Shown here piece by piece: positions 1-64,000 of a stretch of 64,000 bases of DNA. A program made the translations under genes and the position numbers. The DNA is from Crenothrix sp. D3. Lineage in GTDB: Bacteria > Pseudomonadota > Gammaproteobacteria > Methylococcales > Methylomonadaceae. Below the pieces are notes generated by a model that was given only the letters and a program-made list of their open reading frames with translations, did no database searches and was not told the DNA's origin. The stretch lies in the NCBI GenBank assembly GCA_002134785.1, contig MBQZ01000073.1, forward strand, positions 62,001-126,000, given 5' to 3'. Every line of letters starts with the position of its first letter. Positions within the stretch are counted from its first letter, which is position 1.

Positions 1-701
1 ATGAGCGGGTCAAAGCGCAAGCCAATTTGCCAGCCGTGGGTTTGTACTTTAACCAACGCATCTAATCGGCGTTGTAAGCTAGGGGCTTTATCTTCTACTT
101 TGCGGGCAATATCATCAGGTGATAAGCTAAACGCCACCACACAATTGGCTATCGGTGGTCGATTTAATAGCGTTCTGACTTGGGTACTTTTAGTGCGTAA
201 TTCTAAAAACGCATTGGGGAGTGTTTCAAAAAACGGTAAAAAATGTTCGGCAAACGCGGTGACAGGTTCTAGGGCTAAGCTATCGCCATCGTAGCCCGAA
301 AAAAAATGCAGGGTTTCATTCGGCGAAGCGAGGCAAAGTTGCTGAATATCGGCTTGAAAATCTTCGTAATTGACGAATAAAACGTAATGCGCTGATTGAT
401 ACATCCCTTGTAAAAAACAGTAACGGCAATCATACAAGCAATTTAATACATGAGAAAAATAGTAGTTGCGTGCCGCGCCTATGCCGTAACCTGCGGGGGC
501 TGGTAATGCAAAATGCTGGTATTTTTCCGCTAAAATTAACGCTGGATTTTGTTTTTGTAGACGAAAATTTTGTGCTTTAGGATTAAATACTTGGGTGTAA
601 CGCTCACAACTAATGCGCCTTGCTTTGGGAAAGCGTGCCAAAATGTCAAGTACACGCGGGTGTTGTGCAATAGCGTCTTCAATGTAAATAGTATCTATCA
701 T
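1..701 (-). CDS. Spore-photolyase-like (SPL family) radical SAM protein, 3' end cut by window edge
   Basis: The frame read on the minus strand from the ATG at 699-701 stays open to the window edge (233 complete codons, C-terminus missing). Near residue 90 it carries a CxxxCxxC radical SAM cluster motif (CLYDCRYCFLQG), preceded by an Arg/Tyr-rich N-terminal segment typical of SPL-family proteins. Spore photoproduct lyases repair a spore-specific thymine dimer, but many non-sporulating proteobacteria carry SPL-family proteins of unknown role, so the function is left open. It is divergent from proC. The family call rests on the Cys motif and the surrounding sequence; the missing C-terminus prevents a check of the lyase-specific cysteine. 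Confidence 0.75.
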   Translation of the reverse strand, partial: MIDTIYIEDAIAQHPRVLDILARFPKARRISCERYTQVFNPKAQNFRLQKQNPALILAEKYQHFALPAPAGYGIGAARNYYFSHVLNCLYDCRYCFLQGMYQSAHYVLFVNYEDFQADIQQLCLASPNETLHFFSGYDGDSLALEPVTAFAEHFLPFFETLPNAFLELRTKSTQVRTLLNRPPIANCVVAFSLSPDDIARKVEDKAPSLQRRLDALVKVQTHGWQIGLRFDPL

Positions 702-817
702 TATGTAGTGGTAGTATCGTTTTCAATCCGTCAGTTTATAGGAAAAGTCTTGTGATTTATTGCATAGACCTCATATAGAGTAAAATACTTTCCATCATTA
801 CTAACATAACGTAAATC

Positions 818-1648
818 ATGAAAACAAATAAAATAGGTTTTATCGGCGGCGGCAATATGGCATCGAGCCTAATGAGTGGCTTGATTGCTAGCGGTCATCC
901 AGCGCAACAACTGTGGGTTTCAGATATTAATTCAGACGCACTCAGTCATTTGGCAGCCACGCTTAATGTGCATACTTCAACAAGTAACGATGACGTGATT
1001 AATGCAGTGGATGTCGTTGTGTTTGCTGTAAAACCGCAAATGTTAGCCGAAGTGGCTAAAAATGCTGCCATTTTAGTACGGCAAAAAAAATCACTGGTGG
1101 TTTCTATTGCAGCGGGTATTAGTCAAAATAGCTTAAGTCAATGGTTAGGTGTGGACACGGCGATTGTTCGCTGTATGCCAAATACACCTGCCTTAGTGCT
1201 AACAGGCGCGACCGCACTGCACGCCAACAGTAAAGTGAATACCCAACAACGTAATTTAGCCGAAACTATTTTACGTTCAGTCGGTATCGCGCTCTGGGTT
1301 GACGAGGAAAGCGAGTTAGATGCAGTAACAGCCGTATCAGGCAGTGGCCCTGCGTATTATTTCCTGCTGATGGAAGCGATGGAAAAAACAGCATTGGAAT
1401 TGGGGCTTAGTGCAAAAACCGCCCGTTTGTTGATACAACAAACAGCGTTAGGGGCGGCCAAAATTGCTTTGGAATCGTCTGAATCGCCTGAGCAATTACG
1501 CCAACGCGTGACTTCGCCCAATGGCACAACACATCAAGCGATAGAAACTTTTGTGCAAGGTGGTTTTAGTGAACTGGTTGCTAAAGCCATTCATGCCGCA
1601 TGTGACCGCTCTATTCAAATGTCTAAACAAGCGGAAGATAACGAATGA
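818..1648 (+). CDS. proC: Pyrroline-5-carboxylate reductase
   Basis: A 276-residue protein, the normal family length. It has an N-terminal Rossmann nucleotide-binding motif (IGFIGGGNMA, residues 6-15), the conserved RCMPNTPA segment near residue 125 and the signature VSGSGPAYYF near residue 173. It catalyses the last step of proline synthesis, reducing 1-pyrroline-5-carboxylate with NAD(P)H in the cytoplasm. The stop codon overlaps the start of the following yggT gene by 4 bases (ATGA), so the two are translationally coupled, as in other gammaproteobacteria. The yggS gene often found just upstream is absent here; an SPL-family gene reads away on the other strand instead. Confidence 0.97.
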   Translation: MKTNKIGFIGGGNMASSLMSGLIASGHPAQQLWVSDINSDALSHLAATLNVHTSTSNDDVINAVDVVVFAVKPQMLAEVAKNAAILVRQKKSLVVSIAAGISQNSLSQWLGVDTAIVRCMPNTPALVLTGATALHANSKVNTQQRNLAETILRSVGIALWVDEESELDAVTAVSGSGPAYYFLLMEAMEKTALELGLSAKTARLLIQQTALGAAKIALESSESPEQLRQRVTSPNGTTHQAIETFVQGGFSELVAKAIHAACDRSIQMSKQAEDNE

Positions 1649-2217
1649 ATTCTTATATGACTACTCCCGCAATTTTTTTAATCGGAACGCTGTTTGATTT
1701 GTACATCTTAGCTGTGTTATTGCGATTTTTATTACAATATTTCGGTGGTGATTTTTATAATCCAATTTCACAGTTTTTGATTAAAGCGACTCATCCGCCG
1801 TTAAAAGTATTGCGCCGTTTTGTTCCTGCGATTAGAAGAATAGATACAGCATCATTGGTATTGGTATTTGCGTTGCAAATAGTGGAGGATTTTTCCATTC
1901 GATTATTGGCAGGGCAGATGATTGGGATAGCCCCACAAGTTATTTTCTCAATATCTCACTTGATGGAGTTATTTATTGATATATTTATTTATTCTGTCTT
2001 TGCTAGGGCATTATTAAGTTGGTTTATGCCTGCGGGCTTTGATGCAGCGTCCTCTATTTTAACGAGCTTAACAGAACCACTACTCAAAACGTGTCGAAAA
2101 TTTATTCCCGATATGGGCGGCATGGATTTGTCACCTTTAGCAGCATTGTTGCTGTTGCAATTGGCGAAAATGTTTATACTGCCACCATTACATGGCTTAG
2201 CTAGCTTAGTCAGTTAA
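1645..2217 (+). CDS. yggT: YggT family integral membrane protein
   Basis: A 190-residue protein with two tandem YggT repeats. Each has a hydrophobic helix followed by a short Pro-containing helix; compare FYNPISQFLIKATHPPLK near residue 37 with SSILTSLTEPLLKTCRKF near residue 137. Expected in the inner membrane with about four membrane segments. The family's molecular role is not settled; osmotic-stress and cell-division/envelope links have been proposed. It overlaps proC by 4 bases and is probably co-expressed with it. A hairpin lies just downstream. Confidence 0.93.
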   Translation: MNSYMTTPAIFLIGTLFDLYILAVLLRFLLQYFGGDFYNPISQFLIKATHPPLKVLRRFVPAIRRIDTASLVLVFALQIVEDFSIRLLAGQMIGIAPQVIFSISHLMELFIDIFIYSVFARALLSWFMPAGFDAASSILTSLTEPLLKTCRKFIPDMGGMDLSPLAALLLLQLAKMFILPPLHGLASLVS

Positions 2218-2223
2218 ATAACA

Positions 2224-2253
2224 GTGACACAGGAAAAAATCCGCCTGTGTCAC
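2224..2253 (+). terminator. Hairpin after yggT, possible terminator
   Basis: Perfect 10-bp inverted repeat (GTGACACAGG / CCTGTGTCAC) with a 10-nt A-rich loop, starting 7 bases after the yggT stop. There is no clean T-tract behind it, so it may be a weak or factor-dependent terminator or an mRNA-stabilising hairpin. Confidence 0.45.
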
Positions 2254-2340
2254 ATAATTGCTTTTCAGAATTAATTAATTTTTATCTTTGTTATTTTTAC
2301 AATATAATCAAAAATCAGTAAAAAACTCATTGAATTACTT

Positions 2341-4211
<1,871 letters not shown>

Positions 4212-4257
4212 TTATTAATAGTGGTTAGGGTACAGAATACGATAAGAGGTTCTTTAC

Positions 4258-5262
4258 TTAATCATCAAAAAAATTATCCATTCCCACATCATCATAATTA
4301 TCGTAACTATCTGACGCAGTCTCATTTCTATCTTGATCCAATACTCGTTTGAACTGCACTAATGTTGGAATCACACTATTCATTTCAGTTAGATTAACAG
4401 AATAATTGCTATGAAGCCTCTGTATGGTCATCATGTCCTTAATGGCTTTCATAATGCAATTTATGTCTTGCACCAATAAATCTGATAATTTGCGGTGGGT
4501 GAAAAAAAACGCGAGCAATACCAATAAACCAGAAACCAACATAATGATGGCAACCATGCTCAGTTCGCTTAAGCCCAGTCCACTGGTGTAATAGTAAATA
4601 ATTTCCCAATCGGCGTTAGGTACTTTTACATGAATATTGTCAGATTTATCAGTATCAATTTTTGCCCCAGAAACTCCTAAGAATAGTTGGTCTTGCTTTA
4701 ATTCAATGTAATCCTCATCAGCTGCGGCTGTGCGTATATTTTTACTGATAAAGTCATAATTTAAACTGACCAAAATCACACCAACAACTTCATTATTCCG
4801 TTTAATTCCGCGTGTTATTGCAAGATGTCTATCGGCACCTTGTTCGCCCTGTATGCTAGGTAGTCTATCTTTGGCAAAGGTTTCTCGTACCATTTCAATA
4901 TCGGCAAATCCCATTTTTGGCACAATTTGATCATCAGTCGGACTAACACCTGGCACAAACAAACGTACTTTTAACACTTCTGGAAAGTATTTTTCTAATT
5001 TTGTGGCTGTCGCACTTAACTGACTGGGATTTGCATTAGCAATAATCGCTAACACCTCTGGATCATCGACCATCTTATCTATCGTTTTATTAAGCAACTC
5101 TATTTGTGCTGATAATGTTGCTGCCGTTGCTTTGGCAACAGCCATTGCAGCACCCTCTTTGGAGTGTACTACTGTAATATGGGACATCCAATAAACACCC
5201 GAACCAGAAATCAAAAACAGCAGCATCGTCATTGCTGCTAACCAAGAAAAAAGTCGTACCAT
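4258..5262 (-). CDS. Membrane-anchored sensor-like protein, resembles the stand-alone N-terminal part of long AlgC
   Basis: A 334-residue protein: membrane segment about 5-27, periplasmic region about 28-228 with a Cache-like pattern (ITRGIKRNNEVVGVILVSLN near 149-168), second membrane segment about 234-255, then a cytoplasmic helical part with an acidic tail (DNYDDVGMDNFFDD). No kinase, cyclase, methyl-accepting or mutase domain follows. It sits between dut and argB, the place occupied in pseudomonads and relatives by algC, whose long forms begin with a two-helix membrane/periplasmic extension. I infer it is that extension surviving without the phosphohexomutase domain. The start at 5262 has a good ribosome site (GGGAG). 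Function unknown. Confidence 0.7.
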   Translation of the reverse strand: MVRLFSWLAAMTMLLFLISGSGVYWMSHITVVHSKEGAAMAVAKATAATLSAQIELLNKTIDKMVDDPEVLAIIANANPSQLSATATKLEKYFPEVLKVRLFVPGVSPTDDQIVPKMGFADIEMVRETFAKDRLPSIQGEQGADRHLAITRGIKRNNEVVGVILVSLNYDFISKNIRTAAADEDYIELKQDQLFLGVSGAKIDTDKSDNIHVKVPNADWEIIYYYTSGLGLSELSMVAIIMLVSGLLVLLAFFFTHRKLSDLLVQDINCIMKAIKDMMTIQRLHSNYSVNLTEMNSVIPTLVQFKRVLDQDRNETASDSYDNYDDVGMDNFFDD

Positions 5263-5288
5263 TGTTATACTCCCGAATAATGTATCGT

Positions 5289-5744
5289 TTAATGACGACC
5301 CGTGTGACCAAAGCCACCCTGACCGCGCGAGCTTTGATCAAACTCTTCAACTTGCTCAAATTCCACTTGTACAATGGGAACAAAAACCATTTGTGCAATC
5401 CTTTCTCCAACATTAATAGTAAAGCTGGTATCACTGCGATTCCAACAAGAGACAAACACCTGCCCCTGATAGTCGGAATCAATCAATCCAACTAAGTTAC
5501 CCAACACAATACCGTGTTTATGTCCTAAGCCTGAGCGCGGCAATAAAACAGCCGCTAACGTGGAATCATCAATATGAATTGCTAAGCCTGTTGGAATCAA
5601 TAGACTGTCGCCCGCGTTTAACACCACAGCTTCCGCCAAACACGCTCGCAAATCTAAACCCGCTGAGCCTGTTGTTGCGTAATCAGGTAAGGGAATTTCT
5701 TTACCTAGCCGCGCATCCAAAATTTTAAGTTGTATTTTTTTCAT
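5289..5744 (-). CDS. dut: Deoxyuridine 5'-triphosphate nucleotidohydrolase (dUTPase)
   Basis: A 151-residue trimeric dUTPase, exactly the E. coli length when started at MKKIQLK (5744), which is preceded by AGAGAG. A start five codons upstream is possible but would lengthen the overlap with coaBC and lose that ribosome site. Family motifs are visible: motif 1 AGLDLRA, motif 2 [10 protein letters not shown], motif 3 [10 protein letters not shown], motif 4 RIAQMVF, and the C-terminal Gly/Arg-rich motif 5 ([10 protein letters not shown]). It removes dUTP to prevent uracil incorporation into DNA and supplies dUMP for thymidylate. The start overlaps the coaBC 3' end by 20 bases. Confidence 0.96.
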
Positions 5745-6927
5745 TAAATCTCTCTGCACATAACAAAATCAATTGTTCTGCTAATTTTGTTTTATCCATC
5801 ATTGCTAAAGTTTTTTGACCTGTTTTCCAAAAAACCTGCAACGCATTTTGTTCGCTATCAAACCCGCCCTGCTCTCTCCCTACCCAGTTTGCGGCAATCA
5901 TATCGAGATTTTTTTCGTGTAATTTCTTTTGCGCGTAGCTTTCCAGATTATCGGTTTCTGCGGCAAAACCCACCGTAAATGGGGGTGTATTCAACTGTGA
6001 GACGGTTGCCAAAATATCATTGGTCTTTTGCAGGATTATAGTGGTTTGTCGCGCTTGTTTTTTTATTTTCTGAGATTCTGTGGTAATTGGACTGTAATCA
6101 GCCACTGCCGCCGCGCCAATATACAGTTCACAGTAAGGAGCTTGTGCCATCACCGCTTCGTACATTTGTGCTGCGGTTTCTACTTGCAATAGTTCGACCG
6201 AATCAGGTGCGACCAGATTGACGGGGCCGCTCACCAGTGTCACTTTCGCGCCCGCTTGCACTGCTGCTCTCGCCAGTGCGTACCCCATTTTTCCTGAACT
6301 ACGATTAGTGATATAGCGTACAGGATCTAACGGTTCACGCGTAGGGCCTGCACTGATTAATACCCGTAAACCCTGTAAACAGGGCGCGATAGGCTGCACC
6401 AATAATCGTTCACAAATAGTCGCAGGTTCTGACATTCTACCCAATCCTGTCTCACCACAGGCTTGTTCGCCTTGCTCAGGATTAATAATCGTTACCCCAT
6501 GCGCTTTGAGTTTAGCAATATTTTCTTGCGTGACCGTCTTATGCCACATTGCCTGATTCATCGCAGGTGCAATATAAACAGGACATTCAGCCGCTAAATA
6601 AAGCGTTGATAGTAAATCATTCGCTAAACCATGACTACATTTAGCAATGATATTCGCGGTAGCAGGGGCAATCAGCAACACATCGGCCCACCTCGCCAAA
6701 CTAATATGACTCATGGCAGTTTCAGCATCCGCATTCAATAGTTCAGTATGGACTGGATTACCCGACAATGCTTGAAAAGTCAGCGGACTAATAAACTGAG
6801 TCGCAGACTCAGTCATCACTACCCTTACTTCACAGCCTTGTTTACGCAACAACCTAACCAATTCAGCCGACTTATAAGCCGCAATTCCCCCGCTAACGCC
6901 CACTAAAATGTGCTTATTAATAGTCAT
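5725..6927 (-). CDS. coaBC: Bifunctional phosphopantothenoylcysteine decarboxylase / phosphopantothenate-cysteine ligase
   Basis: A 400-residue bifunctional coenzyme A synthesis enzyme. The N-terminal CoaC half is an FMN-dependent decarboxylase: [10 protein letters not shown], the PAMNQAMW substrate loop and the catalytic-Cys flap [11 protein letters not shown]. The C-terminal CoaB half is the ligase: [20 protein letters not shown] from about residue 190 and FAAETDN near residue 320. I place the start at 6927 ([10 protein letters not shown]), since the 18 codons of open frame upstream are not family-like. It overlaps dut and is divergent from radC. Confidence 0.95.
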
Positions 6928-7014
6928 ACTCAGAAACGAATAAAAGGTAGTATTATGGCAAGTCTGGAAAAATTCTTCCATGCCTAATTTTTAACGATAA
7001 CAAGGAAACGCTTT

Positions 7015-7689
7015 ATGGGGATTAAGGATTGGCTAGTAGAAGACAGACCTAGAGAAAAATTATTGCAACGGGGTTCAGGGGCGTTGACCGATGCTGAATT
7101 ATTAGCCATCTTCCTACGCACGGGCGTACAAGGTAAATCAGCCGTTGATTTAGCACGCGACTTACTGGCTGACTTTGGCTCTTTAAAAGCCCTACTCGAT
7201 GCCGATCACCAACGATTTTGTCAAGCACATGGTTTAGGTGATGCTAAATATGCACAACTGCAAGCTGTACTGGAAATGGCAAAACGCCATTTCAAAGAAG
7301 TCCTACAACGCGGTGATGTTCTAAGCAGTCCCGACATTACCCGCGCTTATCTTAGCGCACAACTACGCGGTTACAGTTACGAAGTGTTTGCCTGTTTATT
7401 TCTCGACAATCAACATCGCGTCATTCAATTAGATGAATTATTCAGAGGCACGATAGATGGCGCGAGCGTTTACCCCAGAGAAGTCGTTAAAAAAGCCCTG
7501 CATCACAACGCCGCCGCCGTCATTTTTGCCCATAACCATCCCTCAGGAATAGCAGAACCCAGTGCCGCCGATAAGCACATTACTGAAAAGCTCAAACAAG
7601 CCTTAGCATTATTTGATATCCGCGTTTTAGATCATTTTATTATTGGTGACGGACAGCCTTATTCTTTCGCAGAACATGGTTTGCTTTAA
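7015..7689 (+). CDS. radC: RadC/YsxA family JAB-domain protein
   Basis: A 224-residue protein. The N-terminal helix-hairpin-helix-like region (residues 1-100) is followed by a JAB/MPN+ metalloprotease-like domain with the metal-site motif HNHPSG (residues 177-182), a conserved Glu upstream and the downstream [15 protein letters not shown] segment. The start has a strong ribosome site (AAGGAA). Despite the name, a direct role in recombinational repair is not firmly established; JAB-fold proteins often act as isopeptidases. It is divergent from coaBC, an arrangement conserved in many gammaproteobacteria. Confidence 0.95.
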
Positions 7690-7761
7690 AGCCGTTGTTG
7701 ATAAAACAAAGCAGTCATTCAAATCGTCTGTCGCTTTTCGTGTGTCAATCCGCTAACAAGC

Positions 7762-7767
7762 TATAAT
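7762..7767 (+). promoter_or_regulatory. Candidate -10 element upstream of rdgC
   Basis: A consensus TATAAT hexamer 30 bases upstream of the rdgC start. No convincing -35 box stands at the usual 16-18 bp distance, so this is a low-confidence promoter call. Confidence 0.3.
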
Positions 7768-7797
7768 ACACGACCATTATTTTTATAGGATTACCGT

Positions 7798-8703
7798 ATG
7801 TGGTTTAAAAATCTGAGTATTTTTCGCTTGACTGAAGAATTTACGTTAACAGCTGAAGAGCTAGAGGAAAAACTCGCTGTTATAGAGTTTCGTCCGTGTG
7901 GTTCACATGAAGATTTTTCGTTGGGCTGGGTGTCACCTATCGGTAAAGCATCACCACTGGTACATAGTGCAAACGGTTTTATGATGATTTGCACCAAAAA
8001 AGAAGAGCGTGTATTACCCGCTTCGGTACTAAATGAAATGATGCAGGAAAAAATTGAGGCAACCGAAGAAGCAGAAGGACGTAAATTATCGAAAAAAGAA
8101 CGCACGGCGATTAAAGATGAGCTGATTTTTGAATTATTACCGCGTGCATTTACGTTTTCACGCAAGTTGTATGCGTATATTGATGTGAAAGGCGGCTTTT
8201 TAGTGGTCGATTCTGCTTCTACGAATAAAGCGGAAGATTTGCTCAGTTTATTGCGCAAATGTTTGGGTTCATTACCAGCTGTGCCGTTGAATACGGTGGA
8301 AAAACCGATTGCGACCATGACTGAGTGGCTATTAACGCAAGAAACACCTAAGGATGTGAAGATTGAAGATGAATGTGAATTACGCGCTCCTGAGGAAGCA
8401 GGCGGGGTGATTCGTTGTAAACGTCATGATTTAGCGTTACCAGAAATTAAAAATCATCTGGATATTGGTAAGCAAGTGATTAAACTGGCATTAACGTGGA
8501 ATGAGCGTTTAAGTTTTATTCTTGATGAGAATTTATCGGTTAAACGCTTAAAGTTTTTGGATTTGATTCAAGACCAAGTGACTGATACTGATGCGCATGA
8601 TGAAGCGGAAAGGTTTGATGTAGATTTTTCGATTATGTCACTGGAATTGGCTAATTTTATTCCGCGTTTGCTGGAAATTTTTGGCGGTGAATTGAAGGCA
8701 TAA
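7798..8703 (+). CDS. rdgC: Recombination-associated protein RdgC
   Basis: A 301-residue protein, the usual RdgC length. The N-terminus MWFKNLSIFRL and the motif FRPCGSHEDFSLGWVSP (near residues 31-48) are diagnostic of the family. RdgC forms a ring-shaped dimer that coats double-stranded DNA and restrains RecA-driven recombination; it is largely confined to beta- and gammaproteobacteria. It is a single-gene unit, preceded by a TATAAT box and followed within a few bases by a strong bidirectional hairpin terminator shared with the convergent lipoprotein gene. Confidence 0.97.
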   Translation: MWFKNLSIFRLTEEFTLTAEELEEKLAVIEFRPCGSHEDFSLGWVSPIGKASPLVHSANGFMMICTKKEERVLPASVLNEMMQEKIEATEEAEGRKLSKKERTAIKDELIFELLPRAFTFSRKLYAYIDVKGGFLVVDSASTNKAEDLLSLLRKCLGSLPAVPLNTVEKPIATMTEWLLTQETPKDVKIEDECELRAPEEAGGVIRCKRHDLALPEIKNHLDIGKQVIKLALTWNERLSFILDENLSVKRLKFLDLIQDQVTDTDAHDEAERFDVDFSIMSLELANFIPRLLEIFGGELKA

Positions 8704-8706
8704 AAA

Positions 8707-8737
8707 AAGCCCAGTGGCATAACACCACTGGGCTTTT
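8707..8737. terminator. Bidirectional terminator between rdgC and lpp-like gene
   Basis: An 11-bp perfect stem (AAGCCCAGTGG / CCACTGGGCTT) with a 7-nt loop. It has A residues on the left and T residues on the right, so it can act as a Rho-independent terminator in either direction. It lies between two convergent genes. Confidence 0.9.
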
Positions 8738-8760
8738 CCATGCCGTTAAGCAATGAGAAA

Positions 8761-9039
8761 TTATTTTCTCATTGTTTTTGCGAACATTGCATCCAATTTG
8801 CTGTTAGTTTCTTGTGCGTATTGTGCAGCACGGTTAGCAGCAGCTTCAGCAGCAGCAGCTTGAGCAGATGCTGAATCAGCAGCTGATTTAGCAGAAGCAG
8901 CGTCAGAAGAAGCTTGTGAAACTGAAGATTTCAAACCGTCAATTTGTGTTTGTAGGTTTGCAATGTCATCGTTAGTAGCACAACCAACAACTAAGCTAGC
9001 AACTAAAGCGATCATAGATAATTTTACGATTTTTTTCAT
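8761..9039 (-). CDS. Lpp/OprI-type murein lipoprotein
   Basis: A 92-residue protein. The signal peptide ends in a lipobox (LVVGC, Cys20). The mature part is a heptad-type Ala/Ser-rich helix (SAKSAADSASAQAAAAEAA) that should form a trimeric coiled coil, and the C-terminus ends in Met-Arg-Lys. A C-terminal Lys is the residue that L,D-transpeptidases link to peptidoglycan in E. coli Lpp. It likely tethers the outer membrane to the cell wall. An L,D-transpeptidase gene lies immediately upstream on the same strand, and a strong promoter separates the two. Confidence 0.9.
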   Translation of the reverse strand: MKKIVKLSMIALVASLVVGCATNDDIANLQTQIDGLKSSVSQASSDAASAKSAADSASAQAAAAEAAANRAAQYAQETNSKLDAMFAKTMRK

Positions 9040-9088
9040 TTTTATTTACCTTGGTTTTTGAGAGTTATATGAACATAAAGCTGGGACT

Positions 9089-9118
9089 AATTTACCACTG
9101 CCCGTGGCATTTTTGCAA
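9089..9118 (-). promoter_or_regulatory. Strong sigma-70-type promoter for the murein lipoprotein gene
   Basis: On the minus strand, TTGCAA (-35) and TAAATT (-10) are separated by 18 bp, about 50 bp upstream of the lipoprotein start. A short hairpin (CCAC/GTGG) lies inside the spacer. Its position directly after the L,D-transpeptidase stop gives the abundant lipoprotein its own transcription start. Confidence 0.6.
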
Positions 9119-9120
9119 CT

Positions 9121-9903
9121 TTATTTTATTTTTACGACTGTTCCCGTATCTAACCATTGGCTTAATTGATCGATTTGACTGTTAGTCAATGCGATACAAC
9201 CATGCGTCCAGTCAAATGCTTGGTGAACCCTTATATCCCCAGCACCTATACCATGTATGCCTATTTGCCCACCTAATGGCGTATTTTGTGGAGGGGTTAC
9301 GTTTAGCTGCTCGGCGGCAGCAATACTGAGATAATCTGACTGACTAATTACACCACGTTTCAATGCAATTTCAGCATCTTGCTTGGAAGGATAAGTTAAG
9401 CCAAAAAATTTATGAAAATTACTTTTTTCGCCTACCCAGCCAATTCTATAATTGCCATAAGGGGTAATATCATCACCACGATGACCTTTTAATCCTGCAC
9501 CTTTTCGACCGATGGCAATGCCATTAAGCGTTTCGAGCGTCTGCTCACCTTTTTTTACTTCAATTTTGTGTGCTTTGGTATCCACTAATAACCAAATACT
9601 ACTATTCACATTCGCTGGAACAGAGCTAACTGTACTTACTGGAACACGGTTGACTATATTCGCTGGAACAGAACTGACTGCACTTACTGGAACACGGTTG
9701 ACTATATTCGCTGGAACAGAGCTAACTGCACTTACTGGAACACGGTTGACTATATTCGCTGGAACAGAGCTAACTGCACTCACTGGAACACGGCTAACTG
9801 CATTCGCTGGAATAGATCCGAATACATTCACTGGAACAGGATTATCTGCATTTACTGCAAAAGAGAAAAAACCACAACACAATAATATACAAATTCGTAA
9901 CAT
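9121..9903 (-). CDS. L,D-transpeptidase (YkuD domain) with N-terminal tandem repeats
   Basis: A 260-residue exported enzyme. Signal peptide residues 1-19; then about residues 22-100 consist of a near-perfect alternation of two octapeptides, RVPVSAVS and SVPANIVN; then a YkuD domain from about residue 102 (SIWLLVDTKAHKIEVKKGEQ) to the end. The catalytic region is intact: HGIGAGDIRVHQ and then THGCIALTN with nucleophile Cys236. Such enzymes make 3-3 crosslinks or attach lipoproteins to peptidoglycan. The adjacent Lpp-type gene with C-terminal Lys makes it the obvious candidate ligase for that anchor. The repeat linker is unusual for the family and may act as a spacer. Confidence 0.9.
   Translation of the reverse strand: MLRICILLCCGFFSFAVNADNPVPVNVFGSIPANAVSRVPVSAVSSVPANIVNRVPVSAVSSVPANIVNRVPVSAVSSVPANIVNRVPVSTVSSVPANVNSSIWLLVDTKAHKIEVKKGEQTLETLNGIAIGRKGAGLKGHRGDDITPYGNYRIGWVGEKSNFHKFFGLTYPSKQDAEIALKRGVISQSDYLSIAAAEQLNVTPPQNTPLGGQIGIHGIGAGDIRVHQAFDWTHGCIALTNSQIDQLSQWLDTGTVVKIK
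9611..9850. repeat. 48-bp in-frame tandem repeat within the L,D-transpeptidase gene
   Basis: Four near-identical 48-bp units start at 9611, 9659, 9707 and 9755, with a diverged partial unit from 9803. Each unit is two diverged 24-bp halves. The repeat keeps frame and encodes the paired octapeptides; differences between units are few, which points to recent expansion. Confidence 0.9.
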
Positions 9904-9972
9904 AATTAAATCTACACTGAAAAAGAATTTTGGTGTACTTTATTCCACCACCAACGTTAATTGTCGCATTAA

Positions 9973-11616
<1,644 letters not shown>

Positions 11617-11624
11617 AAAAACCT

Positions 11625-11655
11625 GAGTAGAGACGCGTATAGCGCGTCTCTACTC
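11625..11655. repeat. Palindromic element (GTAGAGACGCG type), also likely terminator of pgm
   Basis: A 13-bp perfect stem (GAGTAGAGACGCG / CGCGTCTCTACTC) with a 5-nt loop, beginning 9 bases after the pgm stop. The core GTAGAGACGCG/CGCGTCTCTAC recurs as a perfect palindrome inside the hydrogenase-like large-subunit gene at 28394-28421, so this is a dispersed repeat and not only a terminator. Confidence 0.85.
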
Positions 11656-11678
11656 ATTCATTCCCTCAAATACCTGTA

Positions 11679-11975
11679 TTACCAAGACAAGCGCAGACTG
11701 TTGTTTGGATATTGTGGTTGAGTATAGATAACTGGCGGTTGCTGATAATAATGAGCTGGTGGTTGTGGGTAATAGCGAACCTCTGGTTGCTGATAATAAC
11801 GAACGGGGGGTTGCTGATAGTAACGCACCTCTGGTTGTTGGTAATAGTAATTACGGTGATGCCCATGATGCCCCCAACCATGACCACGGTGTCCAGAATC
11901 ATCATCAGCGTAAGATAGTGGGGGAAAAAAGATGACGGCTGCAATTAATTGGGTTAAAAAAATTATTTTTTTCAT
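11679..11975 (-). CDS. Small exported His- and YYQQP-repeat protein
   Basis: A 98-residue protein of no recognised family. Signal peptide residues 1-23 (cleavage after SYA), an acidic/His-rich segment (DDDSGHRGHGWGHHGHH, residues 24-40), then about five 8-residue repeats of the type YYQQPEVR/YYQQPPVR (residues 44-83) and a short tail. The His cluster could bind metal; the Tyr/Gln/Pro repeats suggest an extended envelope or surface protein. Both ideas are inference. A second overlapping frame on the same strand reflects the repetitive composition. The signal peptide and repeat structure support it as a real gene. Confidence 0.7.
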   Translation of the reverse strand: MKKIIFLTQLIAAVIFFPPLSYADDDSGHRGHGWGHHGHHRNYYYQQPEVRYYQQPPVRYYQQPEVRYYPQPPAHYYQQPPVIYTQPQYPNNSLRLSW

Positions 11976-12110
11976 GACTACATTCCTTCAAAAGATGGAT
12001 TTAATTCGATTCTCTACTCAGGCAAAAACGCAAATCACCTGCGATAAACTTTGAATTTATGTTATTCCTTTTAACCTTAACCGCCGCTGAATGAATCACA
12101 ACTTTAGAGC

Positions 12111-13115
12111 ATGAATACTTTGTTAAAAATCGGTTTTTTACTCTCCGCTATTTTTTTCGTCACTATTGCCAGTGCAGATGATGACGATGCCCAGCCAAAA
12201 CAGAAAGTACAACGTATAGAAGGTCAAACCGTTATTGTATTGGATGCTAAAGCGCGACAGCACTCAGGGCTACAAACCATGATTTTAAAGCCCGCAACGC
12301 ATCATGCCGAATATACTGCCTATGGTAAAGTGTTAGCAATTCAGCCATTAATAGCATTACGTCACCGTTATTTAACTGCCTTAACTGAACGTAATACGGC
12401 CAGCGCGAAATTCAAACAAGCGGAGCAGAGTATCGAACGCCAACAAGCGTTATATCGTGAAGGCGTTACCGCAAAACGTAATCTGCAAGATCAACAAGCG
12501 CAATGGCAAATTGACAAAGCCCAACTCGAAGCGACCCATTTTCAAGATCAAAGCATTAAAGATGAAGCCATACTCACATGGGGTAACACCTTGACTGAGT
12601 TGGTATACTCTAGCGATACCAACAAGCTCAACGCTTTGTTATCTGGACAACAAAAACTATTACAAATCACCTTGCCGAGCAATCAACAGCTAGCCCATGA
12701 CATAAAAACCATTGCCATTGAACCTGCGGGTAATCGTAGCAAAGCCCATAAAGCTGAATTTATTTCTACCGCGCCACAAACTGATGCCAGCGCACAAGGC
12801 AGTAGTTATTTTTTTCAGACGACAGATAAAAATATCAGAATTGGCATGAATGTGACGGCGTGGATACCTGAGCAGAACAGCCAATTATCAGGCGTTGTAA
12901 TTCCTAAATCCGCGTTACTGTGGTCGATGGATCAAGCATTTGTGTATATTAAAACGGATGACACATTTAGTCGCCGCCCCATTCATCATTATTCAATGAG
13001 CGGTGACGGCTATTTTGTCAGTGAAGGCATCAAACCCGATGAGGAACTGGTGATAACAGGCGGGCAGATGTTGTTGTCGGAAGAAATGCGCGGGCAGATT
13101 CCTGATGAGGATTGA
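12111..13115 (+). CDS. Efflux periplasmic adaptor (membrane fusion protein, RND-type), no pump gene adjacent
   Basis: A 334-residue protein. Signal peptide 1-22 followed by an Asp-rich mature start (ADDDDAQPKQK); lipoyl/barrel-hybrid regions flank a short alpha-hairpin (residues about 95-150, YLTALTERNTASAKFKQAEQ then RNLQDQQAQWQ); a C-terminal beta-barrel/membrane-proximal part has VVIPKSALLW and ELVITGGQMLLSEEM. The layout resembles CusB/NccB-like adaptors that join an RND pump to an outer-membrane factor in metal efflux. No RND permease is nearby; the closest partner is the outer-membrane factor on the other strand at 14272-15675. Substrate unknown. Confidence 0.8.
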   Translation: MNTLLKIGFLLSAIFFVTIASADDDDAQPKQKVQRIEGQTVIVLDAKARQHSGLQTMILKPATHHAEYTAYGKVLAIQPLIALRHRYLTALTERNTASAKFKQAEQSIERQQALYREGVTAKRNLQDQQAQWQIDKAQLEATHFQDQSIKDEAILTWGNTLTELVYSSDTNKLNALLSGQQKLLQITLPSNQQLAHDIKTIAIEPAGNRSKAHKAEFISTAPQTDASAQGSSYFFQTTDKNIRIGMNVTAWIPEQNSQLSGVVIPKSALLWSMDQAFVYIKTDDTFSRRPIHHYSMSGDGYFVSEGIKPDEELVITGGQMLLSEEMRGQIPDED

Positions 13116-13140
13116 TTGTTTTGTCCATGAAAAGCACGAA

Positions 13141-13162
13141 AAATGATTTTAAAATCATTTTT
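13141..13162 (+). terminator. Palindromic hairpin after the adaptor gene
   Basis: Perfect 11-bp palindrome (AAAATGATTTT / AAAATCATTTT) followed by further T residues, 25 bases after the adaptor stop. Probably a Rho-independent terminator, though the stem is AT-rich. Confidence 0.5.
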
Positions 13163-13251
13163 TAGTATTAAACGCGGTTAGACCACTAAGAGACTTAATG
13201 TTTTACGTTTATTAGGATGTCTAATTTGTTATACCAAAAATGGAGAGATGA

Positions 13252-14202
13252 ATGAATCATTCAGATATTATAGAAATACTCAGACAAAGACCGTCTGTCC
13301 ATAAGCTCTGCTATGGTGGGTTTATCCAAGAAGCTCTAAAACTCAAAGAAAATGTATACGCTGTCCCACTTAAGGCTCTAGGATTTGCTTCTGAATCGGG
13401 ATATACATCTCAATATGTTGTTGAGATATGCGAAGGAAATGTTGAACAAAAACAGTTTGACAGTTTATTAAAACAGGGTGAACAAGCATTACCCGTTATC
13501 GCTTTAGTTGTTATTTTAGATAATGCGTGTTCTCCAGAAAACATGGAGGCTGATGCCGAGAGACAATTACTTATTCCAGAAAAAATAACTGGTTGGTCTG
13601 CTGGAGAGTCTTTAGTCCCTTTTGCCTACATAACCTGCGACAAGGAACAACACTTTTTTCGAGTCGTTCCTCCTCATAGCCGCAGGAGACAGAGATTAGG
13701 GTTCGGAAACACAGGTTCTGATTATTCCAGTCAAATATCAAAAATGGTTGAGTGTGCAGAAAAAGATGAACACTTTTTATTTGCTATTAGCTTATACAAA
13801 GATGCCTTAGCAGAAGATAATCAAATTTTTAGAATAGCTCGTTTTTTTTCGTGCTTAGAAAGCCTTGCTTACAAAATTAAGTCAGATGAGTTCCCTTCGC
13901 GCAAAGCAGTTAAAGCATTATTAGGTTTAGATGAAGGAGCGATGATGCAACTTAATATTGGTGGGAAAGAATACAAATTTGACAGAATTGAAATAGCTGG
14001 TAGGCTTCGCGACAAACTGTTCCATGGTGTGCCATTTAAAGAAAGTGACCTTAATTCACAATCTAAGCATGTCTTTGAGTTGATTAAGTGCGAACCAGAA
14101 TTAATTGCTAGTTCTTTGCGTGATGATTGTGAGTTGGAATTTGCGCGATGGGCTAATGGCGCATCAAATGGACTCAAGCAAACCAAGCGCGGTAACTCAT
14201 AG
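13252..14202 (+). CDS. Unrecognised protein with HEPN-like C-terminal domain
   Basis: A 316-residue protein. I do not recognise the N-terminal 170 residues. The C-terminal region (about 175-300) is helical and contains FRIARFFSCLESLAYKI and later GRLRDKLFHG, giving an R-x4-H pattern (Arg253, His258) like the catalytic motif of HEPN nucleases and Apea-like HEPN proteins. That fold is frequent in toxins, abortive-infection and other defence proteins. There is no partner antitoxin gene next to it. Start ATG at 13252 has GGAGAG upstream. It is isolated between efflux genes and bracketed by near-identical inverted repeats, suggesting acquisition. Function not assigned. Confidence 0.6.
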   Translation: MNHSDIIEILRQRPSVHKLCYGGFIQEALKLKENVYAVPLKALGFASESGYTSQYVVEICEGNVEQKQFDSLLKQGEQALPVIALVVILDNACSPENMEADAERQLLIPEKITGWSAGESLVPFAYITCDKEQHFFRVVPPHSRRRQRLGFGNTGSDYSSQISKMVECAEKDEHFLFAISLYKDALAEDNQIFRIARFFSCLESLAYKIKSDEFPSRKAVKALLGLDEGAMMQLNIGGKEYKFDRIEIAGRLRDKLFHGVPFKESDLNSQSKHVFELIKCEPELIASSLRDDCELEFARWANGASNGLKQTKRGNS

Positions 14203-14271
14203 ATTGAGTTCACAAGTTCTAACCTACGAACTACCAAACTTTCCGTGTCTTTCGTGTTTTTCATGAACAAT

Positions 14272-15675
14272 CTAAAACGTCTGCCAACCGCCACCTAATA
14301 CTTTATATAACAGCACCAAGTCGGCGGAAGTTTTCGCGCTACTACTGACTAACGCGCTTTGTGTTTGATAGAGTGCTTGTTGGCTTTCCAGCACATTAAT
14401 AAATCCCGTTAAACCTTTGTCATAACGCTCATTGGCTAACTGCACGGCTTGTTGATTAGCATTCACTGCTTGCTGTAGCGATTGATGCTTTTGTTGTTCT
14501 TTAGCGTAAGCAACCAGCGCGTCTTCCACCTCTTTAAACGCGGTCAATACCGTGTTTTGATAACCGAGCAGGGTTTGTTGGTATTGGGCTTCTTTGCTTT
14601 TAATGTTGGCATTGATTTTGCCCCAGTTAAATAACGGCATGGTGAGTGTCGTGCCTATCGACCACGATTTTCCTATTGGGGTGAAGTCGGTAATGCGGGT
14701 ATTCTGCACGCCTAAAAATTCTGCTAAATTAAATTTTGGGTACAGTTCAGAAGTGGCAATACCAATCTGCGCATTGGCGGCGACTAGTTGGCGTTCGGCA
14801 TAGCGAATATCAGGGCGGCGTTGTAATAAGGCAGACGGCAAATCGGGTAATACCTTGGTTTTGACCAATGGAATATTAGCGACAGGTTCTAAGCGTGTCG
14901 CCAGTGCATTGGGTTCTTTAGCCAGTAATAAACTCAGCGCGTGTATGGCTTGCTGTACAGCGGTTTGATAGGTGGGTAATTGCGCTTGTAGTGTTGCTAA
15001 CTGTCCTTCGGCTTGCGAGACTTCCAGCATATCGGCTAAGCCCGCTTGTTGCCGTACTTTTAATAAGCCTAAGGTGTCTTGTTGACTGCGACAATTGGCT
15101 TCGGTGATGACGATGAGTTGTTGATTGCCGCGCAATTCAATGTAATTACGCGCCACTTCGCCCAATAAGGTGACTAACACATCACGCCGATGTTCGACTT
15201 CACTGTCTATGGTTGCATCGGCGACTTCTATCGCCCGCTGTACGCCTCCAAAAAAATCCACTTCCCATTGCGCATCAATGCCAAGTTGTAATAAGTTAAT
15301 GATTTGATTGCTCAAACCAAAACTGCCCGCTTGTGACGTTGACGAACTGGACGCAGACGAATTAAGTCGCCGATTAACATTATTTTTACTGGAAAAACTG
15401 GGTAGCCCTGAGGCAATAGTCTCAGTGCGTTGGCTACGCGCATCTTTAATGCGGTCTAGGGTTTGCTTTAAATCCAAATTAGCATTAATCGCATCAACCA
15501 CCAGTTGATTGAGTATCGGATCATTAAAATTTTGCCACCATTTATCCAGTGTTTTTACCTGCGTTTCACTCGCTACGCTCCATTGTTTGGGTGTGGCAAT
15601 TTCTGGTTTTTGGTAATCAGGGCCAACGATACAGCCTGTTAATAATAAAGCTAAACCAAACGCATAACGCCTCAT
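14272..15675 (-). CDS. Outer-membrane factor lipoprotein, NodT/TolC family
   Basis: A 467-residue lipoprotein. Signal peptide with lipobox LLLTGC (Cys15), then the family start IVGPDYQKPE. Two TolC-type outer-membrane-efflux repeats follow, each with long helices; conserved segments include LLQRRPDIRYAERQLVAANAQ (position about 280-300) and NERYDKGLTGFINVLESQQ near residue 415. It forms the trimeric outer-membrane channel for a tripartite exporter. Its start overlaps the upstream HlyD-type adaptor gene by 4 bases (ATGA), so the two are made together. No inner-membrane pump gene is in this operon. Confidence 0.93.
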   Translation of the reverse strand: MRRYAFGLALLLTGCIVGPDYQKPEIATPKQWSVASETQVKTLDKWWQNFNDPILNQLVVDAINANLDLKQTLDRIKDARSQRTETIASGLPSFSSKNNVNRRLNSSASSSSTSQAGSFGLSNQIINLLQLGIDAQWEVDFFGGVQRAIEVADATIDSEVEHRRDVLVTLLGEVARNYIELRGNQQLIVITEANCRSQQDTLGLLKVRQQAGLADMLEVSQAEGQLATLQAQLPTYQTAVQQAIHALSLLLAKEPNALATRLEPVANIPLVKTKVLPDLPSALLQRRPDIRYAERQLVAANAQIGIATSELYPKFNLAEFLGVQNTRITDFTPIGKSWSIGTTLTMPLFNWGKINANIKSKEAQYQQTLLGYQNTVLTAFKEVEDALVAYAKEQQKHQSLQQAVNANQQAVQLANERYDKGLTGFINVLESQQALYQTQSALVSSSAKTSADLVLLYKVLGGGWQTF

Positions 15676-16616
15676 GAGCCGTTACCTGTCACAACTTGGG
15701 TTTCAATAAAAACATCCATTTGTTGACCGATATAAAACGGTAGTTGCTTGCGGTCAAAACTGTACAAGGCTTGCAATACACGGGTGTCCACTCGTTCAGT
15801 GCTGTCGCCTGTCAGGGATTTTTTGGGTATTACGAAGGGTTCTAAATAGGCGAGTTCAAGTTCCACTTTAAACGCCCGATTGCCCCGCAAATATGCCACC
15901 GCTTTATTTTTTTTATCAAATCGCCACGCATCGTTTTCATCAATATCCACTCGCACATGGAGTTGGTCAATATTACCAACCAGCATCAACGGTGTTGTTA
16001 AAAAACCTGCTTGCGCAAACTCCCCTACTCTGATATTCACTTGCAATACTTCACCATCAATAGGCGAACGAATGACTAAACGATCTAGTGTTGTTTTACT
16101 GTTGTCTATACTTGCTTGTGCTTGTTTTACTAAGGCTTGAGCAACGTCTAATTTAGCGTGTGCGATTGCCACTGAGTTATGACGTTTAAGCAATTCCTCG
16201 CGGCTAATGGCACGTTTATCGGTCACTGATTCGGCTAAATTTTCCAGCGATTGAGTATCGTTGAGCGTGGCTTTAGCTTCATTAACACTGGCGATGGCTT
16301 TGGCTAAATCGGCTTCTTTCATGGCTAATTCTGCGCGAGTATCACGCTCATCTAAATAAAATAACGGTGTCCCTGTTTTAACCGAATCACCCACTTTAAC
16401 GGCGACACGGCTGACAATGCGTGGCAATGGCGTACCGATGGCAATGTTCTGACTCTTGGATTCAATAATACCCGCGCCTGCAATAAATTCTTTAAACGGT
16501 GAGGAAGACGGTTCGGCGACCGCTTGCGCAATTGGCATGGGCTGGTTACTGCTCACCACGGTATAACCTGCAAAAAATAAACCAAGTATTGCAAGTAAGG
16601 GGAGTAAATATTTCAT
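15672..16616 (-). CDS. HlyD-family periplasmic adaptor subunit
   Basis: A 314-residue protein. One N-terminal membrane helix (residues 3-20), a biotinyl/lipoyl-like half (VSRVAVKVGDSVKTGTPLFYL near residue 69), an alpha-hairpin with long coiled coil (residues about 95-175), the second lipoyl half (RLVIRSPIDGEVLQVNIRVG near residue 180) and a beta-barrel. It links an inner-membrane transporter to an outer-membrane factor, presumably the NodT-type protein encoded 4 bases overlapping downstream. Such adaptors usually sit beside ABC or MFS permeases; neither is present, so the pump is unidentified. Confidence 0.9.
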   Translation of the reverse strand: MKYLLPLLAILGLFFAGYTVVSSNQPMPIAQAVAEPSSSPFKEFIAGAGIIESKSQNIAIGTPLPRIVSRVAVKVGDSVKTGTPLFYLDERDTRAELAMKEADLAKAIASVNEAKATLNDTQSLENLAESVTDKRAISREELLKRHNSVAIAHAKLDVAQALVKQAQASIDNSKTTLDRLVIRSPIDGEVLQVNIRVGEFAQAGFLTTPLMLVGNIDQLHVRVDIDENDAWRFDKKNKAVAYLRGNRAFKVELELAYLEPFVIPKKSLTGDSTERVDTRVLQALYSFDRKQLPFYIGQQMDVFIETQVVTGNGS

Positions 16617-16856
16617 TGGGCAATTTAGCTCTTAAAATGTGACGTAGATTATTGAGATTTTTAGTCGTGGGTTAAATCTATTGTTTTGGAATCCTAATGA
16701 CAGATTTTGATTTTTTTTGTGCCTTTCGTGCTTTTCTTGGACTATTGCTTTTTCATGCGTAACATCAGTATATAATTTAACCGCCGTTGAACATTTCAAC
16801 AATACCACGTTAAGAACACGGCGTAATAAGAACGTTAATCACATAAAAATAATTTA
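16617..16856. other. Intergenic region between HlyD-adaptor and small exported repeat protein
   Basis: No gene seen. It contains the repeat copy TTTCGTGCTTTTCTTGGAC at 16724-16742 and the box TTTAACCGCCGTTGAA at about 16778, similar to TTAACCGCCGCTGAA at about 12076 upstream of the RND-type adaptor gene. The shared box could be a promoter or regulator site, but two copies are weak evidence. Confidence 0.35.
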
Positions 16857-17264
16857 ATGAATAATCCTATGAAAACTATACAGTTTATTTTTGCCATCCT
16901 TATTTTTTTATCGACCAGTGCTATTAACGCCGAAGAAATTAGACGGGGTGGCTCTTCTTTTGCAAACATTGAATCAAACGGCGATATTCGTATCAATGGC
17001 AGTATCAAAGGTCGATTTGAGTCGAGTGGCGATATTCGTGTTAATGGCAGTATCGAGGGTAAAATCGAAAGTGATGGCAGTATTCGAAAAAACGGTTCTC
17101 TTGTCGGAAAAGTAGAATCCAATGGTGACGTTAGAATTAACGGCAGCATTAAAGGGAAAATTGAAAGTGATGGTGACGTTAGAGAGAATGGAAGCATTAT
17201 AGGTTCTGCAAGGGGTATTGAAAAAGAACGAGCTGCCGTTATATTCTTTTTCAACTTTTTTTAA
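16857..17264 (+). CDS. Small exported protein with five 16-residue repeats
   Basis: A 135-residue protein. Signal peptide (cleavage near INA, residue 25), then five consecutive 16-residue repeats of the type IESNGDIRINGSIKGK (from 16968, 48 bp each), then a short tail ending in an aromatic FFFNFF. The alternating hydrophobic/Gly-Asp-Asn pattern suggests a stacked beta-strand or beta-solenoid structure, superficially like bactofilin or pentapeptide-like folds. No family is recognised. A start at the second ATG (16869) is equally plausible; neither has a good ribosome site. It ends just before a bidirectional hairpin. Confidence 0.7.
   Translation: MNNPMKTIQFIFAILIFLSTSAINAEEIRRGGSSFANIESNGDIRINGSIKGRFESSGDIRVNGSIEGKIESDGSIRKNGSLVGKVESNGDVRINGSIKGKIESDGDVRENGSIIGSARGIEKERAAVIFFFNFF
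16968..17207 (+). repeat. 48-bp coding tandem repeat, five units
   Basis: Five consecutive 48-bp units begin at 16968, 17016, 17064, 17112 and 17160. They encode the 16-residue repeats of the exported protein; the units have diverged moderately at third positions and in a few residues. Confidence 0.85.
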
Positions 17265-17293
17265 AAACTGAGGTTATTCACGACTCGTCATAG

Positions 17294-17331
17294 CCACGAA
17301 AAACAAGAAAATAATAGCCTGTTTTTCGTGG
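17294..17331. terminator. Bidirectional hairpin between small exported protein gene and DUF4389 gene
   Basis: Perfect 11-bp inverted repeat (CCACGAAAAAC / GTTTTTCGTGG) with a 16-nt loop, placed between two convergent genes. The sequence is related to the CACGAAAA repeats seen at 13124, 14250 and 16724. Confidence 0.6.
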
Positions 17332-17349
17332 GCAATGCGTCAACATCAG

Positions 17350-17649
17350 TTATTTTTCAGGCAGTTGTAACTCTGCTGTTAAATCCCACGCGGTAAAAGG
17401 AAAGGGCAGTGTTTCTGTACAGAATGTTAGATACAGCATGATGTGATAGGTGTATACAGAAAGGCTACGACCAAAATTAAGAATATGGCGATTCGCTTTA
17501 CCTGTTAGCAATACAAAGACGACTTGAAAAACCGTCACTGCCCAAATAAGCGATCTCACTAGCGCGGCAATCACCGCAAAAACTACCATAAAGAAAAACC
17601 GCTTCCAAATACCTGCTTCCGCTAAATTGTAAAAAATATGTTCGTCCAT
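17350..17649 (-). CDS. DUF4389 membrane protein
   Basis: A 99-residue protein with two hydrophobic segments (about 16-47 and 65-80) and the DUF4389 pattern of a central GKANRHILNFGRSLSVYTYHI stretch. Function unknown. It lies 6 bases downstream of the DUF2333 gene and both are minus strand, a pairing that recurs in gammaproteobacteria and suggests they act in one envelope complex. Confidence 0.85.
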   Translation of the reverse strand: MDEHIFYNLAEAGIWKRFFFMVVFAVIAALVRSLIWAVTVFQVVFVLLTGKANRHILNFGRSLSVYTYHIMLYLTFCTETLPFPFTAWDLTAELQLPEK

Positions 17650-17655
17650 TGTCTA

Positions 17656-18684
17656 TTAACCTCGATTCATAATATCGCGCAAATCAAGAGCTGCGGCGTT
17701 AGCACGCGCTATATAATTTGCCATTGATAGGGAATAATTAGCAAACAGCCCATAACCATCACCATTTAAAATCATGGGGCTTAAAACAGGTGTTAAGGCA
17801 TTTTCTAAGGCTTTAATCATAATATCGACGGTACGCATCGCACGTTTATCAAGCAAAATATCTTTAAAATCGTGCTTAATGGCTCTAAGAATATGTAATA
17901 ACGCCCAACTTGCACCGCGTGCTTCATAAAAAACGTCATCGATTTCTAACCATGACACTTTCGCTAACGGTGTACCTTGTTTATCCGCTTCTTCTCTTTC
18001 CAGTTCAGTTAAACCAGGCCCGTAATTCGCACCTGAACTGTTAGCGGCTAAACGCGTAGATAAACCGCCCAGACGTTTAATAACAACTTCGGTGTATTGC
18101 CACAAATTATCGGCTCTGGAATAAAATTGCGCTTGTTTGACATTGCCACCGTATTTTTGTAACCGTGACATATATTTGTGCAGAGCTTCAATACCTTTTT
18201 CATATTCAGCTTCGGTGGATGGTAACGCCCACGAATCATTTTCGTAGTAGAAATAAGGCTCAGCTATCGCTAAATCAGGGTCTTCAGCAGATTGAGACTG
18301 GTCTCTGGCAAAATGATTTCTCAACGCAGACGTTGCATCACGCAACATGACTAGCGCACCATATTCCCAGTTAGACACGTTATCCAGCAACACACCTGGA
18401 GGCGCAACGTCATTGGTGATATAGCCGCCACTTTTATGCAATAGCAATTCAGCAATGTGCGCTAGGGTATTGGTGTACACATAGCCAATAGGCATATTGG
18501 TTGTATCAGTTTCTTTTGCCCGTTCTTGCGCCGCGTCTAAGATGTTGAACTGATCAGGTTCTCGTCCCCACCACGCACCCAATACAATGAGAACAAATAC
18601 AACAATGAGGGCAAAAACACTAAAACCCCAAAGTATGCCTTTAGATTTTGTATCGTCGTCGTATAGTGAATCGCTTGCCGCCAT
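17656..18684 (-). CDS. DUF2333 family membrane protein
   Basis: A 342-residue protein with one N-terminal membrane helix (about residues 17-40) and a large, mostly helical periplasmic domain. Family-like segments include VYTNTLAHIAELLLHKSGGYITNDVAPPGV near residue 68 onward and SWALLHILRAIKHDF near 258. Function unknown. It is the first gene of a two-gene unit with the DUF4389 protein. Confidence 0.88.
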   Translation of the reverse strand: MAASDSLYDDDTKSKGILWGFSVFALIVVFVLIVLGAWWGREPDQFNILDAAQERAKETDTTNMPIGYVYTNTLAHIAELLLHKSGGYITNDVAPPGVLLDNVSNWEYGALVMLRDATSALRNHFARDQSQSAEDPDLAIAEPYFYYENDSWALPSTEAEYEKGIEALHKYMSRLQKYGGNVKQAQFYSRADNLWQYTEVVIKRLGGLSTRLAANSSGANYGPGLTELEREEADKQGTPLAKVSWLEIDDVFYEARGASWALLHILRAIKHDFKDILLDKRAMRTVDIMIKALENALTPVLSPMILNGDGYGLFANYSLSMANYIARANAAALDLRDIMNRG

Positions 18685-18817
18685 TTCCAGTATCCTGTAG
18701 AGAAGTATTGTTTGCGTGAGAAAACAAATAGCTTTAAATAAAAATAGTCCATATCGTAGCAGGTTTTTTGCTTTTTTGCTTATCCAGCCAGTGGTGAACT
18801 ATGGTTCAATCAATAGA

Positions 18818-20140
18818 TTACCAGATTTTTTCCCACCATTGATTATCGGCACCGCCTGTTTTTGGTGCATCGTCAAGATTCATTTTCTTTCTAATGTCTG
18901 CTACAGACCAACCTGTTAATTCAGCCAAAGTTTTAGCTTCTTGCTCATGGCGTTCAGCTAATTGTTTAAAATAGGTTTTTGCCGCTTCACATTGTTCAGG
19001 ATTACCTTGCCACGCATGACGCAAAACATAACGTCCTTGGAAATTCGCGGTATCGCTGGTTTCTTGAAACACTAAGTCTTCGGGGAAACTATCAGGTGTA
19101 TAACGAACGTGTAAACGTGTCACTTGCACAGGTATTCCCATACCGCGTTGACTGTTACCATCCAACCAAAACACGCCTAATTGCTTTAATTCTTCGGGGC
19201 TTAATGGTTCTGCCGCACACGGATCGCACCAACCCATATTCCAAAAATATTCGGTAAATACGGCGCGTAGATTTTGTTTTTTAACTTGGGTTTCAAACAT
19301 CACTTTATAAAAGTTAGCAAAATCATCTTTGATATGAACAGGAATATCCATGTTGCTAGGCAATTTCAGCGTTTGATAATTACTGGCTTCCACGCGTCCT
19401 TTTTCACTCAAGATATACACCAATAAATCTTGCGGCCCTTTGGCATTAATCATCCCTAAGCGAATTGGCAACATAAATTTAGGCGATTCAAACGCAAACT
19501 GTAGTGGGCGTAAAAACTTTGATCCTGTTTTACTTTGTTCTTTAAGATTGACTTTAGCGACAAAAAATTTCAAGCCCTGTTTAATATAAGGCTGTAAGGC
19601 GGCACTTGCACCGTCAGGAATTTTATAACCGCTACTTTGTAACCATGTTTCTAGCCCATCAGATTCTTTTGCCGATAAAATCACAATATCGTATTCGCCC
19701 ACGGTATATTCCGCTTCAACCGTTACCCCTAAACTTTTATCGCTTTTGGCTTTTTGTGGCATGGCAGCGGCGGGCATGGGTACGGACTTAGACATCATTT
19801 CGTACATAACACGCGGCTGGCAAGGATCTTCATCATGATATTCCACTAAACGCGGCGCGGTGAAATTATCAATATGCGCAAAAATTTTAGCATCACCGAT
19901 ATGAATCTGACCTTCTTTCAATACCTCTGGCACGGGAACAACTAAAGCGAAATCTTGCAATTCTCCCTGATAATCGTTCATTAAACTTAACACCGTTTTG
20001 TTGCCTTTTCGTGCCATCACCACTTGCGAGGCTTGGTTATACAAACTAGCATCAGCTTTAGCGACATAAAAGCCACAAAACGCCTGACTGGTTTGGCTAA
20101 TTAAACTAGCCAGTAATAAAAATAGTAATCGGGTAATCAT
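18818..20140 (-). CDS. DUF2330 domain exported protein
   Basis: A 440-residue protein when started at 20140 (MITRLLFLL), which gives a clean signal peptide ending TSQAFC and a 4-base ATGA overlap with the gene upstream. The open frame extends 44 codons further upstream but that part only mirrors the neighbouring gene. After the signal peptide comes the DUF2330 pattern (ADASLYNQASQVVMARKGNK, LVVPVPEVL). The domain is of unknown function. The C-terminal segment ends in a region with GADNQWWEKIW. It is paired with an RnfD-like membrane protein. Confidence 0.88.
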   Translation of the reverse strand: MITRLLFLLLASLISQTSQAFCGFYVAKADASLYNQASQVVMARKGNKTVLSLMNDYQGELQDFALVVPVPEVLKEGQIHIGDAKIFAHIDNFTAPRLVEYHDEDPCQPRVMYEMMSKSVPMPAAAMPQKAKSDKSLGVTVEAEYTVGEYDIVILSAKESDGLETWLQSSGYKIPDGASAALQPYIKQGLKFFVAKVNLKEQSKTGSKFLRPLQFAFESPKFMLPIRLGMINAKGPQDLLVYILSEKGRVEASNYQTLKLPSNMDIPVHIKDDFANFYKVMFETQVKKQNLRAVFTEYFWNMGWCDPCAAEPLSPEELKQLGVFWLDGNSQRGMGIPVQVTRLHVRYTPDSFPEDLVFQETSDTANFQGRYVLRHAWQGNPEQCEAAKTYFKQLAERHEQEAKTLAELTGWSVADIRKKMNLDDAPKTGGADNQWWEKIW

Positions 20141-21015
20141 GAGTTTTCTCCAGAAAGGGATTGCCATTGATAACGCGGAGCGGGAAATAAATGATTCCAT
20201 AATGGCACAAAAGGTGTCGCTAAAAACAGCCCCCAAATTATGCCTTGATTCCCATAAAATTGGTATTGCCAAATGTAGGCGAATACCGACACTAAGGCGG
20301 CATGAATAATTCTCGCCTTGTAGTGACGGGGAATTGTCATCGGATCAGAAATCATAAAAAAGGCAAATAATAATAACGCGCCATTTTGAAATTGATGAAA
20401 AAAAACAGCAAGTGGATAGCCATACCACGCAATACGAATTAATAAAAAAAGACTGCCATAAAATAATAAAAAATAGCCTGTAATATCCAAGCGATGTGCA
20501 TTTCGAGTCACAAAAAAACCTGCGGCAATCAGCCATAATGCTGTAGTTAAATCCGCGCCCCATTGCCCGCTCGTTACCCAAGTATGCGGGAAAAAAATTA
20601 ATCCTAAAACGACACCAAAATTGGCAGGATTAAATAAATGTGCGCCTTGTGGACGAATTAAAAACTTACTCGCCATTGCTAAACTGACAACTACAGGATG
20701 CACCCACAGTGTCGAGCTACGCAATAATAAACACAGCCCAAAACAAGTAATCATCGCACTGAGAAAACCCCGTTGTTGCAGTTTAAACTGGCGCAAGAAA
20801 AACCACTGCGTTATTAAACCAGCGGTAAAGGTGAGACCGATTTGAGCAGGATATAAACTAAAATCTCGAAGCCACACACCTGACAATAATAAACTTGCCA
20901 TAATCAGTAACTGCCAGACACGGATGTCTAACCCAGAAATAACTAACAGCCAACGCAAATTCCCACGCTGGAAAAAATTACACCTATCTAATTTACAACA
21001 CATCCAGTTTCTCAT
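20137..21015 (-). CDS. Stand-alone RnfD/NqrB-like membrane protein
   Basis: About 270-292 residues with roughly eight to ten membrane segments. It resembles the NQR2/RnfD family: RPQGAHLFNPANFGVVLGL near residue 120 and FFMISDPMTIPRH near residue 218 are the regions that in RnfD/NqrB surround the covalent flavin site. No other rnf/nqr genes are present, so it is not a full Rnf complex. Neighbour DUF2330 overlaps by 4 bases. The start is uncertain: the ATGs at 21015 and 21003 fall inside a uvrD-like tail fragment read in another frame, and TTG at 20958 is an alternative. Confidence 0.75.
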   Translation of the reverse strand: MRNWMCCKLDRCNFFQRGNLRWLLVISGLDIRVWQLLIMASLLLSGVWLRDFSLYPAQIGLTFTAGLITQWFFLRQFKLQQRGFLSAMITCFGLCLLLRSSTLWVHPVVVSLAMASKFLIRPQGAHLFNPANFGVVLGLIFFPHTWVTSGQWGADLTTALWLIAAGFFVTRNAHRLDITGYFLLFYGSLFLLIRIAWYGYPLAVFFHQFQNGALLLFAFFMISDPMTIPRHYKARIIHAALVSVFAYIWQYQFYGNQGIIWGLFLATPFVPLWNHLFPAPRYQWQSLSGENS

Positions 21016-21058
21016 AAACCAACATCCATTGCGTCATTCCCGCTTGTTTAAAATTAAC
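20993..21058 (-). pseudogene. Relic of a uvrD 3' end
   Basis: Read on the minus strand, this encodes VNFKQAGMTQWMLVYEKLDV, then Leu and a stop. The intact helicase at 31748-33943 ends with the equivalent VNFKQVGQKQLMLAYANLDV, Leu, stop. Thirteen of 21 residues and about three quarters of bases match, and the stop falls in the same place. Homology is not visible further upstream. It looks like the decayed end of a second uvrD-like gene. Confidence 0.6.
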
Positions 21059-21342
21059 CATCCTGCCAATACTCAAATTTATTGAAACTGACTTTAAATA
21101 AATTTAGACGGCTTAAGCAATATTAAAGATTACCCGCGTAGCCTATTTCCGTACCACACAAGAACAATGAATATCATCATACGCTGAACCCCAAAAAAGA
21201 ACACTGATGGCTTTTAAAAGCCAAAAAGTGAAACACTTTTTATTCATTTTCATGATAAGAGTTTGTGTGGAACTAGGGAGATTTTACCTAAATAACCGAT
21301 TGTTTTATAAAAAGTATAATTATTTTAAAATGGAGATGTCTT
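21059..21342. other. Intergenic region upstream of the SulP gene
   Basis: No gene seen. It holds AT-rich sequence with a short hairpin (AAAGCCAAAAAGTG near 21220) and a TATAAT hexamer at 21315-21320, 23 bases before the SulP start, without a convincing -35 box. It separates the uvrD tail relic from the plus-strand SulP/Ehr cluster and should contain that cluster's promoter. Confidence 0.4.
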
Positions 21343-22992
21343 ATGAATGAGTCTACTTTTTCAGCACTACCTAAAACAGGTTTAGCTGGATTAAAAGAAA
21401 ACTGGCGTGCCGATTTTCTGTCAGGTTTTTTAGTGTTTCTAATTGCCTTGCCATTATGCCTAGGCATTTCAATGGCTTCGGGCTTTCCACCCTCAGCGGG
21501 TATTATCACCGCGATTATTGGCGGCGTATTAGTGTCGCGTATTAGTGGTTCATTTATTACTATTAATGGCCCTGCGGCAGGTTTGATTGTGGTGGTGTAC
21601 GATGCGGTACAGTCCTTAGGTGAAGGCGATGCAATGGCGGGGTATCGTTTCACATTGGCAGCAATTGTCATTGCTAGTGTGGTACAGATATTAATGGGCG
21701 TGTTTAAAGCGGGACGTTTAAGTTCGTTTTTTCCCGCCTCTGTAGTGCATGGTATGTTAGCCGCCATCGGTATCATTATCATGGCGAAACAAATCCATGT
21801 CGTACTAGGTGTCACACCCGACAAAGGCAATTTAATTTCTACTATCGCGCAAATCCCACATAGTTTTCTGAATATGAATCATGAAATTGCCATCATCGGC
21901 TTTTCGGGATTAGCTATTCTGATTGCGTGGTCACTGATTAAAAATAAAACTTTAAAGATGATCCCCGCACCGCTGATTGTGGTGTTAGTCGGTATCGGTT
22001 TTGCCCGTTACTTCGACTTAGATCATCAGCACATGTATTTGTTTTTACCCGATGCACATTTTTTACCCCATCATGAAGAAACCGTTGGCCCTGTGTTTTT
22101 AGTGGCTATTTCTGAAAACTTTATGTCTAGCTTTTATTTTCCTGATTTTTCTAAATTTGCCACCTTAGAATTTTGGGAAGCAGTAGTAACAATTAGTTTA
22201 GTCGGTAGCTTGGAAAGTCTATTAAGTGCAATGGCAGTGGATAAATTAGACCCTTACAAACGCCACTCTAATTTGAATAAAGATTTAACCGCAGTCGGCG
22301 TGGGTAACTTGGTTGCAGGTTGTGTCGGTGGTTTGCCGATGATTGCGGAAATCGTCCGTAGTTCGGCTAACGTCAATAATGGCGCGAAAACCAGTTGGGC
22401 TAACTTTTTTCACGGCTCGCTATTGTTGTTATTCGTGGTGCTGTTTCCCCGCTTAATACACAGTATTCCGTTAGCGGCTTTAGCTTCATTACTGGTCTTT
22501 ACAGGATTTCGCTTAGCCTCGCCTAAAGAATTTATGCACGTTTTTCACATTGGCAAAGAACAGTTTCTTATGTTTGTGGTAACAGTGGTTGGTGTTATCG
22601 CAACGGATTTATTGGTCGGTGTCGCGATTGGTATTTTGGTAAAACTGAGCATTCATTTAATGCGCGGCGTTAATTTCAGCAATCTATTCAAAATTAACTT
22701 TAGCGTTGAACAAAAAGCGAACACTGTTTTTATTGAAATCAGCGGCGCAGCAGTGTTTTCTAATTTCATGGCATTAAAAGACGCGCTGGCTAAGTTGGAA
22801 AACGGTAAAACTATCGTATTTCAATTAAACGACACCTATTTGCTTGATCATACCGTGATGGAATTTTTTCATGATTTTCAACATAACTATGAAGCGCAAG
22901 GCGGTCACTGTGAATTTTTAGGTTTGGAATATCACGAATCTTATTCAGACCATCCATTGGCTGCACGGCGCATGAAACCTGATTATTCTTAG
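21343..22992 (+). CDS. SulP-family anion transporter with STAS domain
   Basis: A 549-residue inner-membrane transporter. The transmembrane core begins with the SulP start (NWRADFLSGFLVFLIALPLC, residues 20-39) and includes SRISGSFITINGPAAGLIVV and LVAGCVGGLPMIAEIVRSSA. A C-terminal STAS domain covers about residues 440-549. SulP proteins carry sulfate, bicarbonate or other anions, some with Na+ or H+ coupling. The position directly upstream of a hydrogenase-4-like ion-translocating operon suggests bicarbonate or coupled anion uptake; this is inference. A palindromic terminator follows, with the operon starting 84 bases after the stop. Confidence 0.92.
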   Translation: MNESTFSALPKTGLAGLKENWRADFLSGFLVFLIALPLCLGISMASGFPPSAGIITAIIGGVLVSRISGSFITINGPAAGLIVVVYDAVQSLGEGDAMAGYRFTLAAIVIASVVQILMGVFKAGRLSSFFPASVVHGMLAAIGIIIMAKQIHVVLGVTPDKGNLISTIAQIPHSFLNMNHEIAIIGFSGLAILIAWSLIKNKTLKMIPAPLIVVLVGIGFARYFDLDHQHMYLFLPDAHFLPHHEETVGPVFLVAISENFMSSFYFPDFSKFATLEFWEAVVTISLVGSLESLLSAMAVDKLDPYKRHSNLNKDLTAVGVGNLVAGCVGGLPMIAEIVRSSANVNNGAKTSWANFFHGSLLLLFVVLFPRLIHSIPLAALASLLVFTGFRLASPKEFMHVFHIGKEQFLMFVVTVVGVIATDLLVGVAIGILVKLSIHLMRGVNFSNLFKINFSVEQKANTVFIEISGAAVFSNFMALKDALAKLENGKTIVFQLNDTYLLDHTVMEFFHDFQHNYEAQGGHCEFLGLEYHESYSDHPLAARRMKPDYS

Positions 22993-23010
22993 TTTTTCAA
23001 GGAGTAAGAC

Positions 23011-23040
23011 CTGCGAGATTTTTAAAACCTCGCAGTCTTT
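23011..23040 (+). terminator. Palindromic repeat acting as terminator after SulP
   Basis: CTGCGAG / CTCGCAG stem around an AT-rich loop, followed by TCTTTTT. It resembles the CTCCGAGGTTTTAAAAACCTCGGAG repeat family found at 30467, 34306 and 50122. Confidence 0.65.
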
Positions 23041-23075
23041 TTAGGCAACAATACATACCATTACGAGAATTCATT

Positions 23076-25187
23076 ATGATTCTATTCTTAGCTTATTGTG
23101 CGGTGCTATTTAGCTTTGCGTCTGGTTTATTAGCCTTGCTAAGTAATCAGCAGCAATCCTTATTAGCATTACAGCAGCGATATTTAAAAAATCCATCCGC
23201 GTTTATTATTCATTGTTTAGAAGAACATCACTACCCAATTTTTTTACGGCAAGTCGTGTTTATTTTGCTGGGGTTATCAGGCGTATTTGCGGTATTAGCA
23301 GGCTTAAGTGTGCTGATTAGCAACACGGTAGTGACTGATCAACTCAGTTTAGGATTGCCGTGGTTGCCTTGGCATATTCGTTTTGATGCCTTATCGGGAT
23401 TTTTCTTTTTAATCATAGGTATTGCGGTGGGTGCGGTCAGTTTATACGGGCCAGGTTACGTCCATCATTACAAAGAACAAGACCATCCGTTTGCGGTATT
23501 AGGTTTATTCACAGGCTTATTTGTCACAGGGATGCTGTTGGTGTTAATCGCCGATGATGCTTTCATGTTCATGATTGCGTGGGAATTGATGTCGGTTGCC
23601 AGTTATTTTCTAGTGGCATTTCAACACGAACACGCAGCCAATCGCCGCGCTGCTTTTTTGTATTTGTTAATGGCAGAAGTGGGCGCGTTAGCCATTATTT
23701 TAGGCTTCGGCGTGTTGGCAAGTTTTTCTGATGGCTTTACCTTTGATGCGTTACGTCATGCCCAGTTATCAACAACGTGGGCAAGTATTGCCTTTGGTTT
23801 AGCAGTGTTAGGTTTTGGTATGAAAGCGGGTATTGTGCCGATTCACGTCTGGTTGCCTGAAGCACATCCTGTCGCACCGTCGCATATTTCCGCACTGATG
23901 AGCGGCGTGATGTTGAAAGTTGCGATATATGGCTTGATACGTTTCTCGTTTGATTTACTGGATAAAATTCAGTGGCAATGGGGCGTGGTGTTATTGGTTA
24001 TCGGCACAATTTCAGCCTTAGGCGGGATTTTATACGCCATGATGCAGCCGAATTTAAAACGCTTGTTGGCGTATAGTTCGGTGGAAAACATTGGTATTAT
24101 TTTTATGGTGCTGGGCTTATCAATGATTTTTCTTGATAACGGGCATCCTGAATTGGCGGCGTTAGGCTTTTTAGCGGCGTTATTTCATGCCTTTAACCAC
24201 GCGTTATTCAAGAATTTATTGTTTTTGGGCGCGGGTATGATTCACCAACAAACCCACGAGTTGAACATTGATATGTTGGGCGGCTTGATTAAAAAAATGC
24301 CTAAAACTAGCATGGTGTTTTTAGTCGGCTGTATGAGTATTTCATCGTTGCCGTTGTTTAACGGTTTTGTATCGGAATGGTTGGCGTTTCAAACCGCGTT
24401 GCAAGTCGATGTGTTAGATAACGGCGTATTGCGCAGTTTGATTCCTGTGTCTGCCGCCGCGTTGGCTTTAACTGCCGCGTTAGCCGCCGCCTGTTTTGTC
24501 AAAGTATTTGGCTTAACATTTTTGGGTGTGCCGCGTTCACGACACAGTGAAAAAGCCCACGAAGTAAAAGATAAAGGGATGTTAGCTGCCACGACTTTAT
24601 TGGCTGGGCTATGTTTTTTAGTCGGTATTTTCCCCAGCGTGATTATCAGTTTAATCAATAAGGTATCAGGACAGTTACTAGCACAAACCGTCGTTAACGA
24701 CAAAGCAATGAGCTGGTTATGGCTTACCCCTGTTCAAGCATCTGCGGAACAGGCTTCGTATGCACCATTATTGGTATTGATTGGCGCGTTAATAGCAGGT
24801 GGTGTGTGTTATTGGTATTTACGCCGCGATCCTGAAAAAGCTATACGCATTGCTCCAACGTGGGATTGCGGTTTTGGTGGTTTAACACCGCGTATGCAGT
24901 ACACCTCCAGTGCGTTCACCATGCCGATTCGGCGCATTTTTGCCAAAGCGTGGATTATTGATGAACAAGTGGATAAAGACTTAGAGGGCGCGATGAATCA
25001 AAACGTAGCCGCTGTGCATTATGCCTTGCACGTTCAAGATCACAGTTGGCCGTGGGTTTATCATCCGCTGGAACGAGGCGTAAATCACCTTGCCAAGCAA
25101 GTAGGACGCATTCAAACGGGTAATATTCGTACTTATTTGGGCTATTCGTTTGTCACTTTATTACTGTTGTTGTGGGTGATTAGCTGA
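23076..25187 (+). CDS. hyfB: Hydrogenase-4 subunit B-like (HyfB) antiporter-type proton channel subunit
   Basis: A 703-residue protein of the Mrp/NuoL-like antiporter family with about 16 membrane segments. The conserved core is present: FMIAWELMSVASYFLV near residue 165 (key Glu), FGMKAGIVPIHVWLPEAHPVAPSHISALMSG near 245-275 (key Lys and Pro) and KRLLAYSSVENIGII near residue 328. The C-terminal part (from about 590) carries WDCGFGGLTPRMQYTSSAF, typical of HyfB/HycC. It is the first gene of a six-gene complex-I-like operon and should conduct protons or Na+. Confidence 0.93.
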   Translation: MILFLAYCAVLFSFASGLLALLSNQQQSLLALQQRYLKNPSAFIIHCLEEHHYPIFLRQVVFILLGLSGVFAVLAGLSVLISNTVVTDQLSLGLPWLPWHIRFDALSGFFFLIIGIAVGAVSLYGPGYVHHYKEQDHPFAVLGLFTGLFVTGMLLVLIADDAFMFMIAWELMSVASYFLVAFQHEHAANRRAAFLYLLMAEVGALAIILGFGVLASFSDGFTFDALRHAQLSTTWASIAFGLAVLGFGMKAGIVPIHVWLPEAHPVAPSHISALMSGVMLKVAIYGLIRFSFDLLDKIQWQWGVVLLVIGTISALGGILYAMMQPNLKRLLAYSSVENIGIIFMVLGLSMIFLDNGHPELAALGFLAALFHAFNHALFKNLLFLGAGMIHQQTHELNIDMLGGLIKKMPKTSMVFLVGCMSISSLPLFNGFVSEWLAFQTALQVDVLDNGVLRSLIPVSAAALALTAALAAACFVKVFGLTFLGVPRSRHSEKAHEVKDKGMLAATTLLAGLCFLVGIFPSVIISLINKVSGQLLAQTVVNDKAMSWLWLTPVQASAEQASYAPLLVLIGALIAGGVCYWYLRRDPEKAIRIAPTWDCGFGGLTPRMQYTSSAFTMPIRRIFAKAWIIDEQVDKDLEGAMNQNVAAVHYALHVQDHSWPWVYHPLERGVNHLAKQVGRIQTGNIRTYLGYSFVTLLLLLWVIS

Positions 25188-25226
25188 TGAACAGATTACT
25201 AAACATCACTCGTTCCACGCGAGAAA

Positions 25227-25244
25227 GCGCGAATGAATTCGCGC
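25227..25244. repeat. Short palindrome between hyfB-like and hyfC-like genes
   Basis: GCGCGAAT-GA-ATTCGCGC, an 18-bp palindromic hairpin in the 73-bp gap of an otherwise overlapping operon. It may be a dispersed repeat or an mRNA-processing hairpin. Confidence 0.5.
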
Positions 25245-25260
25245 CTACTGGAGAAACAGC

Positions 25261-26205
25261 ATGAACTGGTTAATCGCTATCCTACAAACAGCCTTATTTG
25301 TCGCCTTGGCTCCGTTATTGGCAGGCTGGCTAAAGCGTTGTAAATGTCATTTACAAAACCGACAATCCCCTCCACTGCTACAGCCGTATCGGGATTTATT
25401 CAAGTTATTCAATAAACAGCCTGTCGTGTCCGAACAGGCTTCGTGGTTGTTTATTAAAGCACCGTACATTATTTTTTCGGCAACGGTACTTGCCGCCACA
25501 GTTGTTCCGTTGATCGCTGTTGATCTCCCCACCTCAGCAAGCGCGGATGTAATTGTGATGGTGGGATTTTTTGCCTTTGCGCGGTTTTTTCTCGCCTTGG
25601 CAGGTTTAGATATAGGCACAGCATTTGGTGGCATGGGTTCATCACGCGAAATGACGATTTCGTCATTGGCTGAACCCGCGATGTTAATGGCAGTGTTTAC
25701 CCTGACCATGACCGCATCAACCACTAACTTATCGTATGCAATCAGCCACGTTTTAGAGCAAGGCTTGGTGTTGCGTCCATCGTTTGTATTTGCGTTATTC
25801 GCATTAATTTTAGTAGCAGTGGCAGAAACAGGGCGCATTCCTGTGGATAATCCGACCACGCATTTAGAGTTAACCATGATTCATGAAGCTATGATTCTGG
25901 AATATAGCGGTCGGCATTTGGCGTTAATCGAATGGGCTAGTCAACTGAAATTGATGTTATACGGCGTGTTGATTGCCAACATCTTTTTTCCGTGGGGCAT
26001 TGCGCAAACCTTCTCATTACACGATTTGGGTTACGGATTGTTAGCCATTATCGGCAAGCTCGCCGTGTTAGCCGTTATTCTGGGCATTGCAGAAACGCTG
26101 GTAGCAAAAATGCGTTTATTCAAAGTGCAAGAATACCTCGGTTTTGCTTATTTATTGGGCTTGCTGGGGATGTTGAGCCACATCATTTTGGAGGCTTCAC
26201 GATGA
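25261..26205 (+). CDS. Complex I subunit 1 / HyfC-like membrane subunit
   Basis: A 314-residue protein of the NuoH/HyfC/EchB family with eight membrane segments. It shows the quinone/hydrogenase-module docking features: PYRDLFKLFNKQ near residue 41, GSSREMTISSLAEPAMLM near residue 124 and the AETGRIPVDNPTTHLELTMIHEAM segment near 181-204. It anchors the peripheral module to the membrane arm. The gene overlaps the hyfE-like gene by 4 bases. Confidence 0.93.
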   Translation: MNWLIAILQTALFVALAPLLAGWLKRCKCHLQNRQSPPLLQPYRDLFKLFNKQPVVSEQASWLFIKAPYIIFSATVLAATVVPLIAVDLPTSASADVIVMVGFFAFARFFLALAGLDIGTAFGGMGSSREMTISSLAEPAMLMAVFTLTMTASTTNLSYAISHVLEQGLVLRPSFVFALFALILVAVAETGRIPVDNPTTHLELTMIHEAMILEYSGRHLALIEWASQLKLMLYGVLIANIFFPWGIAQTFSLHDLGYGLLAIIGKLAVLAVILGIAETLVAKMRLFKVQEYLGFAYLLGLLGMLSHIILEASR

Positions 26206-26879
26206 ATATTGAATCCCAAGATTTGTACACACAAATCATTTTATCAATGGCGGCATTAGTGGGCTTGACCTCCTTTTTAATGTTAGGGCAAGGTCGCTTG
26301 TTACGCTTAATTTTTGTGTTTGCCGTACAAGGTTTTTTATTAACGCTGACGACCGCGTTAGCCGCATATAGCTTAGACAATCATCATTTATATATCTCAG
26401 CGGTCTTAACACTCGCGCTAAAAGTGATTTTTATTCCGTGGATGCTACGCCGTGAAGTCTTAAACTCCAACCTACACCGTGATGTGGAAGCCTTAGGCAA
26501 TCAAACCGCTATTATGTTAGGCGGGGCAAGTTTAATGGTGTTCAGTTATTACGTTTTACACCCTATCGTCCAAACCACTTCACCCGTGATGCTGAACGCA
26601 TTGGCAGTGAGTTTGTCGGTGGTGTTATTAGGAATGCTATTAATGATTTCCCACAAACAAGCCATTGCCCACGTCGTGGGTTTTATGTCCATCGAAAACG
26701 GCTTGTTTTTCGCCGCCATCGTGGCAACTAAAGGAATGCCAATGGTGGTTGAGCTGGGTATTGCTTTTGACGTATTAGTCGCCGCCGTGTTATTCGGTAT
26801 TTTCTTCTTTCATATCCGCACCAGCATTGATTCGTTGGATGTCGATTTGCTTAATAAATTACATGAGGTGGATAAATGA
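26202..26879 (+). CDS. hyfE: HyfE-like membrane subunit
   Basis: A 225-residue protein with about seven membrane segments. The start at 26202 (MNIESQDLYTQ) gives ATGA overlap with the preceding gene. The longer upstream open frame is only the shadow of the hyfC-like gene. It matches HyfE, whose C-terminal part resembles NuoK (GFMSIENGLFFAAIVATKGMP near residue 160 with a membrane Glu). It overlaps the next gene by 4 bases. Confidence 0.9.
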   Translation: MNIESQDLYTQIILSMAALVGLTSFLMLGQGRLLRLIFVFAVQGFLLTLTTALAAYSLDNHHLYISAVLTLALKVIFIPWMLRREVLNSNLHRDVEALGNQTAIMLGGASLMVFSYYVLHPIVQTTSPVMLNALAVSLSVVLLGMLLMISHKQAIAHVVGFMSIENGLFFAAIVATKGMPMVVELGIAFDVLVAAVLFGIFFFHIRTSIDSLDVDLLNKLHEVDK

Positions 26880-28339
26880 TCCCCGCCTATTTATTGTTAT
26901 CCATTGCCTTTGTCGGCATCGTGTTTTTTGCCGTATCAGGACACAAAGCTGAAATAGGAAAAATCAATGTCTGGTTTAATGCGGGGAGTTTAATTGCTTC
27001 CATCTGGTTAGCCATTAACGTACTAAACAACGGCACGATTTTATCAGCGGACAAAGCCTTTTTAATTGATTCATTTAATGTCTATTTGATTGTCTTGACC
27101 GCGTTTATTGGCTTAACTACCTCTATCTTTTCTAATCCTTACATGGAACATGAAAAAGACTTGGGCAAACTTACTGCTAAACGTTTAAAACTGTATTACT
27201 CGATGTATCAAGGCTTCATGTTGGCGATGTATTTGGTATTAACCACCAATAACATGGGCGTGATGTGGGTCGGTATGGAAGCAGCAACGCTCGCCACGGT
27301 GTTATTGGTCAGTTTATACCGCACCCCTGAATCTATCGAAGCAGCGTGGAAATATTTCATCCTCTGCGGGGTTGGTATTGCTCAAGCCCTGTTCGGCACG
27401 ATTTTATTGTATTACGCCGCCATGCAGATTGGTGACGGTGAAAACGCGCTGTTATGGTCAGAATTATTTAAAAATGCCAGCCAATTAAACCCCGAAGTTT
27501 TAGAAATTGCTTTTGTGTTTTTACTGATTGGTTATGGCACTAAAATCGGTTTAGTTCCGCTGCACAACTGGCTGCCCGATGCACATTCCGAAGGCCCTAC
27601 GCCGATGTCAGCGGTATTATCAGGCTTATTATTGAATGATGCTTTATACGCAGTAGTGCGTAACAAAATGTTAGTTGATGGTGCTACCCATTCTGATATG
27701 GCAGGGCATTTAATGATGGGCTTCGGCTTATTGTCATTCTTAGTCGGCGCGTTATTTTTACATCGGCAAAAAGACATTAAACGATTGTTTAGCTATTCCT
27801 CTATCGAACACATGGGCTTAATGACGTTTGCGTTTGGTATCGGCGGTTCGTTAGCGACTTTTGCCGCTTTACTACACATGATGGTACATTCCTTAACTAA
27901 ATCTGCCATTTTTGTGACAGTAGGTCATGCCACTCAAGTGGCAGGCACACAACGCATGGATAAAATACGCGGACTAATTAAGACCCAACCTAAAATCGGC
28001 TGGGGCTTATTAATCGGTACAATTTCTATCGCAGGTTTTCCACCCTTTGGCGTATTCACCAGTGAATTTTTAGTGTTACTGGCAACCATGCACAGCTATC
28101 CGTGGCTAACCTTGCCGTTATTACTGGGTATTGGTATCGCTTTTGCGGGCTTGTTTCGCCACATCCAACCCATGGTTTATGGTGCGAAACCCGAAGGTCA
28201 ACAAGCTGTTAAAGCTAATTTATTACCTGTGATGATTCATCTCGCCTTAGTGTTATGGCTAGGTTTAGCAATTCCAAGTTTCTTGGCACATTGGTTTTCA
28301 CAAGCGACGGTATTAATTGCTGGAGGCAGCCCATTATGA
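26876..28339 (+). CDS. hyfF: Hydrogenase-4 subunit F-like (HyfF) antiporter-type subunit
   Basis: A 487-residue NuoN/HyfF-type protein with about 13-14 membrane segments. Conserved elements are MGVMWVGMEAATLATVLLV near residue 127 (key Glu), YGTKIGLVPLHNWLPDAHSEGPTPMSAVLSG near 221-250 and KRLFSYSSIEHMGLMTF near residue 301. It is the second ion-channel-like subunit of the complex; no HyfD equivalent is present. Both ends overlap neighbours by 4 bases. Confidence 0.93.
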   Translation: MIPAYLLLSIAFVGIVFFAVSGHKAEIGKINVWFNAGSLIASIWLAINVLNNGTILSADKAFLIDSFNVYLIVLTAFIGLTTSIFSNPYMEHEKDLGKLTAKRLKLYYSMYQGFMLAMYLVLTTNNMGVMWVGMEAATLATVLLVSLYRTPESIEAAWKYFILCGVGIAQALFGTILLYYAAMQIGDGENALLWSELFKNASQLNPEVLEIAFVFLLIGYGTKIGLVPLHNWLPDAHSEGPTPMSAVLSGLLLNDALYAVVRNKMLVDGATHSDMAGHLMMGFGLLSFLVGALFLHRQKDIKRLFSYSSIEHMGLMTFAFGIGGSLATFAALLHMMVHSLTKSAIFVTVGHATQVAGTQRMDKIRGLIKTQPKIGWGLLIGTISIAGFPPFGVFTSEFLVLLATMHSYPWLTLPLLLGIGIAFAGLFRHIQPMVYGAKPEGQQAVKANLLPVMIHLALVLWLGLAIPSFLAHWFSQATVLIAGGSPL

Positions 28340-29916
28340 ATTGGACAACAGATTTTTTAAATCAGCTGATTGATGTCGGTATCTCGCTTGACCGTAGAGA
28401 CGCGATTAATCGCGTCTCTACAACAGCGGTGTGGCAAATCGAAGATAAACATTGGCAACAATTCGCCATTACCGCATTGGTAGAAAATTTACGCTGGGTG
28501 GCAGGTTGGGCAGAACAAGCAGATGAACAGTTTATGGTGAACGCCTGTTTTGAAAAAAACGGCGTTTATGTGGTCTTACGCACGGTGATTAATGCGGTGA
28601 AACCCGAACTACCTACGCAAGCTACGGTATACCCAGCGGCAAATCGCAGTGAACGCCACACCCAAGATATGTTCGGCATTAAATTTATGGGGCATCCCGA
28701 TAATCGCCGCTGGACACGTCATCAAGCGTGGGATAAACACCAATACCCCTTGCGCAAAGATTTTCCAGCACAAGGCTCACCCGTCGAGATTACACCGCCC
28801 GATATGCACTACGACTTTATCAAAGGTCACGGTGCAGGCGTGTATGAAATCCCTGTTGGCCCGGTTCATGCGGGCATTATCGAACCTGGCCATTTTCGCT
28901 TTCTAGCGGTGGGCGAGTTGATTTTGAATCTCGAAGAACGCTTAGGTTATGTCCATAAAGGCATTGAAAAAATTGCCGAAGGTAGAACGCCAGAATCCTT
29001 AGCGCGGTTAGCGGGACGGGTTTCAGGTGACAGCACGGTTGCGCATTGTTGGGCAGCCTGCATGGCAATGGAACAAGCCGCCGATGTGATTGTACCCAAT
29101 CGCGCCGCCTTCATACGCGGCATAGTCGCAGAACGTGAACGCATTGCCAATCACCTAGGCGACATGGGCGCGATTTGTAATGATGTCGCGTTTACCTTTG
29201 CACAAATGCAGTTCACCCGTTTGCGTGAACGCTGGTTACGCACCAATGCTACCGTATTTGGACACCGTTTATTAATGGATGTGATTGTCCCTGCGGGTGT
29301 GCGTTGTGATGTATCGCCTGTGGCTTGTGAGTTACTAAAACAAGATATTGCTTGGCTGAAAAAAGAACTCTCAGAGATTATACCGTCAATAGATTTGAAT
29401 TCGTCTTTAGAAGACCGACTATACACCGCAGGTTATTTATCGCCAGAAATAGCGGCAGCGTTCGGCACAGTCGGTTATGTTGGTAGAGCCAGTGGACAAG
29501 ATTTTGATGTGCGCCGTGACGCAGTTTATCCGCCATACAACCAATTCACGTTTAAAGTCGCTGTAGAAGATCAAGGTGATATTGCCTCACGGTTTTGGGT
29601 GCGTCACAAAGAAATCATGGCTTCCCTAAAACTGATTAGCCAATTCATTGAGCAACTACCCGAAGGTGACATCAGCACGCCGTGGATAACACCCGTTATA
29701 GACAGTGAAGGCTTAGGCATTGTCGATGGTTTTCGCGGTGAAATTATCAGTTATGTACGTTTTGCTGCACACAATAAAATCGCCCGTTTCTATCCGCGTG
29801 ATCCCAGTATTTTAAACTGGCCTGCTCTGGAAAAACTGGTGCTGAATAATATCGTGCCTGATTTTCCCGTGTGTAACAAATCCCTGAATGGCTCGTATTC
29901 GGGCAATGATTTATAG
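28336..29916 (+). CDS. HyfG/NuoCD-like large subunit lacking NiFe ligands (Ehr type)
   Basis: A 526-residue fusion: residues about 1-170 are NuoC/HycE-N-like (YPAANRSERHTQDMFGI near 100) and about 180-526 are the catalytic-like large subunit (GPVHAGIIEPGHFRF, LGYVHKGIEKIAEG). The N-terminal NiFe motif that should read RxCGxC is RVSGDS here, and the C-terminal DPCxxC is replaced by DFPVCNKSLNGS. With at most one ligand left it cannot bind a NiFe centre in the known way, so it belongs with energy-converting hydrogenase-related (Ehr) complexes. I start it at 28336 (MNWTTDF), ATGA-overlapping the hyfF-like gene. A 28-bp palindrome is embedded near its 5' end. Confidence 0.88.
   Translation: MNWTTDFLNQLIDVGISLDRRDAINRVSTTAVWQIEDKHWQQFAITALVENLRWVAGWAEQADEQFMVNACFEKNGVYVVLRTVINAVKPELPTQATVYPAANRSERHTQDMFGIKFMGHPDNRRWTRHQAWDKHQYPLRKDFPAQGSPVEITPPDMHYDFIKGHGAGVYEIPVGPVHAGIIEPGHFRFLAVGELILNLEERLGYVHKGIEKIAEGRTPESLARLAGRVSGDSTVAHCWAACMAMEQAADVIVPNRAAFIRGIVAERERIANHLGDMGAICNDVAFTFAQMQFTRLRERWLRTNATVFGHRLLMDVIVPAGVRCDVSPVACELLKQDIAWLKKELSEIIPSIDLNSSLEDRLYTAGYLSPEIAAAFGTVGYVGRASGQDFDVRRDAVYPPYNQFTFKVAVEDQGDIASRFWVRHKEIMASLKLISQFIEQLPEGDISTPWITPVIDSEGLGIVDGFRGEIISYVRFAAHNKIARFYPRDPSILNWPALEKLVLNNIVPDFPVCNKSLNGSYSGNDL
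28394..28421 (+). repeat. Palindromic repeat inserted in frame in the large-subunit gene
   Basis: Perfect 28-bp palindrome, GTAGAGACGCG-ATTAAT-CGCGTCTCTAC, spanning codons 20-29 of the large-subunit gene. It is read through in frame (Arg-Arg-Asp-Ala-Ile-Asn-Arg-Val-Ser-Thr). The same arms form the hairpin after pgm at 11625-11655. Confidence 0.85.
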
Positions 29917-29925
29917 GAAACCGCC

Positions 29926-30438
29926 ATGTTGAATATGATAAAAAAAATCGTCACCACAGGCATCGTGACGGAAAAATACAAAGCCCCCAAAGACGATGAA
30001 TTAGAGACTTTAGGCATAGAAATCAAACGCCGCATTGATAAAAAATTTTCGGGTAGTATTGCCATTCGTCAAGTCGATGCAGGCTCGTGTAACGGCTGTG
30101 AACTAGAAATTCACGCGCTGAATAATCCGTTTTATGACGTTGAGCGGTTTGGTATTCACTTCGTCGCCTCACCTCGTCATGCAGATGTATTGCTAGTCAC
30201 AGGGCCTGTATCCAGACACATGCAAACCGCCTTACTGCGTACTTACGATGCCACACCCAATCCAAAATGGGTAGTCGCCGTGGGTGATTGTGCAGTCTGT
30301 GGCGGTGAATTTGGGCAGTCTTACGCCAGTTGTGGCGCGGTGTCTAATGTCATTCCTGTTGATGTCACCATCAGCGGTTGCCCACCGACACCGTTAGCAT
30401 TAATGAAAGGCTTGTTGGGCTTGATAGACTCTCGATAA
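29926..30438 (+). CDS. NuoB/HyfI-like iron-sulfur small subunit
   Basis: A 170-residue protein of the NuoB/EchC/HyfI family. Four cluster ligands are visible: SCNGCELEI (near residues 50-56), GDCAVCGGEF (near 121) and SGCPPTP (near 145), which would hold one [4Fe-4S] cluster equivalent to N2 of complex I. It starts 9 bases after the large subunit. No ferredoxin-type subunit (HyfA/HyfH) or second NuoL-type subunit follows, so the operon is B-C-E-F-G-I only. Confidence 0.93.
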   Translation: MLNMIKKIVTTGIVTEKYKAPKDDELETLGIEIKRRIDKKFSGSIAIRQVDAGSCNGCELEIHALNNPFYDVERFGIHFVASPRHADVLLVTGPVSRHMQTALLRTYDATPNPKWVVAVGDCAVCGGEFGQSYASCGAVSNVIPVDVTISGCPPTPLALMKGLLGLIDSR

Positions 30439-30466
30439 GTTGCTTTCAAAACAAACCACTCAAACC

Positions 30467-30489
30467 TCCGAGGTCTTTAAGACCTCGGA
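30467..30489. repeat. Palindromic repeat (CCGAGGT family) between convergent genes
   Basis: TCCGAGGTCTT-T-AAGACCTCGGA, 11-bp arms and one-base loop, between the Ehr operon end and the J-domain gene. It is one of four related palindromes in the window and may serve as a bidirectional terminator. Confidence 0.75.
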
Positions 30490-30503
30490 CTGGGCTAGGC
30501 AGA

Positions 30504-31643
30504 CTAAAACATCATGCCGCTACCAAAAAGTAAATCATCAAAATCATCGAGATCAGTATTTTTTGGAATTTTGTAGCTTTTTAGCCACGCTTTAAGCGCG
30601 GTAGGATTTTGAAACTCGTCCAGTTCTTTTTGAGCAGCGGCTATCTCCTCTTGCACTGTCTGAATATCCTCCGTCACTATTGTCATTAATCGCTTAGGAG
30701 ACAGCGATACATAAAAAGGCTGCTGTAAATCCATTTTAAACATGGCTTCAATTTGATGATTTTCCTGTTCTAATTCAGCCAGTTGCTCTTTTAATATCTT
30801 ATTGAAGTGTTTTAAACGATTATCCGCAATATGACTTAAATGTGCTGGATCGATTTGTTCAATTTCCAGCTGCAATGCCAGTAACTGCAATAAATCTTTT
30901 TTGCTATATGCCGTGTTAACGCGCTGCATCAACTCCGTTTTACGTTCACGCTCTTGTTCATCCTGTTCGCGGTCTGGATGCAATACCGCGACTAACTTAC
31001 GATACACCTCACGAACCGATTTGCTGGCTAATGCTTCCTCCTCTTGCTCACGCGCTTCTTTTTCTAACTGTTTTTTAGTTTTTTTACGCTCGTTAACAGG
31101 CGAGGCCGCTTCGGCTTGCTCACGCAATTTTTCCTTCAAATGTGCTTGGAATTTTTCTGGCGAACTGAAATCAGCATCATCACCCAATTTCAGATTCAGC
31201 ATATTTTCCACAATACTTTTCATCATATCGCCAATAGCCGCTTCATTCTCTTGGCTCATAACGTCGTAATCCTCACCACTGTATTTATTAAACAATGGCT
31301 TGAGTTCATCCATATCAAATTCAGCAATTAAATTTTCCGCTATTGAGCAAATAAGATGCTTTATTTTTGCTTTGTCGGTTTTTTTGAACAGCGAATTATC
31401 GTAATGCTGATCGAATAATTGCACCATGTCCGCTCTATGCTTATTTAGCGCATTGTCTAAAGGTTCATATTCAGCGTCAATTTTTTGCCGATACAAAGGA
31501 ATCGTTTCTTTCCATTCCAGCAGTAATTTTTTTTGCTGGTCGATTTTTTTGGTCAGGCTATTAAATTGCTTTTGAACGGCTGATAATATTTTTTTATCCG
31601 TTTTGGGGGTAATTCGGACGGTTTTGTTTTTGGATTGAGTCAT
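30504..31643 (-). CDS. J-domain-containing protein
   Basis: A 379-residue charged helical protein. Around residues 205-265 it carries a J-domain core: VREVYRKLVAVLHPDRE with the invariant His-Pro-Asp loop, followed by MQRVNTAYSKKDLLQLLAL. It lacks the Gly/Phe linker and zinc-finger region of DnaJ. The flanks are coiled coil (N-terminal 1-70, C-terminal 280-350). J domains stimulate Hsp70 ATPase, so it is probably a specialised DnaK co-chaperone with an unknown client. It lies alone downstream of uvrD on the same strand. Confidence 0.8.
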   Translation of the reverse strand: MTQSKNKTVRITPKTDKKILSAVQKQFNSLTKKIDQQKKLLLEWKETIPLYRQKIDAEYEPLDNALNKHRADMVQLFDQHYDNSLFKKTDKAKIKHLICSIAENLIAEFDMDELKPLFNKYSGEDYDVMSQENEAAIGDMMKSIVENMLNLKLGDDADFSSPEKFQAHLKEKLREQAEAASPVNERKKTKKQLEKEAREQEEEALASKSVREVYRKLVAVLHPDREQDEQERERKTELMQRVNTAYSKKDLLQLLALQLEIEQIDPAHLSHIADNRLKHFNKILKEQLAELEQENHQIEAMFKMDLQQPFYVSLSPKRLMTIVTEDIQTVQEEIAAAQKELDEFQNPTALKAWLKSYKIPKNTDLDDFDDLLFGSGMMF

Positions 31644-31747
31644 TGAAATACCTCAAATAAAATAAATAGATAAATAATCACTATACAATAATTTTTGTTT
31701 CATTACATTCGGTACGCAATGTGTACCCTACAACCTAGAATTCAAAC

Positions 31748-33943
31748 TCACAACACATCCAAATTGGCATAAGCCAACATCAATTGTTTCTGACCGACTT
31801 GTTTGAAATTAACTACGACGCTTTCTTTATCGCCCTCCCCTTCACAGCGCACTACTACGCCAGCACCAAATTTAGCGTGGCTGACTTTTTGCCCAGTTTT
31901 ATAACGACCTGTGACGATGGGAGTGCGCGTCGCGGCAGGTTTTGTAGACATAAGCGGCGGGTAGGTAGAACGCGGCTTGCTAAATTCGCTGGGTTTTGCT
32001 GAGTTGGCGGGATAACTCGCGGTGGTCTGCATTCTAACGTTACTAATTAAATCTGCGGGAATGTCGCGTAAAAATCGTGACGGTTTTGGGTAGGTACTAC
32101 GTCCATATAACCAGCGGGCTTCAGCGTGCGTGATGGTGAGTTGTAGTCTGGCGCGGGTGATGCCGACATAACATAAACGACGTTCTTCTTCTAAACGGAC
32201 GACATCATCAATGGATTGTTGGGCAGGAAATAAGCCTTCTTCCATGCCAACTAAAAACACCTGTTTAAATTCCAGCCCTTTGGCAGTGTGTAAGGTCATG
32301 AGTTGTACGCAATCGTCAGCATCATCACCTTGTTGTTCGGCAGACTCCAAAACTGCATGAGTTAAAAATGAGTCCAACTCGTTCATATTTTCAGTATTAT
32401 CTTTGTCAAAATAAAACAGTTTTGCCGCGTTGACTAGTTCTTCTAAGTTTTCGACTTTTTCTTCACCTTTGTCTTTGTCTTTTTTGTGAAACTCCATCAG
32501 CCCGCTTTTTTCGACCACGAGCTGAACTTGTGCGCACAGTTCCAAGCCTTCGGCTTGTTCACTCAAGGCATTAATCAATGCGGAAAAAACCTGAATAGCA
32601 CGCGTATTTAACAGCGTGGCAGCCGCCCATAGCGAAATACCTTGTTCACGCGCAATATTGCGTAAATCGTCCTGCATTTTTGTACCAATGCCGCGCGTTG
32701 GCGTGTTAATTACCCGTTCAAAGGCGGTATCATCGTGGCGATTTGCTATTAAGCGTAGATAAGACAACGCGTTTTTAATTTCCGCACGGTCAAAAAAGCG
32801 CAAGCCGCCATAGACGCGATACGGCGTGCCTGTAATCATTAAACGTTCTTCAAATTGCCGTGATTGGGCATTAGAACGGTATAAAATCGCGGTGTCTTCG
32901 CGTTTACCGCCTGTTGCCACATAAGCGCGTATGCGTTCAACAACAAAATGCGCTTCATCTTGTTCATTGAATGCGGAATAAACCGCCAGCAATTCACCGT
33001 CGTCAGCGGTTGTCCATAATTCTTTGTCCATGCGTCCTTGATTTTTGGCAATCACGCAATTAGCAGCTTTGAGGATATTGCCTGTGGAGCGGTAGTTTTG
33101 TTCCAGTTTGACGAGGATAGGAGTGGGAAAGTATTCCTTCATGAAACGGGTCAAATTCTCAATTTTTGCACCGCGCCAACCGTAGATAGATTGGTCATCA
33201 TCACCCACCATGAACAAATTATTTTGGTCTTTAGTTAATAATCCCAACCATTCATACTGCACGGTGTTGGTATCTTGAAATTCATCAACGTGAACTTGGC
33301 GAAATTGTTGTTGATAATGTGCCAACAGCTCTTCATTATCGCGTAATAGTTCCAATGCTCTGAGCAGCAATTCGGCAAAATCCACCAACCCAGCACGAAA
33401 ACATTGCGCTTCATAAGCACGATACAGCAAGGCGAGCTGTTGCTCATGTGGATCAGCGGTATCGGGCAAGTGCTTAGCGCGAATACCTTCATCTTTTTGG
33501 GCGTTGATGTACCACTGTACGTCACGCGGCATCCAGATTTTTTCATCCATATTCAGCGCGTTGAGCAAGCGTTTTATTACTCGCAATTGATCGCTAGCAT
33601 CCATGACTTGAAAATTATCAGGTAATCGCGCTTCGGCGGCGTGTCGTCTTAATAAACGGTGTGCGATGCCGTGAAATGTGCCTATCCACATTCGTTGGGT
33701 AGGTATATCGAGTAGCCGTTCAATCCGTCCACGCATTTCTTTAGCGGCTTTATTGGTGAACGTGACCGCTAAAATATTGTGCGGCGACAGTTGCCGCATT
33801 TGAATTTGCCACGCGATACGGTGGACTAACACCCGCGTTTTACCGCTACCTGCGCCTGCTAAAACCAGTACGGGTTGAGAGGGTGCGGTGACAGCTTCCC
33901 GTTGTGCGTTATTTAAAGAGTCGGTAATTTTGTTAATATCCAT
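31748..33943 (-). CDS. uvrD: DNA helicase II (UvrD)
   Basis: A 731-residue superfamily-1A helicase. Walker A is AGAGSGKTRV (near residue 30), Walker B HVDEFQDTNTVQYEW (near residue 218), motif III DDDQSIYGWRGA, motif IV QNYRSTGNIL, and motifs V/VI LMTLHTAKGLEF and ERRLCYVGITRAR near residue 590. It unwinds DNA in nucleotide-excision and mismatch repair. The C-terminal extension with AKFGAGVVV and the terminal Tudor-like strand matches UvrD and distinguishes it from Rep. A decayed copy of its last 21 codons exists at 20993-21058. Confidence 0.96.
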   Translation of the reverse strand: MDINKITDSLNNAQREAVTAPSQPVLVLAGAGSGKTRVLVHRIAWQIQMRQLSPHNILAVTFTNKAAKEMRGRIERLLDIPTQRMWIGTFHGIAHRLLRRHAAEARLPDNFQVMDASDQLRVIKRLLNALNMDEKIWMPRDVQWYINAQKDEGIRAKHLPDTADPHEQQLALLYRAYEAQCFRAGLVDFAELLLRALELLRDNEELLAHYQQQFRQVHVDEFQDTNTVQYEWLGLLTKDQNNLFMVGDDDQSIYGWRGAKIENLTRFMKEYFPTPILVKLEQNYRSTGNILKAANCVIAKNQGRMDKELWTTADDGELLAVYSAFNEQDEAHFVVERIRAYVATGGKREDTAILYRSNAQSRQFEERLMITGTPYRVYGGLRFFDRAEIKNALSYLRLIANRHDDTAFERVINTPTRGIGTKMQDDLRNIAREQGISLWAAATLLNTRAIQVFSALINALSEQAEGLELCAQVQLVVEKSGLMEFHKKDKDKGEEKVENLEELVNAAKLFYFDKDNTENMNELDSFLTHAVLESAEQQGDDADDCVQLMTLHTAKGLEFKQVFLVGMEEGLFPAQQSIDDVVRLEEERRLCYVGITRARLQLTITHAEARWLYGRSTYPKPSRFLRDIPADLISNVRMQTTASYPANSAKPSEFSKPRSTYPPLMSTKPAATRTPIVTGRYKTGQKVSHAKFGAGVVVRCEGEGDKESVVVNFKQVGQKQLMLAYANLDVL

Positions 33944-34044
33944 TGTTTATTGCTTGCAGATTTTTTGTAGCTGTGTATATTGCGGTAAACTTTACGCCAG
34001 CGCGTAAACTTAACTGACCTAAATAATACCAAGAGGATTTTAAA

Positions 34045-34296
34045 ATGAGTTTTGATTATAAACGTATGCTTAAATTTGAACACAACGTGGGCGAGAAAGA
34101 AGCAAAATATAGACTGTATGCAGGTTCAGCCGCTTTATTTATTTCTGTTTTTATCGCTTCTATCGCGTTGTTGTTGATTGGTTTAGTGTTAGTTGCGACT
34201 GGCTATTCTGGCTGGTGTCCTGCGTACTCAGGTATGAATAAAAATACTTGTGTAACTGGCGAATCAGCTGAAGAAACACCCGAAGCGACCAGCTAA
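34045..34296 (+). CDS. DUF2892/YgaP-type small membrane protein
   Basis: An 83-residue protein. N-terminal NVGEKEAKYRLYAG, two short hydrophobic stretches (about 27-55) and the motif GWCPAYSGMNKNTC with two cysteines, as in DUF2892 membrane proteins related to the YgaP tail. Some family members are fused to rhodanese domains, hinting at sulfur chemistry, but this one is free-standing and function is unknown. Good ribosome site (AAGAGG). It is followed by a palindromic repeat. Confidence 0.8.
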   Translation: MSFDYKRMLKFEHNVGEKEAKYRLYAGSAALFISVFIASIALLLIGLVLVATGYSGWCPAYSGMNKNTCVTGESAEETPEATS

Positions 34297-34305
34297 AAAA
34301 GAAAC

Positions 34306-34330
34306 CTCCGAGGTTTTAAAAACCTCGGAG
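34306..34330 (+). repeat. Palindromic repeat (CCGAGGT family)
   Basis: CTCCGAGGTTT-TAA-AAACCTCGGAG, 11-bp perfect arms, 10 bases after the DUF2892 gene stop and between it and the convergent fxsA gene. Probably a terminator as well as a member of the dispersed family. Confidence 0.75.
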
Positions 34331-34373
34331 TTCTTGCCTCACAAGCACACAAACCAAGGTTTGTACTCCACAG

Positions 34374-34817
34374 CTAGTCTTCTTTACGAAACTCACCTTC
34401 CAGTACATTGCTTTCAGCCGCTTTAGTTTGCCCAAAACCAGCACTCGCTTCTGCTACAACAAGATAATGTTCCATAATGTATTGCGCGATTTTTTTACGC
34501 GTTGTGGGAATCAAACACGCAAACCCCAGCACATCAGTAATAAACCCTGGAGTTAATAATAACGCGCCTCCGACTAAAATTAATGGCCCTTCAACCATTT
34601 CATAAGCAGGTATTTCACCGCGTGCTAAGCTTTCTTGAAAGCGTTTAAACGTCTCAAACCCTTGCTGCCGCAACAACCAAGCCCCCAACACGGCCGTAAA
34701 TACGACCAGCAAAATAGTGGGAAACGCCCCGATAATACTACCGACACCTAACAGTAAATAAATTTCTGCAAACGGAATAACCAGCACGATTAGCAACAAA
34801 ATTTGGAAAATTTTCAT
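34374..34817 (-). CDS. fxsA: FxsA family membrane protein
   Basis: A 147-residue protein when started at 34817 (MKIFQILLL); the 21 codons of frame upstream are not family-like. It shows PFAEIYLLLGVGSIIGAFPTI and the GAWLLRQQG turn, then LALLTPGFITDVLG-like membrane segment, characteristic of FxsA, a cytoplasmic-membrane protein that in E. coli suppresses phage T7 exclusion by the F plasmid. Its normal cellular role is unclear. Confidence 0.92.
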   Translation of the reverse strand: MKIFQILLLIVLVIPFAEIYLLLGVGSIIGAFPTILLVVFTAVLGAWLLRQQGFETFKRFQESLARGEIPAYEMVEGPLILVGGALLLTPGFITDVLGFACLIPTTRKKIAQYIMEHYLVVAEASAGFGQTKAAESNVLEGEFRKED

Positions 34818-34935
34818 GATGTATAGTCTCAAAGGTTCAAGGTCACTGCTATTAGCAATGTTACGACAATATAAAGACAATTCTTATGAATTTCTAGGAT
34901 AATATCCGCTATTTAACATTAACTGCCGATAAAAA

Positions 34936-35262
34936 ATGTCCACTGATTATCAAATCGTCTTTTGTAACTGCCCTGATAAGGGTACAGCGGAAAAAATCGC
35001 TTATGTGTTGATTGAGAATAATGTCGCGGCGTGTGTGAATATCGTGCCGAATATGACTTCTATTTATCGCTGGCAAGGTGAAATTGAACAAGTCGAAGAA
35101 TGTTTGTTACTGATTAAAGCGCGTCAAGATATTTATCCACAGCTTGAAAGCCTGATAAAACAGCATCACCCTTATCAGTTACCTGAAATTATTGCCGTCG
35201 CAATTGAGCGCGGTTTACCTGATTACCTGCACTGGATAGATTCATGCCATTCATTCAACTAA
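34936..35262 (+). CDS. cutA: Divalent-cation tolerance protein CutA
   Basis: A 108-residue trimeric PII-like protein with the family features NNVAACVNIVPNMTSIYRWQG (residues 28-48) and HPYQLPEIIAV (near residue 77). It is linked genetically to copper tolerance in E. coli, although its direct role is debated. It overlaps dsbD by 19 bases, the same cutA-dsbD pairing as in enterobacteria, followed here by a TlpA-like gene. Confidence 0.95.
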   Translation: MSTDYQIVFCNCPDKGTAEKIAYVLIENNVAACVNIVPNMTSIYRWQGEIEQVEECLLLIKARQDIYPQLESLIKQHHPYQLPEIIAVAIERGLPDYLHWIDSCHSFN

Positions 35263-37427
35263 TTTTTTTAAGTCTGCTGTTATCGTTTCAAGCCGCGTGG
35301 GCTGACACTGAAACTTTACCGCCCGACCAAGTCTTTCAAGTGTCAGCCGTCGCGCTGAATAATGAACAGGTGGAAGTCACTTGGCACATTCTGGACGGTT
35401 ATTATCTGTATCGCGATAAAACGCATATTGATTCTAAAACGCCCACTGTGCAGTTAGGTGTAGCGGCTTTTCCAGTCGGTGAAATTAAGCATGACGAGTA
35501 TTTCGGTAACATGGAAATTTACCGTAATACCTTGAAAGTCATTCAACCCATTAAAGCGGGTGGTGCAACTAGCGTTGCGTTATCGCTACGTTATCAAGGC
35601 TGCGCGGATAAAGGCATTTGTTATCCGCCACAAAAAACCACGCTGGAGATTGCATTACCCACAGTCGCCGCTGTTGCACAAGAAAATCCACTCGCGCAAT
35701 TGCTCAATCGTGCAAAAAATAAAGAGGAATTACTGCCCGCTGAACAAGCGTTTCAATTTTTTGCGACGCTTAAAAATGACAATACGGTCGCGGTGAATTG
35801 GCATATTGCGCAGGGCTATTATTTGTACCGCGAAAAAATTCACTTGGAATTAATAAACGCGTCCGATGTACAACTGGGCAGTTTTACGCTGCCCAACGGT
35901 ATTCCTAAAGAAGATGAAGCCTTTGGCAAAGTGGAAATTTTTTATGATGAATTGATGGTTGATGTGCCGCTGTTACGCACGCATTCAACAGCGCAAACCG
36001 TGACCTTGAAAGCCAGTTTTCAAGGCTGTGCAGAGCGTGGCGTGTGTTATCCACCGATGACGCAATCGGTAGAATTAGCACTGCCCGTGGGTAAGGTAAG
36101 CACACCTGTTAAAGTCACGCCCGTGTTATCGGAACAAGATCAAATTGTCGATTCATTAAAACACGATAGTTTTGCTATGACCTTACTGAGCTTTTTCGGC
36201 TTCGGTTTATTGTTATCCATGACTCCGTGTATTTTCCCGATGATTCCAATTTTGTCGGGCATTATTGTCGGACATGGCAATCACATCACCACCACTCGCG
36301 CGTTTTTATTATCGTTGAGTTATGTGGTCGCCTCAGCGGTGACTTACACGGTGTTTGGCATACTCGCGGCGTTGTTTGGTGAAAACTTACAAACTCTGTT
36401 CCAACAACCGTGGATAGTGGGCTTATTCAGCGCAGTATTTGTGCTGTTATCGTTATCCATGTTTGGTTTTTATAATTTACAACTACCTAATTCGATACAA
36501 ACGAAACTGCATAATTCCAGCGTTAGACACCAAGATGGTTCATTGTGGGGCGCGGCAATTATGGGCGCGTTATCGTCGTTAATTGTCGGACCGTGTGTAG
36601 CGGCACCGTTAGCAGGCGCGTTAATTTTTATTGGGCAAACAGGCGATGCACTGTTAGGTGGTAGTGCGTTATTTGCGTTGGGTTTAGGTATGGGCGTACC
36701 GTTATTATTATTGGGAACGTCGGCAGGTAAATTATTACCCAGAGCAGGTAATTGGATGAATGCCACTAAAGCCGTATTCGGCGTGGTGATGTTGGCAGTT
36801 GCGGTGTGGATGCTTAGTCGCGTGTTACCGCCGACGGTGACGATGTTATTGTGGGCAATGTTGTTAGTATTACCCTCGATTTATCTCAGTGCAATTGACC
36901 CCTTACCCGAACACGCGTCAGGCTGGCGTAAATTATGGAAAGGCGTGGGTTTGATGATGCTAGTTTATGGCGTACTGTTGCTGATTGGCTTGAGTATGGG
37001 TAATAGCAATCCATTAAAACCGCTACAAGGCTTTGCTATGAACACAGCCCAAACCGCTGAGCAAGGCATTGTTTTTCAACGTATTCACGCTGACGAGCTA
37101 GATGCCAAACTAAAACAAGCGAGTACTGACGGCAAAAAAGTCATGCTGGATTTTTACGCCGACTGGTGCATTTCATGTAAAGAAATGGAGACGTATACCT
37201 TTAGTGATGCCAAAGTAAAACAAGCCCTCAGTGGTTTTGTGTTGCTACAAGTCGATGTCACTGAAAATTCTACCGCCGATAAAGCCTTGCTAGAAAAATT
37301 CAAACTCATTGGGCCACCTGCTATTTTATTTTTTGGTGTTGACCAACAAGAACACCCCGAACACCGTGTTATCGGCTATCAAGATGTCGATACCTTTCTT
37401 GAATCACTTGCACACGTTAAATTATGA
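35244..37427 (+). CDS. dsbD: Thiol:disulfide interchange protein DsbD with duplicated N-terminal domain
   Basis: A 727-residue protein, well above the roughly 565-600 typical of DsbD. After a signal peptide (1-20) there are two tandem alpha domains (about 24-140 and 160-285). Each carries the redox pair in the same setting: CADKGICYPP and CAERGVCYPP. The central eight-helix beta domain holds MTPCIFPMIPIL and VGPCVAAPLAG; the gamma thioredoxin domain has DFYADWCISCKEM near residue 640. DsbD moves electrons from cytoplasmic thioredoxin to periplasmic isomerases and cytochrome-c maturation proteins. It overlaps cutA and the downstream thioredoxin gene. Confidence 0.95.
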   Translation: MPFIQLIFLSLLLSFQAAWADTETLPPDQVFQVSAVALNNEQVEVTWHILDGYYLYRDKTHIDSKTPTVQLGVAAFPVGEIKHDEYFGNMEIYRNTLKVIQPIKAGGATSVALSLRYQGCADKGICYPPQKTTLEIALPTVAAVAQENPLAQLLNRAKNKEELLPAEQAFQFFATLKNDNTVAVNWHIAQGYYLYREKIHLELINASDVQLGSFTLPNGIPKEDEAFGKVEIFYDELMVDVPLLRTHSTAQTVTLKASFQGCAERGVCYPPMTQSVELALPVGKVSTPVKVTPVLSEQDQIVDSLKHDSFAMTLLSFFGFGLLLSMTPCIFPMIPILSGIIVGHGNHITTTRAFLLSLSYVVASAVTYTVFGILAALFGENLQTLFQQPWIVGLFSAVFVLLSLSMFGFYNLQLPNSIQTKLHNSSVRHQDGSLWGAAIMGALSSLIVGPCVAAPLAGALIFIGQTGDALLGGSALFALGLGMGVPLLLLGTSAGKLLPRAGNWMNATKAVFGVVMLAVAVWMLSRVLPPTVTMLLWAMLLVLPSIYLSAIDPLPEHASGWRKLWKGVGLMMLVYGVLLLIGLSMGNSNPLKPLQGFAMNTAQTAEQGIVFQRIHADELDAKLKQASTDGKKVMLDFYADWCISCKEMETYTFSDAKVKQALSGFVLLQVDVTENSTADKALLEKFKLIGPPAILFFGVDQQEHPEHRVIGYQDVDTFLESLAHVKL

Positions 37428-37936
37428 AACCATCAGAATTGATTATTATCGTTGCCGTCCTCGCCTTAGGTGTGGGACTCACAGCGCGGTTTATTATGTC
37501 ACCCGCTGAAAACACTCGCCCTACGCCGTTAGCGGAATTTAGTTTGCCTGACATTTCAGACAAACAACACAACAGCAATGAATGGCAGGGTAAAATTCGC
37601 GTTATTAATTTTTGGGCAACGTGGTGTGCGCCCTGCCGTAAAGAAATACCTGAATTTATTGCCTTACAAGAAAAATACGCAGCTAAAAACGTGCAGTTTA
37701 TTGGTATTGCCGTGGATGATAAAACAGCCGTTATTGATTACCTAAAAACCATTAACATCAACTACCCCATATTAATTGGCGGCGACGCGGCAATGGTACA
37801 AGCGCAACAATTAGGTAATCGTATTGGCGCGTTACCCTATACCGTAATCGTTAATGCGCAAGGGCAAGTCATTCATCAACAAGCAGGTGAGTTTTCGACT
37901 GAAGAGTTAGTCAGCGTTATTAAACCATTGCTATAA
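37424..37936 (+). CDS. TlpA/ResA-like membrane-anchored thioredoxin
   Basis: A 170-residue protein. N-terminal membrane anchor (residues 6-26), then an AhpC/TSA-type thioredoxin fold with active site FWATWCAPCRKE (Cys about 68 and 71) and the family cis-Pro region GALPYTVIVNAQGQ. It acts in the periplasm, probably reduced by DsbD, whose gene it overlaps by 4 bases. ResA-type proteins keep haem-binding apocytochrome cysteines reduced; that exact role is inference. Confidence 0.93.
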   Translation: MKPSELIIIVAVLALGVGLTARFIMSPAENTRPTPLAEFSLPDISDKQHNSNEWQGKIRVINFWATWCAPCRKEIPEFIALQEKYAAKNVQFIGIAVDDKTAVIDYLKTININYPILIGGDAAMVQAQQLGNRIGALPYTVIVNAQGQVIHQQAGEFSTEELVSVIKPLL

Positions 37937-38002
37937 GGTTGCTGTACGCCACTTAAATTGGCGCATTAAAAATACAAAAGTCTTTTAACAAAATGGAAAA
38001 CA

Positions 38003-38124
38003 GGCTTAACCGTTCGTCCTGAGCTTGTCGAAGGAAGCTTGTCGAAGGAAGCCTGTCGAAGTATGGATGGTTAAGCCGCTCATGGTTCGACTGTTCGACA
38101 AGCTCACAGCTCACCACGAACGGT
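38003..38124. repeat. Complex dispersed inverted repeat (GAGCTTGTCGAA type)
   Basis: The only notable content of the 239-bp gap 37937-38175. Outer arms ACCGTTCGT (38009-38017) and ACGAACGGT (38116-38124); inner arms GAGCTTGTCGAA (38021-38032) and TTCGACAAGCTC (38094-38105); GGCTTAACC/GGTTAAGCC at 38003 and 38069. The left arm contains a 14-bp tandem CTTGTCGAAGGAAG twice plus a partial third. It can fold as a long hairpin between two convergent genes. Confidence 0.75.
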
Positions 38125-38175
38125 ATCATTTTATTGAGCTTTAGCTATATTTTACTGCGTAAAATGTCATTCTTC

Positions 38176-38745
38176 TCATGAACGCGTAAACCACTTTTCC
38201 AGTGTCAGAAAAGTCATACAGGCAGACTCGATTACGCACTCTTCATCCGCCTTGAAAGTTGTCAACTGCTCCCTGAATGACTGCCACATCAAACCAGTGG
38301 CATCACCATAACCTGAAAAAAAAGCAGTACCGTTGCGGGCATCAAGATCAAGTAATTGCTTGATGTGGCGGCTGATTACCTGACCGCCCAAAGTTGCACC
38401 TTCCATTACATAAAGACAGCCTAGAGCTTGGTCAACGTCAGCGCAAGCGGGAAGTTCGTTGCATTGGGGAAGCTGAGCAATCGTTTCTACTTCAACGCCT
38501 AGCGCGACAAGATCCTTTTCCAACAAGGATAATTTGATGCGTTGGTTTAAATCTGGCATCCACGTTCTTAACGCTGGAACACTCGCTAATCGCGCTTCTA
38601 GGGGACAGTAATAGCCCCAGAAAGTTTTTATCAAGCGCAGGTAATCCGTGTGTGACAAATTGGGGGATAGAAAATCCAGCGTTTGCTCTAGGCTTTCGTG
38701 ATAAGGTCGGGTTGTTTGTTTCAGTGCGATCAGTAAAGAAGTCAT
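38176..38745 (-). CDS. Biliverdin-producing heme oxygenase
   Basis: A 189-residue protein of the heme oxygenase fold. The proximal-ligand region is TRPYHESLE (His about 15) and the distal-helix Gly-rich region is MEGATLGGQVISRH near residue 114. It opens heme to biliverdin, CO and iron, giving the chromophore for the bacteriophytochrome encoded two genes upstream in the same operon. BphO-type genes beside bphP are a common pairing. It is the last gene of the light-sensing operon, 20 bases after the response-regulator gene. Confidence 0.9.
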   Translation of the reverse strand: MTSLLIALKQTTRPYHESLEQTLDFLSPNLSHTDYLRLIKTFWGYYCPLEARLASVPALRTWMPDLNQRIKLSLLEKDLVALGVEVETIAQLPQCNELPACADVDQALGCLYVMEGATLGGQVISRHIKQLLDLDARNGTAFFSGYGDATGLMWQSFREQLTTFKADEECVIESACMTFLTLEKWFTRS

Positions 38746-38765
38746 GTTTTTGGGATTCAGTGGTT

Positions 38766-39200
38766 TTATTCAGGGAGCGTTACTGCGTCAAACCAATAAT
38801 GAGTGAGGTAACGCAATTTCTCTACATAGGAATCAAGGCTCAGCGGCTTACAGAGATAGCCCGCCGCACCTAAACTATAGCAGGTACTGACATCACTGGG
38901 ATTATTGGAGGTTGATACCACTACAATTGGAATTGCTGGCGGTGACTCGATAGCGCGGAATTCTTTAAGGAATTGCAAACCATTCATTCTTGGCAGATTA
39001 AGATCGAGCAACACTAAACACGGAAGCAAATCGTTCCAATCGCCTGCTGTCGCCCGCGACTGCAAATGTAACAGCACCTCTTCGGCGCGGGTGGCACGGA
39101 TGATTGGATGGGTAAAACCGATTTTATCTAACGCCCAACACGTCACTTCAAAATCTTCGTCGGAATCTTCAATAATCAACAGTGGGCGATTTTTCTTCAT
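38766..39200 (-). CDS. Single-domain response regulator (Rcp1-like)
   Basis: A 144-residue receiver domain without output module. Acidic pocket IIEDSDED (residues 9-16), phosphoacceptor Asp in LLDLNLPRMNG (about 70), conserved Ser/Thr in VVSTSNN and Lys in YLCKPLSL. The sequence resembles the Rcp1 type that partners phytochrome kinases. Its start overlaps the phytochrome stop by 4 bases, so it is the natural phosphate acceptor for that kinase. With no output domain it probably relays phosphate or acts by protein contact. Confidence 0.92.
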   Translation of the reverse strand: MKKNRPLLIIEDSDEDFEVTCWALDKIGFTHPIIRATRAEEVLLHLQSRATAGDWNDLLPCLVLLDLNLPRMNGLQFLKEFRAIESPPAIPIVVVSTSNNPSDVSTCYSLGAAGYLCKPLSLDSYVEKLRYLTHYWFDAVTLPE

Positions 39201-41512
39201 CGTATCATTTCCTTTTTAGAAATTAGATCAGGGGCTAAGGTGAAATAAAACGTAGTTCCTACGTTCTCTGATGACTCCATCCAAATACGACCGCCGTGAC
39301 GTTTTATGGCTTTCTGGGCAGTTGTCAGACCCGTGCCATTGCCCCCGCCGAATTCATCAGAGCCATGTAGACGACGAAACAACTGAAAGACGTGTTCCTG
39401 ATAATGGATTGGAATGCCGATACCATTGTCTCGGACATAAAATTCTACTGGATTAACGCTGGTGTTACAGCCAATTTCTACGGTTTTTTCAGCTTTATCG
39501 TTGTATTTAATCGCATTCAAAATCAGATTATGAAAAATAATTTCCACGCGCATTCGATCGCAATCTATGACGGGAAGTGTTGGTTGAATTGTGAAGGTAA
39601 CACCCATTTCAGGGTTGGCTTGTTTCAACACATCAATAGATTGACTGACTAAATTACCGATATGAGTACTTTGCAAGTCAAGCTCACTCAAACCAATGCG
39701 CGAATATTTCAGCAACGATTCCAATAAGCTGTCCATACGATTTGTCAAGCTGAGAATGGTCTCTATCCGCCGCAAGCGTTTTTCAGGCGAGTGAACGTTG
39801 TTTTCAAGCTTTATTAATTCGGCAAAATTGTGAATGCCACGCAATGGCTCTTTCAAGTCATGGGAAGCAACATAGGCAAAGGCTTCCAGTTCGGCGTTGC
39901 TGCGTTCAAGTTCTGCATTTATTTGTGTCAATAAACTGGTACGGTTGACCATAATATCAGAGATAACTTGGCGTAACTGTTTTGCATATTCCAGTTCGCA
40001 GGTCAGCCAGAATCGTGATTGCCCCGAACTATATTCTTTCCATAATGCGAACGAGGTGCGTGGAGACAATCGAATTTCCTGACCTTCTTCAATGACTTCG
40101 ACAGGTTTATTGGGATTGCCAGCCCATGAGACTTCCTGTTGCGCTTCTGGGCGAAACCAGATAATCCCATCAGAGTTGGCAAGAGAAAACCGTATCGATA
40201 ACACGCCACTTGCGATGACTTTGAAGGTTTGGGCGAGAGGAAAATCGTGCGGCAAGCGTCGAGTGGAGAAAATCAGCCCATCCTGTTGTGCAAGCCAAAC
40301 GACAAGCAAACCGATTTGTTGCTCTGTTGGAGTCTTGCCTAGCAAGGTGAGTTTTCCATTGATGATTAAGGCAACCCCTTGTGCATCGATGGTGGTGAGC
40401 AGGTTCACTTTGCCTGAAACCAGTGCTTGCTCAAAAGTCTTAGTTCGTTCCAGTGCTGCCGCGAGTTGATGAAGAGTCTGATCGAGCTGGGAACGGTAGC
40501 CATAATAATCCATTTTTTCCCTGTCATTCATCATCTGCGACATTATTTGAGCCAGAAATTCGACAGGGATTCGACTTTCATAAGGCATATATTTGGGTGT
40601 GCTGTGATGTAAACAGGAAATCAAACCCCAAAGCTCACCGTCTTTTATCAAGGGCAGTACCATAGTGGCTTTAGCCCCCATATTGCGCAGATAACCTGAA
40701 TACATTACCGACACGCTACGCAAAAAAGAGTAGCTTAAATCCACAGTGCGGCCATTAAGTAATGGCGGATTCTCTGGTATCAGCGGCACGGGAAGGTAAT
40801 CCACATTGGGAAGGTGTCTAAGCGGACTGAGCATGAAAAGCCGCCGTGCTGGGGCAGGAATATCACTGGCTGGATAATGCAAGCCCAGATACGCTTCCAA
40901 CTCAGGACTTTTAGACTCTGCGACCACCTCACCACAGCCGTCCGTGTCGAACCGATACGCCATCACCCGTTCAAAACCAGTCCAGTCACGAATCTGATCA
41001 ACCACAACCCCTATAAATTGCAACAAGGACGTACTGCCGCGCAGTTGCTGTATCGTGTTATTCAGTCTCAAAAACTGATTGGTATCCGAAAACCGCTCGG
41101 TATCATTCGGACGTTCAAATTCCAAAAGCAATAAGTCATCGATACGATTACCAAACAGGTGAAAGCGTTCATTGGTGTGAACACAAGACACCGTGAGTAA
41201 ATGAGCGAAACCGTCTGCCAGATTCTTTGTAGCGAGCTGACTTCGCAAGGCAGCGACATTTTCATTGTCCAATAAGCAGTCAATTGTTTGTCCAATCATA
41301 GCCTCAGAGGAAAGCCCAAGAAAGCTCTCAGTATTGGCACTGACTTGAATAATACTTAAGGTTGACTCGTTCAAAACCAGAAGCACGCCATGAGGCTGAA
41401 TAGCATTCACCAGATGAATCTGTTCACGGTCGCAATTGCTTAAATCGACGTTCTTAGCGGTGATAGGCGGCGGTGCTTCACTTTGTATTGGATTGATATT
41501 AGCTTCGGGCAT
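39197..41512 (-). CDS. Bacteriophytochrome histidine kinase
   Basis: A 771-residue photoreceptor kinase with PAS-GAF-PHY-HisKA-HATPase order. The biliverdin-attachment Cys27 is in LSNCDREQIHLVNAIQPHG; the GAF domain has YPASDIPAPARR (residues 213-224); the PHY tongue has PRTSFALWKE near residue 475. Phosphorylatable His is in VASHDLKEPLRG near residue 549, and the ATP lid has DNGIGIP and GGGNGTGL. It should switch between red and far-red states and control phosphorylation of the response regulator encoded with 4-base overlap. A heme oxygenase gene in the operon supplies biliverdin. Confidence 0.95.
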   Translation of the reverse strand: MPEANINPIQSEAPPPITAKNVDLSNCDREQIHLVNAIQPHGVLLVLNESTLSIIQVSANTESFLGLSSEAMIGQTIDCLLDNENVAALRSQLATKNLADGFAHLLTVSCVHTNERFHLFGNRIDDLLLLEFERPNDTERFSDTNQFLRLNNTIQQLRGSTSLLQFIGVVVDQIRDWTGFERVMAYRFDTDGCGEVVAESKSPELEAYLGLHYPASDIPAPARRLFMLSPLRHLPNVDYLPVPLIPENPPLLNGRTVDLSYSFLRSVSVMYSGYLRNMGAKATMVLPLIKDGELWGLISCLHHSTPKYMPYESRIPVEFLAQIMSQMMNDREKMDYYGYRSQLDQTLHQLAAALERTKTFEQALVSGKVNLLTTIDAQGVALIINGKLTLLGKTPTEQQIGLLVVWLAQQDGLIFSTRRLPHDFPLAQTFKVIASGVLSIRFSLANSDGIIWFRPEAQQEVSWAGNPNKPVEVIEEGQEIRLSPRTSFALWKEYSSGQSRFWLTCELEYAKQLRQVISDIMVNRTSLLTQINAELERSNAELEAFAYVASHDLKEPLRGIHNFAELIKLENNVHSPEKRLRRIETILSLTNRMDSLLESLLKYSRIGLSELDLQSTHIGNLVSQSIDVLKQANPEMGVTFTIQPTLPVIDCDRMRVEIIFHNLILNAIKYNDKAEKTVEIGCNTSVNPVEFYVRDNGIGIPIHYQEHVFQLFRRLHGSDEFGGGNGTGLTTAQKAIKRHGGRIWMESSENVGTTFYFTLAPDLISKKEMIR

Positions 41513-41546
41513 GATTTTTTATTCACTCTTGGTAGATGATGCAAGT

Positions 41547-43283
41547 TCAGGGATCAGGGTTCAGGGTAAAATGAAAAGTAGAGCCTTGGCTAGGTATCGA
41601 TTCAAGCCACATTCGACCACCCTGTCGCTGGATATGTTTGCGGGTAATCGTCAGTCCTGCACCCATACCACCGCCGTATTCATCCCTGTTATGCAAACGT
41701 CGAAAAATTTCGAAGATGACTTCCTGAAATTTTTCAGCGATACCAATACCATTATCTCTAACAAAGAAAATGGGTAGATCACTTTCGCGGTAACCAATTT
41801 CGACGCGCTTTTCAGGCTGTTCATTATACATAATAGCATTAGTAATCAGATTTTCGAATACAACGACACTCCTTGTAGGGTCACAATTCACAGAAGGTAA
41901 TGGTCGGGGGATTTCTATTTGAGTGTTCGTTTTCTTGATAAGAACAGACAAATCATCCAATACTGAAGATACCAGTTCATTAAGATCGACAGTTTGCACC
42001 ATCAAAGGTTGTTGTGCTGCGCGTGAATATTGCAACAGCGTGTCAATTTGACAGTTCATTCGTTCAGTCAAACTCATGACGGTATCAAGCCAGCGAAGCT
42101 GCTGCGGTGCTAATTTCTCGCTGGCACCATCATGGATAAACTGAGTGAAATTGCTAATGCCCCGCAGGGGTTCTTGAAGATCGTGGGAAACAATATAGGC
42201 AAAGGCTTCTAATTCAGAATTGCTGCGATCGAGAAGTAACTGCAAGTCGGGCTCTTTTTCTGGCGGTTTTGGCAGACTGACTGCTTTCTCTTCTGCCCAG
42301 CGTTCTTTGACTTCTATAATGGCAGGTAGAATTCCCACGAACAGTGGAATCAGTTCTGGGTCGAAGTGTTTTCCAGCCTCCCGTTGCAGATAAGCAACTG
42401 CGTCTTCGACAGACCACGCTTTTTTGTAGGGGCGGACTGTTGTCAGTGCATCAAATACATCGGCAATCGCAACAATTCTGCCGATTAACGGAATGTCTTT
42501 GCCTTTTAGTTTGTTCGGGTAGCCGCTACCGTCCCACTTCTCATGATGTGTTAATGCGATTGTGCAGGCATCCTGAAGTAATGGTGAGTCGTGGTCGCCC
42601 ATTATTTCTGCCCCAATTGCGGGGTGTCGGCGCATAATAACCCACTCTGCCTCAGTCAGTTTGGCGGGTTTCAGCAATATGTTGTCAGGTATACCTATTT
42701 TTCCAACATCGTGCATAGGGGCTGCATTCAGTAAATTTTCAGCTGCTTGTTTTGTAAATCCAGCAGCCAATGCCAATAGTTTGGAATAGTGACTCATTCG
42801 AATAACGTGCAGCCCCGTTTCGTTATCTTTAAATTCTGCTGCTCGTCCGAGTCTTTGAATAATTTGTAACCGTGAATCCTGTAACTGCTCAGCGAGTACC
42901 AGCGAAAGGTGAGTAGCGACGCGTGCTTTAACGATAGATGGATTGACGGGTTTGGCAATGTAATCAACAGCACCTACCTCAAAACCATGCGCCTCATCAA
43001 CAAAGTCAGACATGGATGTGACGAAAATTACAGGTATTTTTGTGGTACGGGGGTTTTGTTTAAGAATGACACACGCTTCAAAACCCGACATATCTGGCAG
43101 CATGACATCTAGCAAAATCATATCGGGTTTTTGTTCCTTGCTGATTTCTATCGCATTAATCCCATTCAGAGCAAACAGCAGGCGATAATCATTTTGCAGA
43201 ATTTGCTTCATGGCATGAAGATTAGTGGGTTCATCATCAACCAGCAATAATGTTTTTAATTGGCTCTGTGCTGAACTATTCAT
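41547..43283 (-). CDS. REC / HD-GYP / histidine kinase fusion protein
   Basis: A 578-residue protein with an unusual order. Residues about 10-130 form a receiver (LLVDDEP, phosphoacceptor in [11 protein letters not shown]). About 145-330 form a complete HD-GYP c-di-GMP phosphodiesterase ([12 protein letters not shown] and [16 protein letters not shown]). About 350-578 form a HisKA-HATPase kinase ([13 protein letters not shown], His near 364; [19 protein letters not shown]). The kinase half closely resembles that of the neighbouring phytochrome. It could receive phosphate, hydrolyse c-di-GMP and phosphorylate a partner. It overlaps the hybrid kinase gene by 8 bases and precedes the phytochrome gene by 34 bases. 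Confidence 0.92.
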
Positions 43284-46200
43284 GGGAAATAATATCTCCG
43301 AAAAATTGGTTTGATTTAAACTGATGCTCTTCGCTTATGCTAACTAAGCTCCCTTCAGCTGATTTAATATCGAAATTATTAAGTGCCATCTCAAAGTCAG
43401 TGATTAGCTGTGTTGAAATATATCCACTTAGATAGGACAGTAGTTCTGCAATTTTAGCGTCAGTAGGAATTTCCTGTTGTCTGAGGCTGGATGAGAACCA
43501 AGCAAGTTCTGTACTAATCACATTCGCATCGACTTCAAACATATCTGTGCGTTTATCTAATACGGTCGGAGGGGCTAACGGAATATTATTTCTGATGTCA
43601 TACACCGCTTCCTCAACACATTGGGTGAAAATGTCTTTCGACTCCAGCTTGTCTCCAGAAATAATTTCTCTCTCAAACTGATGGGCAGCGTTTGACAGAC
43701 CCATCATACCCAGCGTTGCCGAAACCCCTTTAATAAGATGCAATAACTTTGCTGCTTGATCTCGCTGATTTTCAACTAACAAGGCTTCGATTCGAGCGGG
43801 AGACATCGCATATTCTGTTACAAACCGCAGCAATAGCTTAGATAAAAGCGTGTGATTTCCACCGAGGCGCGTCAACGCATCCTGTTGATCAAAGGCAGTA
43901 AACTTAACTGGTACAACGGGTGTTGCCGTTTTTTCTACTGTCACAATGGGTATTTTTAACTGAGGATGCTTAATCCATTTAATCAGGGTGAGTATCAGTT
44001 TTTCTCGGTCTATGGGTTTAGTAATATGATCATTCATCCCCGCCGCTTCGCTGGCAGTCTTATCGTGTACCATAGCGGCAGCACTCAGCGCGATGATGGG
44101 TAAATGCTGGCACTGGGGTAGCTCACGAATCAGTTTTGTCGCCGAAAAACCATCCATAAACGGCATCTGTATATCCATCAATACTACATCAAAATGTTGC
44201 TTCTGAACCCATTCGACCGCTTCTCCGCCATGATTTGCCACGGTGGTAATCAGTCCGAACTTATTGAGGGTCTCTAACGCAACTTCCTGATTAATTTCGT
44301 TATCTTCCACTAGCAGAATGCGCGCTCCGTGTATAGGAGCAGCCAGCTCATAAAGGTCGTCATAATGGGGGTCAGGTACATTGACTCTCGATGCCAAGTG
44401 TGGATGCCTAATACGCATGAGACTGTCAAACAACAGTGAAGGGGTCACTGGCTTAATCAAAATATCGTTGAATTTTGTTGTATCCTGCACCTTACTCAGT
44501 TCATCTTTCTCCCTTGATGTCATGATAATAATGGACGGTAATCGCCGCAACCTGCCAGAGGTCACACTAAGCACTAATTGCTGAATTAGCTCAAAGCCCT
44601 CCACTTGCCAGTTAATCAACATCACATCATAGGATTGATCTTGCTGATAGGCCTGATGAAGCAGTTCCAACGCTGCGTTCGTAGAGGTCGCTGTCATCGC
44701 GGCTATCTCCCAAGCTGTCAGGTAATTTACAAAAATCGAGACCGCCGTTTCACTGTTATCCACGAGCAGTATCCGCATACCCTTTAGCGTATGCTCTGAG
44801 TATAAATTAGGCAAGGCATTGCCCAGACCAAACCGTGCCGTGAAAGCAAAGGTACTGCCTTGATCGGGTACGCTGGAGAGCATAAACTCGCCATCCATAA
44901 TTTCAACCAATCGCTTGCAAATAGTCAGTCCCAGTCCACTGCCGCCATATTTTCTAGAAACAGAGGTGTCGGCTTGAATAAATGCGTTAAACAAACGATC
45001 AGATTGCGTTTTGTCCATGCCAATTCCCGTATCGCGCACAGCAAAACGCAGTAAAACTTCGGGTTCTTTTTTGCTAATCAATTCAGCTTTTAAGTGAATT
45101 TCACCCTGCTCGGTAAATTTGATAGCATTACTGACTAGATTATTAAGCACTTGTCCAAGACGTAATGTGTCACCTATCAGTTTAAAATTAATAGACGTGT
45201 CGATCTCAAGAAAAATTTCTAGGTTTTTTTCACTAATTTTTGCAGAGAACAAGTCGCTGATATTCCTTATCACCTCTTCTATGGTAAATTCCGTGTATTC
45301 AAGATTAAGCTTTCCCGCTTCAATTTTTGAGTAGTCTAAAATGTCGTCCAATATATGTAATAGTGTCTTAGACGAGGCGAGTATCTTATATAACTGAATG
45401 CGTTGCTTAGCTGTTAACCCCGTATCCAACGTTAATTCAGTCAGCCCGATGATAGCGTTCATCGGTGTACGAATCTCGTGGCTCATATTGGCAAGAAAGT
45501 CACTCTTAGCGAGGTTAGCCTGTTCAGCCAGTTTCATTGCTTTAGTCAGTTCTTGGGTGCGGGCGATAACTTGTTCTTCAAGCGTTGAATTTATTTTCCG
45601 CAATTGCGCTGTTCGTTCATCAACCTGTTTTTCAAGTACGGCGTTTGCTTGTGCAGCATTGTTCTGAGCCATTTTTACGTCAGTAATGTCGCGGTTAATA
45701 CCCACTACTTGAAAAGGTTTGCCATCCTTGTCCCGTTCAAGCGTCGCATCAGACTGAACATAGCGTATGTTCCCATCTGGCAAAACGACACGAAAGATGA
45801 TGTCGAAAACATCAGTTCCAGCGATAAGACCTTTGAGTTTATTATCCGCAAATTCAATATCTTCAGGATGCAAGCGTGATCGCCAGAAATGATAGTTGTG
45901 TTTTGAATCATTGCGCAATGTTAAAGGCACTGCAGATATTTCAAACATCCGATCATCCCAGATCAGATGATTCGTATTTAGACACAATACCCACACCCCA
46001 AGTCCAGAGGTCTTAATCACCATTTTCATCCGAACTAGCGATTGCTGAAGGTCAGACTCAAGTTTCAGGCGTTGCGAAATATCAATAATCGAAGCGAGTG
46101 TGAGCAATCCATTGGAGGTTTCAATCGGGTTTAAGCTGATTTCGACTGGAATTTCGTGACCGTTCTTATGAAAAGCATACAAAACTTGCCCCGTTTTCAT

Positions 46201-46800
46201 GTCACGCAAGCGGGGATTGTTCTGATAGTTGCGTACCAATTTTGTGTGGTCTGCATGATACCGTAAAGGCAGCAACTGACTGATGTTAACTCCCTCTAAT
46301 TCATTATTATCGTAGCCAAATAGTGTCTCTGCTTTGGGATTAACCAAAACCACATTTTGCTGGTCGTTGACTAAAATAATCGCATTGTGTGAGGCGAGTA
46401 CCACGATGCGAAACAGTTCTTCACTTTTCTTTTGTTGTGTCATGTCGCGTATGGTCTTGGCAGCACCAATAATCGCGCCTTCACTATTGAAGATCGGTGA
46501 TACCGACACAGAGACATGAATAAATCGTCCATTCCGAACTTTACGAACCGTTGGAAAATGTGAGATCAGTTCGCCACAGGTCATTTTTCGCATGATTTCT
46601 TCATCTTCATTGATGAGTTCTTCTGGAAAAATGAGTTCCCTAATCTGTTGACCTATCGCCTCTTCTGAAGAATATCCAAAAATAAGCTCGGCAGATTTAT
46701 TCCAACTGAGGACAATGCCTTCAAGATCGAAGCTGATGATGGCATCATTTGAGCCTTCAACAATCGCCGACAGATGTTCCTGATTATGCGAGGCAATCAT
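43276..46800 (-). CDS. Large hybrid sensor histidine kinase (PAS3-HisKA-HATPase-REC-REC-Hpt)
   Basis: A 1174-residue soluble hybrid kinase. Three PAS domains (about 1-125, 130-250, 255-385), a coiled coil (385-430), HisKA with [18 protein letters not shown] (His near 440), HATPase (about 540-660), two receivers (about 675-800 and 822-945) and an Hpt domain (HLIKG, His near 1020). The first receiver has Asn where the phosphoacceptor Asp should be (MLINWQVEG) and is likely inactive; the second is intact ([11 protein letters not shown]). It heads the light-sensing operon and probably phosphorylates the REC/HD-GYP fusion through its Hpt. Confidence 0.94.
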
Positions 46801-46940
46801 TAGCGGGAAAATTTTGAGAGCAGACTAAATTTGTACATAGCTAAATCTCTTGATAATGAGGTAGTCATAATGTTCGGAAATAAATAGAATATACAGCAGA
46901 ATTATTTGCATATACATCTAATTTTGCAAATATTCGTTAC

Positions 46941-46957
46941 AATTATTTGTTATAATT
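46941..46957 (+). promoter_or_regulatory. Extended -10 promoter with overlapping palindromic operator upstream of marR
   Basis: TGTTATAAT (46948-46956) is an extended -10 element 33 bases before the marR start. It is embedded in the inverted repeat AATTAT-TTGTT-ATAATT (46941-46957), the size and shape of a MarR-type site, so the regulator may repress itself and perhaps the divergent signalling operon. Confidence 0.4.
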
Positions 46958-46988
46958 CACTGTAATTTAAATGGTTTAATAACTGTGA

Positions 46989-47438
46989 GTGAAATATTTG
47001 GAACAAATACCGCATATCCAAAAAAAGAATTGCCTCAATTTTAAAATGCGAAAGCTGACGAGATTGTTGACAAAAATGTACGACGCAGAGCTTTCCAAAG
47101 CAGGTATAAAGACGACTCAATTCACGCTTCTTTGCCATGTGCTAAAGTATGATTCAGCTCCTTTAAGCGACATTGCTCGAATTATGGGGGTAGATACATC
47201 AACCTTGTCGCGTAATTTACAGCCTTTAATCTCTGCTGGATTCATCATACAGACGACTGGAAGTGATGCACGCCGAAGACTTGTCAGTTTGACATCGGAA
47301 GGAAGAAGCAAACAGGCTGAAGCTGATCTTCATTGGGCAGTCGCCCAAGATAAAATCAAAGCTATTTTAGGTCTGAAAAATGTTACGGCTCTTAGTGTGC
47401 TACTTGATAGCTGTATAGATAAGCTACAGCAAGACTGA
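46989..47438 (+). CDS. MarR-family transcriptional regulator
   Basis: A 149-residue winged-helix protein starting at GTG (46989). The helix-turn-helix is SDIARIMGVDTSTLSRNLQPL (near residues 59-79) and the wing is TTGSDARRRLVSLTSEG (near 88-104), both typical of MarR. Upstream residues CLNFKMRKLTRLLTKMYDAEL form the dimerisation helix, so a start at the later ATG is unlikely. It is divergent from the phytochrome operon and has a candidate palindromic operator in its own promoter. Ligand and targets unknown. Confidence 0.9.
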   Translation: MKYLEQIPHIQKKNCLNFKMRKLTRLLTKMYDAELSKAGIKTTQFTLLCHVLKYDSAPLSDIARIMGVDTSTLSRNLQPLISAGFIIQTTGSDARRRLVSLTSEGRSKQAEADLHWAVAQDKIKAILGLKNVTALSVLLDSCIDKLQQD

Positions 47439-47489
47439 TGTGGCTACACTAAACAGGACAAAAACAAGGCATCCAACAAAGCGAGTCAT

Positions 47490-47700
47490 AAAGGTAATTG
47501 CTGGTGCAGCACCGTCTCTAAAATATTTTTTCATACCTTGAAAATTGAACTCATCTACCATGAATCTTACTCAACCAGAAAGGCTGCCAAACAGTCAATA
47601 TGTGAATACATCGAGACAGCATCTCCATTCCAGTAATGGCTATCTGTCACCCGTTGACTATGAATCGCAACTCAACGTTACTTAACTTTGCACCCTGAAA
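47490..47700 (+). mobile_element. IS3-family transposase remnant (orfB 3' end) in the 428-bp gap before aroQ
   Basis: The frame at 47526-47615 encodes FFHTLKIELIYHESYSTRKA and then AKQSICEYIE, the C-terminal part of an IS3-type OrfB. Continuity breaks near 47616, about seven codons are missing, and another frame at 47617-47685 encodes QHLHSSNGYLSPVDYESQLN, then Val-Thr-stop, the usual OrfB ending. The following CTTTGCACCCTGAAAAG resembles an IS3 right end, and TGGCTACACTAAACAGGAC at about 47442 could be the left end, giving an internally deleted relic. Nothing else is seen in 47439-47866. Confidence 0.8.
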
Positions 47701-47866
47701 AGTATTGACTTATCAATCAGAAAAATAAGCCATTTGTGATTAACACGCGCGAACAACTGGCTTACTGTCGCTATCGTTGGCTAAAAACATAATATCTGGA
47801 CAATTGTGCGTAAATTCGGCAAAATTAGCCTTCGTTGTACAAAACCTTACTAAAAATAAATCTAAC

Positions 47867-48310
47867 ATGGCACAGATTACCGTTTTAAATGGCCCTAATT
47901 TAAACTTACTAGGACTGCGTGAACCTAGTCATTACGGTAACAAAACCCTCGCAGATATTCAGAAGACGTTAGAACAACAAGCAGTGGTATTGAATCATCA
48001 ATTGAGCTTTCATCAACATAACGCTGAATATGAAATCATTGAACTCATTCATCAAGCGTATTACCAGCAGGTTGATTTTATTATTATTAACCCAGCGGCG
48101 TTTACGCATACCAGCGTCGCCATTCGTGACGCATTGCTAGCCACCCAAATCCCCTTTATAGAGGTTCATTTATCCAACGTCCACGCACGCGAACCTTTTA
48201 GAAAACACTCTTATTTTTCCGATATTGCCAAAGGCGTTATTTGTGGATTAGGAGCAATAGGATACGAACTGGCTTTACAAGCCGCCCATCAGTTATTAGC
48301 CGAGAAATAA
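47867..48310 (+). CDS. aroQ: Type II 3-dehydroquinate dehydratase
   Basis: A 147-residue protein when started at 47867 ([16 protein letters not shown]); the 30 codons upstream are not family-like. It has the catalytic Tyr region ([11 protein letters not shown]), [16 protein letters not shown] near residue 77 and the [16 protein letters not shown] segment near residue 100 with the catalytic His. It dehydrates 3-dehydroquinate in the shikimate pathway and forms dodecamers. It is first in the aroQ-accB-accC run, an order conserved in gammaproteobacteria. Confidence 0.96.
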
Positions 48311-48316
48311 TTCATC

Positions 48317-48748
48317 ATGGATATTAGAAAAATAAAAAAACTCATCGAAATCGTCGAAGAATCTGGCATTGCCGAATTAGAAATTAAAGAAGGTGAAGAA
48401 TTTATTCGCATTAATCGTTACTCTTCCGCACCCGTCAATTACGCACCTGCGCCTGTGGCTGCTCAACCTGTACAGATTACCGCTGCGGCTGTCGCTGTTG
48501 AAGAAAAAATAACAGGTCATGTCGTTAAATCACCGATGGTCGGTACGTTTTATCGCTCTGCTTCACCTGGAACTAAAGTATTTGTCGAAATCGGTCAATC
48601 CGTGATGGTCGGCGATACGCTGTGTATTATTGAAGCGATGAAAATTTTGAATCAAATTGAATCCGATAAAAGCGGGGTTGTTACTAAAGTATTGGTTGAT
48701 AACGCCGAACCTGTTGAATATGGTCAGCCCTTATTTATCATTGAATAA
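48317..48748 (+). CDS. accB: Biotin carboxyl carrier protein of acetyl-CoA carboxylase
   Basis: A 143-residue protein. N-terminal helix ([20 protein letters not shown]), an Ala/Pro-rich linker (residues 37-60) and a C-terminal biotinyl domain with the biotinylated Lys in [12 protein letters not shown] (near residue 109) and the [10 protein letters not shown] thumb region. It carries CO2 between the carboxylase and the transferase in the first step of fatty-acid synthesis. It starts 6 bases after aroQ and is 12 bases before accC. Confidence 0.97.
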
Positions 48749-48760
48749 GGGGGAATAGGG

Positions 48761-50104
48761 ATGTTTTCTAAAATAGTCATTGCCAATCGCGGCGAAATTG
48801 CCCTGCGTATTTTACGCGCCTGTAGAGAATTAGGCATTAAAGTCGTTGCCGTCCATTCAGAAGCGGATCGGGATTTAAAACACGTTCGCTTAGCGGATGA
48901 ATCAGTGTGTATCGGCCCTGCATCGTCTGCGGACAGTTATTTAAATATTCCCGCGATTATCAGCGCGGCAGAAGTCACCGATGCCGAAGCTATTCATCCT
49001 GGTTACGGTTTTCTATCTGAAAATGCTGATTTTGCCGATAAAGTAAAAAAAAGCGGCTTTGTATTTATCGGCCCCAATGCAGAAACTATTCGCATCATGG
49101 GCGATAAAATATCGGCTAAAAAAGCCATGATTGCCGCAGGCGTGCCTTGCGTACCCGGTGATAACGCGCCATTATCCGATGATGACCATAAAAATCTAGC
49201 CTTAGCGCAAGAAATTGGTTATCCCGTAATTATCAAAGCCGCTGGTGGTGGCGGTGGTCGTGGTATGCGTACCGTACACACCGAAGCCGCGCTCATTAGT
49301 GCTATCACGATGACTAAAGCCGAAGCAGGTAGCGCGTTCGGTAATCCAACCGTGTACATGGAAAAGTTTTTGGAAGACCCACGCCATATTGAATTTCAAG
49401 TTATGGCTGATTCACACGGCAACGCCATTCATTTGGGTGAACGTGATTGCTCTATGCAGCGTCGTCATCAAAAAGTGGTTGAAGAAGCCCCTGCCCCGTT
49501 TATTACCGAAGCCCAACGCAAATTCATCGGTGAACGCTGCGCTCAAGCCTGTGTGGATATTGGCTATTTAGGTGCGGGTACGTTTGAATTTTTATATGAA
49601 AAAGGCGAATTTTACTTCATTGAAATGAATACCCGCGTCCAAGTTGAGCATCCTGTCACTGAAATGGTCACAGGCTTTGACATCGTTAAAGAACAACTCC
49701 GCATTGCGTCGGGTGAACGGTTATCCATTACCCAAGACCAAGTCAAAATCACAGGTCATGCAATTGAATGTCGCTTAAATGCTGAAGACCCCAAAACCTT
49801 TATGCCTTGCCCTGGAACAATTGACCAATTCCACATGCCAGGCGGGCCTGGAATTCGTTGCGAAACCCATATTTACAATGGCTACAAAGTGCCACCCTAT
49901 TATGATTCTATGATAGGCAAATTGATTGCACACGGTGAAAATCGCCAAAGTGCGATTGCGCGTATGAATACTGCACTCAGTGAATTGATTATTGATGGCA
50001 TTAAAACCAATATTCCCTTACAGCAAGACATTATGAATGACAGCGCGTTTGCCGCTGGTGGACAGAATATTCATTATTTGGAAAAGAAACTGGGCATTCA
50101 TTAA
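48761..50104 (+). CDS. accC: Biotin carboxylase subunit of acetyl-CoA carboxylase
   Basis: A 447-residue ATP-grasp enzyme of standard length. Visible elements are the start [18 protein letters not shown], the Gly-rich ATP lid [12 protein letters not shown] near residue 159, [17 protein letters not shown], the active-site [16 protein letters not shown] near residue 288 and [19 protein letters not shown] near 366. It carboxylates the biotin of AccB with bicarbonate and ATP. A palindromic repeat follows, where the operon probably ends or pauses before the DUF29 gene. Confidence 0.98.
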
Positions 50105-50121
50105 TCCGAGTTTTATCCAAT

Positions 50122-50146
50122 CTTCGAGGTTTTCAAAACCTCGAAG
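50122..50146 (+). repeat. Palindromic repeat (CGAGGTTTT family) after accC
   Basis: CTTCGAGGTTTT-C-AAAACCTCGAAG, perfect 12-bp arms, 17 bases after the accC stop. It is related to the repeats at 23011, 30467 and 34306 and is a likely terminator. Confidence 0.75.
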
Positions 50147-50169
50147 GTTTAAACCCTATCATTAAAGTT

Positions 50170-50601
50170 ATGACAACCACTAACTACGACACCGATATTA
50201 TCGCTTGGGCAAATCAACAAGCATGGTTGATTCGGCATAAACAATTTGATTTATTAGACATAGAACACCTTGCTGAGGAAATTGAGGACGTGGGCAAAAG
50301 TGAACAACGCGAGTTAGCCAGTCGTATGGCAGTATTAATCGCACATTTATTAAAGTGGCAGTATCAACCTGAACGACAAGGTTCTAGTTGGCAACGGACT
50401 ATTAAAGAACAGCGCAAAGCCTTAGCGTTTCATTTAAAAAACGTGCCTAGTTTAAAAACTAAAATAGCGGATGCTGAGTGGTTAGATATTATTTGGTCAG
50501 ATGCCTTGACTATTGCTATCAAAGAAACTGGCTTGGAACTGTTCCCTGAAACCTGTCCTTGGACAGTTGAAGACATCCTCAATCAAGAGTGGCTACCCTA
50601 A
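50170..50601 (+). CDS. DUF29 family protein
   Basis: A 143-residue helical protein with the DUF29 signature: TDIIAWANQQAWLIRHKQFDLLDIEHLAEEIEDVGKSE-like start, then AVLIAHLLKWQYQPERQGSSW (residues 50-70) and the closing CPWTVEDIL. DUF29 genes are common in cyanobacteria and scattered in gammaproteobacteria, often near mobile repeats. Function unknown. Its stop overlaps the prmA start (TAATG), so the two are coupled despite the unrelated content. Confidence 0.88.
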   Translation: MTTTNYDTDIIAWANQQAWLIRHKQFDLLDIEHLAEEIEDVGKSEQRELASRMAVLIAHLLKWQYQPERQGSSWQRTIKEQRKALAFHLKNVPSLKTKIADAEWLDIIWSDALTIAIKETGLELFPETCPWTVEDILNQEWLP

Positions 50602-51497
50602 TGGCTTGGCATCAAATCTCCGTTATTACCACTGAAAACACCGCACCCCAACTGGCTGATTTTTTCGACTCTTTAGGCGCGGTCTCTGTCACTTATATGG
50701 ACGCTGAAGACGAACCTGTCTATGAGCCTGCTATCGGTGAAACCAAAATCTGGAGCAATACACAGGTTATCGCGCTGTATGAATTAGACATTGATACGGC
50801 AATCATAAAAACGGCGGTGTTAGCCGAGTTTAAAGTCGATGAATTACATGATTGGCTAGAAGAAACTATTGACGACCAAGAATGGGAACGCGCGTGGATG
50901 GAGTTTTACAAGCCCATGAAATTTGCTGACAGGTTATGGGTTTGCCCAACAAACCAAGAGCAACGTGAAGAAGGCACAGTATGCTTAACGTTAGATCCCG
51001 GCCTAGCGTTTGGTACAGGAACACATCCGACTACCGCGCTATGTTTGGAATGGTTAGCAAGCGGTGATTTGACTGATAAAGTGGTGATTGATTATGGCTG
51101 TGGCTCAGGGATTTTAGCAGTGGCAGCGATGTTGCTAGGGGCGAAAATCGCTCACGCGGTCGATATTGACCCACAAGCTATTACCGCGACTGAAAGTAAT
51201 GCGTTAAAAAATGGCGTTGCCGATAAAATTATCTGTTATTTGCCTGAGCAATTTACGCCACTACAAGCCGATGTGGTGTTAGCCAATATCCTAGCAAAAC
51301 CATTAATTGAAATGGCAAAAGATATTAGTGCCTTAGTTGCACATCAAGGTGTATTGGTTTTGTCAGGTATCTTAGCAGAACAAGCGCAATCGGTTATTGA
51401 TGCCTATCAGCCATACATAACCTTTGATCTGCTGGTACAACAAGAAGATTGGATACGATTAAATGGTACAAAGTTATTGCCAGTTTTGCCTGAATGA
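50601..51497 (+). CDS. prmA: Ribosomal protein L11 methyltransferase
   Basis: A 298-residue protein started at 50601 (MAWHQISV), sharing one base with the preceding stop. An N-terminal L11-binding domain (residues 1-60) precedes a class I SAM-dependent methyltransferase domain with PGLAFGTGTHPTT near residue 134, the SAM motif VIDYGCGSGILAVAA near 163 and ANILAKPL near 233. It trimethylates ribosomal protein L11. It overlaps tag by 35 bases. Confidence 0.96.
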   Translation: MAWHQISVITTENTAPQLADFFDSLGAVSVTYMDAEDEPVYEPAIGETKIWSNTQVIALYELDIDTAIIKTAVLAEFKVDELHDWLEETIDDQEWERAWMEFYKPMKFADRLWVCPTNQEQREEGTVCLTLDPGLAFGTGTHPTTALCLEWLASGDLTDKVVIDYGCGSGILAVAAMLLGAKIAHAVDIDPQAITATESNALKNGVADKIICYLPEQFTPLQADVVLANILAKPLIEMAKDISALVAHQGVLVLSGILAEQAQSVIDAYQPYITFDLLVQQEDWIRLNGTKLLPVLPE

Positions 51498-51990
51498 ACC
51501 CGAAAATTCGATACATAAACGCTATCACGATACCGAATACGGTTTTCCATTGACTGATGATAATCAGTTATTTGCTCGTTTAGTGCTGGAAATCAATCAA
51601 GCTGGGTTATCTTGGACAACGATTTTGAAAAAAACAGCCAATTTTCACGCGGCATACCATAATTTTGTGATTGCCAGCGTTGCTAATTACACCGAAGTCG
51701 ATAGACAGCGTTTAATGGCAGATGCTGGCATCGTGCGTAATCGCTTAAAAATAAACGCGGCAATCGTCAATGCCCAGCGACTATTAGTCATACAACAAAA
51801 ACAGGGGTCATTTAATCTGTGGCTAGATAGTCATAGAATACTCACTAAGGAACAATGGACAGCACTGTTTAAAGAAACATTTTTGTTTACAGGCGGTAAA
51901 ATCGTCAATGAATTTTTAATGTCCACGGCTTACTTATCGGGCGCACATGAAGAAAATTGTCCTATCTATGCAAAAATTGCACGCCTGTGA
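51463..51990 (+). CDS. tag: DNA-3-methyladenine glycosylase I
   Basis: A 175-residue protein of the Tag family. It shows the family pattern HKRYHDTEYGFPLTDDNQLF (residues 18-37), LVLEINQAGLSWTTIL near residue 41 and the DAGIVRNRLKINAAIVNA segment near 90. Cysteines near the N-terminus (YCQFC) fit the zinc-binding snap seen in E. coli Tag, which joins the two ends of the protein. It removes 3-methyladenine from alkylated DNA. It overlaps both neighbours, starting inside prmA. Confidence 0.88.
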   Translation: MVQSYCQFCLNEPENSIHKRYHDTEYGFPLTDDNQLFARLVLEINQAGLSWTTILKKTANFHAAYHNFVIASVANYTEVDRQRLMADAGIVRNRLKINAAIVNAQRLLVIQQKQGSFNLWLDSHRILTKEQWTALFKETFLFTGGKIVNEFLMSTAYLSGAHEENCPIYAKIARL

Positions 51991-52189
51991 TGACAACACT
52001 AAACAACAAAAAACCTGCGTACTTTGTGGGCTAGCAGTAGAGATCGACGGTTTTTTACTGACCACACCAAACGGTATTCAGACCTTTTGTTGTGCAGGCT
52101 GCCTAAGCGTTTATCAATTATTGAATGATGACAACACTGAAACATCTTTACTTAACCACCCACTTAACCATGAGGATAATAAAAAATGA
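51947..52189 (+). CDS. Small stand-alone metal-binding domain protein (P-type ATPase N-domain-like)
   Basis: An 80-residue protein (73 if started at the ATG at 51968). The core TCVLCGLAVE and FCCAGCLSVYQLLND matches the Cys-rich putative metal-binding domain that normally forms the N-terminus of CcoI/FixI-type copper P-type ATPases. Here it is free-standing with no ATPase attached. It begins 44 bases inside tag and overlaps the next gene by 4 bases, so it is linked to the Cys/Trp-rich membrane protein that follows. Metal identity unknown. Confidence 0.7.
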   Translation: MKKIVLSMQKLHACDDNTKQQKTCVLCGLAVEIDGFLLTTPNGIQTFCCAGCLSVYQLLNDDNTETSLLNHPLNHEDNKK

Positions 52190-52713
52190 AAGCGTGCGAC
52201 TCCTGTTCTTCCAGCCGCGTTGAAATCGGCAAAAACCATAAACAGCAAACTGTGATTGGTCGCGGTCTTGGCATGGTATTAATTTACTTACCGCTATTAA
52301 CCTTTCCTTTTATCATTGCCAGTGCCTATATGACTTACTATCATTTGCGCATGATGGGCGCGACCAATCTTAAAACATGGTCAGATTTTATTCCTGACCG
52401 TGCAAGTCATCGTTACACACTAAAAAATCAAATTACGATGGAAGGTTCATTTGTTGCCAGCATGGCACAATCAAAATTATTTTGGATTTTAAACTGTACT
52501 TGGTACTGCCCTTACAGTGTTGCTTTGTTTGAATGGCACGCGTACATGGTAAAAATCGTGGAAAACTGGTGGTGTCCGTTTACCCACGAGAAAAAAGAAA
52601 GCTATAAAAATGCCACGATTGATAAATCATTTTGGCATTTATACCCTGAAGACATTACCAAGCTGGAAGAAGACGACGCAGAAAATCCTATCTGGAATGA
52701 TGCTAAGGATTGA
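52186..52713 (+). CDS. Unrecognised Cys/Trp-rich membrane protein
   Basis: A 175-residue protein, not recognised. N-terminal CDSCSSSR motif, one clear membrane segment (about 28-52, GLGMVLIYLPLLTFPFIIAS), then a region with unusual Trp and Cys density (FWILNCTWYCPYSVALFEW and VENWWCPFTHEKKE) and an acidic tail (EEDDAENPIWNDAKD). The cysteines could bind metal together with the small Cys-rich protein encoded with a 4-base overlap just upstream. The pair interrupts an otherwise conserved prmA-dusB order. Function not assigned. Confidence 0.65.
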   Translation: MKACDSCSSSRVEIGKNHKQQTVIGRGLGMVLIYLPLLTFPFIIASAYMTYYHLRMMGATNLKTWSDFIPDRASHRYTLKNQITMEGSFVASMAQSKLFWILNCTWYCPYSVALFEWHAYMVKIVENWWCPFTHEKKESYKNATIDKSFWHLYPEDITKLEEDDAENPIWNDAKD

Positions 52714-52723
52714 TTGCTTATGC

Positions 52724-52829
52724 GTAGGTTGGGTTAGCTGTTAGCCATGAGTTTATCGAATGGTCGAACAGCGTAACCCAACACAGTGCCAGATAAATGT
52801 TGGGTTACGCTATCGCTAACCCAACCTAC
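52724..52829. repeat. Nested inverted repeat (GTAGGTTGGGTTAGC type)
   Basis: Outer arms GTAGGTTGGGTTAGC (52724-52738) and its exact reverse complement (52815-52829); inner arms GCGTAACCCAAC (52771-52782) and GTTGGGTTACGC (52799-52810). It fills most of the gap 52714-52895 and can form a cruciform or a double hairpin just upstream of dusB. Confidence 0.85.
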
Positions 52830-52895
52830 ATTGAAGTTTCCCATTAAGTGTCTTTTTACGTTAAGATACCTGCCCTTTTTCAACTTCTCACGCCC

Positions 52896-53882
52896 ATGCA
52901 AATAGGTTCTTACACACTACCTAACAAACTAATTCTCGCACCAATGGCAGGTATTAGCGACCAGCCCTTTAGAGAATTATGCAAGCAATTTGGCGCGGGA
53001 TTAACAGTCTCTGAAATGGTGGCTTCTCGTCCTGATTTACGCCACCACCACAGAACGGTATTAAAAGCGGACATGAGTAATGAAACAGGTCTGAGCTCTG
53101 TGCAGATTTTAGGTACAAATCCACAGATGATGGCAGAAGCTGCCCAGTTTAATGCTGCGCGTGGCGCACAGATTATTGATATTAATATGGGCTGCCCTGC
53201 TAAAAAAGTCTGTTCGGTTGCGGCAGGTTCGGCATTATTAAAAGATGAAGATCTCGTTAAAAGAATCTTAACCGCTGTGGTTAATGCCGTTGATATTCCT
53301 GTTACGCTGAAAATTCGCACAGGCTGGGATAGTCACAGCCGTAATGCAGTTGCCATCGCTCAAATTGCCGAAGACTCAGGCATTGCCGCACTAACTATCC
53401 ACGGACGCACACGCGCGTGTAAATTTACAGGCGATGCTGAATATGAAACTATTAAACAGGTAAAACAAGCCGTCACTATTCCTATTATTGCTAATGGTGA
53501 TATTGATTCAGCTGAAAAAGCCCACTATGTGCTGACAACCACAGGCGCGGATGCCATTATGATTGGTCGTGCAGCGCAAGGGAATCCTTGGCTATTTGCC
53601 GAAATAAACTATTTTCTTAACACGGGAAAAACCATTAAAAAACCAACAGTATCAGACATTCACCAGACACTCTTTACTCACTTAGGAAACCTATATAGCT
53701 TCTATGGCAACACGGTGGGTGTTAGAATGGCAAGAAAACATATCGGTTGGTATTTTAAACAGCTTAATTTTATAGATTCAATCACTAAAAATGATATTAA
53801 TCAGGCTGAACACCCCGCTCAACAACTGCTGCTGATTAACGCCGCGTTTAATTTTTTAACTATTGATGGTGTAACATCATAA
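52896..53882 (+). CDS. dusB: tRNA-dihydrouridine synthase B
   Basis: A 328-residue protein started at 52896 (MQIGSYTLPNKLILAPMAGI), as in other DusB proteins; a frame 16 codons longer exists but would start inside the repeat region. It has the FMN-binding barrel motifs APMAGISDQPFR, INMGCPAKKVC with the catalytic Cys (near residue 100), LKIRTGWD and GADAIMIGRAAQGNPW. It reduces a specific uridine of tRNA using NADPH. The dusB-fis operon is a gammaproteobacterial hallmark. Confidence 0.96.
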   Translation: MQIGSYTLPNKLILAPMAGISDQPFRELCKQFGAGLTVSEMVASRPDLRHHHRTVLKADMSNETGLSSVQILGTNPQMMAEAAQFNAARGAQIIDINMGCPAKKVCSVAAGSALLKDEDLVKRILTAVVNAVDIPVTLKIRTGWDSHSRNAVAIAQIAEDSGIAALTIHGRTRACKFTGDAEYETIKQVKQAVTIPIIANGDIDSAEKAHYVLTTTGADAIMIGRAAQGNPWLFAEINYFLNTGKTIKKPTVSDIHQTLFTHLGNLYSFYGNTVGVRMARKHIGWYFKQLNFIDSITKNDINQAEHPAQQLLLINAAFNFLTIDGVTS

Positions 53883-54166
53883 TGGAAGCGTTTCAAAAAA
53901 CGGCTGAAGTCATTAATATTGATCGCAAAAAAACAGTGACTATTTCTTTGTCTGAGCATATTAAACAAACAGTAGGGCTGTATTTTTCGCAATTAAACGG
54001 TCATGACGCAGTGGATTTATATGCGATGGTTATCAGTGAAGTTGAAAAACCCTTATTAGAAGCCACCCTAGAGAATCTAGGTTACAATCAAACCAAAGCT
54101 GCCAAAGCATTAGGCTTAAGTCGCAGTACGTTGCGTAAAAAAATGGATCAATATGGTATTAGCTAA
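53882..54166 (+). CDS. fis: DNA-binding protein Fis
   Basis: A 94-residue protein. The N-terminal beta-hairpin/dimer region is followed by the C-terminal helix-turn-helix NQTKAAKALGLSRSTLRKKM (residues 70-89), characteristic of Fis. It is a nucleoid protein that bends DNA and controls rRNA and growth-phase genes. Its start shares one base with the dusB stop (TAATG), as in E. coli. Confidence 0.97.
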   Translation: MEAFQKTAEVINIDRKKTVTISLSEHIKQTVGLYFSQLNGHDAVDLYAMVISEVEKPLLEATLENLGYNQTKAAKALGLSRSTLRKKMDQYGIS

Positions 54167-54208
54167 CCGAGCAACAAAAGTTTACATCTCTCTCATTTAA
54201 AGGTCTGC

Positions 54209-55768
54209 ATGAACAAAAAAATTACCCGCGCTCTTATCAGTGTTTCTGATAAATCAGGCATCGTCGAGTTTTGCCAACAGTTAAACCAACTGGGCATTGA
54301 AATCCTGTCTACAGGCGGCACGTTTAAACTATTGTCGGAACAGCATATTGCCGCCACCGAAGTGTCTGATTACACTGGCTTTCCTGAAATGATGGATGGA
54401 CGCGTAAAAACCTTACACCCTAAAATTCACGGCGGTATTTTAGCCCGTCGCGGCATAGATGATGCTGTCATGGCTGCCAATGACATTAAACCGATTGATT
54501 TAGTGGTCGTTAATCTTTATCCATTTGCTGAAACTATTGCCAAACCCGATTGTGATTTTGAAACTGCGATTGAAAACATTGATATTGGCGGCCCGACCAT
54601 GATTCGTGCGGCGGCTAAAAATCATCATGATGTGGCGGTCGTGGTTGATCCTAGTGATTATGCGGCGATTATTGCCGAACTCACCGCGAATGCCAGTAGC
54701 CTAGCTCAAACAACGCGCTTTAACTTAGCCTTAAAAAGTTTTGAACACACTGCCAGTTATGACACCGCTATCGCCGCCTATCTGGGTGGTTTGAATAACA
54801 AAACATTGCCTGAAGTGCTGAACCTACAGTTTTATCAAAGCCAAACCCTGCGTTATGGCGAAAACCCTCACCAAAACGCTGCATTTTACAGTGAAAAATC
54901 ACCTGTGGCTGGCACAATTGCTGCCGCGACGCAAATTCAAGGCAAAGAACTGTCGTACAACAATATTGCCGATGCCGATGCCGCGTTAGAGTGCGTTAAA
55001 GCCTTTACTGACAAACCAACCTGTGTGATTGTCAAACACGCCAATCCGTGTGGCGTTGCCGAAGCCGACGATTTATTGACTGCTTATAATCTCGCCTACG
55101 AAACTGATCCGACTTCAGCATTTGGTGGCATTATTGCGTTTAACCAAGAGCTGGACGAAACTACTGCTACGGAAATTATCAGCCGTCAATTTGTCGAAGT
55201 TATTATTGCCCCAACCATTAGCGCGGGTGCAAAAACAGTTTTAGCGACTAAAGTTAATATTCGCGCCTTAGAATGTGGTGCGTGGGACTCTGCTAATCCA
55301 GCGTGCTTGGATTTCAAAAAAGTCGCGGGCGGTTTGTTAGTTCAAGATAAAGATTTTGGCGCGATTACGGCGGCTGATATTAAAGTCGTCAGTAAACGCG
55401 AACCCACTGCACAGGAACTTGCTGATTTATTATTTGCGTGGAAAGTGGCTAAATTTGTTAAATCCAACGCCATTGTGTATTGCAAAAACGGGCAAACGAT
55501 TGGAGTCGGTGCGGGACAAATGAGCCGTGTGTATTCCGCTAAAATCGCGGGTATCAAAGCCGCCGATGGTGGTTTAGTGGTTGAAGGTTCGGCGATGGCT
55601 TCCGATGCGTTTTTTCCCTTTAGAGATGGGATTGATGCAGCCGCTGAAGCGGGTATTACCGCCGTGATTCAACCAGGTGGCTCAATGCGTGACAATGAAG
55701 TGATTGCCGCTGCGGATGAACACAATATTGCAATGGTATTCACGGGTATGCGCCACTTTAGACATTAA
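54209..55768 (+). CDS. purH: Bifunctional AICAR transformylase / IMP cyclohydrolase
   Basis: A 519-residue protein of standard length. The N-terminal IMP cyclohydrolase domain (residues 1-195) shows [33 protein letters not shown] and [17 protein letters not shown]. The C-terminal transformylase domain has [17 protein letters not shown] near residue 248, [13 protein letters not shown] (catalytic Lys-His) and [12 protein letters not shown] near residue 475. It carries out the last two steps of IMP synthesis. It is 20 bases upstream of purD. Confidence 0.97.
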
Positions 55769-55788
55769 TCACTTTACGAGACTAGCTT

Positions 55789-57069
55789 ATGAAAATCCTC
55801 ATCGTCGGTAACGGTGGACGTGAACACGCCCTCGCTTGGAAAGTTAAACAATCGGCAAACGTCAAAAAAGTATTTGTCGCACCAGGTAATGCAGGCACAG
55901 CATTGGAATCGGGCGTAGAAAACGTTGCTATTGCGGTGAATGATATTGCAGGCTTATTGGCATTTGCACAACAAGAACACATTGACTTAACCATCATCGG
56001 CCCTGAAATTCCGTTAGTCTTAGGTGTTGTGGACAGCTTTCAACAAGCGGGTTTAGCGTGTTTTGGCCCTAGTGCAAAAGCCGCGCAATTAGAAGGTTCA
56101 AAAACCTTTTGCAAAGACTTTATGATTCGCCACAACATTCCAACGGCGAGTTATCAAAGTTTTACTGACCAACAACAAGCCATTGCTTACATTCAACAAC
56201 ATGGCGCACCCATCGTGGTGAAAGCCGATGGTTTAGCGGCTGGTAAAGGTGTAATCGTTGCCCAAACTGAAGCGGAAGCGATTGCCGCTGTTAAAGATAT
56301 GTTATCGGGCAATAGTTTTGGTGAAGCAGGGCATCGTGTTGTTATCGAAGAATTTCTGTACGGTGAAGAAGCCAGTTTTATTGTTATGGCGGATGGCAAA
56401 CACGCCTTAGCGATGGCAACTTCTCAAGATCATAAAGCGCGTGACAATGGCGATAAAGGCCCGAACACAGGCGGCATGGGGGCGTACTCCCCTGCCCCGA
56501 TTGTCACCCCTGACATTCATCAACGCGTTATGCGTGACGTTATTGAACCCACGTTAGCAGGCATGGTGGCAGACGGTTTGCCGTATACGGGATTTTTATA
56601 CGCAGGTTTAATGATTACGCCCGATGGCGTGATTAAAGTGCTGGAATATAACTGTCGCTTTGGTGATCCTGAAACCCAGCCCATTATGATGCGTTTAAAA
56701 AGTGATTTAGTGGAACTGTGTGCAGCGGCTTTAGCGGGTAATCTTGATAAAGTCAGTAGTGAATGGGATGAGCGCGTTGCCTTAGGCGTAGTCTTAGCCG
56801 CAGGTGGTTATCCTGATAATTACGCGAGCGGGGCAGTTATTTCTGGCTTACCTGTTGCCGAAGACAATAACAGCAAAGTATTTCATGCAGGCACACAACA
56901 AGTGGGTGATGATATTGTCACCGCTGGTGGACGAGTGTTATGCGCTTGCGCTTTAGGTACTGACATTAAAGAAGCACAAGCCAACGCCTACGCACTGGCT
57001 AAGCCTATTCAGTGGAACGATATTTACTATCGCACGGATATTGGTTTTAAGGCTATTAAGTTTTATTAG
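55789..57069 (+). CDS. purD: Phosphoribosylamine-glycine ligase (GAR synthetase)
   Basis: A 426-residue ATP-grasp ligase. It begins MKILIVGNGGREHALAWK and has the ATP-binding loop VVKADGLAAGKGVIVA near residue 143, GPNTGGMGAYSPAP near 225 and YNCRFGDPETQP near 285. It joins glycine to phosphoribosylamine early in purine synthesis. It follows purH and is 11 bases before the acyltransferase gene. Confidence 0.97.
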   Translation: MKILIVGNGGREHALAWKVKQSANVKKVFVAPGNAGTALESGVENVAIAVNDIAGLLAFAQQEHIDLTIIGPEIPLVLGVVDSFQQAGLACFGPSAKAAQLEGSKTFCKDFMIRHNIPTASYQSFTDQQQAIAYIQQHGAPIVVKADGLAAGKGVIVAQTEAEAIAAVKDMLSGNSFGEAGHRVVIEEFLYGEEASFIVMADGKHALAMATSQDHKARDNGDKGPNTGGMGAYSPAPIVTPDIHQRVMRDVIEPTLAGMVADGLPYTGFLYAGLMITPDGVIKVLEYNCRFGDPETQPIMMRLKSDLVELCAAALAGNLDKVSSEWDERVALGVVLAAGGYPDNYASGAVISGLPVAEDNNSKVFHAGTQQVGDDIVTAGGRVLCACALGTDIKEAQANAYALAKPIQWNDIYYRTDIGFKAIKFY

Positions 57070-57080
57070 AGCTAAACATA

Positions 57081-57788
57081 ATGAGGATTCTTGAAGCGTT
57101 TAATCAGTATTTTGAAATGATACCTGCTAATACGGATGAACTTAGGCAAGAAGTTTATAAGTTGCGTTATCAAGTCTATTGTCTTGAACATAAATTTCTT
57201 GAACCCAGTGCTGAGGGTATGGAGTATGACGAATATGATGCGCATTCTTGCCATTATTTGATTCAGCATAAAGAAACTAAGAGCTATATGGCGACCACTC
57301 GTCTTATTTTGCCGAGTAATAAAAATATAGAAGAATTATTTCCCGCTGAAATACACAGTCAAATTGACAATACTGAGTTACTAAAGACAGTGCCTCGTGC
57401 TAATTTGGCTGAATTATCGCGCTTTTGTGTCTCGAAAGATTTTAGGCGACGAGCAGGTGAACAAGACTTACTCATTACTTATGATATGAATGGCAACCTT
57501 TCCAGAGGAAAAAACAGTTCTGCCAGTATCACACTGGCATTGTTCGCTGGCGCGATTAAAATGAGTTCTGAGCATAACATTCAGTGTTGGATTGCATCTA
57601 TCGAACCTGCATTGAAACGGGTTGTTGAGCCATTAGGCATTCATATTATCAAAATTGGCTCATTAGCTGATTACCACGGAATGCGATTTCCTTGCACCAT
57701 TAAAGTAGATAAGCTCTTGCAGGATGTCGGTGAAAAAAACCCAGAGTATTTGGAAATGCTGACTGGCAAAAAGACCTCAACCCTATAA
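57081..57788 (+). CDS. PEP-CTERM/exosortase system-associated acyltransferase
   Basis: A 235-residue GNAT-like protein of the acyl-homoserine-lactone-synthase/acyltransferase superfamily. Typical features are YKLRYQVYCLEHKFL (residues 27-41), MATTRLILP near residue 70 and AELSRFCVSKDFRRR near residue 111. Members accompany exosortase/PEP-CTERM surface-sorting systems, though the substrate is not established. No exosortase, PEP-CTERM substrate or other member of the system is in this window. It starts 11 bases after purD and may ride on that operon. Confidence 0.88.
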   Translation: MRILEAFNQYFEMIPANTDELRQEVYKLRYQVYCLEHKFLEPSAEGMEYDEYDAHSCHYLIQHKETKSYMATTRLILPSNKNIEELFPAEIHSQIDNTELLKTVPRANLAELSRFCVSKDFRRRAGEQDLLITYDMNGNLSRGKNSSASITLALFAGAIKMSSEHNIQCWIASIEPALKRVVEPLGIHIIKIGSLADYHGMRFPCTIKVDKLLQDVGEKNPEYLEMLTGKKTSTL

Positions 57789-57791
57789 CTA

Positions 57792-59936
57792 TTAAAAGTT
57801 TACCGCCGCTTCAAGATAAAACAGTCTGCCTGACATCGGAATATTTTGCGGTAATGACGTTGATGCGGGTTCAAGGTTGTTAGTCGCATCGAATAGATTG
57901 CGTACCGACGCACTGACATTCAAATGATTAAACAATTTTTTACCTCTTAAAGTTATGTCAACAGTTTCATAATCACGCAACGGTCTACTATCAGTTGCCG
58001 CAGGTATGCGCCCAGCAACCCAGTTAAGCTGCGGTTGTAATTGCCACTGTGGTAAAAACTGCCAATCAACAGCCACATAAATATGATGCTCAGGCGTATA
58101 AGTGACGCGGTCGTGAGTTTGTTGATTGATAGCGCGTTGCCACGCATAATTACCCGATACACTCCATTCCTCATTTGCTTGCCAGTTCCATTCAAACTCA
58201 CTGCCATAACCATGTTGATTACCGCTATTACGAAACGTAGCCGAGGATTTACCGACATCAGGGACGGCGGCAATCAGGTCTTTAATTTCATAATAGTAAA
58301 TATTGACCGCAGTTCTCAGTGAGTTAGTGGGACGGTAATCGACAGCCCATTCAAGCGTATTGATAGTTTCTGGCTTCAAATCTTTATTACCAAGCAATAC
58401 AGGATTGTTTTGATTAGCTTGTTCTGAAAAACTAGGCGCACGAAAGGCTTTGCCATACAGCAATTTGGTAGTGAGTTGTTTATTAATATCCCACACTAAA
58501 GCAGCGCGTGGATTGATGGTACTACCAAAATCAGAATAATGATCGTAACGCACACCAGCGGTTAGTTGCCAGTTATCGGCAAATTGCCATTCATCTTGCA
58601 ACACGCCTGAAAATATCGCACGATGAAGATTAGGCAAATAAACATAAGCGGTATTGCTGACATCGGTTAATGCACCGCCAACCACTTGAGGCGAACCACT
58701 AATCACGCCTGCACCGTAATTTTTAGCTTCTCGCGTACTAATTTGCTCATAGCGAAAACTTGTACCGACGCGCAACAGATGATTATCGAAGCCTTTATAA
58801 ATTGAACTTAAGTCAATTGACGGAATATTTTCTATACGCCCTAAACTATTATTAACACCATTAGGAAACAGAGTCCTTGGCAATGCAGGACTTCTAGCGA
58901 AGTCACCATTAACTAAAGGGAGTTGTGCGTTATCGGGAAACAATTGACCTTGCGCACCAAAATTAGCATATAGATAGCTAAGATGGGCAGTCAACTCTAA
59001 CTCCTTAAGCCAATCTTCTGTAGAAAAACGCACATCGCTCAGATATTGTTGACCCTGACTTCCGCCACTAGGATCCAACACCAAATTGGCACCTGCACGA
59101 GTTCCTGTGTCTAACGCGCTAAATGACCAAAAATCAATATCCCAATGTTTGCGCTGTAAATTAAGGTGGGCATCCAATGTTTTATAGCGTCCTTGATACT
59201 TATCGGGTGCGTGAGAAGCGTTTGTGCCAAATACTTTGTCTGTGGTGGTTTGAGCATCGCTATTAATTATTCTATCTGGATCACCAGCAGTGTGCTGATA
59301 TTGCAAACTGGTGGCAATATCCCAGCCTGCCAATTGCGTACTATATTGCCCCCAACCACTTTGGGTATCGGCATCGCCTGCACGAACGCCCATTTTTGTG
59401 CCATTAATATCTTTGGCTTTTTTGGTGATAATATTAATAACGCCCGCAAACGCATCCGCGCCATACAATGCTGAACCAGGTCCTCGAATCACCTCGACAC
59501 GTTCAACTGCTTCCAGTGGCAATTCAAAATGTGACATCGTATTGCCACGAAACGGCGTATTAATGCGCGTGCCATTAACCAGCATTAACAACTCTGAATT
59601 AGTCGCATTGCGTATGCCGCGTAGACTGTAGCTGTAATCGAAGGTGCTACTTTGTAAACTCGCATGAACCCCCGGCACAGTTTCTAGCACTTCATGCAGT
59701 TCTGTCGCGCCCATTGATTTAATTTGCTCAGCGGTAACAATACTAGTGACAGCAGCAGATTGAAAGACTGTTTTGGGTGTGCCTGTGGCAATAGTTACGG
59801 GGGTCGCTGCTAATTCAGCGGGTGACATCGCAAAATAATCAACATCTGCCATTGCCTGACTTGCAGAAAAATAAAGTAGCAAAGTACGCACTGTGTACAC
59901 TACAAAATTAATGTGTGTGGTGTATTTTCTGTCCAT
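57792..59936 (-). CDS. TonB-dependent outer-membrane receptor
   Basis: A 714-residue receptor. A signal peptide ends near SQAMA (residue 30); a Ser/Thr-rich TonB-interacting start, the plug domain (SIVTAEQIKSMGATELHEVL, VEVIRGPGSALYGADAFAGV near residue 150) and a 22-strand beta-barrel ending in an aromatic YLEAAVNF follow. Ligand is not deducible. Its start lies 29 bases inside the 3' end of the GGDEF-EAL gene, forming a YfiR-cyclase-receptor operon, an association seen in other gammaproteobacteria. Confidence 0.92.
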   Translation of the reverse strand: MDRKYTTHINFVVYTVRTLLLYFSASQAMADVDYFAMSPAELAATPVTIATGTPKTVFQSAAVTSIVTAEQIKSMGATELHEVLETVPGVHASLQSSTFDYSYSLRGIRNATNSELLMLVNGTRINTPFRGNTMSHFELPLEAVERVEVIRGPGSALYGADAFAGVINIITKKAKDINGTKMGVRAGDADTQSGWGQYSTQLAGWDIATSLQYQHTAGDPDRIINSDAQTTTDKVFGTNASHAPDKYQGRYKTLDAHLNLQRKHWDIDFWSFSALDTGTRAGANLVLDPSGGSQGQQYLSDVRFSTEDWLKELELTAHLSYLYANFGAQGQLFPDNAQLPLVNGDFARSPALPRTLFPNGVNNSLGRIENIPSIDLSSIYKGFDNHLLRVGTSFRYEQISTREAKNYGAGVISGSPQVVGGALTDVSNTAYVYLPNLHRAIFSGVLQDEWQFADNWQLTAGVRYDHYSDFGSTINPRAALVWDINKQLTTKLLYGKAFRAPSFSEQANQNNPVLLGNKDLKPETINTLEWAVDYRPTNSLRTAVNIYYYEIKDLIAAVPDVGKSSATFRNSGNQHGYGSEFEWNWQANEEWSVSGNYAWQRAINQQTHDRVTYTPEHHIYVAVDWQFLPQWQLQPQLNWVAGRIPAATDSRPLRDYETVDITLRGKKLFNHLNVSASVRNLFDATNNLEPASTSLPQNIPMSGRLFYLEAAVNF

Positions 59937-62334
59937 TTTTAGATGTCATAAAAGGTTTGATGAGTTTAAGTTCAGTCAATAACACAGGTTTGCTAATACC
60001 ATAGCCTTGCGCATAATCGACACCCAATACATTAAGCAGATTAAAGATAGCTTCATTTTCAACAAATTCAGCAATGGTTTTTTTACCCATCACATGACCC
60101 ACTTCGTTAATAGACTTTACCATAGCGAGGTCTACTTTATCGTTTAAAATATCTTTAACAAATAAACCGTCGATTTTAAGATAATCAACAGGTAGATTTT
60201 TTAAATAACCAAAAGACGATAAACCACTACCAAAATCATCCAGTGAAAATAAACAGCCACGTCCTCTTAACGCCGCAATAAATTTAATGGTACTGGATAA
60301 GTTGGCAATTGCGGCAGTTTCCGTTATTTCAAAACATATTTTATGTTCAGGTATTTTCCACAGATCAAATTGTTTATAGATAAAATCCAACATGGTTTCA
60401 TCACAAAATGATAAGCCAGACAAGTTGATGGAGCATACCGCCAAATTATCCATAAAGCGTGGCGTAGTTGCAATAAACTCAAACATCGAACCAATTACCC
60501 ATCGATCCAGATCAGGAGCTAAATCATAACGTTCAGCTGCGGGTAAAAATTCGCTAGGTGGAATAATGCGTCCTGATTCATCGCGATAACGAATGAGGGT
60601 TTCAAAATGCAATCCTTCATCTTGTTTATCAATTGAAACGATAGGCTGTCCATACAGGCAAAAACAATTATTCTCTATGCCGTGGCGAATTTTTTCTACC
60701 CACTGCATTTCACCATGTCTCAACGCGAGCTCTTCATCGTCTGGGCTATAGACATGAATACGATTACGACCTTTATCTTTTGCGGCATAACACGCAGAAT
60801 CCGCTTCTTTAAATAGATTAACTGCATTTCGACTGCTTTTATTGATAACTGAAAGACCGATACTAACACCAATGGAAAAGCTCTTGCCTTCCCAAAAAAA
60901 ACGAAACTCCCGAATAATATCGCGTAGGCTTTCACACAGTAAAATCGCCTCAGGCAGTGAACAATCGTACATTAATACGCCAAATTCATCACCACCTAAA
61001 CGTGCGATAAAATCCTGTTTGCGCATATTTTTCTTTAAAACATCACCCAATTGCCGTAATAATTCATCGCCTGCTAAATGCCCACAGGTATCGTTAATGA
61101 TTTTAAATTGATCCAAATCTAAATAACATAAAATATGCTCAGAATTATCGACATGAATTAGTTTTATTGCTTCGTTGATATAAAGATCAAACTCAACCCT
61201 ATTAGCCAGCCCTGTTAACGCATCATGACTCGCTTGATAAATTATTTTTTCATTTAGATTCCGCGCTTCGGTAATATCTTCACACACCAATAATAAACTA
61301 TTAACATTGTTTTCAAGGTCAAGCACCTTAGCCGTCACTCTAAGCCAAATAATCTGCCCCTGACCACTAATTTGTCTAAATTCTTCTTTATGTATTTGTG
61401 TCTGATTAAGCAAACAATGCTCAAGAAAAGCACTTATAATCGTTATATCAGAGGTATAAATAAAGTCAAAAAGGGAGTGTTTTTTTAAGTCTTCACTGCT
61501 TAAACCCAGTTGATTTGCGCAGGTGCGATTGACCGATAAAATATTGCCTAACGCATTGATGCTAAACATAATCGTTGGATTATCGTCATACAACATGAGG
61601 TAACGATTTTTTGCTTGCAATAAGGCTAAATTTTGCTGTTCCACGGTCTCAATTAAGCCATTGAACGCATCTACTAACACACCTAGCTCATCATCATTAA
61701 CTTTCGTCGCGCGTAGTGAATAATCGCGGCTATCACTAATGGCTTTAACGGCACTGACTAATTGACGAATAGGTTCTGCAATAAGCCTTAATAACGGCGC
61801 AGAAAGCAAGAATGTCAGTAAAGTTACACCGAGTAACACCAAAAACAAAACGCCGACAAATTGCAGTTTACGCCAGTAAGCCGTACTAAAATCGGCATGA
61901 ATAAAGACCGTTCCCTGCTGTTTTAAATCCATTATAACTGGTTCAATAACGCATAAATGGGTGTCGATAAATTGTGTTATCTGACCATCAATGGTCGCAG
62001 GGCAATGCCATGTACCATGATTGGGTTTAAGTAATTCAGCAAACACTGCACCATTAGCATTATAAAGACAAGCCGCTTGTACTTCTGGCAGGGTATTGAC
62101 CACTGCAAGATTTTCCTGAGCGATTTTTTCATCATCATACAGTAACGCGGCGGTACTACGATTCGCGATAATGGTTGCTATCGCTGATAAATCATCTTGC
62201 TTATTTTTTTGAAATTCACTGAGTTCAAGTAGCAATAAAAACACGCCTACTACTAACAATGACAGCACACTAGGAAATACAACAATTAACAGTAGCTTCT
62301 GTTTGATTGATAAATTAGCAATCCGTTTAATCAT
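59908..62334 (-). CDS. Membrane GGDEF-EAL protein (YfiN-like sensor, c-di-GMP turnover)
   Basis: An 808-residue protein when started at 62334 (MIKRIANLSIKQ). Two membrane helices (about 12-36 and 160-185) enclose a CHASE8-like periplasmic domain; then HAMP (about 190-245), PAS (about 255-375), GGDEF (intact RLGGDEF near residue 445 with RKQD inhibitory site five residues before it) and EAL. The EAL signature reads ETL, but EITETAAIANL, DDFGSGLSS and KIDGLF are kept. It likely both makes and breaks c-di-GMP. It overlaps the YfiR-like gene by 8 bases and the receptor gene by 29. Confidence 0.92.
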   Translation of the reverse strand: MIKRIANLSIKQKLLLIVVFPSVLSLLVVGVFLLLLELSEFQKNKQDDLSAIATIIANRSTAALLYDDEKIAQENLAVVNTLPEVQAACLYNANGAVFAELLKPNHGTWHCPATIDGQITQFIDTHLCVIEPVIMDLKQQGTVFIHADFSTAYWRKLQFVGVLFLVLLGVTLLTFLLSAPLLRLIAEPIRQLVSAVKAISDSRDYSLRATKVNDDELGVLVDAFNGLIETVEQQNLALLQAKNRYLMLYDDNPTIMFSINALGNILSVNRTCANQLGLSSEDLKKHSLFDFIYTSDITIISAFLEHCLLNQTQIHKEEFRQISGQGQIIWLRVTAKVLDLENNVNSLLLVCEDITEARNLNEKIIYQASHDALTGLANRVEFDLYINEAIKLIHVDNSEHILCYLDLDQFKIINDTCGHLAGDELLRQLGDVLKKNMRKQDFIARLGGDEFGVLMYDCSLPEAILLCESLRDIIREFRFFWEGKSFSIGVSIGLSVINKSSRNAVNLFKEADSACYAAKDKGRNRIHVYSPDDEELALRHGEMQWVEKIRHGIENNCFCLYGQPIVSIDKQDEGLHFETLIRYRDESGRIIPPSEFLPAAERYDLAPDLDRWVIGSMFEFIATTPRFMDNLAVCSINLSGLSFCDETMLDFIYKQFDLWKIPEHKICFEITETAAIANLSSTIKFIAALRGRGCLFSLDDFGSGLSSFGYLKNLPVDYLKIDGLFVKDILNDKVDLAMVKSINEVGHVMGKKTIAEFVENEAIFNLLNVLGVDYAQGYGISKPVLLTELKLIKPFMTSKNGQKIHHTH

Positions 62335-62848
62335 TGCCTTCTCCTCCAACAACTTCAGCGACTTCCAATAATTTCGCACTGATTTTTAAACTGCGTTGCT
62401 GTAACAGCTTTAGATTGATTTGTAGTTTTATTTTGTCCTGTCGCTTAACAAAGGCAATCATACCGCCTTGCGTGATAAAACTGGAATCTTCTCCAACGGT
62501 TAAACTATTGTTAGCGTTTAGCCCCGCTGATTTAGCATTAACACCTGCACTCACATAGACGATATGACAATGCAATTCCTTGTTAACGGTGGCTAATCTG
62601 AATAATTTAATTGGATGATTAAACGCTGATTGCTGTTCAATCGGGTCGATTGTTGCACCAAACGGATCGTTACCCAAAATACAAATATTAAAGGTTTCGG
62701 ACTCTTCATCAGACCAAGTAATAAATTTAGTAAAATTAAATAAATACCCTGCCTTTATTTTAAATTCATCAATAGGTGCAGTATCCGCATAAGAGAACGG
62801 TGAACACAGCAAACAAAAAATAACGCAAAGCAAGTGGCTATTTTTCAT
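62327..62848 (-). CDS. YfiR family (DUF4154) periplasmic protein
   Basis: A 173-residue exported protein. Signal peptide residues 1-21 (ending SYA), then the YfiR fold: EFKIKAGYLFNFTKFITW (residues 28-45), ICILGNDPFG near residue 55 and the Cys-containing HCHIVYVS segment near 93, ending with IAFVKRQDKIKLQINLKLL. In Pseudomonas YfiR binds the periplasmic domain of the YfiN cyclase and represses it. Here the GGDEF-EAL gene overlaps by 8 bases, consistent with the same control. Confidence 0.92.
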   Translation of the reverse strand: MKNSHLLCVIFCLLCSPFSYADTAPIDEFKIKAGYLFNFTKFITWSDEESETFNICILGNDPFGATIDPIEQQSAFNHPIKLFRLATVNKELHCHIVYVSAGVNAKSAGLNANNSLTVGEDSSFITQGGMIAFVKRQDKIKLQINLKLLQQRSLKISAKLLEVAEVVGGEGND

Positions 62849-62955
62849 ATTTTGATGCGTTTAAATAAATGAAAACAGGTGAAAGAATGCAAGATGCTAC
62901 CCTATATATAAGGAATAAAGTTCAGGCTAAGTCTAACGCAACAGTGTTCAGTTGA

Positions 62956-64000
62956 CTAGCTAGAAAAAAACATCTTCATTACCTCTATCATAAAGTGATG
63001 ATCTTCTACGCCCGCGCTTTCTCGAATACTGTGCATTGCCCACAGCGGATTACCCACATCAACACATTGAATTCCTAATCGGCTGGACGTTATCGAGCCA
63101 ATGGTGCTACCACAGCTTAAATCATTACGATTAGCATATTTTTGATACGGCACGCCAGCCTGTTCACAGCATTGTGCAAAAACAGCCTCTGAACCGCTGC
63201 TGGTACTGTAACGTTGATTGGCATTAACTTTAATGACGGGGCCTTGATTCACCAGTACCTTATGATCGGGGTCATACGCTAATGGAAAACTAGGTTGATA
63301 AGCGTGTACCATATCCGCGCTAATCATAAAACTTTTTGCTAACGCCCTCAAAAAATCCTCTGCATTGGTTTGAGTCGCCAACGCGATACGCCCTAATACA
63401 TCGGTCAAAAAACACCCATCCGCGCCTTTATTGCTACTACTACCAATTTCTTCGTGGTCAAAAAAAGCACACACCAAGGTATTATCTGTTGTTAAAACCC
63501 TTTCATCCAACAATGCCATTAACGCCGCGTGACAAGAAGCTAAATTGTCCAACTGACTATCGGCATAAAACTCATTATCCGCGCCCCAAAATACGCCTTT
63601 TTGGGTATCATAAACAGCCAAATCCCACGATAACACGCGCTTTGCTTCAATGTTTAATTGCTGTTGTAGCCAGTTAGCAAAATACGCGGCTGGTAATTGC
63701 TCTTCCGTTAAGTGCGTTAAAATGAGCGGCAATTCCTGTTGTTTATGCAGTTTTAAACCGTCTTCATTGACAGTGCGATTCAAATGGATGGCTAAATTAG
63801 GCAAACGTAACAACGGTTTATCACACTTAACTAACTGACTCGTTATCGTGCCTTGTTCATTCTTATAACTGACTCGCCCCGCTAAACTTAAATCTCTATC
63901 GGCAAATGTTGCCAATATTGGCCCACCATACACTTCAACGCCCAAGCGCAATAAGCCATCGGTGGAGGTTGCCGCATTGGGTTTAATGCGTAGGCCGGGG
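62956..64000 (-). CDS. apeB: M18 family aminopeptidase, 5' end beyond the window
   Basis: The frame is open through the right edge; 348 codons are visible, including PGLRIKPNAATSTDGLLRL at the edge, so the N-terminus is missing. Two-zinc M18 motifs are present: FFDHEEIGSSSNKGADG (ligand Asp/Glu), a His in HAYQPSFPLAYDPDHK (about 60 residues later) and the final MHSIRESAGVEDHHFM with the C-terminal ligand. It removes acidic or neutral N-terminal residues from peptides in the cytoplasm. Confidence 0.93.
   Translation of the reverse strand, partial: PGLRIKPNAATSTDGLLRLGVEVYGGPILATFADRDLSLAGRVSYKNEQGTITSQLVKCDKPLLRLPNLAIHLNRTVNEDGLKLHKQQELPLILTHLTEEQLPAAYFANWLQQQLNIEAKRVLSWDLAVYDTQKGVFWGADNEFYADSQLDNLASCHAALMALLDERVLTTDNTLVCAFFDHEEIGSSSNKGADGCFLTDVLGRIALATQTNAEDFLRALAKSFMISADMVHAYQPSFPLAYDPDHKVLVNQGPVIKVNANQRYSTSSGSEAVFAQCCEQAGVPYQKYANRNDLSCGSTIGSITSSRLGIQCVDVGNPLWAMHSIRESAGVEDHHFMIEVMKMFFSS

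Follow-up and report, generated by a model that had tools for sequence, protein, structure and literature searches.

Energy-converting hydrogenase-related (Ehr) complexes, encoded by ehrABCDLS or by hyf-like hyfBCEFGI genes, have been described in Geobacter, comammox Nitrospira, Methylacidiphilum and the Rv0081–Rv0087 operon of M. tuberculosis, and excerpts of two reports state their function as unknown (PMC10284858, PMC6728331). According to excerpts of the published descriptions (PMC10284858, PMC7894505, PMC5596200, PMC6688271, PMC6728331), they have hyf-like genes, lost NiFe ligands, a complex I-like arm and an Fe–S small subunit, all features of the complex analyzed here. DAB, for its part, is presented in the available part of another report as a system whose uptake of CO2 has been established by experiment (PMC13144422).

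The SulP–hyf locus

In the window (the whole stretch of 64,000 nucleotides that was analyzed), a SulP gene is followed by hyfBCEFGI at 21343–30438 on the forward strand, with reading frames and families confirmed from the ORF list, Pfam and NCBIfam (Table 1). Judged from sequence, the hyfBCEFGI product is an Ehr complex: the large and small subunits are Group 4/complex I-like, the membrane subunits are NuoH-like and NuoL/N-like, the NiFe ligands are absent and the proximal [4Fe-4S] ligands are retained. The RxCGxC and DPCxxC motifs characteristic of Group 4 [NiFe] hydrogenases are not found in HyfG.

Table 1. Features of the SulP–hyf locus (window coordinates)
Feature	Coordinates	Strand	Basis
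SulP/SLC26 anion transporter, 549 aa	21343..22992	+	PF00916, E 1.2e-62
Dispersed-palindrome copy between SulP and hyfB, with a T run after it; might act as an attenuator	23009..23032	.	repeat search
HyfB, NuoL-like antiporter-like subunit	23076..25187	+	NF005086, E 4e-243, above cut-off
HyfC, NuoH-like	25261..26205	+	PF00146
HyfE membrane subunit	26202..26879	+	NF008556, E 3e-22, under its cut-off
HyfF, NuoN/M-like antiporter-like subunit	26876..28339	+	NF005045, E 6e-231, above cut-off
HyfG/EhrL large subunit, NuoC–NuoD fusion	28336..29916	+	PF00346 and PF00329
HyfI/EhrS small subunit	29926..30438	+	PF01058; 7z0s_G, E 2e-36
Second dispersed-palindrome copy, 3' of hyfI	30464..30487	.	repeat search

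The gene set is B-C-E-F-G-I, as given in a preliminary description of the locus, which had noted the lack of a ferredoxin, a formate dehydrogenase and HyfD. Indeed, no HyfA, HyfD, HyfH or formate dehydrogenase was found among the Pfam-scanned ORFs (about 14–37 kb of the window); the operon and its scanned surroundings thus contain no HyfA/HyfH ferredoxin-type subunit, and the operon contains no electron-input subunit. The same scan found neither DabA (PF10070) nor any DabA- or carbonic anhydrase (CA)-like domain in the operon. The eleven Pfam-scanned flanking ORFs (about 14–37 kb) matched OEP, HlyD, DUF4389, DUF2333, DUF2330, an RnfD/NQR2-like family, a DnaJ-like family (under its cut-off), UvrD, FxsA, CutA1 and DsbD.

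The SulP–hyfB gap measures 83 nt and contains a palindrome. A single SulP–hyf transcript is possible from this layout, but the palindrome could split transcription, which counts against one SulP–Ehr module. This palindrome is absent from the terminator-scan output, and no Rfam match was found anywhere in the window.

A lost NiFe site and a conserved remainder

The preliminary description had held that the complex is not a hydrogenase, taking RVSGDS and DFPVCNKS of the large subunit as the counterparts of RxCGxC and DPCxxC and allowing for at most one remaining NiFe ligand. Profile alignment of HyfG to HycE (7z0s_E, E 1.8e-93) and MbhL (6cfw_L) bears out the conclusion and the first motif, RVSGDS aligning with RVCGIC; by contrast, DFPVCNKS was rejected as the second counterpart, since DPCxxC falls on N519-G-S-Y-S-G524 (NGSYSG). 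None of the four ligands is left (0/4), and the earlier count therefore understated the loss. In 121 HyfG sequences from the order Methylococcales and its class, the position of S231 is S in 115, A in 3 and C in 3; that of S234 is T in 72, S in 45, A in 3 and C in 1; that of S521 is S in 110, A in 7, N in 1 and a gap in 3; and that of G524 is G in 115, A in 3 and a gap in 3. D233, between the lost ligands, is found in 121/121 and the C-terminal NKSxN..YSGxD is almost invariant, the protein ending three residues past the former DPCxxC site. The structure model of HyfG (pTM 0.86) has 7z0s_E as its top structural match, with low confidence (pLDDT <50) in the pocket regions 165–207 and 512–527.

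A working or decaying hydrogenase-4, suggested by the homology of HyfG/HyfI to HycE/HycG and by HypD in the genome, is virtually untenable: the four ligands are absent, their replacements are conserved across the 121 sequences, and the hyf reading frames are intact. A hydrogenase or formate hydrogenlyase was rejected for the absence of the NiFe ligands. Hydrogenase maturation genes, which the preliminary description had named, together with H2 activity depending on the operon, as evidence to the contrary, are represented in the window's genome by HypD, whose presence can be explained by another, canonical NiFe enzyme, the large subunit of which (with RLCGIC and DPCLSC) is encoded elsewhere in that genome.

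The [4Fe-4S] ligands and ion-channel residues that the preliminary description had listed as kept are so across the relatives: Cys 55, 58, 122 and 152 of HyfI in 114/114 sequences, E170, K250 and E434 of HyfB in 112/112 (K281 in 110/112), and E135, K223 and K342 of HyfF in 120/120 (E397 in 119/120). E189, D196, E203 and E209 of HyfC are likewise present in 113/113. The His/Tyr quinone positions of NuoD are not retained in HyfG (HMMER alignment to 7q5y).

The conserved Fe–S site would fit a complex through which electrons enter, linked to formate, ferredoxin or quinone, with SulP next to it by coincidence. Excerpts of two reports lean the same way, one proposing a formate dehydrogenase–Ehr link in other lineages (PMC6349859), the other finding Ehr subunits more abundant on formate in Geobacter (PMC7894505), which points away from a carbon role. 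We give this reading little credence, since no formate dehydrogenase or NuoEFG-like gene was found in the scanned ORFs that flank the operon, the NuoD His/Tyr positions are lost and the SulP linkage recurs.

SulP beside hyf and beside dabA

Besides the window's own, 122 genomes of the order had a HyfG match, of which 80 were taken by hand down the list and 42 left out (order, genus and family counts follow the taxonomic labels of the entries). Conservation of SulP beside the operon, a test set beforehand in the preliminary description, was found within the order, where SulP lies in the hyf region in 55/80 regions and 24/32 genera. The 25 regions without SulP include three that have little sequence before hyfB (<400 nt in L124 and L162, <1.7 kb in L165) and two without hyfBCE matches (L145, L146), so that absence in these five carries little weight. 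Counted by genome, hyf lacks a SulP within 8.5 kb in 24/80, which argues against a SulP–Ehr module. SulP may lie upstream on the same strand, divergently (L153, L156) or between hyfF and hyfG (L170, L173, L181), and 12 Methylococcales hyf regions carry a tandem SulP pair, both of the same group; such varied arrangements indicate that this is not one frozen block. On this genomic evidence, a functional link between SulP and Ehr in Methylococcales is well supported.

Outside the order, SulP beside hyf is rare and sporadic (1/40 class regions, 4/65 broader loci). The class sample comprises 40 regions from 57 matching genomes; one of these regions, L044, is in fact from the order, several are truncated by contig ends, and all six hyf genes are visible in 33/40. 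Ehr complexes were found in several phyla, and the rarity of SulP beside them implies that Ehr in general does not need SulP. At 54 Ehr loci (52 outside the order from the list L262–L315, plus L247 and L259), the commonest recurrent neighbor is, by reading, a small helix-turn-helix-like gene (13 loci), and no carbon-related neighbor cluster besides the SulPs was found. The SulP between hyfG and hyfI in a Geobacteraceae locus (L275) was considered as a SulP–CA fusion and rejected, being SulP–STAS–cNMP-binding.

The window's SulP has Foldseek matches to SLC26Dg, prestin, SLC26A11 and BicA, with about 22% identity to BicA and SLC26Dg in the Foldseek alignment. It scores under the NCBIfam cut-offs for BicA, DauA and sulP (134 bits against a cut-off of 880 bits for the BicA equivalog NF050096). 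Its C-terminal part has no Pfam STAS match, albeit the SLC26Dg alignment spans 262–530 and strands and helices alternate in the model after 450. SulP members carry many anions, which counts against assigning bicarbonate.

Of 80 genomes (the window's own and 79 of the sampled 80, G575 being left out), 13 have a member of the SulP group no more than 8.5 kb from a DabA match, a distance of 0.7 kb or less in 11 of these (the wider distances are 6.0 kb in G376 and 8.3 kb in G553; the DabA of G428 is a fragment), and dabB comes after dabA among the dab regions listed. Genomes in which hyf has no SulP next to it show this linkage more often (9/24, against 4/56 of the others; Fisher p=0.0017, with G517, whose SulP is separated from hyfG by 5.8 kb and dabAB, assigned by hand as not hyf-linked; 8/23 versus 5/57, p=0.008, if it is counted as hyf-linked). 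The test weakens under stricter definitions, to p=0.011 for a 1 kb limit and 0.029 when the G428 fragment is also removed, and all these values ignore shared ancestry. Mapped on an 87-row SulP tree, linkage to dabA takes 9 changes, 7 of them forced by well-supported branches, which indicates repeated partner changes (of the 13 rows labelled as linked, one is mislabelled, as this SulP, the second in L224, lies 15 kb from dabA).

Other neighbors bear on the same question. In 3/80 genomes, hyfG and dabA are no more than 3 kb apart (0.31 genomes expected for distances up to 8.5 kb), and in 2/80 an alpha-CA gene lies at most 8 kb from hyfG. DUF2490 occurs in 29/80 hyf regions of the order, 8/14 dab regions, 2/6 SulP-only regions and 0/40 class regions, counts obtained with a profile built from order sequences; a neighbor cluster of about 240 aa, initially a beta-CA candidate, was rejected as such and is this DUF2490. 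Beta-CA genes are present in 80/80 genomes. A SulP paralogue lies 3.4 kb from RuBisCO in G376, and in G025, outside the order, a SulP (48%) is directly followed by a DabA-like ORF (26% over 473 aa). The window's genome has one DabA match, on another contig (C62). None of the titles among the literature matches listed for DabA in methanotrophs is about that protein. Against a carbon module, 54 of 135 SulP rows are near neither hyf nor dabA (rows of at least 47% identity, in 78/80 genomes, those of 42% or less among the matches listed being left out), one region (L127, G495) has a pair of canonical NiFe hydrogenase genes on the upstream side of SulP, and RuBisCO was not found in 67/80 genomes searched, the window's own included.

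Proposed role and comparison with known systems

We propose, with a probability of about 0.5, that in Methylococcales SulP and Ehr work together as a single functional module that handles dissolved inorganic carbon. Inorganic carbon is favored because elsewhere in the order the same SulP group pairs with dabA or dabAB, which encode a system for vectorial hydration of CO2. Ehr keeps an N2-like [4Fe-4S] site and charged ion-path residues; its NiFe site is lost. The anion or bicarbonate role put forward in the preliminary description gains from this pairing; its ligand alignment does not stand, and the linkage is not general. SulP would bring bicarbonate in (or retain it) through symport or exchange with an ion. 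Ehr would supply the energy, most simply as an ion pump that is run by a putative electron donor and acceptor and builds up the Na+ or H+ gradient on which SulP draws. In the RuBisCO-less genome of the window, the product would serve anaplerotic and biosynthetic carboxylases or pH balance.

Ehr might instead exchange or pump H+/Na+ for pH or ion homeostasis, SulP moving a counter-anion (chloride, sulfate, bicarbonate) for charge and carbon being incidental. This fits the conserved antiporter-like residues of HyfB and HyfF, the lack of RuBisCO in 67/80 genomes and a part in pH homeostasis suggested for Ehr in Methylacidiphilum in the available part of one report (PMC6688271), yet we find it rather unlikely, as it does not account for the SulP group also neighboring dabA, or for hyf neighboring dabA and alpha-CA. 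More doubtful still is that Ehr itself accumulates bicarbonate by redox- or PMF-coupled CO2 hydration, like DAB or NDH-1MS, in which case the pocket that once held NiFe would be the new site and SulP an auxiliary bicarbonate carrier. The SulP/DUF2490 context common to hyf and dabAB, the resemblance of DabB to complex I subunits reported in an excerpt (PMC13144422), and the invariant D233 and near-invariant HyfG C-terminus, which imply a retained, different site, speak for it; against it stand an operon with no DabA/CA-like domain, a zinc-site motif not demonstrated and the low model confidence of the pocket.

If SulP and Ehr do form an inorganic-carbon module, one SulP group placed now by Ehr, now by dabAB, would give the widespread Ehr complex a first testable role, concrete and in tractable organisms, with a bearing on CO2 acquisition in methanotrophs, including the many without RuBisCO. 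Tentatively, Ehr could be a third inorganic-carbon machine derived from complex I, next to DAB and NDH-1MS, a redox-coupled pump with SulP accumulating bicarbonate in methanotrophs, and a carbon role may extend to Ehr of other phyla.

The cyanobacterial NDH-1MS complexes, which use CupA/B, offer a parallel in concept, a relative of complex I that serves CO2 uptake; no Pfam match suggesting CupA/B was found in the ORFs scanned near the operon. Formate hydrogenlyase FHL-1 of E. coli includes ferredoxin-type subunits and FdhF. It is the nearest solved relative of HyfG and HyfI (7z0s) and has NiFe ligands, whereas the window's HyfG has none. BicA and SLC26Dg share fold and family with the window's SulP, which falls under the BicA equivalog cut-off. 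The likeness to DAB lies in the SulP and DUF2490 neighbors common to hyf and dab in the order and in PF00361, to which DabB, HyfB and HyfF all belong. By contrast, DabB2 is reported, in the available part of the source, to be without ion-pair motifs (PMC13144422), whereas HyfB and HyfF retain charged residues; the window operon is without DabA, and Ehr retains a redox centre. Compared with Ehr as described in the available parts of the sources, what sets the present complex apart is the recurrent pairing with SulP and the context that it has in common with dabAB.

Operon layout and the former NiFe site

The source genome (3.63 Mb in 103 contigs) carries on MBQZ01000073.1 seven consecutive + strand genes, which ORF and family scans identified as SulP, hyfB, hyfC, hyfE, hyfF, hyfG and hyfI, the gene set of the preliminary description with SulP in front. 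Overlaps of a few bases join hyfC–E, hyfE–F and hyfF–G, and 9 nt separate hyfG from hyfI. The 83-nt sulP–hyfB gap holds one of the window's four copies of a dispersed palindrome, then a T run; a single transcript covering sulP and hyf is therefore possible, but unproven. Another copy lies past hyfI. Among the ORFs scanned around the operon there was no HyfA, HyfD, HyfH or formate dehydrogenase gene, in agreement with the lack of HyfD and formate dehydrogenase noticed earlier.

A profile built from 24 HyfG (large subunit) sequences was aligned to known structures, with E. coli HycE (7z0s_E, E 1.8e-93) and Pyrococcus MbhL as top alignments. As proposed previously, RVSGDS is the counterpart of RVCGIC. 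By contrast, the proposed match of DFPVCNKS to DPCxxC was rejected: the profile alignment places DPCYSC/DPCLSC on NGSYSG (519–524), which starts nine residues past the D of DFPVC. Because RVSGDS and NGSYSG replace the two motifs, HyfG retains 0/4 NiFe ligands; the loss of the site stands, but not the one ligand thought possibly to remain. The replacing residues (mostly S, S/T, S and G) are conserved in 121 HyfG sequences from the order (Methylococcales) and the wider class sample, as are D233, between the first two former ligand positions (121/121), and the C-terminus, DFPVCNKSxNxSYSGxDL, beyond which HyfG has no extension. True NiFe large subunits carry a C-terminal extension that a maturation protease cuts off. 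The four cluster cysteines of the small subunit HyfI are retained in 114/114 sequences, and HyfB, HyfF and HyfC preserve, mostly without exception, the charged ion-path residues of the complex I type, to which we assign the roles known from complex I; both features had been reported from the window.

Since the NiFe ligands are gone, with conserved replacements, while cluster cysteines and ion-path residues are kept, the complex is, as judged from sequence, a maintained energy-converting hydrogenase-related (Ehr) complex and no hydrogenase, probably redox-active and probably ion-translocating. The earlier view that it does not serve hydrogen metabolism thus holds for the complex itself. The genome does contain HypD, with adjacent HypF/HypE-like ORFs recognised by reading the sequence, but a canonical NiFe large subunit encoded separately (RLCGIC, DPCLSC) can account for their presence.

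Features located in the window and in other fetched regions
Feature	Location	Remark
SulP-hyfBCEFGI	window 21343-30438 (+)	
Palindrome (ACCTSCGAGGTYTTTAARACCTCGG...)	window 23009, 30464, 34304, 50120	6 strand matches at 4 places vs 0 expected in shuffles
DUF2330 protein, RnfD/NQR2-like membrane protein	window 18818-21015 (-)	divergent from sulP; no further rnf genes among ORFs scanned around the latter
Canonical NiFe large subunit	L316:1408-2958 (-)	window's own genome, apart from operon; next ORF reads like NAD synthetase
NiFe hydrogenase, large and small subunits	L127:3-1930 (-), genome G495	upstream of SulP/hyf, opposite strand
SulP-STAS-cNMP-binding protein	L275:11511-13748	Geobacteraceae; between hyfG and hyfI; two Ehr-like sets at locus
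DUF2490	L107:12729-13469; L160:10845-11612; others	
Histidine kinase, sigma-54-type response regulator	L221:11092-13950; L230; L231	beside SulP, with or without hyf/dab
Paralogue of window SulP	G376:C1:3937359-3943288	3.4 kb from RuBisCO large-subunit gene

Linkage of SulP to hyf across genomes

HyfG was found in 123/251 genomes of the order, which named relatives identify as Methylococcales, a group of aerobic methanotrophs, and SulP in 55 of the 80 hyf regions fetched for neighbour counts, spanning 24/32 genera. The conservation of SulP beside the operon is thus confirmed within the order, but not outside it. In the class sample (HyfG relative in 57/369 genomes; 40 regions fetched, all six hyf genes visible in 33), SulP adjoins hyf in 1/40 regions and belongs there to another subfamily. 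Among the best 80 loci from species genomes, SulP occurs in 10 of the 15 assigned to the order by title and, either flanking the operon or within it, in 4 of the 65 others (Thiomargarita, a Muproteobacterium, a gammaproteobacterium and a Geobacteraceae genome; two other subfamilies). The Thiomargarita locus is presumed identical to the single class region with SulP.

The arrangement is not frozen within the order: SulP lies mostly directly upstream, but in two regions it is divergent, in three it separates hyfF from hyfG, and twelve regions have two tandem SulPs. Note that in one genus (g292) two genomes have hyfF-G-I with no hyfB, C or E matches in the region (L145, L146), and that a SulP copy elsewhere in genome G519 has an internal stop; the modules of this genus are possibly decaying.

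One SulP group with two partners

The group to which the window SulP belongs, defined by 47% identity or more (135 rows used), has a member in 78/80 genomes. A member lies within 8.5 kb of hyfG in 56/80 genomes (57 with G517 counted) and within 8.5 kb of dabA in 13/80, 11 of these within 0.7 kb, usually as sulP-dabA-dabB with DUF2490 next in several cases; 54 of the 135 rows are near neither. Genomes that lack the hyf linkage show SulP–dabA linkage more often than those that have it (9/24 vs 4/56, p=0.0017 by Fisher's test; 9/17 vs 4/40, p=0.001, when restricted to the 57 genomes with dabA; with G517 moved to the hyf-linked set, 8/23 vs 5/57, p=0.008; with a 1-kb cut-off, p=0.002 or 0.011; with the fragmentary G428 dabA dropped as well, p=0.029), shared ancestry being ignored in all these tests.

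In a tree of 87 SulP rows, hyf-linked and dabA-linked members are intermixed. The dabA label needs nine changes, below the shuffled mean of 12.3, so partner labels cluster somewhat, yet partners switched repeatedly; well-supported branches force seven changes, about six being safer as one row is mislabelled. hyf and dabA adjoin in three genomes (G393, G517 and G553), with SulP also present in the latter two, and alpha-carbonic anhydrase lies upstream of hyfB in two further genomes (G453 and G376). In the non-order class sample, SulP reached the profile threshold in just two genomes, and in one (G025) a DabA-like ORF follows directly.

DUF2490, by reading an outer-membrane barrel, recurs with all three partners in the order: with hyf in 29/80 regions, with dabAB in 8/14 and with SulP alone in 2/6, counts given without a background frequency and obtained, like the 0/40 for class hyf regions, with a profile built from order sequences. 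The histidine kinase/NtrC-type pair, a candidate regulator, recurs in several hyf, dab and SulP contexts.

Inorganic carbon as a putative shared task

One SulP group adjoins dabAB in some places and Ehr in others, and the same accessory gene accompanies both. These gene neighbourhoods are most simply read as giving Ehr and DAB a common inorganic-carbon role, broadly defined, in which SulP would carry bicarbonate. In the most conservative mechanism, Ehr would build an ion gradient from a putative redox reaction, and SulP would draw on it. A bolder alternative would make Ehr itself the driver of CO2 hydration. Several observations count against an inorganic-carbon task: SulP substrates vary; the window SulP scores under the BicA cut-off; RuBisCO was not found in 67 of the 80 genomes searched, the window's own included; a true NiFe hydrogenase lies near SulP in one region (L127); and Geobacter proteomics links Ehr to formate (PMC7894505).

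In the papers found, Ehr is said to be of unknown function, suspected to be a redox complex that pumps ions, or presumed to be a hydrogenase (PMC10284858, PMC6728331, PMC5596200, PMC6349859, PMC6688271), and excerpts of the open-licence papers searched held no report of a SulP–Ehr or Ehr–dabAB link. Other published work describes dabAB as an experimentally studied CO2 hydration system driven by proton motive force (PMC13144422), and a SulP in an operon with beta-carbonic anhydrase in Methylococcus capsulatus as a proposed bicarbonate importer (PMC11423575).
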